Shown in pieces: positions 1-64,000 of a DNA stretch of 64,000 nt. Made by a program: the position numbers and the translations under genes. Under the pieces are notes generated by a model. It had not been told where the DNA came from. It did no database searches and worked only from the letters and a program-made list of their open reading frames with translations. How positions within the stretch are numbered: position 1 is the first letter of the stretch; each line of letters begins with the position of its first letter. The stretch is taken from positions 8,825,001-8,889,000 of the forward strand of contig NC_091673.1 in the NCBI RefSeq assembly GCF_042453785.1. The letters run 5' to 3'. The stretch comes from Malus domestica (lineage: Eukaryota > Streptophyta > Magnoliopsida > Rosales > Rosaceae).

Positions 1-99
1 TAAGCTCATTAAAGCTAATCCGGTTGCACACCAAACACAGGACTATAGTCCTGTCCAGTCCAAGCCTTGCTAATCCTGTCAAACAAACGTGCCCTAATA
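1..99. mobile_element. Right end of a TIR DNA transposon, cut by the window edge
   Basis: The stretch ends in CAAACGTGCCC, the inverted form of a GGGCACGTTTG terminus. It carries the same 'rich in CTGGACTAG / TAATCC' sub-terminal composition as the element at 22040-22941, whose ends are GGGTGCGTTTG and CAAACACCCC. I infer a second, partial member of that family. Superfamily is not assigned because no clear target duplication is visible. Confidence 0.45.
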
Positions 100-3060
100 G
101 TCTTAACTTAACTCCAGAATGAATGCACATGGAACTAACTAAATTATAAAACATGAATCTCCCACTAATTCAATGCATCAAAATCAAAAAACTAAGCCCA
201 TGCTTTTATTATTATTATTATTATTATTATTTTACATGCACATTGAACGCTATATTAGGAAGAGCTTTATTGAGTGGATCCGCCAACATCGACTTAGTAT
301 CAATGTAATCTATTAAGTCCTCATGAGCCTCAAAATTATTTCCAAAGATTAACAAATAATCAATCAAGGCATCCAAATGATTGCAAGTAAAAATATACAC
401 ATGCACCAAGTACTCATTCTGCAATGTAAACATATTATTGTCATTTGAGTCATGCCATAATTCTAATTTCATCAACCAAAACACATATTCATGGAAGATA
501 GAATAACACTTTAATAGATTTATGCAAGTCCACTTAATGCTCAAAACTTTAGAACAACTCCCACTAAACTTTTACAGTTTGTACACTTATTACAAATAAG
601 TTAATGAGTGTGAAGCCCAATTTTCTTTCACTAATTCTCCCACTTGGGCAAACACTCATTCGTATATTCTTTCAAGGGGGTACCTAAACAAAATTGCTTC
701 ATATTTTAGACATAATTAAATAGACATCACAACCAACATAAAGTTATCAAACAAAATTTCAGCAATGAGTTACACTTACTTTAGAATTTATCGTAATTAA
801 TTTATAAGCTTAATTGCTACCAAAAATTTACAGATAAAAATAGACATACTAATCTTCATAAAATATAGAGCCGTTTTAGGTCAAAATAATTGACTAAAGT
901 AACGTCTCAAAAGACAAAAACAATCTGCCAGCAAAACTGTCTGTACAAGCATGGGTTGCTAGTAAATTCACCATAATTACAATACAAGGCAAAATTTTAC
1001 GAAAATTTGCAGACACATAGTAGACATATATATGTTGACCATATAAAAAATTCAGGTCATTTGGTGACCATTAGACATGTCATTCACCTGATTTAAATTA
1101 AGACATGCAATCTGCCAGAAACAGTTATGTGCATCTATCATGAATTTATACATCCATAACAAATTCAATTTCATATCATTTCAATTTCGATGTCCGAAGG
1201 AAACTCCAATACTCAAAGTTCATCCTCTAAACGACATCATAGTTTAAATTGAAAAGATTTACAAGCATAAGACTTAAATAATGCGTACCTTAGCAATCCT
1301 TGATTAACCTTCATAGGTCCAATACTTTGCATCATCAAGTCTCATGAAGAGACACAAAATACGTCATGATGCAACCGATTTCCATGCCTTAAAACCACAA
1401 CCTATTATGGGGCTCATAGTGGGATTTTGTAACTGATGTTATGGAACTTTATCCCCAATAAACTTCATGAAACTAGATTAATTTACACCTACGGGCAAGC
1501 AAATTAATTAATTTCTAGTACTGGATTATATGTCACAAGAGTTACCTTCATAAAAAACTTCAACACCTATGGGCAAGATGAAGTTTTCACAAACTCTTGT
1601 GAAATAAAACCCATATTATGCCATCTTAATTAAAACAAAGGAAACAATCCACACCTACGGGTAAGAAGATTATCCATTTTATTCTAATTAAGATGCAATG
1701 TTGATTGAAGTAACTTAAAACCATAGTCCCAACATCAACTAAGCCGTTACGGCTTGCTTAGTTGACAAGACATTGATCATCTCCAGCCTGAAACAATACA
1801 AACGTCACATGGATTAATTAGTTGTAAGTGACAAAATTATGATAACCTGATTCAAGTTTCGAGTCTTGCCAACAAATGACCTTAATTTAATAATCTCCTT
1901 CATGACTCCCTTTAATATCCAATTAATCTCAAGAAACCTAACAACATACTTGAAAGAGATTAATCACATATATAACAAGTTGTATAAAAGCTGCAATATC
2001 AATCTTCCACCACAAGTCAATACGTATGAGAGAACATGATGGAGCCAATAGATTCAAAATGGAAACACTTTAAACAATACAATCGCTTTAATTCAAAAGC
2101 CAAATTGTGATATCACCTAAATGTTCTCTTTAAGTCAAATGGGTTCCTTTCTTTTTGTACCTTTCTTTCCGTAGTACAAGACTCATTAGCCTTGAATAAT
2201 TTCTTTTCTTCTCCCCTTGTGGCACATACAAAATTGACTGATCAAAGCATTGTTTAGAATTCCTTTGACATATGAAAAATTAACAAATCATATACAAGTT
2301 TTGGAAACTCATGTGTATCAATTAAGTCACATGCTTTGAATGAATTACATACCTAATGCCTTCATATGTTCACCACCTTTTATTAAACGTATATATAACC
2401 ACTTGATTAACCCAAAAACTATAATTCACCACATTCCAAGCTCACAACAATGTTTAAAATTGCATCATCTCATACATGCTTGAACCAAATTACCCATACA
2501 AGTAACACTATACACGTCATTTGCTTAACAAATGTTGCCAAAATATGTATGACTTACTTTCATGTATATGAATCACATTAAATTCATTGACAAGCATGTA
2601 TAAAGTTGATATGCAGATAACTTAGCCTATGCATCCATGAACCACAACTTTAATATATGTTACCACAATCATATAGGCATAACTCATATACCAATAATAG
2701 TATTGAGACAATCTAAAAGTGAACAATTATGTCACCTACATTCAGAAAGATGTCAAGCAAGCAATATTTGAATTGTTACACCTCTTTCTAATTCTAAGAA
2801 TTAAGTTGCATTCAAAATTGGGTTCTGAATAATCAGTTGGTTATGCTAGTACGAAAACTTTTCAATGCCACCAAATCATATTATTCCAAATAATAAGGAG
2901 ATGTCACGGCATAGGTAAGTTATTTAGGAAACAAATAATCACCTTTTAAATCCACCACAAAATCTTGTCAGCAATTAAGACCAAAGGAAAAAATTATACC
3001 GAAAAACCCAAAATCTGAATTGAGTCGATGCTTTGGCAAAGGTCAGCTTGCTAAATGGAG
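100..3060 (-). mobile_element. Decayed copia-like retrotransposon remnant, AT-rich
   Basis: On the minus strand at about 230-325 the reading frame gives a peptide with YIDTKSMLADPLNKALP, which resembles the extreme C-terminus of plant Ty1/copia RNase H (family pattern: ID..MLADPLTKGLP). No other conserved pol motif survives in frame. A TTA microsatellite lies at 207-231. The motif 'cacctacgggcaag' or a close variant recurs near 1485, 1565 and 1652, suggesting an old internal repeat. I see no intact gene and cannot define LTR borders. Confidence 0.4.
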
Positions 3061-6000
3061 AGGCCGCATCACTGTATATTTACATATGTTGATGCACAAA
3101 ATCAGTGAGGACTTTGGTACAACAGAAAGTGTTAAGTTTGTGACCTTCGCTAGATTGCTTCGGTCATTAGTGTGGACAAGTATGTAAATGGATAGGGACA
3201 TGGAAGCAAACACAAGATGTACGTGGTTTACCCAGATTGGCTACGTCCACGGAGTAGAGGAGTTCTCATTAATTGTGAAGGGTTTACACAAGTACATAGG
3301 TTCAAGCTCCCATTTTGTGAGTACTAGTGAATGATTTAGTACAAATGACATTCGGAAATATTGTGAGAGAATGATCTCTATTTATAGAAGAGAGTTTCTA
3401 GTTTCATTCTGACATTGACATGTGTCGTGTTGTGATTGAGTTCTGATGTTGACACGTGTTGCGCTATGATTGGCTTCTGATGTCAACACATGTCGCATTT
3501 TGATTGGCCTCCTGGTTGGAGGGAAACTCTTCTGGGTCCTTGACGGTATAACGTTGACCGGTGCTCAGTAGTTTCAGAATTGGTCAAGTATGGTATAAAC
3601 AGTGCTCCCCTAAGTTCCCGAGTGAGAGAAGCTCATCAGTTGGGGACTTGCAAGATCCAAGCCATTGAGTAATCACGAAACTTCTATTTACCGAAGTGTG
3701 GTATCATTTTCACATGCCTTATCTGTCTCATATGTAGATGTGGCATTTTCTCTGGAAGTACTTTTCCTCCATCTAGAGGTGGTATTTTTAAACGATGAAG
3801 ATGCACAAGGTAATGTATCAATTTCACTTGAAGCTTACTTGTAGTTTCGGGCTTTGTCAAGTGCGATACAAACCCTATAGTAGGAGTCCCCCAAGTCGCG
3901 AGTTAGGGGATTTGCCAAATGAGGTAACATACAAGGTAAACAATCAGACTTCCAAGCAAGCAACTTGGATTAGAGGTTCGACTTCGGCTTCCGGTTGAAT
4001 GTTCTTCTTCTCCTTGTGTCGTAAACAACAACAAGGATAAGGAGAAGCAAATGGAGAATAGATGATATGAGATACTTTTTCTTTTGAAGAAGTAACTTTC
4101 CACAAGCTTATTCTTGAACTGGGCTGGAGGGTTTTCTGGTTTCCTCCAGAGTATAAAGCCGACTCAAGAATTTGAGGGTCAAAACAAGTCCATCAAATCT
4201 AGAGTACGTTCGACCCTGATGATTTGGGATACTTTTGTTGTTGACAAAGTAGTGGATGTATCAGCACGTGTTCTGTTACGCTTCTTTCCATTTGCTTTAT
4301 TGTATCCTTCTCACTTGCCCTATCTATTCTTCAGGCAAACGTGGTATCTTCTCTGGAAGCATAAGATGTTGAAGATGAGTACTCGAGAGCAATGTCAGGT
4401 AAGTAGTCAGGCAAAAGGTTCCAGGCAATCAATTATTGACTGGAAGCTTGATTCCAAGTGCTGACTGATTGCTCTTTTTCTCTTTGTCTTGCAGGTAAGA
4501 ATAAGGTCAAAGGAAAAGACAAGGAAAAAACATGATATGGGATACTCTTACTTTTAACCCTGATGATATGAGATACTCTTACTCTGGTGTGGCTTGTTTG
4601 CAGAGGTATTATCGGGGGGAAAATAAGCTGAGTATTTCGAGAGACTCTGCTGAGAGTGCCATCTCAGATGTGAAGAAAAGTTGAGCATTTTTTTTATTTG
4701 TAGGTTTGCCTGGCTGTGGAGGATGAAGGTCGACGTATATAGGAATTGTCCCAACAGCGAGTGGTAACGCTGTTCCTTTACCCTTCTCGGTCATAGCAAT
4801 ATAGAGGGAGCTGCAAGATTCATGTGTTTTAACTTTGTCAGAGCACTTTGAAAAAAGTGGTATGTGGTATCTGGAAAGCTGATGTTGCGTGTGAAGATTG
4901 TAGACAAGCTTTATCCAAGGAAATCTAGCTCTCAAAGTTCAGAGAGCGGTGCCTCTTCGGTTTTCGAACAAGCAATTATGTCGGGGATCTGGCTTTCGAG
5001 ATTCGGAGAACGGTGCCTTTTCAATTTTTAAGAAAGCAATCATGTTGGGAATCTGGCTCTTGAGATTCGGAGAGAGGTGCCTCTTCGATTTTTGAGCAAG
5101 TAATCTTGTTGAAAGTATAACTCTCGAGATTCGGAGAGATATGCCTCTTCGATTTTTGAGCAAGTAATCCTATTGGGAGTCTGGCTCTCGAGATTTAGAG
5201 GGCGGTGCCTCTTCGATTTTTGAGCAAGTAATCCTGTTAGGAGTCTGGCTTTCGAGATTCGGATAGCGGTGCCTCTTCATTTTTTAGAAAGCAATCCTGG
5301 TGGGAGTTTGGCTCTCGAGATTCGGGGAGCGGTGCCTCTTCGATTTTTGAGCAAGTAATCATGTTAGAAGTGTTTTCTCGATGTGAGTAAAGGTTGGGCA
5401 TTTTTGCCAGTCTGCCTTGCCACAGAGCACGGAGGTTGACACACACATGGACTTTCCAGTTATCAAGCAGTGGTGCTGTTCTTTTACCCTTGTGTGTAAT
5501 GGTAGGGTAGCTGAACCTTCAAAATTTATGTGTCTAAACTTTGTCAGAGATCTTTGGCAAAGTTATCTGTGGTACCCGAGGAGCTGCTGTTGCATGTGGA
5601 AAGTGGTGCCTCTTCGGAATCCGGAGAGTGATGCCTCTTCGATTTTTGAACCAACGGCTATGTTGCATTTTCTTTTATAAGGGCACCAATTGTGTGCAAG
5701 AAGTATATTCAGAGAGTTATTGCTTGTAGGAATTTTCCCCTTACTTCAGAGATTTATTGCACCTCATTTCTTCAACCCTTCTGCAAGGAGGCGTCTTCCT
5801 TTACTTCTCCTGCTTCGGGTCGAAGCAGCTGGGTTGAGAGAAGTCTCATGTTGATCAATGTTTTGATGATTAACTCGCTCCTCATCAGGGATACCCATGT
5901 TGAAGGAAGGTAACCTCTGTGTTGGAGGGCACCCAGATGATGGTTGATGTCCACAAGGGTAACAAGCTTACGTGTTTGAGTACGCCTAGTTTCGTGGAGC

Positions 6001-6354
6001 GTCTCAAAGAGCTTCTCATACTGCTCCTGGATGACCTCATTATTCATTGCTATCTTGTTGTTCTGAGCTTCTAGCTCATCGATTTTAGCTTAAAGAACAA
6101 CCCTCTTTCCTTCATTCTTTCGTTGCTTCGCACTAGGTGCAAGAGGGGTGTCATTCTGTGTACTGTGGCTTCCTTCGCTCCCCATGTTGGAAGCGTTTAT
6201 TTGTGTATCATGAAGCGATAGCTGACGTGATCCTGTTCTGTACATAAAACAGCACAAGCAAGAAAAATAGCAACTCACCTGAGAATGATTAACCCAAAGT
6301 ATAGGTTGCTAGCAAATTGTTTTGAAGAAGTTGTACATTCTCCAGTGTGTTACC
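3061..6354 (+). mobile_element. Non-autonomous LTR-like repeat element (copy A)
   Basis: A long repeat without recognisable gag or pol. A candidate LTR start is TGTTGATGCACAAAATC near 3088, a TATA-like 'ctatttatagaag' lies near 3380, and a 'tggtataaacagtgctcccc' stretch near 3591 could be an LTR end with primer site. The same sequence in reverse orientation, partly deleted, occurs at 45770-46746. Short open frames at 3795-3998 and 4114-4464 have relatives in that second copy, but they are disrupted and unlike known proteins, so I do not call them genes. The element holds a 64-bp tandem array at 4932-5375. It is interrupted or bordered on the right by the hAT element starting at 6363. Confidence 0.55.
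4932..5375 (+). repeat. 64-bp tandem repeat, about seven copies
   Basis: The marker 'gcctcttcg' (or a one-base variant) starts at 4951, 5015, 5079, 5143, 5207, 5271 and 5334, giving an exact 64-bp period except for one 63-bp step. Each unit contains 'ctggctctcgagattcgg', the marker and 'atttttgagcaagtaatc'. A degenerate extra unit is near 5615-5665. Confidence 0.9.
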
Positions 6355-6383
6355 GTTTGATGCAGTGGCGAAGCCAAGTGAGG

Positions 6384-7156
6384 GCAAGGAGCAGTGTTCT
6401 AAAAAAAGGTTGAGGCGGCCGCCTAGGCGGCGCCTCGGCGCTAGGCGGCGGTGCTCTGCTGTGATTAACTCAAAATCGTTTCATAAATCGGCAAGGTCTA
6501 TGCGGACGCTGGGTTGTTTGACGGCTAGAAGAGAGAGAGAGAGAGCGAGCGCCTTGGAAGCAGGAAGAAGCTCAGAGAAGAAACGAGAGGCTGCTGTGGA
6601 AATTTACAGAGCAACAGAAGAAGATGAAATGGAAAAACAGAGTAATCGGAAAAGGAGAAGAAGAGAAAAAGTAAAAAAAATCAAAACATTAATGGGGCTT
6701 TCCTCTTTCCAAGGCAGAAGAGGAAAAGAAAACCCAAAAAAATAATGTGTGTCCGACTTTCCTCTTTCCAAGGCATAAGAGGAAAAGAAAACTCAAAAAA
6801 AATTATGTGAGTCCGCTTTCTAAGGAGTAAACAGCTCCACCTTTTAGAACAAGCATTTGATTTTTAAATGTTTATGAACAACCCAACCCACTAGGTGGGG
6901 TTTTTAAATATTTATTATTTAAAAACTAAATACTAATTATTTAAAAACTAAATACTAATTATTTAAAAACTATTTTTTTTTATTTTATCATTCTTTTATT
7001 ATATTATCTATAAATTTCATATAAATATAATTTTTTATGTGTCAATATGCACTTATTTACAAGATATACAAGAAATTTATCTAAATTCGCCTAGGCGCTA
7101 GGCGCTAGCTCGCCGCCCAACTAACACCTAACGTTTGTTAGAACCTTGGCAAGGAG
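6384..7156. mobile_element. Small non-autonomous hAT nested in the larger hAT
   Basis: The element is 6392-7148 (757 bp). Its left end reads CAGTGTTCTAA and its right end, inverted, reads CAAGGTTCTAA. It is flanked by perfect 8-bp copies of gcaaggag at 6384-6391 and 7149-7156. The sub-terminal zones are strongly palindromic and GC-rich, built from CGCCTAGGCG-type units (about 6415-6450 and 7088-7120). The interior is AT-rich with triplicated 'atttaaaaactaaatacta' near 6915-6970. The open frame at 6347-6745 has no recognisable domain. Confidence 0.85.
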
Positions 7157-7983
7157 TGGCGGCCGCCACTCCCCTCGCCTGGAAACACCACTAGAGAGCT
7201 GGGTTCAGCCCCTCCCTTCGCCAGAAAACCCATTAGTTCATCCCCTCTGTTTGTTCAGTGATATGTTCTGCTGCGTGCAGCATCAGATTACCATTTTTAT
7301 TTTTAAAATCCAAGCCAAAACGACGTTGTTTTGGTCCTGGTAACAAAAATTACAAATTTTAAAATAAAATGGTGCCGTTTTGTATATTTGAAAAAAAAAA
7401 TATATATATATATATATATTATAGGGAGACCACGTGTCGCCTTGTCCCCCGTTCCCCTTTATTTCTTCAACCTCTTCTGTTCACCAATCAAAGACACAGA
7501 GAGAGAGAGAGCAACAATGCTCCCAAAATCCCAGCAGCCAACACCAACGAAACGGAAAAGTTTTTAATTTCTGTTTGGCTGATTCCAGTTGGCTTTTTGC
7601 TGCCATCACAAGCCACTCTCCAACCGCTGAGCCGCCGGCTTCCACCCTTCAAAGGTAAAATTTTTAATTCCTAAATGTATAATCCCTAACCCTAATTAAT
7701 TATTTAATACGAATTTCGTTTAATTGGTATATAATCATATGGAAATGTACTAATATGGTTATTGATTATTGATATGAATCATATGCTTCTATGATTATTA
7801 ATATGAAATTATTTTTTAGGGTGAAAATTAATATTTGAATTCTTGATGATTAGTTGTAACTTGTATTCATATGATTAGTTGAACTGAATTTTTATTTATT
7901 GAATAATTTGTATGCGTATTGGTATTGATTAATTCAATTGTTGGTTAGATTAGTTATTATGCATATTATCGTATAGTCTACTC

Positions 7984-9476
7984 TAGAAAGTAGTCTCATG
8001 CGTCCATGTGATACATGGTGGAACTCGCATTATGGTACTATAGTTAGTATTATTGTTATGTTTGAAGCTGTGGTGGAGGTGGTTGAATGGATTAAAAGTG
8101 ATCGCAACCAAGATAATCTCGGTGAAGCAATTAGGTTATTCAAAGACATACAAACTTTTGATTTTGCGTTTCACCTTTTATTGATGAGACTTATATTGGG
8201 AATTACAAATGACATATCACAAGCATTGCAAAAGAAAGATCAAGATATTGTGAATGCAATGGCGTTAATGGAAGTATGCAAGCAAATACTACAATCCTTG
8301 ATGACTTTGGGTGACACACCCCGACCTAGAATGTCCATTAGGAATCCGAATCGAGCTGTGATGGCCGACACCTGGAAGGTGACGAAGCCATAAAGTATAG
8401 TGATGTGGAAAATGTGAATAAATTTAAACCTAAAAGTGCTTAAAGACAAGAGTGCGCTGTGAGCAGGAATGAACCCATTTCACACTCGATGACAGAGCAT
8501 AAGTAAAGTACAGTAGTGTGGATATGGATCATACCCTCAAAGGTAGCCACCTATACTGAGATTCACCAAGAATCCTTGTCGATACGAACTTTCAGCAACT
8601 AAAACCTATAGGGGTGAAAAACAAGGGCGAGAGCAATCCCATGATGGGTGACCCACTGGGAAGTTCTTGTGTGAATTCCCAGAAATAAAACCGTGAGGGC
8701 GTGGTCGAGGCCCAAAGCAGACATTATCGTGCTATGGCGGAGTCGAGCCCGAGATGTGGTGAGGGCTCGAGCCCGGGCCTTGTGACATTGGGGACATGTT
8801 TCATAATGTAGAAAAGTTTTGTGAGGAGTATGATATTATCGTTTCTAACATGGAGGATTTGTATTTCATATCTGGAAAATCAAGGCGTAAAGCTCCAAAA
8901 ATCACAAACTTCCATAACTATCGTGTGAACCTCTATTTTCGAGTCCTTGATATGCAACTAAAGGAATTGAATGATCACTTCAATGAGGTAAACACCGAGT
9001 TGCTTCTTTCTATGACATGTTTGAGTCCAGTGAATAATTTTGCATCTTTTGAGAAAGCAAAAATTGTTCGTTTAGCCCAACTTTATCCTCAAGATTTTGA
9101 TCGTATGGACCTCATGAATCTTCCAATTTAACTTGACAATTACATTCATGATATGAAGATGCATAGTGAGTTTTCTTCATTGAGAGGAATTAGTGATCTT
9201 GCAAAAGAGTTAGTGAAGATCGGGAGGGGTGAAAGCTATATGTTAGTGTATAAGCTTCTTACATTGGCTTTGGTGTTACCGGTTGCAACCGCTTAGGTGG
9301 AGAGAGCTTTTTTTGCTATGAAGATTGTGAAAACACCATTGTGTAACAAAATGGGAGATCAATGATTGAGTGATAGCATGATTGTTTATATTGAGAAAGA
9401 TGTATTTGTTTTTATTGATAATGAGCCTATTATGTGACGTTTTCATGACTTGAAATCTCGCCGGCAACAATTGTAA
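7984..9476 (+). pseudogene. hAT transposase pseudogene (TTF-zinc-finger/hAT-C type)
   Basis: The first part (7998-8310) gives RPCDTWWNSHYGTI, matching the RPGDTRWGSH core of plant TTF-zinc-finger hAT transposases. A solo LTR then interrupts the frame. The second part (8793-9131) resumes with a transposase stretch including SGKSRRKAPKITNFHNYRV and NEVNTELLLSMTCLSP. From 9132 to 9476 the hAT dimerisation region continues (LVYKLLTLALVLPVATA, then VERAFFAMKIVKTPLCNKMGDQ), broken by several in-frame stops, at least two at positions where the family has tryptophan or glutamine. It cannot make a transposase. Identification rests on remembered family motifs. Confidence 0.8.
8307..8792. mobile_element. 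Solo LTR inserted in the hAT transposase gene
   Basis: The insert 8312-8787 (476 bp) begins TGACAC and ends GTGACA, so it has TG..CA ends. It is flanked by perfect 5-bp copies of ttggg (8307-8311 and 8788-8792). This is the signature of LTR-retrotransposon integration followed by LTR-LTR recombination. Removing it rejoins the transposase frame. The interior is richer in GC than its surroundings and has no long open frame. A short non-LTR element with fortuitous TG/CA ends is less likely. Confidence 0.75.
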
Positions 9477-9608
9477 TTTATTTATATTGATTAATTATGG
9501 AAGACATTACTATATAAAAAAATTTAGTTGTTACCATTTTTCTTTAACCTTGCACTCTTTTAAGTTCGTCCCTCCCGAGAAATCCTAACTTCGCCGCTTG
9601 GTTCGATG

Positions 9609-9937
9609 GCCAACTTTTCGTCACAAATTGATTCTCGCATGCCATCTCTGCAACATGATAAACAATTGGAAACTTGAGCTCAGTCTATATCAAACTTCAA
9701 AATCTCTTTGAACAAGTCCAAAATGCCGGTACGTAGAGTTAGTTAAGTATTATGAAATGTGGATTCCAGTTTTAAGTTCCATGGCAGTGTCTCTCTGTTG
9801 CAAGCTGCAAATCATCAGTTGCTTTCATAATCTGCCTAATTCCTAGCCAAACTCTGATGCGCCCGTCTCCCGTGTTATGGTGCCTTGTAAAGCTGAGACT
9901 GTGCCCTTAAATGTAACTTAGAACGCAAGTTATGTCA
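9609..9937. other. Intergenic, no feature recognised
   Basis: Unique-looking sequence immediately right of the hAT target duplication. No open frame, RNA gene or clear repeat was seen. Confidence 0.5.
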
Positions 9938-10157
9938 TTAGTGGACCGGCCTACCAGGGAGGACGATTTGGCCGTTGAGATCGAAAACCCGACCGGCGAG
10001 GGAGAAGTTGCAAAGGCTGACCGACGGCCCTGATTGCATCTCGCTCGATGACGATCCGGCCGTTGCGGAAGACGCGGCGGTCGGAATCCACGGTGACGAT
10101 GTTGGCATTGTGAAGTATAGTCATTGCTGCTGACGGTGAGTTCGTCGGAGCCGGCAT
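9938..10157 (-). pseudogene. Truncated first exon of an amidohydrolase (cytosine/adenosine deaminase-type) gene
   Basis: From an ATG at 10157 the minus strand encodes MTILHNANIVTVDSDRRVF a few residues in, then RNGRIVIERDAIRAVGQ. This matches the N-terminal beta-sandwich of plant amidohydrolases related to 5'-methylthioadenosine/S-adenosylhomocysteine deaminases and TRZ/ATZ enzymes. A frameshift follows: the expected FDLNGQIVLPG lies in another frame (about 9950-9985). Immediately after, where the family has the metal-binding HxH motif, the sequence diverges and stops at 9938. The metal site and whole barrel are missing, so this is a gene fragment or captured exon. The enzyme identity is from memory of the family and moderately certain. 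Confidence 0.55.
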
Positions 10158-10372
10158 TGGTTTGTCAATCTTCTCCGCCGTCGCTTTTGAATTCGTTGAA
10201 TCTGATCAGTAATCTGAAAACTTGCACCTTTTCTTCCAGACTGCTGAAAACTGAAAGGGATAGGATAAGGATTACATTATTTTATTTTTCTCGATAAGCA
10301 CGTTTTTTAATCGATTTATTTTTTATTGAATTCGATGTCACGGCTGTTAACTTGTTGCTGGTTGGCGGGGTT

Positions 10373-10480
10373 TTCAGTTGGATGATGTCACTGTCACGTC
10401 ATTGATCGTCTGTGCGTTTAGTTGGGCTACTCGTCTGTTCGGCCCTTATTTCAGTTGGATGATGTCACTGTCACGTCATT
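10373..10480. repeat. 31-bp direct repeat, 77 bp apart
   Basis: The segments 10373-10403 and 10450-10480 are identical and contain 'cagttggatgatgtcactg'. They sit just upstream of the deaminase fragment and at the edge of the repeat-rich block that follows. Confidence 0.9.
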
Positions 10481-10489
10481 ATTATTCAT

Positions 10490-12185
10490 GAAATTGCATC
10501 TTTTCATTTGAGGCTAACACTTTTGCTTACGCTAGTTTGCATGCATTAGATATGCTCCAAGCATAAGCATATACTGATATTTGTTCGTGGCAGGAATTTT
10601 CGTTGGGGATGTTTTCTGGCCGACGAGCATACAGCTCCCTTGGAGGTTGGCGCCGGTTGAGGGCTGCTGTCGGGCTTCTGCTTCGTTTCTGGGCGTTGTC
10701 GGGCAAGTCTCGTCGGGCAAGACTCTTCGGGCAAGGCTCTTCGGGCAAGGCTGAAAGAGAAGGACAACGTTAACTTTGAGAGGTGCCTTTGTGGGGCCTT
10801 AGGTATAGGCCTTGAGGCTCACAATCAAGGTTAACATTTAGGTGCTCAGGCGTGCCACTGTCATCTTTAGCATGGCAGATGTAAAATGGTTGTCGTTCTT
10901 TCATTGTATATATGTATGTATCCAAGAAACCGTGTTAGTTATAATAGGTGCCTTTGTGGGGCCTTAACTGTAGGCCTTGAGGCTTCCCATCAATAACTAA
11001 ACCAGTGCTCGAACGCATCATATTTATTCTCGTGATTGTAGGAGTTTTCTAACTATTATATTTCTGATTACCCGAATCCAAGGAATAGAACGAACCCAAA
11101 TGGGTGCCTTTGTGGGGCCTTAGGTGTAGGCCTTGAGGCTTCCCATCAGAGTTCATTCTTATACTTAGACTCTTGAGATCGCCGAATGGGATGAATCCAA
11201 ATGGATGCCTTTGTAGGGCCTTAGATGTAGGCCTTGAGGCTTCCCATTAGAGTCCATCCCATGCTTAAGCGTTCTATGATAATCATGATATAATATAAAG
11301 AAAACTAGAAGGTAGGTCGATTACTTGCGCCCCAAGTAACTTCGGACTTCTCGTTTATCAAGGATTGTCGTGGATGGGTTAAGTCCACATAAAGTTCTTT
11401 TTTATGCCTTGAGGCCAAGGACTTTTAAACTAATCAGATTCATATGCCTGCGGGCTCAGGACTTGGATCTGATTTAAACATTGAAGATGTATTTAAATCA
11501 GATCCAAGTATTGAGAAAGCTTTGTCATCGTGATTTTGCTAGAAACAACTTGCATATAACTAAAAATATACAACATATTGCTAGACTTTAAAGAAAGAGA
11601 AAACAAAGACAGAGCAAAGCAGGTCGGGCAAGATTAAACCTTATCAATTAATGCTGATCGTCTTGCAGGTCCCTATCTTTGTGGTTCTGTCAAAGGTCTG
11701 AAAGCTTAGAGGTGGAGAGGGGAAAGGAGAATACAAAAGGGTGAATCGATACTACAACAAGTTAGAACAAGGTAGCAGAGCTATTACAAAGTTTAGGAGA
11801 AAAGATTATCCCGAGGGGGATGAAGGCTTGGGCTGACTACAGCTTCGTTTTGAAAGGCAAATCTTGCTTTTTGAGCAGAGTTTGTGCTTTTGTTTGTTTG
11901 TTTGAGTGTCCATAATCTGTCTTCTCTTCCTTCTTTTATAGACAACTCGGTTTGGCTCCTGTAGCGACAGCTTTGCCCGAATGCGGTCTGAGGGTGATGA
12001 CTCATCAGCTTTATTACATGTAATGCCATTATAAAGTACTTTATAGGCTGTGCAGTCTGATCAGTCTACACCACTTGGTCCTTGGGTAGGTAAGCAATTG
12101 GCCCTTTTCCTGCTCCCTAAGTTTCATTCGGACCTTCTGTTGGGCCGACTCCACCTTTGGGCCTAAAGTTCAGTTTTAACCCAAA
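10490..12185. mobile_element. Repeat-rich block, probable non-autonomous LTR-type element
   Basis: The block contains four 14-bp units beginning tcgggcaag at 10699, 10713, 10727 and 10741, and four copies of a longer motif starting tgcctttgtggggcctta (10784, 10949, 11105, 11206), each followed by 'taggccttgaggc'. Weaker relatives occur near 11402 and 11445. 'gggcaagattaaacc' appears again near 11625. Open frames here are compositional and not recognised. No ends or target duplication were defined, so the element class is inference. Confidence 0.45.
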
Positions 12186-13455
12186 CAATATTCATTTGTA
12201 AATGCGTGATTTTGAATGAAAATTTTGATGCCGAATTTTTGTTTATTTATTACCTCAACCCCTCGTATATTGTAGTATACAACACAAATTATAATTTTTT
12301 TCCTTTTTGTTAATTTTTTAATCATTATCATTGTAGAAAGATTGTTTCAAAACTCGTACAATAATTTTAATAAAAAATATTTAAACGAGTTTTGAACTTA
12401 AAATGCACGGGCAAATTCTTCCCTTTCCACTTGATTAATGATTCTATGTTCTTACTTTTTACTCAAAGTGATACTAATTTATTATATCGAAAAGTAGTTT
12501 GGTACAATTGGACACTATTAGACTCAACAACTCCTCGTCCTCGTGAATTACAATCCACACACAATATATTATATAAATAAAAGCAAGAGGCTCTTCAAAT
12601 CATGTCGATGAACGTGGGTAAAGCCATCTCCGATGATTTAAAGTAACACTGCATTCATGTCTTGAATAATATGTCCATAGATGGACAAACACAGCCCCGA
12701 ACTATGTAAAGCTGGAAAAAATATAGAAAGAGTCACTCTTAAAAAAAAATATTAGAAAGTCTCAAAGTCATCACTCTTACGAAAGCTTTTGAGACGAGGA
12801 TTTAAGCTAAGTTACATAATTTAATATCAAATTCATTATTTATGAAAGTCCAATTTAAGATCTTTTATTTATAACTTGCAAAGAGAAAATAAAAGAGAAA
12901 TGATTATTAGATTTTTCTTCTCTTATACTAATTCATTTTGATTATTCAATTTAAAAGTGCAAAATAATCAAAGGTAACTAAACCCATATAAAAGTAGCTT
13001 TATCAATTGAAGATTAGATTCATGAAAATTATATAAAAGTGTTAGCACACATGAAACTCTAGGGGTTTGAGTATTTGAAAATGCCACTACAGTATAAATA
13101 TAGTAAATAGTGAAAGTTGTATATTATATTATTTTTACTAGGATGAATCATTGATGCTTAATAAGCATTTTATCAAGTTGTACGTATCAATTAGGAAGAT
13201 AAGTTTGAATTAGAGTTAGGAAGATAAGTTTGAATTGGAGTATTCTAGAATGAGAAGAGTACGTAGGGCTTTAGATAGATGAATAGGAAAACAAAAATCT
13301 TTCAGTGTCTGTAATTCCAGCAAAATAGTGGAAAGTTGCATTATTTATCCATTGGTGTTGGTCTTGTGTTGACCCGTTCCAAAAGGGATAGACACTGATA
13401 AGAGGTTTAAGTATTTCTTTGTATATATGATTACTATTATAGCAATATTTTTTTT
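12186..13455. other. Intergenic AT-rich DNA, no gene seen
   Basis: Low-complexity AT-rich sequence with a short 30-bp local duplication near 13190-13240 ('aggaagataagtttgaatt'). Nothing else was supported. Confidence 0.5.
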
Positions 13456-13589
13456 CCCTTGTAAGTGAGATGTTTTAAATTCAATTATCTGTAAAGATGA
13501 ATTTGAACTATATTATTGTTAGTTCATTATGAAGCTAAGCTTAACAACTATCTTTAGTGTAGATAATATCATTTGTTTAATAAAAAAAA
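13456..13589 (+). mobile_element. SINE copy 1 (5'-truncated)
   Basis: It reads cttgtaagtgagatg... gaatttgaactatattattg... tttagtgtagataatatc and ends in an A-run. The same order of blocks is found in reverse at 30545-30710. The tRNA-like head is missing in this copy. Confidence 0.6.
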
Positions 13590-14699
13590 TTTCAGACCCG
13601 CCGTATTTCATTATAAATAGGAGTTTGCTCAATTGGTTTTGCAAGCATGAAAAATAGGATAGTGCTCACGTAGAGAACAAGAGAAACTGAGTGAAAAAAA
13701 AAAACAAGAAGAGTTTGGGGTTTGTGGAGTTTGATGTGTGGAGATTAATAGACAGTGTGTCTTAGTGAAGATCTAGTTATTGAGGTGAGTGATTTACGTA
13801 ATGTATTATTTCGAGGGATAATTGTAAACTTCACACTGGGATATTAGGGTAGAAAGGCCATTATGGGTCATGTGGTGAGTTAAATTTGGTGAAAGATACA
13901 GTGAACACATGGGGAAGGATGATGCAATATGAAACTATGTGATATATATAATTTTATACAAGTATCCTATTTTTTAGAGTGTGTAAAACGTCATCGCTTA
14001 ACTGATATATTACATATTATTCTCGGTACTGGACGACGGTGGTTGTTGATGACTCCTCACCCTATGAATTATTTAGTAAGACATGAACTAGACGAGCTGA
14101 GATTGTGTTAGTAAGAGAGATAGTAGTTTTATTTTATTTATGTACATCCATAAAGAATTTCAGATTTTTTTTATTAGAGAAGTTTGTTTTTTCTTTACTT
14201 TTCTTTTGTTATACATTTATTTGCGTACCAAATGCGGAGTTAATTTTTCCACCGTCTTCGAGTCCGGAGTGTGACTAACCTTCAATATATAGAGCTACTT
14301 TTACAAGGGTTTTACATTTATTTGGGGAGTCCTTTCCACAAGGCAATGAAAAATAGTAGGATTTGGATTAGTGTACAGGCTTTTGATGACCAGTAGAGGC
14401 AATGTTATCCGCAACAAAGTTTGCTTCAAACAAATATGAGAGAAGCTTGCAAAGAATTCCACTCCGGACTTGGCGTTGAATGCATGTCAATAACATGCTT
14501 ACTAACTTTGCACTGAAGTCTGAAGGTGTCAATTTATCATATCTCAACTTGGATATCAATATCAATTTACTCAACGGATGTACACTGCCATTTCGTGTAG
14601 GGCATAAAAAATTCAACATGTCATTGCTCTGCAAGCGAAGGAATTTATAAACAAAACCAGTTGTCTATTTTCCCTGGGCTGACAAAGTCAATAAATTAA
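13590..14699. other. Intergenic, no gene seen
   Basis: No conserved coding pattern on either strand. The open frames at 13929-14111 and 14368-14634 have no recognisable domain and look like chance frames. Confidence 0.45.
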
Positions 14700-14901
14700 G
14701 GAAAGAGATTCTCTCCGGAACTTTCCCTCCAAAGTCCAGGAATCAAGTGATACGGGCCTTACAGCAAAAAATTATTATAACTTTTAAAAGTTTTTACTAA
14801 CTTCTTTATTTTGAACCGTTAGATCAAATTTGAAAGCTCAAATCACTTGATCCCTAGCTTTGGAGGAAAAGATCCAGGGAGGATCTCTTTCCGTAAATTA
14901 A
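14692..14901. mobile_element. MITE with about 49-bp inverted ends
   Basis: The left arm begins GGAAAGAGATTCTCTCC (14700) and ends near 'aatcaagtga'. The right arm, inverted, begins GGAAAGAGATCCTCCC and ends at the matching 'atcaagtga'. Flanks are taaattaa at 14692-14699 and 14894-14901, an 8-bp perfect target duplication (8 or 9 bp given the uncertain last base). The interior is about 90 bp of AT-rich DNA without coding. Confidence 0.75.
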
Positions 14902-16099
14902 TTCAAATGCATTATAATAAACGAGTTTAACAACTCCAATGACTGACGAACTCCAAATAAATATTATATGATGAGAACCAAATTAATAAAACGAGAAGAA
15001 GGAAACAAAAAAAAAGCCTCCAATGTCAACTTTGATGAAAATGGCTAATGCGCTGGTGGCTAATGATTCTGAATTGTAGTAAACGCACATGTGGCCAACG
15101 GGAGATCGCTGTCAACTGTGAAAGGGTAAACTAATGTTGCGTAGTGAAGAGTTCCGTAATAAAAATAAAAAAAAGGGTTGAACTCAAATATCCCTCTAAC
15201 CGACTTGAGTCAAATTCTAGAACAAAGTCATGTATATTCCATTTGTGCCATCGCCGCATGCATTTATCATTTGTTTTCACGTACCCAAACCAAACAAGGT
15301 GGTGTGCGGTCAGTAAAAGCGGCAGTTAATGTAGTCTTATAGCGGCCGATTTTTATTTTCTCCCACCCACACCAGATCATGATTTACCTATCTATTCCCA
15401 GTTCCTTCCTTTCAGTGCTCTCCCAGCTGCTGCTTCACAAACTAATAAAAAATGGTTTAATATTTTGACGCGGATGACCTGCTCTAATACTAATTGAGTA
15501 ACGTGAAGTACGTACGTATGGTCGTTAGATTTTACACGTGACTTCAATATCATGAAAAAAGTTGAGGTTCCACTATAGAAAGAGTCACGCACTACTTAAC
15601 TACGTATACATATGCGGTTTTGTATTTCGATGCTTTAAAACATAGTTTAGTATTAATTACGTACATATATATATATATATTATGTTTTGTTACTTAATTA
15701 CGTGATCAAAAGCGTACACATATGTGTATAGTATCATGACTATTTGCCAAAGAAGATAATGAAATGTTAATGTCAGCCAGGGCACCCATGTATATCTACC
15801 GAGGTTAAACCGCTGTGCTTACAGTCTACTTAGGTGGCTAATCAAATTTAAAAACAGTCTTTTGTTTTTGTATTACACAGTTAGAATTTAATTAAGGAAA
15901 CTTTCATGAAAAGGGTTTAGACTAAGTTTATTTTAATAAAAAAACCATGCTATAACTTTATTTAATTAAAAAGACTTAAATTTTAATGAAAACCCCTTAA
16001 ATTTTAATAAAAGGGACAAAAAAAAACTTAAATTTTAATGAAAATGACATAATTTTAATATTAAAAAAAATTTAAAAAAAATCTGACGCGTGGACTCAT
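14902..16099. other. Intergenic, no gene seen
   Basis: AT-rich DNA with a TA microsatellite at about 15664-15681 and several 'aaattttaatgaaaa' runs at 15965-16060. No gene supported. Confidence 0.5.
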
Positions 16100-16107
16100 G
16101 TCCTCAC

Positions 16108-16234
16108 ACTGTTTATGAAACTTTTACACTGTTTATGAAATTTACGACACTGTTTATAAAACTTACTGCACTGTTTATGAAAACTTATGACACTGTTTAT
16201 GAAACTTACTACACTGTTTATGAAACTTAACGGT
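16108..16234. repeat. Short tandem array of an 'actgtttatgaaactta' unit
   Basis: Six imperfect copies of 'cactgtttatgaaactta' spaced about 19-25 bp apart. Confidence 0.85.
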
Positions 16235-18183
16235 ACTGCACCACTGTGTTGTGTTTGTAACCTGGCTCACTCTGTTTTCTTCCCCTTTTCTTTCTTTTTT
16301 TCCTTTTCCCCCGTGAACACTCCAGAACTCTCTCTCTTTTCGAACTCTCTGCCTTCTCTCTAAACCACCATAGCCAAAAAGAACTCCAAGCACCATCACC
16401 ACAAATTCCAATTTAATTGAGACCCCAAACCACCAAAATACAAGACCTGCGCAAGCTGGGGATAACTATGGTACCATTGCATGTTAAATTCTGTAATGGG
16501 AAGTAGGATAATCCAAGCAGGGGTTCTTGGTGAGAGTTGCTTTAATGGAATCAAGCTACAACCCTTAAAAAGAAGAGGTAAAATTAGCTTGGTTTTGTTG
16601 TAATCTGTTGCTAGTACTGTCTTCTAGCATCTTAGATCAAATCTGGGTTTGAAATAGTTTTGGGTGGACCACCCTCCTACGTTCCAGTGTGACTGCTTCA
16701 GGAGCTACATGAGTTTTTGGGCATGGTGGGACGCTTCGCCAAACAGTAGCTGATCCATGAAATCCTTGAGGCTTATGAGGAGAGGTTGGTGCAGAAAAAG
16801 AAGAGCAGAAACTCAAAGGTGAAGAAAGAGAGAAGGAAGGCTAACAAGGGCAGTGGACGGCGTTGCTGGCTCTCATCCCCTTGTTCCTTGTCGCCAAGCT
16901 CGTTGCCATGGTGGTTGCTGGCCGGGAATCGGAGGTGAAGTTCGGGGAGGGTGGGGATGCTGGCGGTGAAAGAGTTGGTGCGGGTGAGCTTCGAAGAGAG
17001 GAGGCTGAAGCACCAAACTTTTGTTATGTATTTTTTTTTTTATTCTCCTTATCATTAAATAAAGTTAGTAGGTGGTTTTTGGTTAAAAGTCAAAGATTTG
17101 AAGTCATTTTCATTAGTTTTTCTTTTAATTGATCATTTGAATGGTAACGAGAAGTGAAAGACGTAGGGTTAAGCTCTCTCCACGTTGGAAAAATAGTTTT
17201 TTTTTTTTTCAAACGATGGATTTTGTTAGACTAGATATTATATTAGTCACCAGTGGGGTCAAACTCACGCCATCATGCAAATGCTCAACTCATTTCTACC
17301 ACTGTAATAAAGGGCCACTTGCATGTTGGAAAATTAGTTTTTTTTTTTTTTTCAGTTTTCTCGTGGGTCAAGGACTATGATTCTTTACCTATTAAGTTTA
17401 TAATTTCTTACCCATTAGAGATCAGTGTTTGCTTTCGTTTTTTCTATAAATAGGATGTTTTGCAACTCATAGAGTAATAAGTTAGTCATGTAGTTTCTTC
17501 GAATTGTGTAACCTTGTTGGCAATTCTGTAGTGTTTCTTTATTTTCGATTAATAAAGTTCTATTCGTAGTTTTATATTTTGTTTGTTCGTCGAGCACTTT
17601 GATGTTCAACTCAGGTAGCTAGGTCCCCTCAATTCGTTGTTCTCATCTTATCCTTTCAGATCATACATATATATACAGTGTATGATGACGTTCTTTTATA
17701 GCATATTCGACGCTTAATTTGTTTGCAAGTTGCTACCAATATTATCAAGATACATTGGATTATAACCCTAATTATTGTATTCTTAGTTAATATTAATTTA
17801 CCAGATATATTACGCACCAATGATGCATGGTTTGTACTTTTAGTGATCTTATTACACCAGTTCCATGATAACAACTTGTAAAACTACTTGTTTGTAGATT
17901 TTAGCATACCAAAGAGATTACATGCTGATTAAAAGCTAAGATAAAGCAACTAATTAAGCAGTTGAACAACAAGAGATTTAACAGATGGATACCCAAATTA
18001 CAAAACATAACAAGATTTATATATATATATATATATTACAAACATAGCTTGAAATTCTTTCATCCTCATCCTCTCCGATCCTAATATTTAACAAGGCTAT
18101 TGTTAAATCCCAGAAATTATACATCAACCCATATGTATCAGCATCAAGCAAGCAAGCTATATCAATTTTACACATGCAGATAA
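16235..18183. other. Region 3' of the SAUR gene, no gene recognised
   Basis: A stretch at about 16670-16860 has codon-like composition (a lysine-rich run ending near 16855) but is broken by stops and matches no family I know. T-runs at 17200 and 17340 sit in two copies of 'ttggaaaattagtttttt'-like sequence. A TA microsatellite lies at about 18018-18036. Confidence 0.4.
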
Positions 18184-18645
18184 CTAGAACTGATTGATGG
18201 CAACCATCCGAGACGGGCTAAGAACACTGTAAGAACCATAACGCTTAGCCAAGCCCCACCCTCGAGGAACCTTTTGTTCGCCACAATCATCCATTTCCAC
18301 CAAAACCTTGTGGAATATCTCAACGTTACAAGGAAGCACAAGAGGACCTCGACTGTCATACCCAAATTCAGACTCGGCTTCTTCAAGCAGCATCTTGAAG
18401 AGAGGATGGTTTGCGTGTTCCGTTTTGACCACAAACCTTTGCTTTTGGGGTCCGACATAGACTGTAAAGCAACCTTCAGGAGCCACTTGGCGCTTGCTCG
18501 CACGCTTTTCCTCAAGCATCCCGAGTTTGATATGTGGGCATGACTTGCTCTTGGTGGTCAGAGCAGGCACCATTCCATGCAAATTAGTAGGACGGCCCCG
18601 GCCTATTGATTTGCACCGCTTCCATGTTTTGGTTATCAAACCCAT
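18184..18645 (-). CDS. SAUR: SAUR-family auxin-responsive protein
   Basis: An intronless 153-residue protein starting MGLITKTWKRCKSIGRG. The central SAUR domain (about residues 55-125) includes PEGCFTVYVGPQKQRFVV, then HPLFKMLLEEAESEFGYDS and GPLVLPCNVEIFHKVL, all hallmark SAUR positions. A longer frame exists upstream, but it would need a GTG start; the first ATG in frame is at 18645, giving a typical SAUR N-terminus. SAUR proteins are small, auxin-induced growth regulators; members studied elsewhere inhibit PP2C.D phosphatases and so activate plasma-membrane H+-ATPases. Whether this member does so is inference. The N-terminal extension of about 50 residues before the domain and the C-terminal tail ending VAINQF make it longer than the shortest SAURs (about 90 residues). 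The subfamily was not resolved. Confidence 0.93.
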   Translation of the reverse strand: MGLITKTWKRCKSIGRGRPTNLHGMVPALTTKSKSCPHIKLGMLEEKRASKRQVAPEGCFTVYVGPQKQRFVVKTEHANHPLFKMLLEEAESEFGYDSRGPLVLPCNVEIFHKVLVEMDDCGEQKVPRGWGLAKRYGSYSVLSPSRMVAINQF

Positions 18646-18697
18646 CTTATCTTTTCGTGTACAAGACTTACTGAAACTAAACAATGGATAGAAAAAA

Positions 18698-18706
18698 GGA
18701 TTTATA
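18698..18706 (-). promoter_or_regulatory. Candidate TATA box of the SAUR gene
   Basis: The minus strand reads CATATAAATCC about 55 bases upstream of the SAUR ATG. That would leave a leader of roughly 25 bases, short but acceptable for this class of gene. No canonical auxin-response pair was confirmed. Confidence 0.4.
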
Positions 18707-18745
18707 TGTGGATGTTGGGTTTTAGAAACAACACACAATACCACC

Positions 18746-19333
18746 TTCCATCAATTTAGTTTGAAGGAGAATTAGAACAAGATAACAAAGGGCACGAAAA
18801 ATTTGTGAAAGGATTGGATCAGATGTGTGCGGAATTAACCCCTGTCGTAGACCAAATAAACCATGACTTTCACTCGTGGAATCATTGTGTTACTCATACT
18901 TTCTCAATGAACAAACGAGTGAAGGATCATGCAAAATATGGATAAAGGGCTCGGAAAAGAATCAAGGATTCAAGTAGTGGTGGTTGTGTTGGGCATCAGA
19001 TCGAGAGAGAGAGAGAGAGAGAGAGGGAGAAGGGTTTTCAGGAATGCCAGGAGGGTGAGAGAGGATATAAAGGGGATAGGAAGCAGAGAAAAGCCTGACG
19101 AGATAAGCTCTCTGGTTGCACTTTGCGTCTCTGATGGGGCAATCTTGGCATGGAGGAGGTGGAATATAAATAGGATAATGCCCACAAAAACTATTATTTT
19201 ATCATTACACGTTGGGAAGGGAGACTTATTTACCATCTTGGGCCAATAGCGTGATGTTATTTGTTGACATTACAAGTTGAAGTTCATTCCCGTGATATCC
19301 AGATGTAGAGATGCTAGTTTACTCAAAAGTATT
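18746..19333. other. SAUR upstream region with GA microsatellite
   Basis: Upstream DNA of the SAUR gene. A pure GA repeat is at about 19003-19026. Open frames across it are artefacts of the repeat. No second gene seen. Confidence 0.5.
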
Positions 19334-19472
19334 ATTATTATAGGAAATGTTATTAGCACTCTAAAAATTTCATTTTACATTTTTTTACAGGTGTATTTTT
19401 CTTTCTAATTATAGAATGTTTAGAGTGCCAAATGAGATTTTTGGAGTACTAATAACAATTCTCATTATTATC
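19334..19472. mobile_element. MITE 1 upstream of SAUR (Mutator-like, 9-bp target duplication)
   Basis: The element is 19343-19463 (121 bp). The left end reads GGAAATGTTATTAGCACTC and the right end, inverted, reads GAGAATTGTTATTAGTACTCC, so the arms match over about 30 bp. Flanks are attattata (19334-19342) and attattatc (19464-19472), 8 of 9 identical. The size and 9-bp duplication suggest a Mutator-like MITE. Confidence 0.75.
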
Positions 19473-19483
19473 ATTACACATAA

Positions 19484-19649
19484 TAATTTGTCGGGATGTG
19501 ATATCCACACAACCCATTCTACTTCTCACACACTTTTTTAATTTTCGGCCGTCGGATCGGATGAATTGAAGAAGATCAACGGACAAAAATTATCAAGAGG
19601 TGTGTGAGAAGTAAAATAAAGTGTGTGGATAGTACACCCCTAATTTGTC
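19484..19649. mobile_element. MITE 2 upstream of SAUR (Mutator-like, perfect 9-bp target duplication)
   Basis: The element is 19493-19640 (148 bp). The left arm starts GGGATGTGATATCCACAC and the right arm, inverted, starts GGGGTGTACTATCCACAC; both run on to 'acttctcacacac', about 41 bp. Perfect 9-bp flanks taatttgtc lie at 19484-19492 and 19641-19649. Only about 20 bp separate it from MITE 1. Confidence 0.88.
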
Positions 19650-19820
19650 ACGTAGATTCGATCTCTAACTATTAACAATAATTGTTCAAGTTGTAGAAGT
19701 GATCACAAATCTTGAGTAGTTGCAAACATATATTTGTCTTAAAAGAAGTGACCATATATCAAGGCTAGTTAGAATTTAAGATTTTGAAGGGCAAGTTAGC
19801 TTAATATTATCCCTCCTTTC

Positions 19821-20144
19821 TGTTGAGAACGAGTCCCACGTTGATGAGAGGAATGACCTTGCATGGGCTTATAAGTAAGTTGGGCTACTCTCATATTGCC
19901 AATTGATTTTATGGTGAAGCATCAATTTTCTTTATGGTATTAGAGCATGTTGTCCCACATGTGTGAAGCCCAATGGCCACACGCGCTCCATGTCATCGGA
20001 GTTGTGTTGTCCACGTGTTAGGTATGAAAATTCGCCACACGTGAGGAGGTGTATTTAGAATGAATCCCACATTGATAAGAGGAGGGACCATGGACTTATA
20101 CTCCATATTACCAATTGGTTTTAAGTTGAAACCTCAACTTTCTT
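19821..20144 (+). mobile_element. TRIM-like miniature LTR retrotransposon
   Basis: The left repeat 19821-19934 begins TGTTGAGAACGAGTCCCAC and is followed directly by tggtattagagc (19935-19946), close to the initiator-Met-tRNA primer site TGGTATCAGAGC. A diverged second copy, about 20050-20144, repeats the same blocks (tgaatcccacattgat..., accaattggttttaag, cctcaactttc). The total of about 320 bp with LTRs near 100 bp and no coding space fits TRIM elements. The repeats are clearly diverged, so the insertion is old. Confidence 0.65.
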
Positions 20145-20334
20145 GATTTTCTTCCATTGTTCGATAATTAATGGTGGTCTATGTCAAAATACACTTGAAA
20201 TTGTGTGGGTGTTAGCTAATTACAGTTTATACCATTACTGGCTCGCGGTAAGAAAGGTTTTTCAGTGTGGCCATAACACAAAGCGATATGTCCTAAGTTA
20301 TTATACAAGTGGAGGAAATTTTTTTGGAAGATAA

Positions 20335-20500
20335 TTCTCTCCCCTCCTAATCTCTCTCCCCTTCTCTCCTCTTATACTTGAATGGTTACGGTTAAGTCAC
20401 GTCAACATCTTATATTGATATTTTTTTATAAAGACAATAAGACAAAATGCAATGTATGAGAGGAGAAGAGGGAAGGGGATGAGAATAGGAGGGGAGAGAA
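20335..20500. mobile_element. MITE with CT-rich inverted arms
   Basis: The left arm TTCTCTCCCCTCCTAATCTC runs on to 'ctctcctct'. The right arm, inverted, gives TTCTCTCCCCTCCTATTCTC and then the same CT-rich order, about 38-42 bp. The middle is about 85 bp of AT-rich DNA. I could not fix the exact ends or a target duplication. Confidence 0.65.
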
Positions 20501-20507
20501 CCCTACT

Positions 20508-22036
20508 CTATTTTATTTTCTAAGTATCCATTTACTTGTACAATAACATATAGTACATGTCCGTGTTTTGAGCACAATGAAAAATCTATCCCACGATAGT
20601 AATAATTTGTTTGTTTGTCCACTTTTTCTTACATTTTAAATATCTAATTCTCAATGAACTTATTGGGTTGACCTATTCAGTATTGAAAATAAATAAACAC
20701 TAGTGTTCATATATGGCAGAGAATCATTTGACTTAAGAAAGCTAGCAGTTGAGTTAGTAAATCTATATATAATGACAGCTCTGAATAAACTTTGCTCGAG
20801 CAGAAGATATATACCTCCATTCGATGAACCTAATCCATCCTATATATCAGGTGAAAAATAAATATACAAACCTAGCCTCGCCTTAGCCAACTATATACGT
20901 ATGCAGTGCCTTCTAATTGGTTACCCAACAGAAGTTATATATCATTCAGTCTACTAAAAATTGGATACTTGTTAATTGGAATTACAATGTGAATCTTTTT
21001 ATTTTTTTTACTTATAAAAGCGAATCTTGAGTACTATTATTTTGAGAATCCACTTAAATGAATTGAAACTCATTTATTTGATGATATGATTGGAGGTTGT
21101 AGCTAGAATTCGAATAGTTTGTAATAATTTATTAAGTTAGTTTTGGGGTGATGTACCCCTTATGTTACCAAAAAAAAGTTGGACACTTGTGGTCACTAGT
21201 ATTACATATTAATGATATTTATTTTTACAAACTCTAATTATAAGTGACAAGTCTCAAATTTGACTTTTATAGATTACAAGTTCGATACTTAATCTAATTA
21301 CCATAAGTGTCATGTCGTGGCTTTGTCCAAAGTACATGTATTTTATTACTACTGGCCCATGTCATTGGTTAAATATATGATGTTCTTACCAAGTATTATA
21401 CTAGTTTATTCCTCGTGTTATAGATAAATGGGACAAGTTTCATGTGATCGCTTTAACTCGTCAAATTTATTTAAAATAATAGTGTATTTATTCTGTACAT
21501 ATTTAGTGATCACACTTTGCTATGAACTCCCTGATAAAGAGGCAGGCCAACCTTGAGAATTTGGAGGTCTTAGGCGAGTTTTCAAAGTGGGATCCTAAAA
21601 TTTTCTGGTCTCTGACTCTGACTCTTTGTAAATTGATACATATAAAAAAAATTCACTAAATACATGAAAAATTATATTTTTACATCAGATATCATTAAAA
21701 ATTAATATCAAAATAAGAAAGATATACAAAGGTGCTTGAGAGTTTTGGTGTTTTGTCTATTGAGAAAGGAACCGATTAGAATATGCGGAAAAGGCCAAAG
21801 TGTTCTGCCGTTTAGAGTTTGGTATGCGTGGTAGTCTAGGGAGTGCAATAAAAGAAGTAAATTAACATGTTTGTTTTTCAAGTCAATAAGAATAAGTTTG
21901 AGTCACTTAACGCTTCACCTTTCACTTACAAAACATGTTTAATTTTTTTATTTAATTAATTAGGTTAAACAATTAAATCTTACAAATGTTGGATTCAGCT
22001 GCTCAACCCAACAAGCCGTTGTATTCAAACAAAGGC
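20508..22036. other. Intergenic, no gene seen
   Basis: AT-rich DNA. No conserved frame, RNA gene or defined repeat was recognised. Confidence 0.45.
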
Positions 22037-22039
22037 TTA

Positions 22040-22941
22040 GGGTGCGTTTGTTGCACCGGACTGTCTCGGATTGAACTAGCTTGACTAAGCTGGACTAGCT
22101 TAGTGAAGCATTTGATGCAGTGTCAGACTAAGTTACAAACTATATTTCTTTAGCCATTTTTAATTCACTTGTGGATTAAAAATTAAACAAAAATTAATAA
22201 TTAAAGGACAGTGAAGTCTGGAAATGAATGGACCCAAGCAAATTTTCTTTCCCTTTCCTTCCTTTACCCTTCCTCGTTTATCTTCTCCATCATTTTCTCT
22301 CTCTAATTATGCATCAATCTCTTACTTTTCTTGTTTAATTAAGAGAATTTGTTGGTTAACCATTCGCCAAGCCTTCAGAGATTCCAAAAAGAAAGGCAAG
22401 CCTTCTAGTAACCAATTAAACCTGCAAATCCCAAAAGAAAAAAAAAACCCTAGAAACCAGGAAAAAAAACCCAAAACCCCAGAAAAAAAAAAACCCAGAA
22501 AAAAAATTGATTTACTGAGATTACGAAGCAGTCATGGCGGAGATGACCCAGTTGATAAGGAGGCAAGCCGAAGGCAAAGCCAAAATCAGTAGCTTCAAAG
22601 CCCCAAGCAGCGAAGGAGAAGATGGCGGAGATGACCCAGTCGACGAGGTCATCGTTGGAGATAAAGAAGTCGACGAGTTCGTCGTCGGAGATGAAGCCGC
22701 TTTTGAAGCTTGTGCCATCGAAATCGAGGTCGGGAAGGTGATTCGAGCAGGCCGAAGAAGTTCTTAGCTAATCCGATGGTTTTCAGGGGGACACGCTAAG
22801 AACAGTTAGTGAGGTTGTTAGTGACAGTAAGTCCTGGCTAATCCCATTAAAACTAGTCCAGCCAGGAAACAAACACAAGACTGGACTAATCTTTAGTCTA
22901 GTCCAGTCCAGTGAACTTTAGTGAGGGGAAACAAACACCCC
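22040..22941. mobile_element. TIR DNA transposon, non-autonomous
   Basis: The ends read GGGTGCGTTTGTT and, inverted, GGGGTGTTTGTTT, followed inward on both sides by several copies of 'ctggactag' and 'gtccagtc' motifs. The symmetrical flanking cttaGGG/CCCtaag may belong to the inverted repeat, so the true target duplication is unclear and the superfamily is unassigned. The interior holds A-rich DNA and a small open frame at 22534-22767. A related end lies at window positions 1-99. Confidence 0.6.
22534..22767 (+). CDS. Small acidic open frame inside the TIR element, unknown
   Basis: ATG-initiated frame of 77 residues starting MAEMTQLIRRQAEGKAKI and rich in Asp, Glu and Val (EDGGDDPVDEVIVGDKEVDE). 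It matches no family I recognise. A 19-base stretch including the start codon (22534-22552) recurs at 22622-22640 in a different frame, so part of the frame arose by local duplication. It may be a captured host fragment or a chance frame. Confidence 0.25.
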   Translation: MAEMTQLIRRQAEGKAKISSFKAPSSEGEDGGDDPVDEVIVGDKEVDEFVVGDEAAFEACAIEIEVGKVIRAGRRSS

Positions 22942-23013
22942 TAAGGTATTAGACTTCATTTGTTAAAAAAAAAAGGTATTAGACTTGTTATTTGAACGGA
23001 TACAAGGTATATA

Positions 23014-26000
23014 TCTTTATATACTAAAACCCAATCAGGGTGGTACTGTGGATGACCAGTGGTGGGACGATTTTGTCCCTGCCTTTTTCCTCCGGTTGTT
23101 CCTCTCTTTGGTTTTTGGGGCACCGAAATGCCGCTTTTGCCCATTGCTTCCACATGTTTGTCATCGATGGATCCTCTCCGTCATCGTGCTTAGGAAGAGT
23201 TGCCCGGCTTGCCCACGCGTCCATCATCGCTGGACCTGCTTTCGGCTTCTTCTGTGCTTTTCGCTTCTCTCTCTCGCCATTCTCAGTTTTTGCTATTATG
23301 AACCCTAGCTTTCTTTGTCTCGAAAACGGCGGTTTGTCTCGCTCTCCAACCTTGCTATCTCTCTCATAAATTATCAACAACGGTGTTCTCTTGCTGGAAA
23401 AAGCACTCTGCAGCTAGAACTTTTTTTTGATTTTTCATTCGAGTTGATTCAATTTTTTACCCAGAAAAGTTAGCGTTTACTGGTGAGTTTTTCCGCCTTT
23501 CTCAACGTGGGTGTTTTAATTTTTTTTTTGGTGGTTTAGGATTTGCAGTTGGGTTTTGTGTTTAAGTTTGCTTTTTGTGATTTTGTTTGTAGGCTCGGAT
23601 CCCCCTCTTCTTCTTCTTCATCCAAACCAGTAGCTCCACCTTCGTTTATTACCGGGAAACACGACGGATTAAGGTGCAGCACCAATACTGTAACACTTAC
23701 AAGAAAAGAGCTCCAAACTCGCAAAGGTTTTTTTTTTTTTTTTTTCTGGGCTTTGAGCTGTTTAGATGTTGAGAATAAGTTTTTCATTTTTTTTCGTTAT
23801 TTTGTTTTTGGGTTCGCTCCAATTAAGACAATTAGGGAATGGGTTTAGTGTGAATTTAAATTCTGGGATATCCCTGGAGAAAATCTTAGAATTTTTTTAT
23901 TTTTGTGAATATATTTATATTGAATCACTGACCTATTTTTTATTTAGTAGGGAAAAAGGGAGTGATGCGATTGAATACGCCAATATGGATGAATTTCTTT
24001 AGTTCTTGCCATGATAATCTATTATTTTACTCTTTCACTTTATTTTACAGATTCGTTTGAACACTTGCAGTTGCAGGAAGAAATGAGGCGGTTGAACTGT
24101 AGAACGAAGGTTTACTTTGATGTCAAGGTTATGAAAAAAGAGTGGTTTGTACAGTAGCTAAGTACATATAAGTATATATCTTTGCGTATGTGTTTGTACC
24201 ATTTGTTTTGATTGTGATTCTTGGTTTTGCGATTAGGATTTTTGGAAGGAGGCTTCGATTCAATTATTGGAACATATAATATTTATCGAAACTTCAATGC
24301 GTCAATAGAAGCTGGCTGCTTGCAAAGACAAGAACATCAGTATATATGCATTGAAATTTGTTGCGATGTAAGTAGCTTTATAGGCATTCTATGCCATTGC
24401 CAATACATCAGTTTATATAGCAGCAAAATTGTTTCTTATTAACTACTTTTTTTGTCCCTTTTTTGGCCGAGGCTTTGTATCATGTGGACTTCAATTGGTG
24501 AGTATCACTTTGATGTTGATATAGCTTATTTTGTTGTAGAGGATATGAAGAAGTGGAAAGGTACCTGATGGAATGGGAGTTTTGCTGCTTAAGACAAAGA
24601 ATGGTAACTTAGTTATTTCATTTGCTTTTTAGCTGTTTCATTTGCTTTGTACAATGCGCTTTAGTTTTTTCAACTCATAGATAGTTTAACCCATGATATG
24701 TCATCGTTCTTGGATATCATTAACTACTCCTTACAAAAGGTGATACTAAATATATACAACAATTTTCTATTTGTGCATCAATAGATTATTGTGACTAATT
24801 TAAAGAAATTGTTGCAATTTGGTATCAATTGTGTTCAGTTGTTTGGAAGCATGACTATGTCTGCAAGAGATTGAATGAGGATCCAGATTGCATCATGTTC
24901 TTAATGAGCTTGAAAGAGGAGTTGCTCTTCATCTAACAATTGCATCGCATGTGAGTAATGTGTTCTGTCACAATTTTTAAATTGTGTTTTCATGTCTAAA
25001 TTATTGAGAATTAAGTTATACATAAGGGGATTAAGTGATTTAAAGACGTTGCATTTTAGAATATGTTTTCTTAATCGACCCGTGGTGGAACCCAGCTGTT
25101 GAGAGGCAACCATAAGATAGAATCCACCGGATAGGGCAGTACAAATTGATCAGGTACACGTTTTTCTCCAGTTCTGCAAAGTGTTCCCAACTATACAAAC
25201 CAAAAAATCTATGTTAATATCTCTACTATTTTCTTCTCCATTGCTGAATTATGAGATTGGTTTGGAATTTGATTATTTCAAATTTTTTTTTTGGATTATA
25301 TTTCAAGGTTAGTCGCTAAACTCTGTCCTTTTTTATTGGTTTTTGTTATTAGATTAATCTTTGTTGCTTTGGATTTAAGCTATTGTTCAATGTCTTTTTG
25401 TATGAGTTCTGCTTTTTGCATCATTCTTTTTTGTTATTAATGTTGGATTGTTGGCTTATAAATTTAAAGTGGGTTGCTTTAGATTTTACTTTGACTGGCT
25501 TGCGAATTGATTGCTGGGTTTTAATTTAGAGCACTATCTAATCAAATGAAGGGCCAAGAGTTTCTGTTTGAATGATGGTCCTAGATCATTTTATTCGTTC
25601 CAGAAATGTTTCTGAATTTGAAGACTTAAAATCCAGACTAAAGAGTAGCATTATCTTGGATTGCCTATCTTAGCATGATGATTTTAAATTACAACTTTGA
25701 AATTTACATTTGGAGTGTATTTTCATGTACATGACAAGGTGTGGATTAGATAGCAGGATCTGGTTGGAAGACAAGATTTTGTGAAAGAAAGGGTAAGAAA
25801 ATGCTGATGAATTTTCTTTGTTGATATGTGCATGTAAGAGCTCTTACTGATTATTTTGTTTTCTTTTGGCCATGTAAAAGCTCTGTACATAGAGTTCACA
25901 ATACATGCATAGTTTTTCATTGTTCTAAAATTTTTAAGTTCCTATAAACCTTTTCCTGCATTTATGAATTCTAAATAAATGCAGATCATACAAATAATCA

Positions 26001-26953
26001 CAGTGGATAAAATTATTGGCTTATATGCATTTTTGTAGCTTGAATCTTTTGGTAAATACTTAACCTTTTAATCAAAGCCTATATATACCAATTGGTTTTG
26101 TAAGTAGCATCAAATAATTAATTGTTTTTTTTCTTGGTAAGTGCCTAAATGTTTTTAACAGAAAATGATAAATGGAGACAAAGTTGGAACCTAATAAATC
26201 AATATTAGCAAACCCATAAACTTATTTCGTGATTATCATGGTATTGTTTCAATATTCTACTTTTGCTTGCAATTCTGTTCTCTCTAGGACATTAAGGTGC
26301 ATTTTTGGATTTTAAGTTTCTCCGCCAAATAACAACTGTTTGATTGTGATTTCTCTGTGAGATTGGATATATGATTTAAAAATTTTGTTAACAAATTTTA
26401 ATTGTGATTCAATTGATTTTTCAATCATGTAAGGAGATGCAATCTAAGTGACTATAAAAGATGTTGACTATGCTTTGGTTGATCAAAAAATAGAAACATC
26501 ACGTCTGTTTTATGAGAGGAAATGGAGAGCAATCTGTCTCAGTTTTGGAATGTACTGGAATCAAAGAAGCTAACTCAAGGTGCTGACTTTGAATTTCCCC
26601 AAAATATCTTTTTTTTATTAATTATTTAGACGTAGAAATTTTCCATGTTATTTTTATTAATTATTTATTTGGGAGTGAAGTGAAAATCTGTAAATGCGGA
26701 TTTGTGTTTGTTTGCCCAGCTGCTATTTCAAAGCTGGAGGAGCCATTGTTGATTAATCCTAGGAAATATGATGCTATGATGCTGAGAAATGTTTAAATTG
26801 CTTGCACATTATGCTCTCTGGACCAGAATGAGGCAAAGGTTCCAAAAGGTGTTGTACTGCTTCCAGAAGGCTTTCAATGAGGTACTTGCCCTTACAAATT
26901 TGTTATTCTTGGAATTTGTAATCCCGCAGCAACGCGCGGGCATTACTAGCTAG
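23014..26953 (+). mobile_element. Probable non-autonomous Helitron
   Basis: The 5' end is TCTTTATATACTAAAACCC preceded by A (TC start after A). The 3' end shows a short GC hairpin, CCCGC..GCGGG (26923-26940), then CATTACTAGCTAG followed by T. Helitrons start with TC, end in CTRR (often CTAG) about 10 bases after a GC hairpin, and insert between A and T without target duplication; all of these fit. Two overlapping CTAG ends (26949 or 26953) are possible; the second is followed by T. The 3.9-kb interior has no Rep/helicase frame. It contains exon-like patches (about 23590-23735 and 24050-24160) flanked by intron-like T-rich DNA, possibly captured from a host gene I do not recognise. Confidence 0.6.
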
Positions 26954-27612
26954 TATATTCTAAAGGTGGCCTTAGACAGCCGCCTACTTCAGCAGTTACC
27001 ATCAAGGCCAACCGTGCAAAGAGGCAGACTCACCTGTATTAGAATTAGAAAGGAATTTTCACCAAATACAAAAAGAATTAGAAATGAAACGACCAATATA
27101 ACCAATATAACCAATAAATATGTTCCAAACTGGATCACCCATTAGCTTACAGGTTTTTAATTCCAAACACAACTATAAGTCAACCCGTCGACTTTAGAAA
27201 TCGTGAGGATTCAAGTCCCTAAAATATATTCCCAAAGAAAATAAGTCGAAAATCCTTCTACCATGTGACATCACCAAGAGCTTAAAATTAATTTGTACGT
27301 AAATATATTTGTCGGTCTGAAAACTGAATTGCCAAATTATTGTCTTTAAAAAAATGATCTGACAACTTAATAGCAAATTAATTACGATTATTGAAGTGAT
27401 CATAACAACTAATGTATCAAACATTACCGTGTTTATAAATTCACGATAAAATGCCACATATCGAGTTAGATAATTAAATACTTGCCACATCTTATAGTAT
27501 ATTACGTCTTCAATTTTAGCTAAGTCAGACATATTCAAAATGATTTCTCATTAAGTAAACAAATAATTTGAGAGACAGATTGCAGGGCCTAAATTTGGGG
27601 GAATAAGTTTGT
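26954..27612. other. Intergenic, no gene seen
   Basis: AT-rich sequence. The 114-residue frame at 27194-27538 has no conserved features. Confidence 0.45.
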
Positions 27613-27954
27613 TAATACGTTACAAGCATGGAAGAAAATGCCGATAATATCGGCGAAATATCGCCGATATTATCGGTTTTTTTGGGGATGGATATTTTAA
27701 GTGGTATCCGAATGGTTTTCGTCCAAATATCGCGATATTTTGGAAATATCGCGAAATTTTTTTGAACGGTGCAATCGGACTCCGAGCCGAACGTCGGAGA
27801 AGAACGCCGGAGATGGTGTGCCTATTCCCGAGCCGATTTCGTCCCAAAAACCTTGCAAAAACACGATTTTTAACATCAATTTCACATATAAACTTCAGAT
27901 TTCACGCATGCAAGAGGTAATCAACATAGGATTTAGTCGGATCTCACCTGAAAA

Positions 27955-28270
27955 CTTGGGTGTGCTTGGGTGTGGGTGCGATCGAGGAAGCCGAGCTTCC
28001 TCTGCGCGTCGCCGTGCTTCCCAGAGACGAAGGAGAGGGAGGGAGAGTTCAGGAGGGTGGTGGAGATGCTGCGCTGGCATCGGGGTGGACGGATTTGGGT
28101 GTGCCTGGGTGTGGGTGCGATCGGGGAAGCCGAGCTTCCTCTGCGCGTCGCCGTGCTTCCCAGAGACGGAGGAGAGGGAGGGAGAGTTCAGGAGGATGGT
28201 GGAGATGCTGCGCTGGCATCGTGGTGGACGGATTTGGGTGTGCCTGGGTGTGGGTGCGATCGGGGAAATG
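27955..28270 (+). repeat. 139-bp GC-rich tandem repeat, two full copies and part of a third
   Basis: 'gtgggtgcgatcg' starts at 27972, 28111 and 28250, an exact 139-bp period. Because 139 is not a multiple of three, each unit presents the same peptide in a different frame, which creates three overlapping long open frames (27701-28276, 27960-28409, 27970-28326). These are repeat artefacts rather than genes unless expression is shown. Confidence 0.9.
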
Positions 28271-28789
28271 GAGTGAGAGAACGAGAGTTCGAGAGAGAGA
28301 TAGAGTTGAGAACTCTGAGAGAGTGAGGGGTCCGAGAGGGACTCGGGAAAAGAGAGAGAGAGATAGGGTGAGGGTTAGTGGGCTGCCACGTGGCAGCGTG
28401 ACAGAGTGAGAATCAAGATGGAGGGTCCAGATTAGATTAGGATAAAGGACTCAATTGCACAATTTATATAATTTCAGAAAAAGAGTGAAAATATAAATTA
28501 ATCTGGGGGTCTAGATTAGATTAGGATAAATGACTCAATTTCAGGGAAAAAGTGAAAATATATAATTTCAGGGAAATAGTAGAAGTTGTATTTATTGGTT
28601 AGGCATATGGAAATGCAAAAAATTGTTTTTCTAATGATTCTAATCAATTTCAAGAAAAATAATGAATTTATAAGGGTAATATGAGTCTATAAAAGTGATA
28701 TAATGAGTCTATAAGAGTGTCGGTCAGTTAGACAATTTAGATTTTTTTAATCATTTTTGCCAATTGCCTTGTTATCGCCTTTTTTTATT

Positions 28790-28985
28790 ATCAAATTGGA
28801 TTATTATTCATTAAATTGGATTATTATCAAATTGGATTATTCATTAAATTGGATTATTATCAAATTGGATTATTATTCATCACCATGTTTTATATTAGGA
28901 TTATTTTTTTATGACATTGGATTATTATTCATTAAATTGGATTATTATGAAATTGGATTATTATTCATTAAATTGGATAACTACT
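28790..28985 (+). repeat. AT-rich minisatellite of 'attggattattattcatta' units
   Basis: About eight imperfect copies of an 18-22 bp unit (aaattggattattat(t)cat) in direct order with one 50-bp interruption near 28880. Confidence 0.85.
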
Positions 28986-29471
28986 CTTCACAATACACTC
29001 ACTCTACACATAGAGATGATGAAGATAGTGAAAATTTTGAACCTCATAGGAACTCTATGTGGTACTAAGTCACTTATGTATCTTACCATGCAATATATAA
29101 AGTGTAAAATATTGTACTAATTCATTATATATAAATGATTATGGTGTGTTTAGACTTCTTTCATTAATTACTACATATTTTCTACACTCACAATATTTGT
29201 CAGCTCGCTATATAATCAACTTGATAATGTTAAATCCATCATGCAATGCATTTCTTTCCAATTTTTTGTGATAAACTAATAGATAATTGACTAAATAAAC
29301 ATCCTACAAAGTTTCAATAAAAATTTCCAAGTTTTTCTTACAATTTCCGTGGTTTCCATGTAATTTTTATCGATATCGATATTTTACCGATATTTCCATC
29401 GATATTTCCGTGTTTTCGGACTACCGATATTTCTGATATTACCGATATTTTCTTCCTTGGTTACAATCATG

Positions 29472-30544
29472 CTTGTTAAGTAGAGATTGACTAACTATTT
29501 TAATATTATGATGCATGCATGTCTTTGGATTTTTATGCCTCCACTGTAAAATTATTATTTAATAGGCTTATTATATTAGTACTCCACAAATTGTTGAATA
29601 AACCCTACATACTTAATACATCTCACATTTACTTTTTCAATTAAAAATTATCTTTATAAACTCTTATAAACCCCACATACCTGTCCATAATACACTTACA
29701 CCCCACATTCTCAAACACGCATTATATTTCTATATGCCCTGCTGTTCCCAGGGTAATTACTTCTGTGATTGACTTGTTTTTTGTTTCCAGCTTGATAGCA
29801 TATTATCATTAACTGCTTTGGACGCTAACACTTCTCTTAAATTTTCTTACCTTTGTGTAGATTGGAAAATCTTATATCACTTCCAAACTCAAGAATTATC
29901 CAAACTCAAGATCTTATGTAACCTTTCTATAACAAAAAAATAAAAAATAAAAAAGAATTATTGAAAGTTTCAAGATGTTGGTATTGCAATTCACAGAGCT
30001 GGTTTAAAGGCATAAGTTCTGAAGTTTTTCGACATAGTAAATGCCGGGATGTGATATAATGTGTGGTTTGAGAGAAAATAATTTCTTGCAATCACAGTGA
30101 CCAATAGCATTGGCATATTCATAGACATTTTGTTAGGGTTTTCTCAATTAATGTGTTTGTAGTTTCATTAGTTAGGATTTTGTTCAATAATGGAGGGTGG
30201 GAGGGTTTTGATAATTGAAGAAGATAAATAATATGTTAAAAGTGATGAGGGGTGTATTTGGAAATTTCTTATTTTTTAAAAACTTAATAAGGTCGAAATT
30301 ATCATTGCATGGTAAAATACATAAGTAATTTAATATTGATTTTTTTTTTTGTGGGATGCATTCAGCAATATATGGGGTGCTAATAAAAAAAGAATATTTA
30401 ATAAAGTTTACAAGTCTACAGACTCGTTTTGAGGACCTATGAGAATCAAATGCATATTAGTCACAAAGTTATATTAATTTAGATCCAAATGATTAAAATA
30501 TTTGACAACTTAATAAAGGATATCATAGGCTTTTATTGACTTTA
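29472..30544. other. Intergenic, no gene seen
   Basis: AT-rich DNA without a supported feature. Confidence 0.45.
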
Positions 30545-30710
30545 TTTTTTTTAACAAACGATATCATGTACACTAAAGGAGAGGGGATGTGCTTACCCTC
30601 ACAATGGGCTAGCAATAATGTGGTTCAAATTTGCTTTTGGCGAGAATCGAACTTAAGACCTCTCACTTACAAGTGAAGAGAAATACCACTAAACCGTAGT
30701 ACTAAGTGGC
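30545..30710 (-). mobile_element. SINE copy 2, tRNA-derived (most complete copy)
   Basis: Read on the minus strand it begins 'gccacttagtactacggtttagtgg', resembling a polymerase III A box (..GGTTTAGTGG), followed by 'aagttcgattctc', a good B box (GTTCGATTC). A body shared with copy 1 follows (aaatttgaac..attattgctag, then tttagtgtac..gatatc) and it ends in an oligo-A stretch. This is the structure of a tRNA-derived SINE. Confidence 0.7.
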
Positions 30711-33285
30711 ATGCTTGACTATTAGAAACTCTATGAAATTTAGAGACCTTTTAATGCTAGACTTATATAGATTTTTTTAGAGTTAATGATTGACTTTTGA
30801 AGGGTTCAAAAGGAATTTAACACACTTTGTTATTATTACTCTTTTTTTCACTGAAAAATGTAATTTTGCTTTTTCTGCTATGACCAAAATGGTTAGAATT
30901 TGAAAGAATCCTTAACACATCAACATCATTTTTTTTAATTCCAAATTCTTGTAAATCGTATGTTTCTAATGTGGTGGTTAGGGTGGTGGAGGAGTGGGGG
31001 TTTGGGTGGTGGCAATGGGTAAGGTAAGACGAGAGTAAAGGTGGCGATCATGTTGATGGTGGTGTTAGTAGTGGTCATGGGTGCGGGTGGCAACACTAAG
31101 GTGGTCGTACTAGGTTGTTGTGATGATGAGTGTGACAAGGCGGTGGTAGGAGAGGGAGTGGTGAGAGTGGTGGAGGCAAGGTAACATGGTGGTACTATAG
31201 GTGGCAATCATGGTGGTTGTGTTAATGATGCGCAATAGAAAGATAGTTGTAGGAGGTTTTGGTAAGGTGATGATGAGTATGACAAGGTGGTGGTCAAATA
31301 AGTGATATGATGATGGCGGTGGGGACAGTAGTCGTGATGATAGTGGTAATGATGGTGGATATGTCAGCAACAGGGTAGTAGGGATGGTTATGGTTAAGTG
31401 ATGGTGAATGGTGACAATATGGTGTTGTGAAAATGGAAAAAGTGATCAAAATCTATGAAAGTCCATCAAAATCTTAGGGGAAGAAGTATTTTCTATGATA
31501 TTGTTAACGTGGGGCACTTTTAGGCCCACCGAATAGCACATGCCAAAAACAAAAGGCCACGAGCAGCCTAAAGCAAAGCTAAAGCCCAAGGGAAATCAAG
31601 AAGCCCAAGGTCCAAAGAGTTTAAGGAAAGAGGCTCCCGATCACTCAAGTCGACTGCCTGCGAGCTTAGTCCAACTAGGTTATGAAAGGTGTTTTTCGAC
31701 TGCCAAAGGCATGTAAGCAGACTGGCAACTTTATGATGTGAGTATCGATGAGCAAGTTTACTCCAGTGTCAATCAATCCACATGGCGATTCACAATCAGT
31801 GGTAGAAGCCTAGGATTAGATGTAAAGGTAATTAGAACGACGCTCAGAGAGATGGAGTTGGATAACCAAGGCTGAGCAAGACGCTCGGCATGCATCTGAA
31901 AAGGCGTGCAATCTCGATTGAACACATGTTACTTCACCGCAAATGTGCCGTTGATGGGTGAAAAGGTGTCAACACACTAAGCTATGCAAACAACGCATTA
32001 AGTGCCAAGGAAGTGAAAGGAGGTGAACCCAAGGCTTTTAAGCACATTGAGGTTGGACAACTGAGGAAAGGGAGAGTATTTGTAATAAATTGTGCACTAT
32101 TTTATTCTTGAAATCAAAATAATCCAAGCAACACACTAGATGTAGCCCAGTATTGAGGAGTGAACCACTTAAATCTTTGAGTCCATTTTTTCTAACCCAT
32201 ATCTAAAAGCCCACCAACGGTTCAATATTTTAATTTGTTAACTTGTAAGTTGTGAGCGTTAACATACATAAAATATAATATAAAAATCTCGTTAAAATGA
32301 ACAGTACTGTGAGCTTTTCGTTAAAGTTCCATTTTTTAAATTCTATAAAATTAATAAACTTTTGAATAAACATGGACTTTTGTAGACTTGCAAAAAGTTA
32401 TAATTGAATATCACGAGATTTTTAAAGATTTTTTAGAAGTCATAAAAGGTTTTTATTTAATACAGGATAACTTTTATTGACTCTATAAAAATCTGTATTG
32501 AAAACGTTTTAAGAAAATTCCATTAAACTCCATAAATAATACACCCCCTAGTTACTGTATCGGAACAAAGGTCAAGTCATTAGATGTACATAAGATATAA
32601 AAGTTGTACATTTAGAGCTTTTTTTTTCTTTTCTTAATACAAGCGATAATACTATTCTGATCTAGACTAAGGGGGAGGGGAAGAGTTTGAACAGGTGATG
32701 CGGTTGGTTAAAAAAGAATGTCATAATCACCTAAGCAATCCATTATATATTTAGAATTAAAATAACATATGAGTTGCATATTTTTATAAAGAGGTGAATC
32801 ACCAAACTCAAGAGATTTGGGCTAGAGTCATTAGCATATAGGCCTGCCATATGCTTGTTCATAAAGTGAACTCATTGGAAAAAATAATAATAGTAGGTCA
32901 ATTGGTACATCTATTAGAAACTTTAGATATGTTTAAATATCACTGTAGGTGATGCTTCAATAAAAAATAGTAAACTTTAGATATGTGAAATTACACTATT
33001 GCCATTTTTTTTGTGTGCTAGAGGACTAAATAGTTTTTTTTTTTTACCCTCTTTTGGATGACAAAGATTGTTCTATTAATAAGTTTAATTTTTAGTATTT
33101 AATTAATTTGGATGACAAAGATTGTTCTATTAATAAGTTTAATTTTTAGTATTTAATTATTTTTTTAATAATAAAACTAGTTTGGCAATATTTTCAGTTA
33201 AAAATAACAAAAAACTAAAAGTCAAATTTTGAAAACAAAAAAGGTAGTTTTTTTTTTTTTATCAATTTCAATAAAAGTACAAACA
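30711..33285. other. Intergenic block with a GGT-rich low-complexity tract
   Basis: At 30965-31440 the plus strand is dominated by 'ggtggt' and 'gtgatgat' triplets, so the proline/threonine/histidine-rich frames on the opposite strand are artefacts. At 31495-32230 there is higher-complexity sequence (gcccaagg, aaggcgtgcaatc) that may be an old retroelement piece but has no readable domain. Near 32287-32335 a short 'gttaaaatgaacagtac' motif resembles the repeats at 53.6 and 54.9 kb. A 46-bp local tandem duplication ('ggatgacaaagattgttc') is at about 33055-33160. Confidence 0.5.
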
Positions 33286-34801
33286 AAAATTAAAGAGTAA
33301 ATTACATAACAACCTTAGATTTGAGATCTATTACAATCTCATACAATATCTTTAAAACATTTCACTTTTATACTTCATCTACTATTTTATTTCAATATCG
33401 TACCTTTGTTGCATATTTTATCTTTTGATTTATTAAAAGTTGACGTGGCTGCTACATTTATATCACATTACTGCCAAATGTGTGCCACATGTCTACCAAA
33501 TATGTGCAGTGGCAAATTTTTTTTTTTAATTTATAAAAAAAAAAACTGAATCTTCTCATAAATAAAAAAAAAAAAAAAAAAAAAAAAACTGACAACGCAG
33601 AACCCCCACCTCCCCGCAACCTCTCCCTACCCCTCTTCTCCCTCCCGAGCCTCCCAACCACCTCCCTCCCCTCCACTCTCTTCACCTCCCTTCCCATCCA
33701 AAAACACACACTGATCTTCACTCTCACAGCCCCATCGACTCCGACACTGCTCTGCACTCTCAGGCACTACATTCCCTAACCCCATCTCGGCACATCGACC
33801 GCCTGATCAACTACAACCAATCGCCGTCCAGGACCATCTACCCTGATAGGTTCATGCCCAGTAGATCCGGTTCCAACTTCCTCCTCTTCGACATCTCCAA
33901 TACTCCATCTGAGGGCCGCGACGACTCGTCAAGCGCCTACGGCACTCTCCTACGCGCTGCCCTCTTTGGACCTGACTCCGTCTGCGTCGTCCCTCCGGCG
34001 ATGCTTGAGAAAAGGAGCGCGATTCAGATGAACCTTCCCAGCCCCAACATCTTCTGGTAATGCACTCGCCTTCCCCTTTTGGGTTCGATGATGTGGTCAC
34101 CGGAGTTCACCATAGCCCCGTCAAGGCTCCTCTGAAGGTTCCCCGGTCGCCTTATAAGGTGACTTTCATCACTTTCTAGTCTTTTGGCGATTTGGGTTTG
34201 GTTTGATTTTGGATATTGTGAATTGGTTTTTTTTTTTAATTAATTTATTTTTTATATATATACGGAAGTTTTGTTTCTTGTTTAGGTTTTGGATGCACCT
34301 GCTTTGCAGGATGATTTCTATCTGAATCTTGTCGATTGGTCTTCGCACAATGTCTGTTGGGTTGGGAAATTGTGTTTATTTATGGAATGTTGATGGGGTG
34401 GGTTTTTGGATGGGAGGGAAGGTGAAGAGAGTGGAGGAGAGGGAGGTGGTTGGGAGGCTCGGGAGGGAGAGGAGGGGTGGGGAGGGGTTGCGGGGAAGGT
34501 GGGATGGGTTATGTGTTTTTCCAGTTTTTTTTGTTTTTTTAGGAGATTCAGGTTTTCCAAAAAAAAAAATTTTTTTTTTGCCACGTGGCACATATGTGGT
34601 ACAAATGTGGCAGTCACGTCAGCTCTTAACGGATCAATGGATGGAAAACGTAACGGATGTACTATATTGAAATAAAATAAAGTTGTACTATATTGGAAAA
34701 TGTAACGAAGGTAATATAAACTGAAATGTTTTAAAGATGTTGTATGAGTTGTAATAGACTTCAAATCTGAGGAAGTATTATGTAATTTACCCAAAATTAA
34801 A
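33286..34801 (+). mobile_element. Pack-MULE carrying a CDH1/FZR (CCS52A) gene fragment
   Basis: The element is 33295-34792 (1498 bp). It is flanked by perfect 9-bp copies of aaaattaaa (33286-33294 and 34793-34801), the length made by Mutator-like transposases. The left end reads GAGTAAATTACATAAC and the right end, inverted, reads GGGTAAATTACATAAT. The inverted arms stay alignable for about 400 bp each (to about 33710 and from about 34385), through 'aacatttcac', 'gacgtggctgc' and a purine-rich inner zone with 'gtgaagagagtgga'. Between the arms lies a fragment of a CDH1/FZR-type cell-cycle gene with its intron. There is no transposase, so it is non-autonomous and was moved in trans. Confidence 0.88.
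33770..34392 (+). pseudogene. Captured fragment of a CDH1/FZR (CCS52A-type) APC/C activator gene
   Basis: The first segment (33770-34158) encodes SRHIDRLINYNQSPSRTIY, then DRFMPSRSGSNF, then SSSAYGTLLRAALFGPD. After a frameshift near 34058 it continues PFGFDDVVTG..HHSPVKAP..KVPRSPYK. A GT..AG intron (34159-34285) follows, then VLDAPALQDDFYLNLVDWSS, and, after another frameshift, VGLGNCVYLWN. This order is that of plant FZR/CCS52A proteins: the C-box (DRFIPSR in relatives) and linker up to the first WD40 blade. The WD40 propeller that binds substrates is absent. The intact family activates the anaphase-promoting complex and drives endoreduplication. The first in-frame ATG is inside the C-box (33854). 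An in-frame TAA follows NIFW (about 34058), so no long protein is possible. The assignment rests on remembered family sequence but the match is extended. Confidence 0.85.
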
Positions 34802-35663
34802 ACGACAATTTAGTATATGTATTTGGTTAAATTTTCATTAATCTCAAAATTGCCCCAACTAGTATTAACAAGACGGGTAATGTTAAAGAGATTAAAATTG
34901 TAGACAAAATTTGTAAATTAAATGAGATGGAAGTTAATAAATGAGTTATTGCTTAAGCGTTAATAAACAGACTCATTTCTTATTAGTAACACATGATTAG
35001 TTTGTAAATTTTGTCTTGCTAGCATTATTCTTAACAAGAATTTTGTATTGAAATGTAGATATTGAAGCTGTTAATTCATGAGTATATTATCAAAACAAAT
35101 ATCAGTGCAATTAAGAGTGGATTTGATAGATAATTGTTGTACTTCTCAAATGTGAGACTACTTTTCACATCCTTCTTGGCTTGTATCGAGTCAACTCACT
35201 CGAACCACCAACAATTATTCTTAGACTTTTTGTCATTCCAAAAGCAACTCCGAGCATGTTTTCCCAGTGCTTTTCTGCTTTGCTTTTTTTAGCCATTCTG
35301 GAATTAGCTCCGAACTGCCGCGCCAATTGAGTGAGTAACCGCCAGGGCCATGCACGGTGCACCACCAACGGTGCAAGACGCCGTGTGAATGCCCATTGTT
35401 ATCCACGTGCCTCTCACGTGCAAAACTTCCATCCTAGTTTTATCTCTGTTTATGTGACACAGTCGCGCCACTTTTGTTCCCGAACTTCCGGGAGTGACAT
35501 AACCGTCCGTCTTCTTCTTCCCTCTCCGTCGTCGTTTCGATTTCTCCTTCCAATTTCAAAATCCTCTGAAATTTTCTCGCATTTTCCCAGTCCCCAGACA
35601 AACCCTAACCCAAAAAAACCCACAATCCGTCGCTGTAAAATTTCCCGCATTGCCCTTCGAACC
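34802..35663 (+). promoter_or_regulatory. Upstream region of the MORC gene
   Basis: Between the Pack-MULE and the MORC start codon. Composition shifts from AT-rich to CT-rich from about 35500, typical of a plant 5' leader (ttcttcttccctctccgtcg). The frame upstream of the chosen ATG stays open to 35331, but the ATG at 35664 has a strong context (accATGGcc). No TATA box was identified with confidence. Confidence 0.4.
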
Positions 35664-38600
35664 ATGGCCTCCAGTGCCGTTAACGTCAAGCAAGAACCCT
35701 CCGAGAAACCCTACCAAATCCCCAACCTTCTGCCAATCCCATTAAGCAGCGATAGTAGCAGTAGCAGTAGCAGTAGCGCCAGTTCCGTCAATTCTTCCGA
35801 CATCGAAGGCCTTGAGACCAATTCCTTGTTCGATTCCGTGACGAGTAAGTTGAACGGCGACGATCGCGATTTGGCGGATGGAGGGGATGATGCTCCGGCG
35901 GCGAAGAAGGCCAAACGCGACGGTGAAAGGGGGTTCGTGTTGCCGCTAGGGTTTCTGCGTCCCCTCCCGCCGTTGGAATTGTCCAAGGAGTTGCCCCTGG
36001 CTCTGGTTTTGCCCGACTCGACAATGTGCTTGCCGAGTGGGTCCGGTTGTAATAACCAGGTGGGCCCGGTTATAAGGGGATGCAAGCAGTTTTGGAAAGC
36101 AGGAGATTATGAGGGTGACAGTGGAGGCATTGCCATTTCTGGGTTTTCGTCTGGTAAGTTAGTGCTTCTGGCTTTTTGTTTTTGTTTACCAAGTGTTTGA
36201 CGATTTGTTTTCTTGCTCTGCAAGTCTTTTTTCATTGGAATCTTGACCTGCATGTCTTTGTTGGAGTGTTTTAGGAGAGTTTGATGGTAATTTGCTAATT
36301 GTTTTTGGGTGTTTTGGATTTTGCAGCTGGCATGGACCATGTTAGGGTTCATCCCAAGTTTCTCCATTCAAATGCAACCAGCCATAAGTGGGCTCTGGGA
36401 GGTACATTGTCCCTGAAGTTGTGAACGATGGATTACTTGTTTTTTCGTTTCCTCGAATGAAAAGAATCTGGCTATGCAATACTGGAATTTGGCTGACTGT
36501 GATCTTCTGTTTGCAGCTTTTGCGGAGCTCCTAGACAATGCTTTAGATGAGGTTATTGAACATATATATGTATATATATATTTTATTTTTTTCAAAAATT
36601 CAAGGAATATGTAAGTGCGTTTTGAATTGTAATGTCTTTGTTCGTCTTGACTATTTATGTTGGCCAGGTCTGCAATGGGGCCAACAATGTTTGTGTTGAC
36701 GTGGTGAGAAACAAAAAAGATGGTAATGAGATGTTGATGGTTGAAGGTATGCTTCTCCATAGTTTTGTCATATTTCTTCTCACACATGGTGAACTATTTG
36801 TATCGATAGGGTGCAGGCATTACCATTTATGATTTATAATTGGTTCTTAGTTGACTGATTTAGTAGTGGCCTTTATTTGCATATACTGTTTCGATATTAG
36901 TTATATTGGTATCCAGGAACCAGGGTAGCTATAGGTATCACAAAGTGGTGTTCGCAGTTCCATCTGTGTTCTAAGACATATGTGCTCAGCTTGAGTTTTT
37001 AAGATCACAATTGCTTTTTCCCTTCCCCCTTTTTTTTTTTTTTTTTTTTTTTGCTTTGACTTGAAATATCTCAACTCTTTGTACAAATGATAATAGTTGA
37101 TTTTTACATTTGATTAACCTTGTTTTTACTACAGATGACGGTGGTGGGATGACGCCTGAAAAAATGCGAGAATGCATGTCTCTTGGGTATTCTGCAAAAA
37201 GCAAATTGGCAAATACTATTGGTCAATGTGAGCTTCTATATTACTTGCATTATACTATAGAGTTTCCTGTGTAAATGGGTAGAGAATAACTGCTATAACA
37301 GAGAAGATTGTTTCACTAATAATTTTCTCATTCTTTTAATATTTTCTTTTTCAGATGGCAATGGGTTTAAGACTAGTACTATGAGGCTTGGAGCAGATGT
37401 AATAGTGTTTTCTCGTTGTGAGGGGGAGGATGGGAGAAGGTTTGTTTTTAATCTGTCTCTGTTAAACTTAAACCCTAGCTTGGAAACTTGATTCATTTGG
37501 TCTTTGAAGTCTGAAGTTTTACATGATTGTAGTATAAGGACTTGCAGAAATGTGGCAGTCTTTTGTTACTTTTTATTTTGTCATCTACCTCATGTTTTTA
37601 TTTTGTCAAATTGAAAAGTAACCGACTCATACTCTTTTCTCTTAGACCGACACAGACCATTGGAGTGCTATCCTACACCTTTTTGAGGGGTACTGGAAAG
37701 GAAGATATTGTGGTTCCCATGGTAAGCAGAGTTTCTTTTTTTCTTTTTTGGTGGTAAAATAATGACAACATTTTGACTATCCCTGATTTTATAGCCAGGC
37801 TTTCGGGTTTATAGTTTTGTACTGTAACTTTCATAATTAGCACCAGACGCTACTTAATCCTTTCCTTGTATTGTGATTTTTGAACTGTATTGCTCTGATC
37901 AAGTCAGTATGTTATTACTAATGCATGTCTTAAAGTTTAAGACTTATTAAAAGATGAAATAAAAATAATTCAGACAAAAGGTAGCTTTAAATTTTTTTTA
38001 CAATGAAGTGCTTGTTACCACAAGTTGTGATGTCCTTTTTTCCAGGAAGTTTAGTTAAGGACCATTTTTAATAAATTAGTGATGCATTTCGTAAGAGAAG
38101 CTTATCACTGGGAAAATTGGAGAAATGATCTTAATTATCAGTCTCGCATTAATTTCTCTCCATTATTCCATTAATTATGATTTATTTTTACTGTAAGATT
38201 GATTATGAGAAAAGAGGCCAAGGTTGGAACAAGATGATGCGGGGTTCTCCAGATGACTGGCATAGGAACTTAGCAACCATAGTGCAGTGGTCTCCTTATT
38301 TAAGCGAAGAAGATCTTCTTCAGCAGGTAATTCTTAATTTTTCTTTTCAAATTCTGTTTTTGAACTTGGCATTTCTCATTTGGTCTACTTCCCTTTTGCC
38401 TTTTCAAGTTTGTAGCATAATCTGACTACAAGAGAGAGAGAGATCCAACTTAGTGTGTTTTTGCTTCTTATTAATGCACAATATTCTACTCTTAAGGTTT
38501 GGTTAGTAACCATTATTGTTGTCTCAAATTTTCTATTATTTATATCTTTTTGAGACTTGGGTTGATGACTCATCCTCTTTTGCTCAAAATTGCTCTGAAT

Positions 38601-41427
38601 AATACTTATTTTTGAGAAAGGAAAATATAGACTTCTTTAGATATGAGTGCAGGAATGTACATTGTAATGCATTCTTCAAGTTTCCAGTGAAACACCAAAT
38701 GTTTTGCACAATTGTCACTACTTGTATTGATAACCACATTGACATTTCATAGCTATGTTTCAGGGCACCATTGTTTGTCTTTAATATTATGTCAAGACAA
38801 ATTGTTACTTAGCTCCTTCATATGCTAATGCACTTGTTGTCCTTTGTCACTGTAGTTTAATCTCTTTAAAGAGCATGGAACACGTATAATAATATACAAC
38901 CTTTGGGAGGATGATGAAGGAAAACTGGAACTTGATTTCGACACTGATCCTCATGTGAGATTTTGACTCTTTTTCAATTGATCATTGTTTTTTATCTTTA
39001 AGTCTTGTAAATTCTAGGGTACCTTCGCTGCACTTTCAGATTTGGGTTCTTATCTTTTGTGCATGAAATGACAGGATATTCAAATTAGAGGAGTCAATAG
39101 GGATGAGAAGAACATTCAGATGGCAAAACGGTATCCCAACTCTAGACACTTCTTAACCTATCGGCATTCATTAAGGGTATGTTTGAAGAACTCATTCAAC
39201 TTCAATGAATGTCAACATTCACTGTGACAGAAATTGTAATTCTCGAAGAAGACAGTTTCACATACGATCTTACATCAGCAATCGTAACCATAACATCTTC
39301 ATTCTTTCTTTTTATTCCAGAGTTATGCATCAATTCTTTATCTCAGGCTTCCATACAACTTCAGAATTATTCTTCGTGGGAAAGATGTTGAACATCATAA
39401 TATAGTTAATGATATGATGTTAACGAAGGAGGTAACATACAGACCTCTGCAACTTCCGGAAGGAATGTCGCCAAAAGTTGCAAATGTAATACCTCCATAA
39501 CTAATCTTGAAATAGCATTACTTTTTATGATTTTATTTTACAATATTACTGATTATTCCCTTATTTTTACAGATGACTGCAAATGTGACACTTGGTTTTG
39601 TAAAGGATGCAAAAGATCATATTGCTGTCCAAGGGTTCAGCGTTTATCATAAAAATAGACTGATTAAGGTTAGTTGTCAGTGCCATTTGTCTTATAAGTG
39701 TTCCAGATGTCATACCTTGTTATTCCATCGTATAGATGCTTAAGGATATTCTTATGTTGGACTAACTGAATGAATAATTAGAATGTCTCATTTAAATTGT
39801 TGTTGGTAATAAGGCACAATACTTGCAATCTTGTACAGTGTATTCTGTTTTCTTCTCATATTTTGCCTGAAAATACTTCATTATCAGCCGTTTTGGAGGC
39901 TGTGGAATCCTGCTGGAAGTCAAGGTCGTGGCATTATAGGTATTTTGTAAAACTTCTCAAACAGATTTGTTATTGTGTTTTTCTCGGAGTTGCATAGACT
40001 AATTGTGATATGGGTTAATTTTGTTACCCCACTCTTGTCATCTCTCTCCGTGACAGGTGTTTTGGAAGCTGATTTTGTTGAACCAACTCACGACAAACAG
40101 GGCTTTGAGCGGACTGCTGTGCTTTCAAGACTAGAGAATAAATTGGTTAAAATTCAAAAGGATTACTGGTTTGTTCTTTTCCTCAATGCTGCTTAAGTAC
40201 TTGAGGTTATTTGTATGATTGTATCTCACTTACCGTGATCCATTTTTTCTAGGTATGTAAACTGCCAGACTGTTGGGTATGCTCCAGTAAGACGTACTAC
40301 TGATTTTCCAGAAAGAGAACCTTCGGTGTCTGTTAGAAGGAAATCCTGTCGCGTAAATCAGAATTGCCATGGTTCTAGTAGTGGACGACTTAAGTCCAGT
40401 AACAAACTTGAAAAAGGATCATTAGCCATAAATGTTTCAAGTGAAAATGGGAGCTGTCATGAGGCATCACATTCTTGTATTGAACCTCAGCAAGATCCTG
40501 CTTCAGATGAAAGAGTCCCTCAAATGCTTACGCGTTCACAGTCAAAGGCATTTTATTTTACCTTTACTTCTCACTTGTGTTTATTTCTGCTTCAGATCAT
40601 ATGATCACTTGTGCACATTGTGGTAGCAGCAAATACAATAGAGTTAATAGATTAGTGTGGGCCTTATGGTTAACTGTTGAGAATTAGACAGTTAATAGAT
40701 TGTTGTGTATGCTAAATTTTGCTACCCACTACACAAGTTTGCTCATTGCTTATATTTGCTCCCGTTAGCAGACGGTTGCTACAAACAGAGTGGGACAAGT
40801 TTCTACAGATTGCGATGCTGAGTGTTCAACCAAGTCGAAAAAGGAATCCCATGAAGCGACAGAAAGGTTCTGCAAAATTCAGCTCGGTTACGCTGTGTGC
40901 TTGTGCAAATAGTCTTTTTATTCAAAACTTACCATTTCATTGTTGTCCTTTCTCTTTACAGTTTGAGGGAAATTGTCAGTCCAGCAATGGCTAAATTGCT
41001 AAACGAGCGCAGTTGTGAAAGGTGCAAATCTCTTGGGACTGAAGTAAGTGTGCTAGCTTTAAATAGTTATCTTAAACTGTACATTATTATGTCAATTAAA
41101 TTTCGATGCTCATGCTTTTCATTTTTCATTTTAATCAGCTTGAGCAGGCAAAAGAAAAAATAGAAGAGTTGGAGAAAGAGCAATCGGCTTTCCTAGAAAT
41201 AATAGTGCAAGAAAAGGCCGAGCGAGAACAAGAGGAGGAAAGATTAAGGAAAAGCCTAACGGTGAGGATATATCACAAACCGCCCTCTGCATCTTCACTT
41301 GTCCATTCTCTAAGAAATCTTTTTTCCCTGGATGCAGGATGCTTCTAACACGATCGGCAAGTTGCTTGAGAAGGTGAAAGAGCTAGAAGGAAGGAAGCTA
41401 CAGAACCCTAAAGTTGAGCATGAGTAA
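35664..41427 (+). CDS. MORC: MORC-family GHKL ATPase (MORC4/MORC7-like), 19 exons
   Basis: Exons: 35664-36153, 36327-36401, 36517-36551, 36668-36746, 37135-37227, 37355-37439, 37646-37721, 38198-38326, 38856-38954, 39075-39176, 39321-39485, 39573-39668, 39888-39939, 40057-40168, 40253-40547, 40772-40866 (or from 40769), 40962-41043, 41139-41261, 41338-41427. All junctions keep frame and give 790 residues. The N-terminus is Ser-rich (about 30-45). The GHKL ATPase core shows ELLDNALDE (about 189-197, Mg/ATP site), DDGGGM (about 227-232) and YGNGFKTS (about 258-265). The S5-fold region includes QGFSVYHKNRLIKPFW. The C-terminus is a coiled coil (about 700-785). Plant MORCs act in nuclear gene silencing of transposons, with RNA-directed DNA methylation, and in immunity; MORC4/7 affinity is inferred from the NALDEV variant. 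Intron 15 appears to use a GC donor (AAG|GCATTT), and its acceptor is a tandem TTAGCAG. Confidence 0.93.
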
Positions 41428-42536
41428 GGCACAAACAGCGCTAGTGCCCGAGCTTTGATTTACATGTAGCTTGCCGTACATATGTTCTCAGAAACAGTGA
41501 ATTCCATGGTCTAGAAGGAAGGCTAGAGTGTAGTTGACCTGATATTACATATCAGGATTTGTGTAGTTTACCTGAAAAGCCTGTATACACATTGTCTGCT
41601 AAATGTTAAGGCAATGTGGTTATTGCGTAATTCTGATAGCATTAACATTGCGGATTAGGAAGAGCAAGTAGCAAGGTTGAAGTACGATTGGAAGGGCGTT
41701 TTGGTTTGGGAGTCAGTATGTACATTTTCTTAAGAATTTCTTTTCGGCTTAACTAATTTCCAATGTTTGGTTCGTTGTTGTAAGTAATAATTGCACAGAA
41801 ATATATTTTAAATTGTCTGTCTTTAGTTTCTGGTGGTAGCTAGTCTGTAGTTTCTTGGTGTAATGGTCCTCACCTCTTCAGGAGAGGATAGGTGTCTCGC
41901 ATGCGATCATTGTCAAAGAATTAATCTCGTCTAATCTTTCTCCATTTGAAAACAAAAATAATTATGTCAAAAGTACAGTTACCATTTTGGCTCGAAATCA
42001 CTTTTGGTCTATGTAGTTTCATTGTTTTTATCAACGGAGATCTATTTCTACATTCCTCGTTTCATCTCCAGCACTACGTATTTTCTTAGCAATTAGGTTG
42101 ATAAGTCATAGGAGAATCAACTAATAGTGAAAACGGGAGTACGGATATCACATCTCTTACCAGTCTGGTCATTATTTTTATTTTTGTTAGAAGTTTTGAT
42201 GGATGTTTATGAAATGATGACGTTGATTTGCGGCTTCGAATTTCAAGTAAAATATTGATCGATTTTTAAGTTTAAGGAGTTTAGTCCATTTTAAGGACCA
42301 TTTCTGATAAAAAAAAAACCTTTAGCCACTTTGTCCTTACCCTGAACAAATCACAAGTCACAGGCTGACAGAGACGGGATTGATGTAGAATATGTGTTAA
42401 TTGTTATGTCCAAATGTTTTCCATGGCATACATAAACATAATCTCTTTTTCCTACCATGACAAATAAGCTTTTCTGACCATCATAAACAATCATATATAT
42501 ATGAAACACAATTATTTTAGGTATCGATCTGAAAAA
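41428..42536. other. Convergent intergenic region between MORC and the Ole e 1 gene
   Basis: Contains the 3' ends of both convergent genes. No further gene was found. Plant-style T-rich downstream sequence follows the MORC stop. Confidence 0.5.
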
Positions 42537-43851
42537 CTATGGATTCTGGTTTTGTTGGGTGTTCAGAGGGGACGGAGGAGGAACGTATGGTATCCAAGTT
42601 CTGGGATCTCCCAGGCTGAACGCAGGCGGCGGAGGAGGAGAAAAAACTGAAGGAATATAAGGAATCCAAGTCCTCGGATCCCCCAAATTAAACGCCGGCG
42701 GAGCATTTGGGGCAAAAGGATTTGGTGCCGGAGGGAACTGCGGGAATGGGAAAGGCAAAGATGGCGGGCCCCGGAACGGGAACGGGAATGGCGGCAAAAA
42801 TGGCAATGGAGGCAGAGGAGGAAAGGGCAGGGAAGAAAATGGCGGCGGCCGAGGCCATGGGAAGAACCCGTATGGTGGGAAGTAAGGGAGGAAGAACTTG
42901 GAGGAATTGAAGGAAGTTGCCAATTCACCCTCCACCTTCCTGTTTCCGCAGAGCGTGAGATTTTTCTTACGTGGTCGGAAACTCAAGGCGTTCATGCTGT
43001 AGATGCAGAGATTGTCTTGTTTCGATTTGACTGAGATTTCGTCTGCGGTGGTTGTTAAGGCGGGGACATTGCAGTCGGAGGAGGAGCTGCCTATCAAGGT
43101 TGCCTGGCACATTGACTTCATGGCAATGCCACTGATGCAGTTGACTCCATCGACAGAGGGGATTTCGAGTTTGTAGACTCCGTACTTGTCTGTGGTTTTG
43201 TTGACCTGGAAGCTCATCTGTGATGCTGTTTTGTGGGATTTTGCTCCGAATTTGCATTTTATGAGGACGTCCACACCTGATCAGTTAACAAAACTAATAG
43301 AATGACTAAACAATCATCAGAAAAAAAAACTTAAAGTTGCGCTTTTAACGGCATTTGACAGAAAAACTTAGAAGTTATGAAGTACTTTGTGCTATGTTTG
43401 GACGAGCAACTTTTAAAGTATTAATGAATTTTAGACTAAATTGTTAAAAATGCAATACAAGAATGTAGTCATTGAACTACTCAAACACTACAAATCTCTC
43501 CGATACTTTTGATAACATCTTGAAAGGTATTTTTTGAAATCTCATACAATTTATTTTGCAGTGCATTCCAAAACGTACCATTAGCAAACATTTTGTTGTG
43601 CTTTTAACATAAGTGCTTATGAGCATAAGTGCTTATTTATGGATTATAAATTAAACTATGCTGCATTTTGGAGATTATTTACCTGGGAGAAAGTAGCTGC
43701 TCCTCGAGAAACTGTTGCTTAAACAGGTATCACAGTAAACTGCTCCCACAACGGTGATCCGAGCGGTTGGTGGTGTTGATCGAGCAGCCAGAGCAGGTGG
43801 GCGGATGGCAAGAGATGCAAGAAGAAGGAGAAACGCAATAATGGGATCCAT
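42537..43851 (-). CDS. Secreted Pollen Ole e 1-domain, proline-rich extensin-like protein, 2 exons
   Basis: Exons on the minus strand are 43683-43851 and 42537-43276, with a 406-bp GT..AG intron; the product is 302 residues. Residues 1-22 form a signal peptide (hydrophobic IIAFLLLLASLAI, cleavage after PALA likely). An Ole e 1 domain follows: VVGAVYCDTC (about 34-43), PGVDVLIKCKF, then spaced cysteines at NC, MC, DC, LC and LCGN. From about residue 183 to the end the chain is proline- and phenylalanine-rich (FPWPRPPPFSSLPFPPLPP...), with a duplicated LGDPRTWIPY motif near the C-terminus. Such proteins are secreted to the cell wall; related ones occur in pistil, pollen or root. The exact function of this one is unknown. 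The start is the first ATG before the signal peptide. Confidence 0.9.
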
Positions 43852-44460
43852 GGAAGAAGCTTCTACTGATTTAAATTAAGCAGCATATAACAAAGCTTAT
43901 AGACTATTTGCCAGCTAGTCTGTGTTATATAGCTGGAGATTCAAGCTCTCTATGTTTAATGGAGCCCGTGAGTATTTGGTGTTAGGACCAACTGTAACCG
44001 GAGACATGAAATGCTTTATATATTCAGAACAAAACAAAGACATGTGAAGAACCCTTTTTGGCATGATTGTCAGCTAAGAGGGGTAGATCAGAGAAATTAC
44101 ATCCAAATGCTAAAGTGACGGTATTCTGAACACATCAAGTTTTACTATATGTTTTAACGTGTGCAGCTGCACTTATGACATTGTGTAATTAATTTGAAAC
44201 ACCGACAATCCTTGTTGCATGTAAGTTCACCTCGGTTGTAACTAGACATGGGATGGTGGGGATTTAATTTCTGTTATGATTTCTGGACGGAACAAGTTGT
44301 AACTGGATATGGGGCTTTTCTTCCTTTTTGTTTTTGACATTTTGCATGTGGGGCTTGGGGGTCATTTTCTGTTGGACTCCTCCCCCACATTGTTTGAAGA
44401 CCACTAGATAATTAACAATTCGAAGGAAATTTCTGTTTGAAGACTATAAGGAATGACATG
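43852..44460 (-). promoter_or_regulatory. Upstream region of the Ole e 1 gene
   Basis: On the minus strand, 'ctatataacacag' at about 43920-43932 resembles a TATA box about 70-80 bp upstream of the ATG. The rest shows no recognised feature. Confidence 0.4.
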
Positions 44461-44660
44461 TTAAGAACGAAGATATTCGAAGTAAAGTACGAGTGGCTGT
44501 AATTGAAGATAAGATGAGAAAAAATTGGTTATGGTGTTTAAACATGTGAAACGAAGACCTACAGATACTCTAATTAGAAAAGATGAATATGAAATAGCGG
44601 CTTGCAGTAAAATGGGTAGAAGAATTGAGGAAGACCTATACCTTAAGAAAAGACATGTAT
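44461..44660 (+). mobile_element. Decayed RTE-type LINE fragment
   Basis: Translation gives NEDIRSKVRVAVIEDKMRKN, then KRRPTDTLIRKDEYEIA, which parallels [20 protein letters not shown] and QRRPTDAPVRRCDYGTE in the LINE at 46747-47362. It is the same C-terminal part of the reverse-transcriptase protein, more diverged. A repetitive 'ccttaagaaaa(g)acatg' pair lies just downstream (44640-44680). Confidence 0.6.
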
Positions 44661-45486
44661 ACCTTAAGAAAAAACATGAAATGCTTGAAGCTAATAGAAG
44701 ACTTAGTCCAAAATTCTTACTAATGCTACCGCACAACTCTTCATATATATATAACACTAGTTACTAGTATATAATTGAGCCCAAATTGACTCCTTAATTG
44801 ATCCGACTTTGGTCAAGAATTTAGAACAGGGCCAACCTGGGTCTGTAGACACATCGTTCCAAAGCCCAAAAGTAAAGATAAGTTGAAACTAGAGGAAGAG
44901 GAGTAACATTTCTTTTGAAAGTTTTATTTTCTTGATTTCTTAAATCTAATGAATTTGCAATAGTATCCCAATTAAAAGGATTGAACTTACTGAATTTATG
45001 AAACTGCTAATAACAAGATTTCACAACATTATTTGGAGAGAATATACTAAATCATGACGCCACGTAGTCAGATTTGTGCAACCACTTAACTAATAAATTG
45101 TCATATTCTCACATGAGTGGAAGTGGAACCACTACTGGGACACATGAACTAAATACAGAGGAATATGCACCTGAGAGGGAGTAAGGTGAGATCAAGTAAG
45201 GCATAAGTGCTCTATCGAAGTTTTTTCCATGTTAAAGACTCAAGATCCACGCCTTAACACACAAAAAAACACAATTACTAATGTATTGTCAACTCTTACG
45301 AACAAGTTTATGTTTAAGACTCATATTGTATAATCAATTAACGTGGACAAAATGCATTTATAATAAGATCATATATGCAACTTTAGTTATACAATTACCT
45401 TACATATATGGATTGGGTACAATTAATTCATTATACCAAGTAAATACACAAATATTTCTTCATTTAGTTGGAAATTTACAAAAACG
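44661..45486. other. Intergenic, no gene seen
   Basis: AT-rich DNA between a LINE fragment and the tRNA gene. Nothing supported. Confidence 0.45.
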
Positions 45487-45491
45487 AAAAA
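45487..45491 (-). terminator. RNA polymerase III T-run after tRNA-Ala
   Basis: Five T residues on the minus strand, six bases past the tRNA 3' end, fit the standard polymerase III terminator. Confidence 0.7.
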
Positions 45492-45497
45492 TCCAAG

Positions 45498-45570
45498 TGG
45501 AGATGCAGGGGATCGAACCCTGTACCTCCCGCATGCAAAGCGGGCGCTCTACCATTTGAGCTACATCCCC
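45498..45570 (-). tRNA. tRNA-Ala (anticodon UGC)
   Basis: The minus strand folds as a complete 73-base cloverleaf. The acceptor stem is GGGGATG / CATCTCC with discriminator A, and includes the G3:U70 wobble pair that is the identity element for alanyl-tRNA synthetase. The D arm contains TAGCTCAAATGGTAGAGC (A box). The anticodon stem is CCCGC / GCGGG around loop TTTGCAT with anticodon TGC. The T arm has GGTTCGATCC (B box). There is no intron and CCA is not encoded, as expected for a nuclear gene. Confidence 0.97.
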
Positions 45571-45769
45571 AATCAATGGTAGTCTCTTTCGGTATGTAAT
45601 TTAGTGATGTCAATGCCATTGTTTATGCCACAATCAGTTTTTATATAGGTCCGTTCTGTAATTATGCCTGATTAATTAGCTAGAGGTGAATAACCCGAAG
45701 AATTAATGATATTTCTACATTGAAGAATACAACAATTAATTTTATTCTATAATTATATTTTAGTGAAGA

Positions 45770-46746
45770 TTCCAGGAACTGACTGCCTGGAACCCCTTAC
45801 CTGATTACTTACCTGGCATTGCTCTCGAGTACTCATCTTCAACATCTTATGTTTCCAGGGAAGATTCCGCATCTGCTTGAGGAACAGATAGGGCAAGTGC
45901 GAAGGATACAAGGAAGCATGTGGAGACAAGCGTAACAGCACACGTGCCGATACACCCATTACTCTGTCAAAAGCAAAAGTATCCCATATCAGCAGGGTGG
46001 AACGTACTCTAGATTTGATGGACTTGTTTTGACCCTCAAATTCTTCAGTCGGCCTTATACTCTGGAGGAAACCAGAAAACCCTCCAGCTCAGTTCAAGAA
46101 TAAGCCTGTGGAAAGTTACTTCTTCAAAAGCAAAAGTATCTCATATCATCTCTTCTCATTTTTCTTCTCTTTATCCTTCATGCTGCTGCAAGATGGGGAG
46201 AAGGTGAACAATCAGTCGGAGCTCTGATTGCTTACCTTGTCTGTCACCTCTTTCAGCAGACCCCCTAGCTCGGCGACTTGGGGGACTCCTACTACATGGT
46301 TTGTATCGCGCTTGACCGAGCCTGAGACTACAAGTAAGCTTCAAGTGAAATTGATACATTACCTTGTGCATCTCCACCAGTTAAAGATACCACCCCTGGA
46401 TGGAGGAAGAGTACTTCCAGAGAAGATGCCACATCTACCTATGAGACAGATAAGGCAAGTCAAGACGACACCACACTCCGATACTTAGAAGTTTCGTGAT
46501 TACGAGATCATTCTCCCACAATATTTCCTAATGTCATTTGTACTAAATCATTCACTTGTACTCACTAAAGGAGAGCTTGAACCTATGTACTTGTGTAAAC
46601 CCTTCACAATTAATGAGAACTCTTCTATTCCGTGGACGTAGCCAATCTGGGTGAACCACGTACATCTTGTGTTTGCTTTCCTATCTCTATCCATTTATAT
46701 ACTTATCCACACTAATGACCGGAGCAATCTAGCGAAGATCACAAAA
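45770..46746 (-). mobile_element. Inverted partial copy (B) of the LTR-like element at 3061-6354
   Basis: Read on the minus strand, it follows copy A from its start region (gtgaccttcgctagattgc, about 3141) through the 'tgtacgtggtttacccagat' zone and on to 'agtactcgagagcaatgtcagg' (about 4377). It lacks the part equivalent to about 3390-3672 of copy A: 'gaatgatctc' is joined directly to 'gtaatcacgaaac'. Its upstream end abuts the LINE at 46747. It also differs by a short deletion or insertion near 46170-46240. No coding capacity. Confidence 0.75.
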
Positions 46747-47362
46747 AGCGACCGTTTTCGCTACCTAGGATCTATCTTGTAAGAGAACGGAGAATTAGAT
46801 GGAGATCTCAACCATAGAATACGAGCTGGATGGATGAAGTGTAAGAGTGCATCCGGCGTGTTGTGTGACCGTCGTAGGCCACTGAAGCTCAAGGGAAAAT
46901 TTTATAGGACGGCAATAAGGCCAGCGATGTTGTATGGCACAGAATGTTGGGCGGTGAAGCATCAACACGTACACAAAATGGGTGTAGCGGAGATGAGGAT
47001 GCTTCGTGGGATGTGTGGGCACACGAGAAATGATAAGATTGGGAATGAGGATATCCGAGGTAAAGTAGGAGTAGCCGAAATTGTAGGAAAGATGAGAGAA
47101 AATCGGCTCCGATGATTTGGACATGTGCAAAGAAGGCCGACTGACGCTCCGGTTCGAAGATGTGACTACGGGACAGAGGTTCAGGGCCAAAGGGGTAGAG
47201 GAAGACCTAGGAAAACTTTGGAAGAGACTCTAAGAAAAGACTTAGAGTACTTGGATCTAACGGAGGACATGACACAAAACCGAGCGCAATGGCGTTCTAG
47301 GATTCATATAGCCGACCCCACTTAGTGGGAAAAGGCTTTGTTGTTGTTGTTGTTGTTGTTGT
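46747..47362 (+). mobile_element. RTE-type LINE, 5'-truncated 3' end with TTG-repeat tail
   Basis: The plus strand encodes FRYLGSIL, then [47 protein letters not shown] and RRPTDAPVRRCDY, the C-terminal part of the reverse-transcriptase protein of plant RTE (BovB-like) LINEs. It is interrupted by in-frame stops (for example at 47113, where tryptophan is usual). It ends in ADPT, a stop, then about eight TTG repeats (47338-47362), a tail type known for RTE elements. The 5' truncation at 46747 falls within the LTR-like copy B, so the LINE probably inserted into or beside it. Confidence 0.85.
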
Positions 47363-47815
47363 GGCTGAATTAAAAGGAATTATGCTGGTTTTTTATAGCA
47401 TATCATTGTAATGTACATGTATGAGTCATAATTGTAGGGGTTTAAGCATCTCTAAATTCATGTATTTGTAAAGCACAATGGATCAAATTAGAGTCATTAG
47501 ACGTTTTTTGATGAATGAAAGATTTAGAGTTTTGCTCTCTATTATTTTAGTGTCTTTCTCTTGTGAGATTGTTCAATTTTTTGTTTCTAGTTTTCTGCAA
47601 TTGTAGAATGTTACAAAAATAGGCTCTTTCAAGTTTTGCAGGTCTCTCCTTTCACGCACAAACACACATATAAATCTGCGAGAATGGAGTAGAAAGTGAA
47701 ATTAACATAAATATATCCAAATCTAGTTAAAACTGAACATCATCATGAACACTCTCACTCTTTTCTATTCCATTTTTTTTCCTTGACCTGCATGTGATAA
47801 ATTCGATGATGACGA
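47363..47815. other. Intergenic, 3' of the glutaredoxin gene
   Basis: No gene seen. AT-rich sequence including the likely 3' untranslated region of the glutaredoxin gene. Confidence 0.5.
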
Positions 47816-48199
47816 TCAGAGCCAGAGGGCCCCAGCCTCCTTAAGAAGTGGGACCAGGGACCCATTGATATGGGAAGCCATGACTCTATCCATGGCGCCA
47901 ATAAGCTTGCCACCAATAAACACCACCGGAACCGCCGACGAGGTTCCGAGCAACCTCATGAGAGCCCTCTCGATCTCCTTCCCTCTGGGGTCCTGGTCCA
48001 GCTCGTACACCGTCGGGTTCACCCCCATTCCGCAGAAGAGCCTCTTGACGGCGTGACACATGCAGCAGCTGCTCACGCTGAATATCACCACCGCGCTCTT
48101 CGACGCCAGCCTCGCCACCCGCTCCAGTGGGTCCCCCATGCTCATCCTCACCGGCACGTAGTACCCCCATGACTCAGCAGCTGCCTGGTAATGCATCAT
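47816..48199 (-). CDS. CC-type (class III, ROXY-type) glutaredoxin
   Basis: An intronless 127-residue protein starting [12 protein letters not shown]. The glutaredoxin domain (about residues 32-120) carries the plant-specific active site CCMC in [18 protein letters not shown], the conserved VPVVFIGG (cis-proline and glutathione-binding loop) and [17 protein letters not shown]. The protein ends ALWL, the C-terminal motif that in ROXY1-type proteins mediates contact with TGA transcription factors. ROXY proteins regulate floral, anther and stress responses in nucleus and cytosol; here that role is inferred from motifs. The upstream frame before 48199 needs a TTG start, so the first ATG was used; the next codon is also ATG (48196), so the start could be one residue later. 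Confidence 0.95.
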
Positions 48200-48344
48200 G
48201 ATTAACAATGTACTAATATAATCCTAATCTCTCCACTTGTATAATTATTGACTAATTGAGATTACAAGTTACACCTGAGAGAAGATAAGAGAAGTTGTTT
48301 AGGGTTTGAAAACTGAAATTGAAAGAAGTTGGACAGTGAAGTGC

Positions 48345-48357
48345 GGATTTTATAGTC
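48345..48357 (-). promoter_or_regulatory. Candidate TATA box of the glutaredoxin gene
   Basis: The minus strand reads GACTATAAAATCC about 150 bases upstream of the ATG, a canonical plant TATA box. A transcript would start near 48320, giving a leader of about 120 bases. Confidence 0.6.
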
Positions 48358-48359
48358 AT

Positions 48360-50939
48360 GTTTGGGAGCGGTAAAATTGTAATAATGAAGGGTTGGGAGG
48401 GGTAAAGTGGGTTATATCGAGTTTTTTTGTCTGTTTGCTGTCGCAGGGCGTGCGAGGAGGGTGTCGTGGTTTTTGCTTTAAAAGGATTGTTGTCTGTACT
48501 ACAATGTACAACGAGGGGAGAGGAGCGTAGACGTACGTGGACAAAATACATACTCGTATATTGTGGCGGTCACTGGCGGAAGCGGCGGTGTCAGGAGGTG
48601 GAAGGCGGTGAGTGGGGTATTTTTGTCTACGGGCGGGAGTAGGGAGGGGTACTGTGTCAGCTCTATTTTAAGCTAAAATTAAGGGCTTTATTCAGATTAT
48701 GTTGGAATTGAAGCAGGCTTTAATAAAAGGAGAGGCAGAAGGATTAGACGGCTGCGCTGGTCCTCCTTGTCGAGTGCGTTATTATATAAGACCAAAACTT
48801 CTTTTTGCAATCCTGACGTGACCCTTACGCGCATGTCTCTCTTCTTTTTTTCCTTTAATTATTCTGGTTTTTTTGGTGTTTTGGATTTTGGATTCTCTCA
48901 AGAGATACCGTACTGGCATGGCCATTGCCCAAAGCTTGAAGAGAACAAAGAACGTGATCGTGATGATCAACGGTTCTTCTTTCTTGGGTTCTGCAATTTG
49001 ACCCCAAACAACTCCCATCCCATGAAAAAGTAGAACTGCGACATCTAGCAGTATGCCCTGCATGCATGCTAGTGTTTGAATTATTTTCATGTTTTTGTTG
49101 TCTGTGGAGTTGTGACTTCCTGCTTAATTAACTACTTTTTTGCTTTTTCAAAGTTAATTACCATTATAAATAAGCCTAATTGAGTTTACTTTAGTGTTCA
49201 TGAGGTTCTGCTAACGCATGCAACCCCAAACACTAAAACCCTCGTGCGCTAGTTTTTGAGAGTAGTGTATATATATTGTAATTGACTATTAATTTCTACC
49301 ACTAACATTAGTATGTCCACAGGATATGTTTGTTGAGCAGTTGTCCTATATATATATATATATATATATAATTAGGCAAATTGCTAAGTTTTAATGATCG
49401 TACACAACTATGTGTCTATTTTTTTAATTACTCAACTACCAATGAGATTAAACAAAGACAAATGATCGTGTATATAATAAGTGATAGGCAAATTTTCTCT
49501 TGCAATAGGGTTATCTTTTAGTTTCTATAGTTCTTATGCATATATATAGTACCAATTTGTACAATTTATATATATTTCTATTTCTTTTGCCACAGGCCTG
49601 ATTGTGAGATGAGAACATGAAAGAGCGAAGAGCTATCTGTATGGGATGTGCCAACTGAAAGAGGAGGGGAGACAACTCAAATACTGGCATAAAAATATAA
49701 AAAGTCATGTCGTTCAAAATTATATTCTTCTAAGATTCATTGCTCAATTTTGCATACTCTACTCCCACACACATAATTAAATACAATTGATGACAAATAA
49801 ATTTTCTCCTATAATCAAAGTATATCTCCTGATGTCTACATCTCTTATCTATGAATGTCATAGACATATATATCCCACCCGACAAATTAGATTTTCGCCG
49901 GAGTATGGATTGGACCACATGTCCTTCATGTTAAATAGTTTTCACCTGGCTTAATTATACACATTACCCCTTATCTAAATTTGTAGTGCACATGTAACGT
50001 TTGTCTTATATAGATATCTTTTTATCTTTTATTTGGTCGATTATATATACAAGGAAAAATTAGATTTGGGTTGATCTGGGATTCAAATATATAAGATATA
50101 TGTATAAAAACAACAGAAACAACAACAAAAAAGTCTGGAATTTAGTAGCGTGTAGGAGCAAAAGCAATGACAAAGTAAACAAACGGTTGACTTGGATGTT
50201 GGAACGACTATAGAGAAAGAAGAAAAAGGAAGGCGTGGCCTGCAATACAGATGAAGTCGGGCGGCGGGCACAGTTCGCATACAGCAGCAGGATCTGGGGG
50301 ATCGTTTCTCCATTTATGCACATCTGGGTTTGATTTAGTTGAGGGTTCGGTGTATAGGTCCGACCACAGACATACTTTTGTTTCTTGCTTTTTCAGGACA
50401 AGTACCATCTCTGTGATTCTCTCTTCTCTCAGGTGTTGGAACTGGACTGGTTTTAACAACAGAATTTGGTTAGTCCAGCCGTTGAGCCGCAGTTAAGTCG
50501 AGGAGCCAACTCCAAAACTCAAAACTTTGTATAATTACAAATTCAATATTTTATGTATACGCGTATATACTACGCATGTATAAGTATTACATTTTAAAGT
50601 TCAGTCACTCCTCGCCCTCAGTAACTTCAAGAGATTATTCATATTTTTGTTAATTCATAAAAACACGTATACTAACAATAAATCTAGGGTATAGGCTTCA
50701 AAATTTGTTGTGAATAATGAAAGCATGTTTAGTATCCTTCTTGAAATGGTATTTCATGACAAAAAATTAACTGATTTTTTTGTTCAAGGACTAATTCTAA
50801 ATTTCATTGAAAAACAGTGAAGGTAGCTAAATTACTTAATACTCATTAGTTTTAAAAACAAAAAATTAGATCCAATTATAGTACCAAACAACCCCTTACT
50901 TTCTTTGTAATCAAAATATTAAGGTAGTTTGAATTACAA
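48360..50939. other. Long intergenic region, no gene seen
   Basis: Upstream of the glutaredoxin gene. TA microsatellite at about 49350-49371. Several 60-100 codon frames on both strands lack conserved features. No RNA gene was recognised. Confidence 0.45.
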
Positions 50940-52059
50940 TAATTAAAAGAGTTTTTATCATAAATGATCTCTGAGATTGACTAAACTCATCATTTTGGTC
51001 ATTCACTTTCAAAATCAATCAATGTCGTCCCTGACATTCACTACCTCACATCAATTTGGTAATTCCGTTAAGATTCCATCAACTATTATGTTAGTTTGTA
51101 TGCGGGACCCATAAATCCAATCAAATGGTGACACGTGGATTACACAAAATAAAGGTTTTTATCGCAAATGGTCCCTAACATTGATCCAACTCCTCATTTT
51201 GGTCTCTGAGTTTTAAAAATCGATAAATTTGGTCCCTAACTTTCACTACCGCGCATCAATTTATTCCCTCTGTTAATGTGGTCCCACTAATCCAATTATA
51301 TGGCTCAACGTGGATTAACTATAAAAAATTGTTTTTTTAAGAGTGAACCAAAAGAAGAGTATTTCGCGCAGACATTTTTCTCGCATCCCACAATCCCAAT
51401 TGGAAAAAAAAATTCAATCTAAATTCGATAAAATCAAATCCAAATTCAATTCAAATCTGATAAGATTTAGGATTATAACCAACTAGAGAGAATGAGGAGT
51501 GAGTTCAAGAGGCCAAGTACTTTAGTGGTGTCATGGTGCCTTCCTTTTCCTTTTGAGCATACTCTGATGAAGACAACGATGACTTTTTCTTTTTCTTTTA
51601 GTTTTGGTTTTTAGTTTCTTATTTTACTTTTAGTTTTAAATCTTAAAAAAAAAAAGTTTCTTATAGTTAATCCATGTGGTGCCATATGATTGAACTAGTG
51701 GGACAAAAAATATTGACGAAACTTTAACGGAAGGATTAAATTGATGCGCGGTATTGAAAGTCAGAGACCAAATTTATCAATTTTTGAAACTCAGAGACCA
51801 AAATGAGGAGTTGGATCAATGTCAGGGACTATTTGCAATAAAAACCCTTATTTTGTATAATCCACTTGTCACCATTTCATTGGATTTGTGAGTCCCACAT
51901 ACAAACTAATAGAATAGTTGGCGGAATCTTAACGGAATGACCAAACTGATGTGCGGTAGTGAATGTCAGAGACGACATTGATTGATTTTGAAAGTAAGAA
52001 ACCAAAATGATGAGTTTGATCAATCTTAGAAACCATTTTGATAAAAACCCTAATTAAAA
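50940..52059. mobile_element. MULE-like element with very long, internally duplicated inverted arms
   Basis: The element is 50949-52050 (1102 bp) between perfect 9-bp flanks taattaaaa (50940-50948 and 52051-52059). The left end reads GAGTTTTTATC and the right end, inverted, reads GGGTTTTTATC. Each arm is about 390-400 bp and holds two related units: an outer unit (50949-51153 / 51847-52050) and an inner unit (51154-51337 / about 51650-51846). Both units start G(A/G)GTTTTTATC and share blocks such as 'catcaattt' and 'tcattttggtc'. The central 300 bp has no coding frame. Confidence 0.85.
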
Positions 52060-52069
52060 GTATAGGACA

Positions 52070-53303
52070 TACAATGAGCAAGCACACATTTTTTTTTTTT
52101 ACCATCCTTGTATCACCACATTAATTGACCATCGATCCGCTTGCGATTAATGTATTTCAATCGTATTAATTACCTAATTGGATGTCTTTCGAATGTCAAT
52201 TTATTAAAATAAAAGAAAAAAAAAAGAAGAAAAAAAAAAGAGTTTGAACATTGTTTAGTCGGTCATTCATATTAGGCAATAGACAGATTGACATATTATA
52301 ATTTAGGAGAAATTAGGTTCCCATCCCTCTTTTTGCTACTTCATTGATTAAAACCTTATTCTTTTTCAAATTTTTATCAAGGTCCTTGGATATTAATAAC
52401 ATAATTAATTATTTTAATAATAAAATATTTTTTATTTCTAAATATATTCATTTAGTGTTATGTTATAATTAGTATATTTATATTTATGGCTAAATTTTTA
52501 TAATATATTTTTAATTTTAGTTTATACCCATTTTTAATTTATACCAATTTTCTTTTCAATTTTAATTTGTACCCATATATTAATTTCTTTCTATGCCCAT
52601 ATTTTAAAAAGTTTTATTTGTATTTGTACCTATATTTTATTTATTTATTTGTACTCATTTTTTATTTTGCTAAATGTACCCATGCTAATTATATGTACCC
52701 ATTCATGTAATTTTTCAAAATTTTAATGTTAAAATGTACTTATTGTTAAATATACCAATTTGTTATATGTAAAATGTACCATTTTTTTTTATATAAAATC
52801 TATTCAATTTTTTTCTAATCTATTTTTAAACTTATATGGGTACATTCTTTTTTCTTTGATTTGAGAATGTATCCATGTCAAGTTTAATCAAAGAAATTTA
52901 CTAATGTTATTAAGCCTAATATCTTTTCTTTCTTTTTTGGAGATTTTGAAGAATGTACCCAGGTTTTGGTACAATAATTTTTTTGGTTAATATTAATGAA
53001 TGTACCCATGTTTATATATATATATGTACACACACACACAATAGTATATTTATATTTTAATATTTTTAACTCCACAAATTATGGTTTTTTATTTAAAACC
53101 TCATTAATATAAACAACTATAAGTTTAAAATTTTAATTAAAAAAATATAGTAACATACATAGAAATAAATTATCACATTAATTTAGGGACTTCGATCAAA
53201 AATTGAAAACCAACAAGGTTTCAGTAAAAGAATATTCATAGTTAGGGACCGCATCCAAAGTCTCCCTACAATTTATAAGGAACCAAAATGAACAACATTG
53301 TGA
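52070..53303. repeat. AT-rich region with scattered 'tgtaccca' motifs
   Basis: From about 52500 to 53010 the motif 'tgtacccat' or a near variant (tatacccat, tgtacctat) recurs more than ten times at irregular spacing. It looks like a decayed minisatellite or element interior. No gene was found. Confidence 0.5.
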
Positions 53304-53396
53304 CCACTTAGTACTACGGGTCTACTAATATTCCTCATCACTTGTAAGTGAGAGGTCTTAGATTTGATTATCTTCAAAAGAAATTTGCCAAATATG
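53304..53396 (+). mobile_element. SINE copy 3 (3'-truncated)
   Basis: It reads ccacttagtactacgggtc..., then 'cttgtaagtgagaggtctt', matching the tRNA-like head of copy 2. The body and A-tail are absent. Confidence 0.6.
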
Positions 53397-53638
53397 ATGT
53401 CCAAAGGGCCAAAAAAAACAAAAGAAACCAAAAATCAACACACAAAACTCACAACTTAATTATCATATTTTGCAAGTACAGAAATCTAAAGACCCTTATG
53501 TCCACGCCCCAATCGCTCCGGAGGAATATGTGCTTGTAAATGATTTTTTTTTTCAGTATACATACAAAATGCTCATAGTCATAGGGTAAGACGCACGTAC
53601 TAGACACTAAACGCATGCATAATGAATAGTACTAGGGA

Positions 53639-53839
53639 AAGATAAAAATGTAGTTTTTCGTTAAAAGTGAACAGTACCAGGAGTGTTTCGTTAAAACTCC
53701 CTCTATAATATTATATATACACACACAAAACAGATTAACCTCTGTTAAAAGATTTTCTATGATCATAATCAAATAAATCCAAAATATAGTTTACAAGACA
53801 TATAGTTCATCTGCAAAACTGAAGAGAAGAATACAAAAA
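53639..53839 (+). repeat. 201-bp perfect direct repeat, copy 1
   Basis: Identical base for base to 54924-55124 as read by eye; offset 1285 bp. It contains 'gtagtttttcgttaaaag', a (CA)n tract and 'ttcatctgcaaaactgaag'. Confidence 0.95.
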
Positions 53840-54518
53840 GATTATCTTTAGACTAAAACCTTAACCAAGATAAAAAACTAATTATAGTCCTTTGACTTAT
53901 GTACAAGTCAGCATTTATATTTAATGTCAGAGTTAATTCCTTTTATGTAGTTTTTTTTCTTCCTATATTATCCTTGAGTGAATTATAATGTCTTATATTT
54001 ATTTTATTTATAACTTTTCATTTTTATTGCTAACATAAATGATTCTCCTTAAAAATGAAACTTTTTGTCCAACCCAAAAAAATTATCTTCAACCGTGTAA
54101 GAAGAAAGGGCTAGGGCCACCATCCACATCTAATATTTCTTCTTCTTATGCATCTAATAGTGCATGATTTACTTTTATCATTTTTTTCTAGTGTTGATGA
54201 TTTATTTTTACCTTCTCATACATTGAATCTACCAATTTTTTCTTTTGATGTTTATGTATCAATATTTGCGCACCTATATATATGTACATAAGTATCGACA
54301 CTTCCACACCGATACTTTCGTACCGATGCTAACGTATCAATATTTTCGTACCTATATGTATGTACCTATATGTATGTATGTACCTATGTGTACGTATGTA
54401 CTGGCACTTCCATACCGATACTTCTGTACCTATGTGCATGTATGTACCTACACATATGTACCGACACTTATGCAATTCCTATATATAGACAATAAGGAGT
54501 TGTTATACTTTTTTTTTT

Positions 54519-54554
<36 letters not shown>

Positions 54555-54923
54555 GGGTTATTATTTAATTTTTTTAACCTATTGTTTTTGTAGTTGATTT
54601 TTTCATCTTCGACTTCTTAAGGTGACTGACCTAAAATTACTATAGACTTAATTTGTTTGTCAGCAAGTATAAATTCGTATAATTTACCTTAGTTGGATTT
54701 ATCTTATTGACAAATGGTTTATTAACGGAATATATTTAAGCCTTAATTATAGAATAGGTTGACAATTTAAATGGCAAAGTTTGTAAATATGGTAGGTAAT
54801 AGAGGTATCTTATAATATGATGTGGCGGTGAATATTAAATTAGGGACTAAAATAAGATTTTGAAACCCATTAAGGTTATAATCTAAAAATTATCTTATAT
54901 AGGTCCTAAAATCTAAATACCCC
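53840..54923. other. Segment between the 201-bp repeats
   Basis: About 1.08 kb of AT-rich DNA with a 'gtacctatatgtatgtacc' minisatellite at about 54270-54480 and a TA microsatellite at 54522-54551. No gene: the 107-residue frame over the minisatellite is repetitive and not supported. Confidence 0.6.
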
Positions 54924-55124
54924 AAGATAAAAATGTAGTTTTTCGTTAAAAGTGAACAGTACCAGGAGTGTTTCGTTAAAACTCCCTCTATAATATTATA
55001 TATACACACACAAAACAGATTAACCTCTGTTAAAAGATTTTCTATGATCATAATCAAATAAATCCAAAATATAGTTTACAAGACATATAGTTCATCTGCA
55101 AAACTGAAGAGAAGAATACAAAAA
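54924..55124 (+). repeat. 201-bp perfect direct repeat, copy 2
   Basis: Second copy, ending about 100 bp from the EXO70 stop codon, so it probably lies in the EXO70 3' untranslated region or just beyond. The lack of any difference between the copies implies a recent event. Confidence 0.95.
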
Positions 55125-55225
55125 CAACAGAAAAATATTTGATCTTTGCATCAGAATCGAGCAATTGAAATATTTCCCACCATGCATGAATTATCACGTA
55201 GCTCCATCAAATACATATTTTTTCA

Positions 55226-57250
55226 TCATGTCCTCCTCTTTAACATAGAAGTAGGGTTCCCATCAAACAAATCATCAATCAAATTCTCAATATCCTCCGG
55301 TTGGTACTTTATATACTTCTCCAACTGCCTCCCTCCCTCCAAGTACTGCTTGAACCTACTCCAAAACGACCGGTAGGCCGGAATCATCACCGACGACACT
55401 GAAACCCTAAGCTCCGACTGAAGCTGCTCGTCGCTCACCACCCACGTGCTCTGCGTCTTGTGTATCTCGTCGAACAACGCGTTGAAGCACTTAAACCGCT
55501 CCTTGATCACCGTCTTGGACACCTTCCCCTTCACCTGCAAACCCTCGTGGTTGAGACAATGCAAAACCCTACCCCACGTCTCCCGCTGATAGTTCTTATG
55601 GTATCCCCTCAAGTCCGTCGACCGCTTCCTGCACCACGTGTCACCCATCAAATGGTGGATCTCCGTGGACCCCTTCACTTTCTGCATAATGTAACGCCCG
55701 TTGTTCATCAAGAAGATGTACCGCAATGAGGGGTCCCGGTACAGTTTGGACTTCATGTCCAAGTTGGCGTCCAACATGTCCAGAACGGTCTGTAACTGCA
55801 TTTGGAACGGCGACGACGTCGTTCCGGGCGTGCCGTGCGTTTTTTCGTACTCCACGAACACTTGCTCCAACGAGTCCTTGTACTCGCAGGCGTATTTTAG
55901 ATAATTCATGACGTAGCGCGTCAAGGGGTGCACTGCGCCACTGGGCACCGGGGTTTTTCCATTGTCGCTTTTGATGGAGTTTTCGAGATCGCAGAAGATG
56001 CTGACGGCGGCCTCGCCGAGGCGGTTCCTCGCTGCCTCGGCCTCCGTCACCAACTCTTTTCCGATCTCCTCTGGGTACGAGTTCCGGATAGCCGGGACCA
56101 GGTCCCGAAGCGTCTCGTACATGTCAAGCATCTTGAACAGCTTCTCCGGCGACCGCTTCGTCAAGACGACGGCGTCGGCGAAGTTGAAGAGCTGGATCGC
56201 GACGGCGCGGATGAGGTTGCAGAACAGGGACTCGGACAACGACTTGTGGCTGGAGAACACGGCGTCGCAGAGCTTCCGCTCGCCAGACAAGAGGACGGAG
56301 GAGCAGAGCTTAACGACACTGATCCACGTGGCGATCTCCCTTTCCAGGGACTCCCACTGCATTTTCTGGACCTCGTCGATGGAAATGTTCTCGTATCCGA
56401 GATTGTTGACTGCCAATTTGAACGCGTTCCGCCGCGAGATGCTGTAGACCAAGCAGCACTCGTTCTCGTAGCCAGCGGCGATCATGGTGGAGGCGATTTT
56501 GTTCATGGTGGTGATGCTCTCCTCCGAAAGCGAAGGAAACTCGTCTAATTTGTCAGGTTCGGATTCGGGTGGCTGTGTTTGAATGGACCGACACGAATCG
56601 TGAGCGGAGCTGCTGCCGTAGCTGTTGAAGGAGGAGAGCTTGGAGGTGATCCGACTCGAAAAGCTGTGGTCCTGGTTATTATCCGACTTGGCAGTGCTCG
56701 GCTCCTGCTGATCGAAGATGAGAAGGTTACGGAACTCCTCGTCCAATAAGGCCATGGCACGTTGCAAGACGGTGCTGGTCCGATTCAACGCCATGGCAGT
56801 CGTGGAATTGGAAGGGAATTGCTCCAACACCGTCGCCACTTTGGAAACGCGCGTCACGGATTCAACGAACGGCTCGTCGTCCTCCTCGTTCTCACCAAAC
56901 CGGGCCAGGCCTCTGCCGTATTTTGTTATCATGGAGTCGACCGCTTTGGATAGCGACTCCACTGACGCGGGGACCACCTCCGGCGGAGTCCATGTTTCTT
57001 TAGATTCGGAAAAGGTTTCGAGGAAGCGGTCGACGTCGTCCAGAATTTCCTGAAAGGTCAGTTTGGGCGTAGGATTGGAGGAATTGTTGAGGTCATCGGG
57101 AAGATGCTGGGCGTCGGATTCTGGTGGGGCCTCCTCATCGATGGTCTCGTATCGCTGTCTAGGGGTGGCGGGACTCAAAAAGATATTCTTCTTGCTGGAA
57201 TGTCTTGGAAAACTGACGGACTTTTCAGGCGCCGCTGCATTTTTCTCCAT
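55226..57250 (-). CDS. EXO70: EXO70 exocyst complex subunit
   Basis: An intronless 674-residue protein starting MEKNAAAPEKSVSF. The frame extends 10 codons further upstream only with a TTG start, so the first ATG (57250) was chosen. The N-terminal third is variable and Ser/Pro/acidic-rich. The EXO70 domain (about 290-660) shows GERKLCDAVF, AVAIQLFNFADAVVLTKRSP, EKLFKMLDMYETLRDLVP, HPLTRYVMNYLKYACEYK, YIFLMNNGRYIMQKVKGS and KYQPEDIENLIDDLFDG. EXO70 subunits tether secretory vesicles to the plasma membrane by binding PI(4,5)P2 near the C-terminus. Being intronless excludes the multi-exon EXO70A group. The long N-terminus and LFDG end suggest subfamily C (pollen-tube growth in Arabidopsis), with B or another group possible. 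The subfamily is inference. Confidence 0.95.
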   Translation of the reverse strand: MEKNAAAPEKSVSFPRHSSKKNIFLSPATPRQRYETIDEEAPPESDAQHLPDDLNNSSNPTPKLTFQEILDDVDRFLETFSESKETWTPPEVVPASVESLSKAVDSMITKYGRGLARFGENEEDDEPFVESVTRVSKVATVLEQFPSNSTTAMALNRTSTVLQRAMALLDEEFRNLLIFDQQEPSTAKSDNNQDHSFSSRITSKLSSFNSYGSSSAHDSCRSIQTQPPESEPDKLDEFPSLSEESITTMNKIASTMIAAGYENECCLVYSISRRNAFKLAVNNLGYENISIDEVQKMQWESLEREIATWISVVKLCSSVLLSGERKLCDAVFSSHKSLSESLFCNLIRAVAIQLFNFADAVVLTKRSPEKLFKMLDMYETLRDLVPAIRNSYPEEIGKELVTEAEAARNRLGEAAVSIFCDLENSIKSDNGKTPVPSGAVHPLTRYVMNYLKYACEYKDSLEQVFVEYEKTHGTPGTTSSPFQMQLQTVLDMLDANLDMKSKLYRDPSLRYIFLMNNGRYIMQKVKGSTEIHHLMGDTWCRKRSTDLRGYHKNYQRETWGRVLHCLNHEGLQVKGKVSKTVIKERFKCFNALFDEIHKTQSTWVVSDEQLQSELRVSVSSVMIPAYRSFWSRFKQYLEGGRQLEKYIKYQPEDIENLIDDLFDGNPTSMLKRRT

Positions 57251-59367
57251 CAAGTCCGTTCCGTTCCACCCGGTAATCAATTTTGATTAGCCCTTAATCA
57301 ATTTGATTAGCCTCTAATCAAGTTTCAAGCAAAACAAAAGAAAAAAGTTAATCAAATCTCTGGAGAAGAAAATGGGAGAAAGTGGAAGAATGAGGTATCC
57401 ACAACGGCAGGGAAGGGAAACGAGAGATGGAGAAGTATTCGGAGGGAGATGGGAAAAAGAAAGGGGACGTACGGATAGGAATGGATTTTGATTTGTTTTG
57501 TGGGTTGGGACGTTAATCTTTTTTTGGGGAGGGGTGAAGCTGGTCTGTACACCGTTGACCTGTCGTTTGTGCTTCCCACGACTAATCCACTCTCTCTGCA
57601 ACACTACTACATCATTAGAGGAATCCAATCGTGCATCAATTTGGCGCTAAATCTGCTTGTGACTTGGCAGGAGTGGTCACGTTGTCTAGTTTTCTAATTT
57701 TCAATGTTTGTCACATGTTTCCTACATAAAGCGGGAAAAAAAAACATGTTTGTCACATGGTGGGCTTTGAATTCGAAGGAGCGGTGAGGGTTAGTTCGAT
57801 TCAGCTTTCCAATCCTAATCAAATTAATCAATCATTAAGCGGTGCAATTTTGTTTTTTAAGAAATGATAGAACAACTTATATTAAATTTACTTAAACTTC
57901 GAAAAGAAAATTTGAATACGAGACTTCAAGTGCAGTTTGATTGATTTGAACCAAATATGGAACAACCAAACCAGACAAGTGACCGGTTGTTCCCCATCCA
58001 GTCGCATGCAAAGTTGGGATATTTGCGTAGAAAGTCGGGAATTTCGAAGACAACGCAGCAGGTCGACTTTTGATGCAGAAAATTCTAGTCGAATTCCAAT
58101 GAATCGGTCGTCGACACCAACCCAGATGGCTTTGTCTCACTCTCAGGTTTGTAATTCGTCCATTGCATGCATGTCGTCGTTTTGAAGGAAATTAGGAAGA
58201 AAAAAAATAATGATATTCATATTTTATAGTACATTTTATGTTTATTATTTAATAAACTAATAATTAAAAATAATTAATTAATTAAATTATGATTGTGGTA
58301 TACGATGAGTGTTTCTTATTCATTTTCTTGGGTTTTGAAAATTTTTCAAATGATATGATTGTTCACATCAGATACAACTAAAGTGGTATGAAAATATAGT
58401 ACAAAAATATGGTATGAATAAACCTCTGCAATTTCCGACAAGTTTTTCAGATTTGCATGAGCCAATTTTCATATGAACGGCGGAAAACCACCGCGTGCCA
58501 CCACCATCAGTATGACTGTCTCACTCTCAGGAACTCTGAGCCAATTTTCGACGAGGCCCATGGATGTGCAACGACGACACAGCTTCTGTGAGCCAATCTC
58601 ACAGAACATCAAATACTTCTGGACAATGAATTCAAACAGTAATAGCAACGGTGTGAAAGCGGGTCGGACTGGTGCGATAACAAGTTGTTAGTGTGTTTGG
58701 TCGGAGACGGGTGCGAAAGGGGCAAATAAGCAATTCAATTTTCTTCTTGTTGGTGGATGGCCCAATTTCCATACATTATTTCTATTAACTCTTTCACCAA
58801 CCGAGATAACATTCACAATTTGATTTTATTTATTTTTTAAATGAATCGGGACCGTAGGTTGTTTTAAAAATTGAATCTGGACTATTTGGTTCAATCAACG
58901 GTCCAACTAAGTGGGGGTCTGATAAAAAATATAATTTTTGGTCTGTTTGCAAATAACTGACAACATTAGCAACTAGGTTCCAGTCACTAACATTGACTCA
59001 TTTATTTGGCCTAAAAATAAGTTTTAACCCAAATTTTTTTTAGCCCAATGATTGGAGAAGCTTTGGCGAGTTTAAAAGAGTTTTAACCCAACTATTGGTG
59101 TTGATCTTACAAAACCATAATATGTAAAGTGAAAACAACGAAAAGAGTTTTGTAAAATTAGTTAATAAAATATAGAACAGGTACCAATACGTAAAAACGT
59201 ATACATGTGTATTATTTGAGAACTTTTCTAAAAATATACTTTGAAAAATTCGGCTTTTTTTTTAATTTTAAAAATATGTACACAATACGAAAAATTTGTT
59301 TGTATTAATGAAAAATTGGCTTGAATAACTTGTATTAAACATGAAAAGTATGTATGTATGTGTATCA
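57251..59367. other. EXO70 upstream region and intergenic DNA, no second gene
   Basis: The EXO70 leader is CT-rich on the minus strand (about 57310-57480). Patches at 57930-58150 and 58470-58690 have open frames without conserved motifs; a splice-like 'ctctcag|gtttgt' at 58140 made me check them, but no homology was recognised. A TATG repeat is at about 59348-59362. Confidence 0.45.
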
Positions 59368-59597
59368 TGTTAATATTGATGAATTTGTTCTTGAGAGGTT
59401 CACAGAATGCAGAAGAATAGAGAGGGAGATAACTTGAAAGAGAGAGAGAAGAGAGAGAAAGTAAAATTGTATATTGATTTCTTGATGAGCAAGCAATTAT
59501 TACAATGGTTGTTATATATCTTTTCCTCACTTAGCTGATATTTAGCTAAAAACTAACTATCCTCCTTATCTTAACTAACTTGTAACAACCTATAACA
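59368..59597 (-). mobile_element. 3' LTR of a copia retrotransposon
   Basis: On the minus strand it begins TGTTATAGG and ends AATATTAACA, giving TGTTA..TAACA inverted ends over 230 bp. It contains a 'tatataac' TATA-like box and a CT-rich stretch typical of U5/leader. The RNase H reading frame ends just upstream (minus-strand sense). No adjacent purine tract was certain, so the exact 5' edge is open. Confidence 0.65.
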
Positions 59598-59606
59598 TCT
59601 CATTCA

Positions 59607-60990
59607 TTAATCTATTGACAATTGATCCCTAATCTTCTCTTCACTTGGATCCTTAAATCCCCCCTTAATCGTATGCTCAAGTGAACTGAGCATAAGATTG
59701 CCACAAAGTTGTTGAAACAAGGGTGCTGGCAAGCCTTTTGTAAGTATATATACAGATTGCTCAGTAGAAGAAACATGTTGTATATGAAGGTCTCCTCGAG
59801 TGACCCTTTCTCTCTCAAAGTGATAGTCTATCTCAATGTGTTTTGACTTGGCATGAAACATTGGATTTGTTGAAAAAGCTATTGATGAGATATTATCACA
59901 ATATAGAACTGAAGGTATATGAATGTCAACATGTAAATCACAAAACAATTGCCTAATCCAAGCTAGTTCTGCAGCTGTGATTGCTAAAGCTCTGTACTCA
60001 GCTTCTGTTGAAGACCTTGAAACTGTGTGCTGCTTCTTTAATGCCCAAGAAATTGGATTTAAACTAAGATAGATACCAAAGCCTGAAGTGGATCTTCTGT
60101 CATTTGGGTTACCATCCCAATCTGCATCACGGTATGATTGGAGATGTATTGGTCTTGGTCTAAATTGAATACCAAGATTTGAAGTGCCTTTGAGATATCT
60201 GATGATCATTTTAACTGCAAGAACATGTGATTCCATAGGATTATGCATGAATTAACATGCTTGATTTATTGAGAATGTTATATCTGGTATTGTAAATGTG
60301 AGATACTGAAGAGCTCTAACAATGCTTCTGTATTGATCAGGATGTGTAACTAATTGCAACCCCAAGAAATAATGCAGTTTCCCTAAATCTTTCATATCAA
60401 ATTTAGCTGTGAGATCTGTAATTACATCTGAAATTAACTCAGAACTGCTACCAGTAAGTATCACATCATCAACTTATAGCAACAAAATCGCAATGCCTTT
60501 GGATGAATGCTGAACAAACAGAGAAAGATCAGCTTGTGAAGCTTTGAACCCCAAACCTGGTAAAAAACTTGTGAACCTGTCATTCCAGGCTCTAGGAGCC
60601 TGTTGAAGGCCATATAAAGACTTGTGTAACTTGCAAACATAGTTGGAATGATGTGTTGAACTGTGAAATCCTGGAGGTTGTTCCAAATACACCTCATTTT
60701 GAAGAACTCCATGCAAAAATGCATTTTTCACATCCATTTGTCTAAAAGGCCAGTTGAACTATGCAACCAATGCAAGAATCAACATGATAGTTGTAGGCTT
60801 TACCACAGGGTTAAAAGTCTCTCCATAATCAATTCATTCTTCCTAACTATACCCCTTTGCTACCAATCTTGCTTTGTACCTTGCAACAGATCCATTTTCA
60901 TCTCTCTTACTCTTGTATACCCATTTACAATCAACTAGGTTCTTGTCAGGTGGTAATGGAACCAAAGACCAAGTCTTTTGTGTATGTAAG
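59607..60990 (-). pseudogene. Ty1/copia reverse transcriptase and RNase H, broken
   Basis: From high to low coordinates: the start of the copia reverse transcriptase (CKWVYKSKRDENGSVARYK region, about 60846-60930), then DVKNAFLHGVLQNEVYLEQPP (about 60670-60737), the motif zone where YVDD is expected, MKDLGKLHYFLGLQ (about 60370-60400), and RNase H with SRSSTEAEYRALA (about 59985-60025). Several in-frame stops occur. One (60475-60477) replaces the tyrosine codon of the catalytic YVDD box. The element cannot encode active enzyme. Confidence 0.85.
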
Positions 60991-61077
60991 GCATTAATTT
61001 TTTCTGTCATGGCATCTTGCCACTCTGAAACTTTTGAAGCTGCTTTGAAGGTTTTTGGTTATGTGACAGATGACTGA

Positions 61078-62130
61078 GAATAGCTCACAGAAGCTGAGAA
61101 AACTTTTTTTTCTTCCGAAGATTCCATTTTTGGACCTTGTTTGCATAAGAAAATAGGTATTGGCAATACAACATGTAACTGCTCATGTTGAAAGTCAAGA
61201 TCCATAGGGATTGGACACTACGTAGGAGAGTGAGGTTGTTGTACTATATTGGAAATTTGTGAAGGTGAGTGAATAAACTTTGAGGCAGTAGATGCAAGTG
61301 TATTCAAGAAATTTGAAGCTCTGGATGCTGTCAAATAATCTGAGGCACTAGATGAATGCAAGGTCAAGAACTCTGTGTCTAAGATGTTGATGAATGATTA
61401 TGAGATGCATGTGATACTACCTGATTATTTAATGAAACATATGTTGTTGGAGGGCTTTGAGAATGCTCATGTATACTTGCAGATGATGATTGTGTTAAGT
61501 TAGGTAATTGTGTAGCACTAGAATATGGAAAAGTTGTTTCATCAAACAAAACATGCTTAGATATACATACATATATATATATATATATGTATGTATGTAT
61601 ATATATAAAACCTTTATAATGACTTGCATAACCAAGAAAAACATAGGTTTTTGTTTTTGGTTGTAGTTTAGAGCTGTTGTATGATTTAAGTAGTGGAAAT
61701 CATGCATAACCAAAAAAATTCAAATGATTAATGTCTAGAACCTGTTGAAACAACAACTGGTAAGGGGATTTCATTTGTAAAGTAGCACATGACATTTTAT
61801 TGATCAAATATGTAGTTGCAGCACAAGCATGGAACCATAATTTAGCAGGTAAACTTGCAGTTTGAAGCAATGTGATTGCAGTTTTCTACAACATGTCTAT
61901 GTTTCCTTTCTGCCAACCCATTTTTTTTATGGGGTGTGGGGATAAGATCTTTGGTGTAACATGCCTTTTTGTGACATGAAATATTGAAACTTGGATCCTA
62001 CATATTCACCCTCACCATCACTTTGTAAAATTTTTGGTTGTGCAAAAAATTGAGTACTCAAATAGGCATAAAAGTGCACAAATGTTGCAAAAACTTCTGA
62101 TTTATTATGTAAAGGGCAAACCTATGTATA
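61078..62130 (-). pseudogene. Copia integrase C-terminal/linker region, heavily decayed
   Basis: Between the integrase core and reverse transcriptase. Short frames are interrupted repeatedly and a TA/TATG microsatellite lies at about 61560-61610. No motif could be placed securely. Confidence 0.5.
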
Positions 62131-62397
62131 TCAAGTACATTCATCAATGAAGATTACATAATACCTAAATCCTTCATGAGATAACAAGAGAGCAGGTCTC
62201 CATACATCACTATGCATGACCTCTAGAGGTTGTACAAACTTGGTTACAGGAAAATTAAACTGCAGCTTAGTAAATTTTCCTTCCAAACAAGGTGTACATA
62301 TTGATCGACATGTATCAAGTGATGCAATGACATTATTTTGATATAGAATTGCATAAGTAATAGCATTTGATGTATGTCCTAGTCTTTTATGCCACAA
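62131..62397 (-). pseudogene. Copia GAG-pre-integrase and integrase N-terminal core, broken
   Basis: It encodes MWHKRLGHTSNA and CTPCLEGKFTKLQF (HHCC zinc-binding pattern), then LEVMHSDVWRPALLLSHEGFR..YYVIFID, where the core's first catalytic aspartate (HSDV) is kept. The frame ends at a stop soon after. Confidence 0.8.
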
Positions 62398-62424
62398 GCT
62401 TGTATTAACAGGTTTTGCTAGACA

Positions 62425-62972
62425 TCATGTGTGCTTATGAGGTAGTGCAGGTGACAACTTATTTGGTGTGTTGAAAGGAATATGATAGTAGCCCTCTCTA
62501 CATAGCCCTTTGATTATGATTGTCCATGTGGATTTGTCTTGAACCCAGAAGAAAGTATCATCACAAATGAATCGACATCTATTATCTTTACACAATTGAT
62601 AAATGGATAACAAGTGTTGTGAGATCTTTGGAACATGTAGAACATTCTTCAAGGCAAGTGTGTTACTAGAAACTAATAATGTTGATGTGCCAATATGAGA
62701 AATATGTAAACTTGCACCACTTATTGTGGTTATAATATCATTCCTTTGGTATGGAGTAGGCAGATCCAAATTAGCTAACTCATAGGTCATATGAGAAGTA
62801 GCTTCAGTGTCTGCAATCCAGAATTATTGCTTAGATGCAAAAGGTTGATGCTGAGCATGCATAACAGTGAGTGTTGATGCAATTGCAGTTCCAAATGGTA
62901 AATCAGAAGAAGATTCAAAGGACTGACCAATGATAAGTAATCGGGATATGAAATCCTTGAAAGATATACCAT
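62425..62972 (-). pseudogene. Copia protease region, broken
   Basis: It includes ISHIGTSTL, LKNVLHVPKISQHLLSIYQLC and DDTFFWVQDKST, the usual stretch between the copia aspartic protease and the pre-integrase zinc finger. A stop between the two open segments (near 62790) and loss of frame toward the DTG-type site show decay. Confidence 0.75.
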
Positions 62973-63161
62973 TTTCCCTTCCTCTTATAACACATCTGAA
63001 AGTGTTGAACTATGCAGGAAGCCCTTTCAGCGCAAGAATTATCACATCATCATCTTGAAACATTGCTCCTGCAGCTGCAAGATGATCTCTTGCATCCTTG
63101 ATCTTTTGGAGATAATCAGACACAAATTCAAACCCTTTTTTTATGTTCTGAAACTCGGTTT

Positions 63162-63557
63162 TCATCTGAAAGATTGTGCTTTAATGACTGTAGAGAATCT
63201 TTCAGTGAGATTCACCCACATTTCATGAGAGATTTGACTGCCAATTATGGATGACATTGATGTAGTGGACAATGTTGCAATCAACAGTTGCATAAGCGCA
63301 CGATCATGCATTTTACATACCAAGTAATCATCTTTTTCAACTCTTTCAATTTCAGAATCATCATCAAATCTTGGAGGACATTTTCTTGATCCATCAACGA
63401 ACCTCATGATGCCATGGCTTTTAAGAAGCAACTTGATCTGGAAACTCCAAGTAAGATAATTAGAGTAATCCAACTTCACTATAATCGAAGTAGAAACCGT
63501 GGAAATGAGGTTTGTGATCGAAGATTGAACAATTCTCAATTGATCTACAGTCAACAT
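63162..63557 (-). pseudogene. Copia gag N-terminal region (UBN2-like)
   Basis: It encodes VKLDYSNYLTWSFQIKLLLK, HGIMRFVDGS, then ALMQLLIATLS and SHEMWVNLTERFS, matching the gag-polypeptide of plant copia elements. Its ATG lies about 200 bp downstream (minus sense) of the primer site at 63762-63770. The frame is open here but breaks further on (63000-63160). Confidence 0.8.
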
Positions 63558-63761
63558 TGTTGAACTTTTGAGAAGAAACTTTCACTGAGATGTTTGATCA
63601 AACATGTAGAAGGCAATCAAAGAAGAACATAATCGTGAAGAACTCGAAGATAAGAGAAGACCCCAAATTTGTAGAATCACAGCAGTTTGCAAAATAGAGG
63701 ATTAGAGAAATAAAGCAATGCTTTTAATGGAGGTGCGGAAGTGCCAGTGCAATCCTCGACG

Positions 63762-64000
63762 ATGATACCATGTTAATATTTGTTTGTACCATACTTAGGG
63801 TCTCCGTATTTAGATCTCGTATAAATACTCAGATGACTCAAATGTAATTATGTAATAAATGAAGAGGCAAATATGTAATAAATGATGAGCCCTTATTCTA
63901 CAAAATGACTCCTCATTCTCCTCATTATGAGAGGCCAAGATTGAGGCCATGGGGAGAGAGCACATAGAAAATAGGCTAGAGAGCATACTAGCTCTAGCCT
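63762..64000. mobile_element. Copia primer-binding site and non-matching LTR at the window edge
   Basis: 63762-63770 read on the minus strand give TGGTATCAT, matching the first eight bases of the initiator-Met-tRNA primer site, directly beside an LTR end (63771, minus strand ..AATATTAACA). Only the first ten bases (tgttaatatt) match the 3' LTR at 59368. Beyond them (63781 on) the sequence differs and has its own TATA-like 'gtataaatac' (about 63819) and AATAAA on the plus strand, suggesting another LTR inserted in plus orientation that runs off the window. Confidence 0.6.

Follow-up and report, generated by a model that had tools for sequence, protein, structure and literature searches.

The element at 33295-34792 (1498 bp) of the window, by which we mean the whole 64-kb stretch of DNA that was analysed (C13:8825001-8889000), is very probably a non-autonomous Mutator-like element that carries captured host DNA, a Pack-MULE. 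Its arms, which have the ends typical of a family and stand within a 9-bp target-site duplication, enclose genomic DNA of an FZR/CCS52A-type gene located on contig C4, or of a very close relative of that gene. The searches that extended beyond the window covered the 651 Mb and 19 contigs of the genome.

The original prediction described perfect 9-bp target duplications and inverted arms of about 400 bp, and both are present. The duplication AAAATTAAA stands at 33286-33294 and again at 34793-34801 (the outer limits correspond to C13:8858286-8859801), features to which no strand is assigned, and on each side it directly abuts an element end (GAGTAAATTACATA on the left and GGGTAAATTACATA, read from the right, on the other side). 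The left terminal inverted repeat occupies 33295-33709 on the plus strand and its inner edge, which arm comparison shows to finish in CATCCAAAAACACAC, merges with the cargo; the right terminal inverted repeat occupies 34398-34792 on the minus strand. In an inverted alignment, 413 nt of the left arm (33297-33709) and 393 nt of the right (34398-34790) match over 440 columns with 70.2% gapped identity, and the score of 336 compares with 19-28 in mononucleotide shuffles (n=30). A failure of the arms to align, which had been named beforehand as a result that would refute the reading, did not occur. The identity is patchy: complementarity is 91% in an inner block of 106 nt, 76% in a middle block of 94 nt, and 94% and 88% in outer blocks of 31 nt and 24 nt. 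With arms only 70% alike overall, either the element has a considerable age or the two arms derive from different copies. Target duplications of 9-11 bp and arms of roughly 100-500 bp are given as the marks of MULEs in the part of PMC3310237 used here, and the element displays both.

Between the arms lies a piece of a host gene (33704-34389) that is made up of part of the donor 5' UTR, exon 1, intron 1 and part of exon 2. All four are on the plus strand and were delimited by alignment to the intact gene on C4: the 5' UTR piece ACACACACTGATCTT at 33704-33718, exon 1 at 33719-34158, the first intron, with its GT and AG retained, at 34159-34285, and the portion of exon 2 at 34286-34389. The original prediction had already recognised coding segments with a GT..AG intron, and both are confirmed by the alignment to an intact gene. 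The prediction's description of the cargo as the N-terminal half of an FZR/CCS52A protein was too generous, since exon 1 and most of exon 2 amount to roughly 40% of the protein; the cargo also begins 15 bp upstream of the start-codon region, in the donor's 5' UTR, and is badly broken.

When the genome was searched with the whole element, one full-length place was found together with six others that match the cargo at 77-89%, and there was no second copy of the element among the 40 of 2208 candidates that were scored. The best of these six is C4:9435393-9436087, from which it differs by 32 mismatches in 661 aligned bases (95.2% identity over 33719-34389, intron included). An intact paralogue on C6 is more distant than C4 (71 of 659 bases differ), and an intronless copy on C11 differs at 78 of 543. 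Three truncated copies differ from the cargo by 26-31% over the full comparison, an overestimate, since their upstream parts have no homology to it. In the interval where they can be aligned (33950-34389), differences from the cargo number 20 in 430 positions for C4 and 46 in 419, 52 in 416 and 42 in 375 for the truncated copies. In this same interval, 13 sites unite the cargo and C4 against the truncated-copy consensus and three unite the cargo and the truncated copies against C4; two of those three are changes of C4 alone because C6 agrees with the cargo. Site 34187, at which the cargo shares a G with all three truncated copies while C4 and C6 have C, is in small conflict with a plain C4 origin.

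Every one of the nine exon queries, N-terminal exon through last WD40 exon, is matched in the genes on both C4 and C6, although the queries were taken from C4 itself so that its 100% score is true by construction. Four of five exon frames of the C4 gene have the CDC20/Fizzy WD40 model as their best Pfam match (E 1.6e-13 to 3.8e-27), under the whole-domain cut-off because single exons were submitted, and the fifth, of 37 aa, has no match. The N-terminal 202 aa match a fizzy-related protein in the PDB (E 2.6e-30). We take the donor to be of the CCS52A rather than the CCS52B type. Alignment of the cargo to the FZR/CCS52A genes of its own genome, which had been suggested as a check, has in this way led to a donor that possesses all of the downstream WD40 exons and is matched through the intron, and that is the independent parental copy expected of a Pack-MULE.

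The cargo keeps intron 1 with its GT and AG, and bases of that intron are common to the cargo and C4; because of this we conclude, as had been proposed, that the capture was from genomic DNA. Reverse transcription of an FZR mRNA into a MULE is an event of a kind that does occur in this genome, as the intronless FZR copy at C11:15.8 Mb attests, but the intron in the cargo rules it out here and we assign it practically no probability. The intronless copy itself (L013:4658-5394, at C11:15.83 Mb) has exons 1-3 fused and contains a stop; it is closest to the C6 gene (50 of 607 bases differ) and is, judged from its sequence, a processed pseudogene. The three truncated copies (L011, L012 and L014, at C11:20.98, C5:24.6 and C15:39.3 Mb) are broken too, retain intron 1, and have upstream parts unlike those of the intact genes.

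Compared with the C4 gene, the cargo has suffered deletions of 13, 1, 6, 22 and 5 bp and has a premature stop at 34058-34060. The 13-bp deletion takes the donor ATG region and follows directly on the 5' UTR piece; those of 1, 6 and 22 bp, and the stop, are in exon 1; that of 5 bp is in exon 2. The 1-, 22- and 5-bp deletions shift the reading frame. With the ATG region deleted, the frame shifted and a stop in exon 1, the cargo is unable to make protein, and it has no open frame with the WD40 propeller of a functional FZR/CCS52A protein. The two frames of at least 100 aa within the element and the 116-aa cargo frame gave no Pfam match at E 0.1, and Rfam returned 0 matches at the gathering score for 33200-34900.

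With the C6 gene as outgroup, 21 substitutions fall on the element branch and nine on the C4 branch, two being ambiguous, and the divergence on the element branch is 3.5% (600 columns where C4 and C6 agree). At about 4e-9 substitutions per site per year, the rate taken from part of PMC11197308, the cargo and its donor would have separated roughly 9 million years ago (a range of 5 to 13 if only counting error is considered). This date is an upper bound for insertion at the present site because it refers to the split from the donor gene. On the coding strand, the element-branch changes in 33719-34389 relative to C4 include 10 of the type C>T and 0 G>A (p 0.005 given the base make-up), and five of the 10 C>T changes sit in CG, although the numbers are small. 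A methylation mark was considered as the cause of this one-sidedness, but methylation alone would affect both strands.

FZR sequence between two MULE arms might also be the remains of a local gene, a tandem or segmental duplicate that decayed in place and happened to be flanked by two MULE copies. Arms that are only 70% alike could stem from two insertions, and the truncated FZR copies on C11, C5 and C15 stand without enclosing arms. Against such a history, the 9-bp duplication outside both arms is perfect, and both cargo junctions lie at the inner-edge motif CATCCAAAAAC(C/A)CAC, which is seen on one side in 11 of 24 sister elements. Continuity of the FZR segment with WD40 exons had been named in advance as the observation that would point to a decayed gene, and in the 64-kb window the donor-exon queries matched exons 1 and 2 and nothing past exon 2. 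The absent WD40 exons and the perfect duplication led us to reject a decayed local gene, to which we give very little probability. A search with the flank at 34802-37200 for a homoeologous empty site returned only a short repeat among the 40 of 1086 candidates scored, where such a site may have been crowded out.

The junctions also allow the capture to be considered as a process. At the left seam, 33704-33718 matches the C4 5' UTR and the next 13 donor bases, including the ATG, are absent; the donor sequence starts inside the CAC of the arm inner edge CATCCAAAAACCCACC, an edge that 11 of the 24 scanned sister elements also show, with small variants, on one side. At the right seam the donor match ends at 34389 and the arm starts at about 34394. 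The short matches at both seams would be consistent with a template switch at the inner edge of each arm. Gap repair, or such a switch at short CAC/TG matches, may have brought a copy of the 5' part of the gene between the arms; the element would then have been mobilised to its present site by a MURA-type transposase acting in trans, and would have decayed there as a non-coding passenger, probably methylated.

The ends of the element belong to an abundant family. Its 17-base end GGGTAAATTACATARTA has 993 exact matches in the genome (502 and 491 on the two strands), and the reversed control has 0 on either. At least 30 plus/minus pairs of neighbouring ends lie within 5 kb of one another (from 100 of the 993 places), and the elements they define are 439-3500 bp long. 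We examined 34 loci, consisting of the FZR element and 33 sisters, of which 25 were kept for their clean ends and a 9-bp duplication with 0-1 mismatch and nine were set aside. With a further element, L081, included, 20 of the 26 have perfect 9-bp duplications and six have one mismatch, whereas mismatched pairs of flanks (n=648) gave one perfect duplication and 20 with one mismatch; in this comparison the members had been picked for clean ends, the duplication itself was one criterion for their coordinates, and two of them, L030 and L031, represent one insertion event. The interiors of the sisters fall into several groups without common sequence, and the FZR element is alone in its group.

When 10 frames from 10 sister elements were compared with Pfam, four matched above the curated cut-off (L029 and L034, plant U-box ARM; L046, ANTH; L030, CAP_N of CAP), one matched below it (L020, aspartyl protease) and five had no match. 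Since four of the 10 frames come from other gene families, gene capture looks like a habit of this end family. The two sister cargoes that we looked up both have sources on other contigs: for L034 the candidate is on C5 (92% over 271 of 428 bases), and L046 matches C15 at 87% over bases 11-382 of 389 and C13 at 82% over bases 100-389. A search with the arms for sisters bearing other cargo had been recommended, and it has yielded many sister elements with 9-bp duplications, several of them with other cargo. Together with the C4 donor and the retained intron, the occurrence of the arms on sister elements supports the earlier interpretation of the locus as a Pack-MULE capture. Interior GC is 0.48 in the FZR element and 0.44-0.61 in the 25 kept elements, as against 0.369 for the window, which is a comparison with the window and not with genes in general, and the interiors include some C-rich arm sequence. 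Capture of GC-rich sequence by Pack-MULEs has been reported for rice and maize (PMC3310237 and PMC4858842, each in part), and dicot GC is described as less variable in the portion of PMC3310237 used.

Several members of the family deserve description in their own right. L030 and L031 (C10:22.03 and 21.97 Mb) lie about 57 kb apart and contain, besides the CAP_N frame (Pfam, L030), a stretch that resembles the aspartyl-protease-like interior of L020; because their interiors are 99.7% alike and they share the duplication TTAATTTTA, they represent a segmental duplication and not two insertions. In L081:67-3566 (C1:24670666-24674165) family ends 3.5 kb apart, with the duplication TAAAAAGTA/TAAAGAGTA (one mismatch), enclose an uninterrupted frame of 332 aa whose C2H2 zinc-finger match of 24 bits is just under the cut-off of 25. 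Two direct repeats of 0.7 kb, 87.5% alike, flank this frame, and copies are found at 11 kb distance (97%) and on C7 (82%); L081 may be a MULE with a whole gene inside it or, alternatively, two MULE copies on either side of a native gene. A family end also occurs at L009:772-959 (C4:9430771-9430958; E 5e-56), some 1.4 kb past the final exon that was located in the C4 donor, and a whole family element (L014:7062-8437) lies some 0.6 kb from the truncated FZR copy of that locus.

The FZR element contains a host gene fragment and no transposase, as a Pack-MULE does. The MULE domain PF10551 is plentiful in the genome, with at least 151 matches (150 of 482 candidates scored), and an end profile detected no family ends within 1.5 kb on each side of the best 30 of these loci. 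On C1 two family ends lie 11 kb from each other and were considered as the limits of an autonomous partner; the longest stop-to-stop frame in the first 10 kb of that interval, the far end excluded, is 141 aa. That no transposase with these ends was identified at the best 30 MULE-domain loci leaves a small chance that the element is a terminal-inverted-repeat transposon of another superfamily that also makes 9-bp duplications; the 9-bp duplications in 25 kept elements and the long arms are the marks of MULEs given in part of PMC3310237, and they argue for the Mutator-like assignment.

A MITE-like, short dispersed repeat lies just downstream of the element (34870-35036) and recurs with 76-85% similarity at 39 other places among the 40 scored candidates out of 1086, and a 54-bp tandem duplication, 98% identical, lies 135 bp upstream (33053-33160). 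The likely start of a gene with a GHKL ATPase domain is 0.87 kb downstream, the gene extending from 35664 to about 41400; HATPase_c_3 matches it at E 2.3e-17 when four pieces are joined by eye and at 0.0015, under the cut-off, with one piece. We take this gene to be MORC-like. MORC proteins act in transposon silencing.

Could the fragment act on its donor? Transcripts of the cargo might give rise to small RNAs and through them reduce or alter CCS52A expression, an effect that we think improbable. Over its aligned bases the cargo retains about 95% identity to the C4 gene, and a potential to regulate parental genes has been named for Pack-MULEs in the excerpted text of PMC3310237; on the other side, the 40 of 2208 candidates scored include no second copy of the element. 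A hairpin of the arms alone would not make FZR small RNAs because the FZR sequence sits between the arms. Slightly more doubtful still is the fuller proposal that transcription starting in the arms or in neighbouring sequence reads through the FZR piece and gives small RNAs, or a truncated CCS52A-like transcript, that tune endoreduplication via the C4 gene, in which case the captured fragment would regulate cell size in trans.

That Pack-MULEs capture genes is well known from plants, and only the FZR/CCS52A example appears to be undescribed. The original prediction knew of no description, and a search of the open-licence PMC literature for FZR capture by a Pack-MULE or Mutator-like element likewise found none; with the end sequence GGGTAAATTACA, the matches listed from that literature were all biomedical. 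By itself this capture changes no picture, being broken and having no second copy among the candidates scored. It is of value as a clean and roughly datable gene capture in a dicot tree, for which donor, intron and the two junctions are all legible, as is a large family of sisters. Table 4 of PMC3310237, a source seen in part, counts 2853 Pack-MULEs in rice and 276 in maize; for dicots its counts are low, at 46 (Arabidopsis) and 220 (tomato). A family with 993 exact termini and varied host genes is well suited to counting the capture of gene starts by MULEs in a dicot.

The FZR element resembles the Pack-MULEs of rice, maize, Arabidopsis and tomato, as portrayed in excerpts of PMC3310237, in being non-autonomous and in having long inverted arms, a 9-bp duplication and a host fragment between the arms. 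It is unlike them in its FZR/CCS52A donor, in its plant lineage and in that no autonomous partner was located, and the comparison was made by description. Falling Stone (FaSt) of Prunus, 349 bp long, is likewise set beside it by description: the excerpt of PMC13359793 presents a short MITE and mentions no gene cargo, but FaSt is of the Mutator class, is non-autonomous and comes from the same plant family as Malus. Tomato PM-ZIBP, in the same part of PMC3310237, has 14 copies, 13 of them with tandem arms, while the FZR element has single arms and no second copy among the candidates scored. The PM-ZIBP elements are 944 to 1372 bp long with AT-rich duplications, among the rows listed there, and what they share with the FZR element is the essential arrangement of one captured host fragment held between MULE arms.
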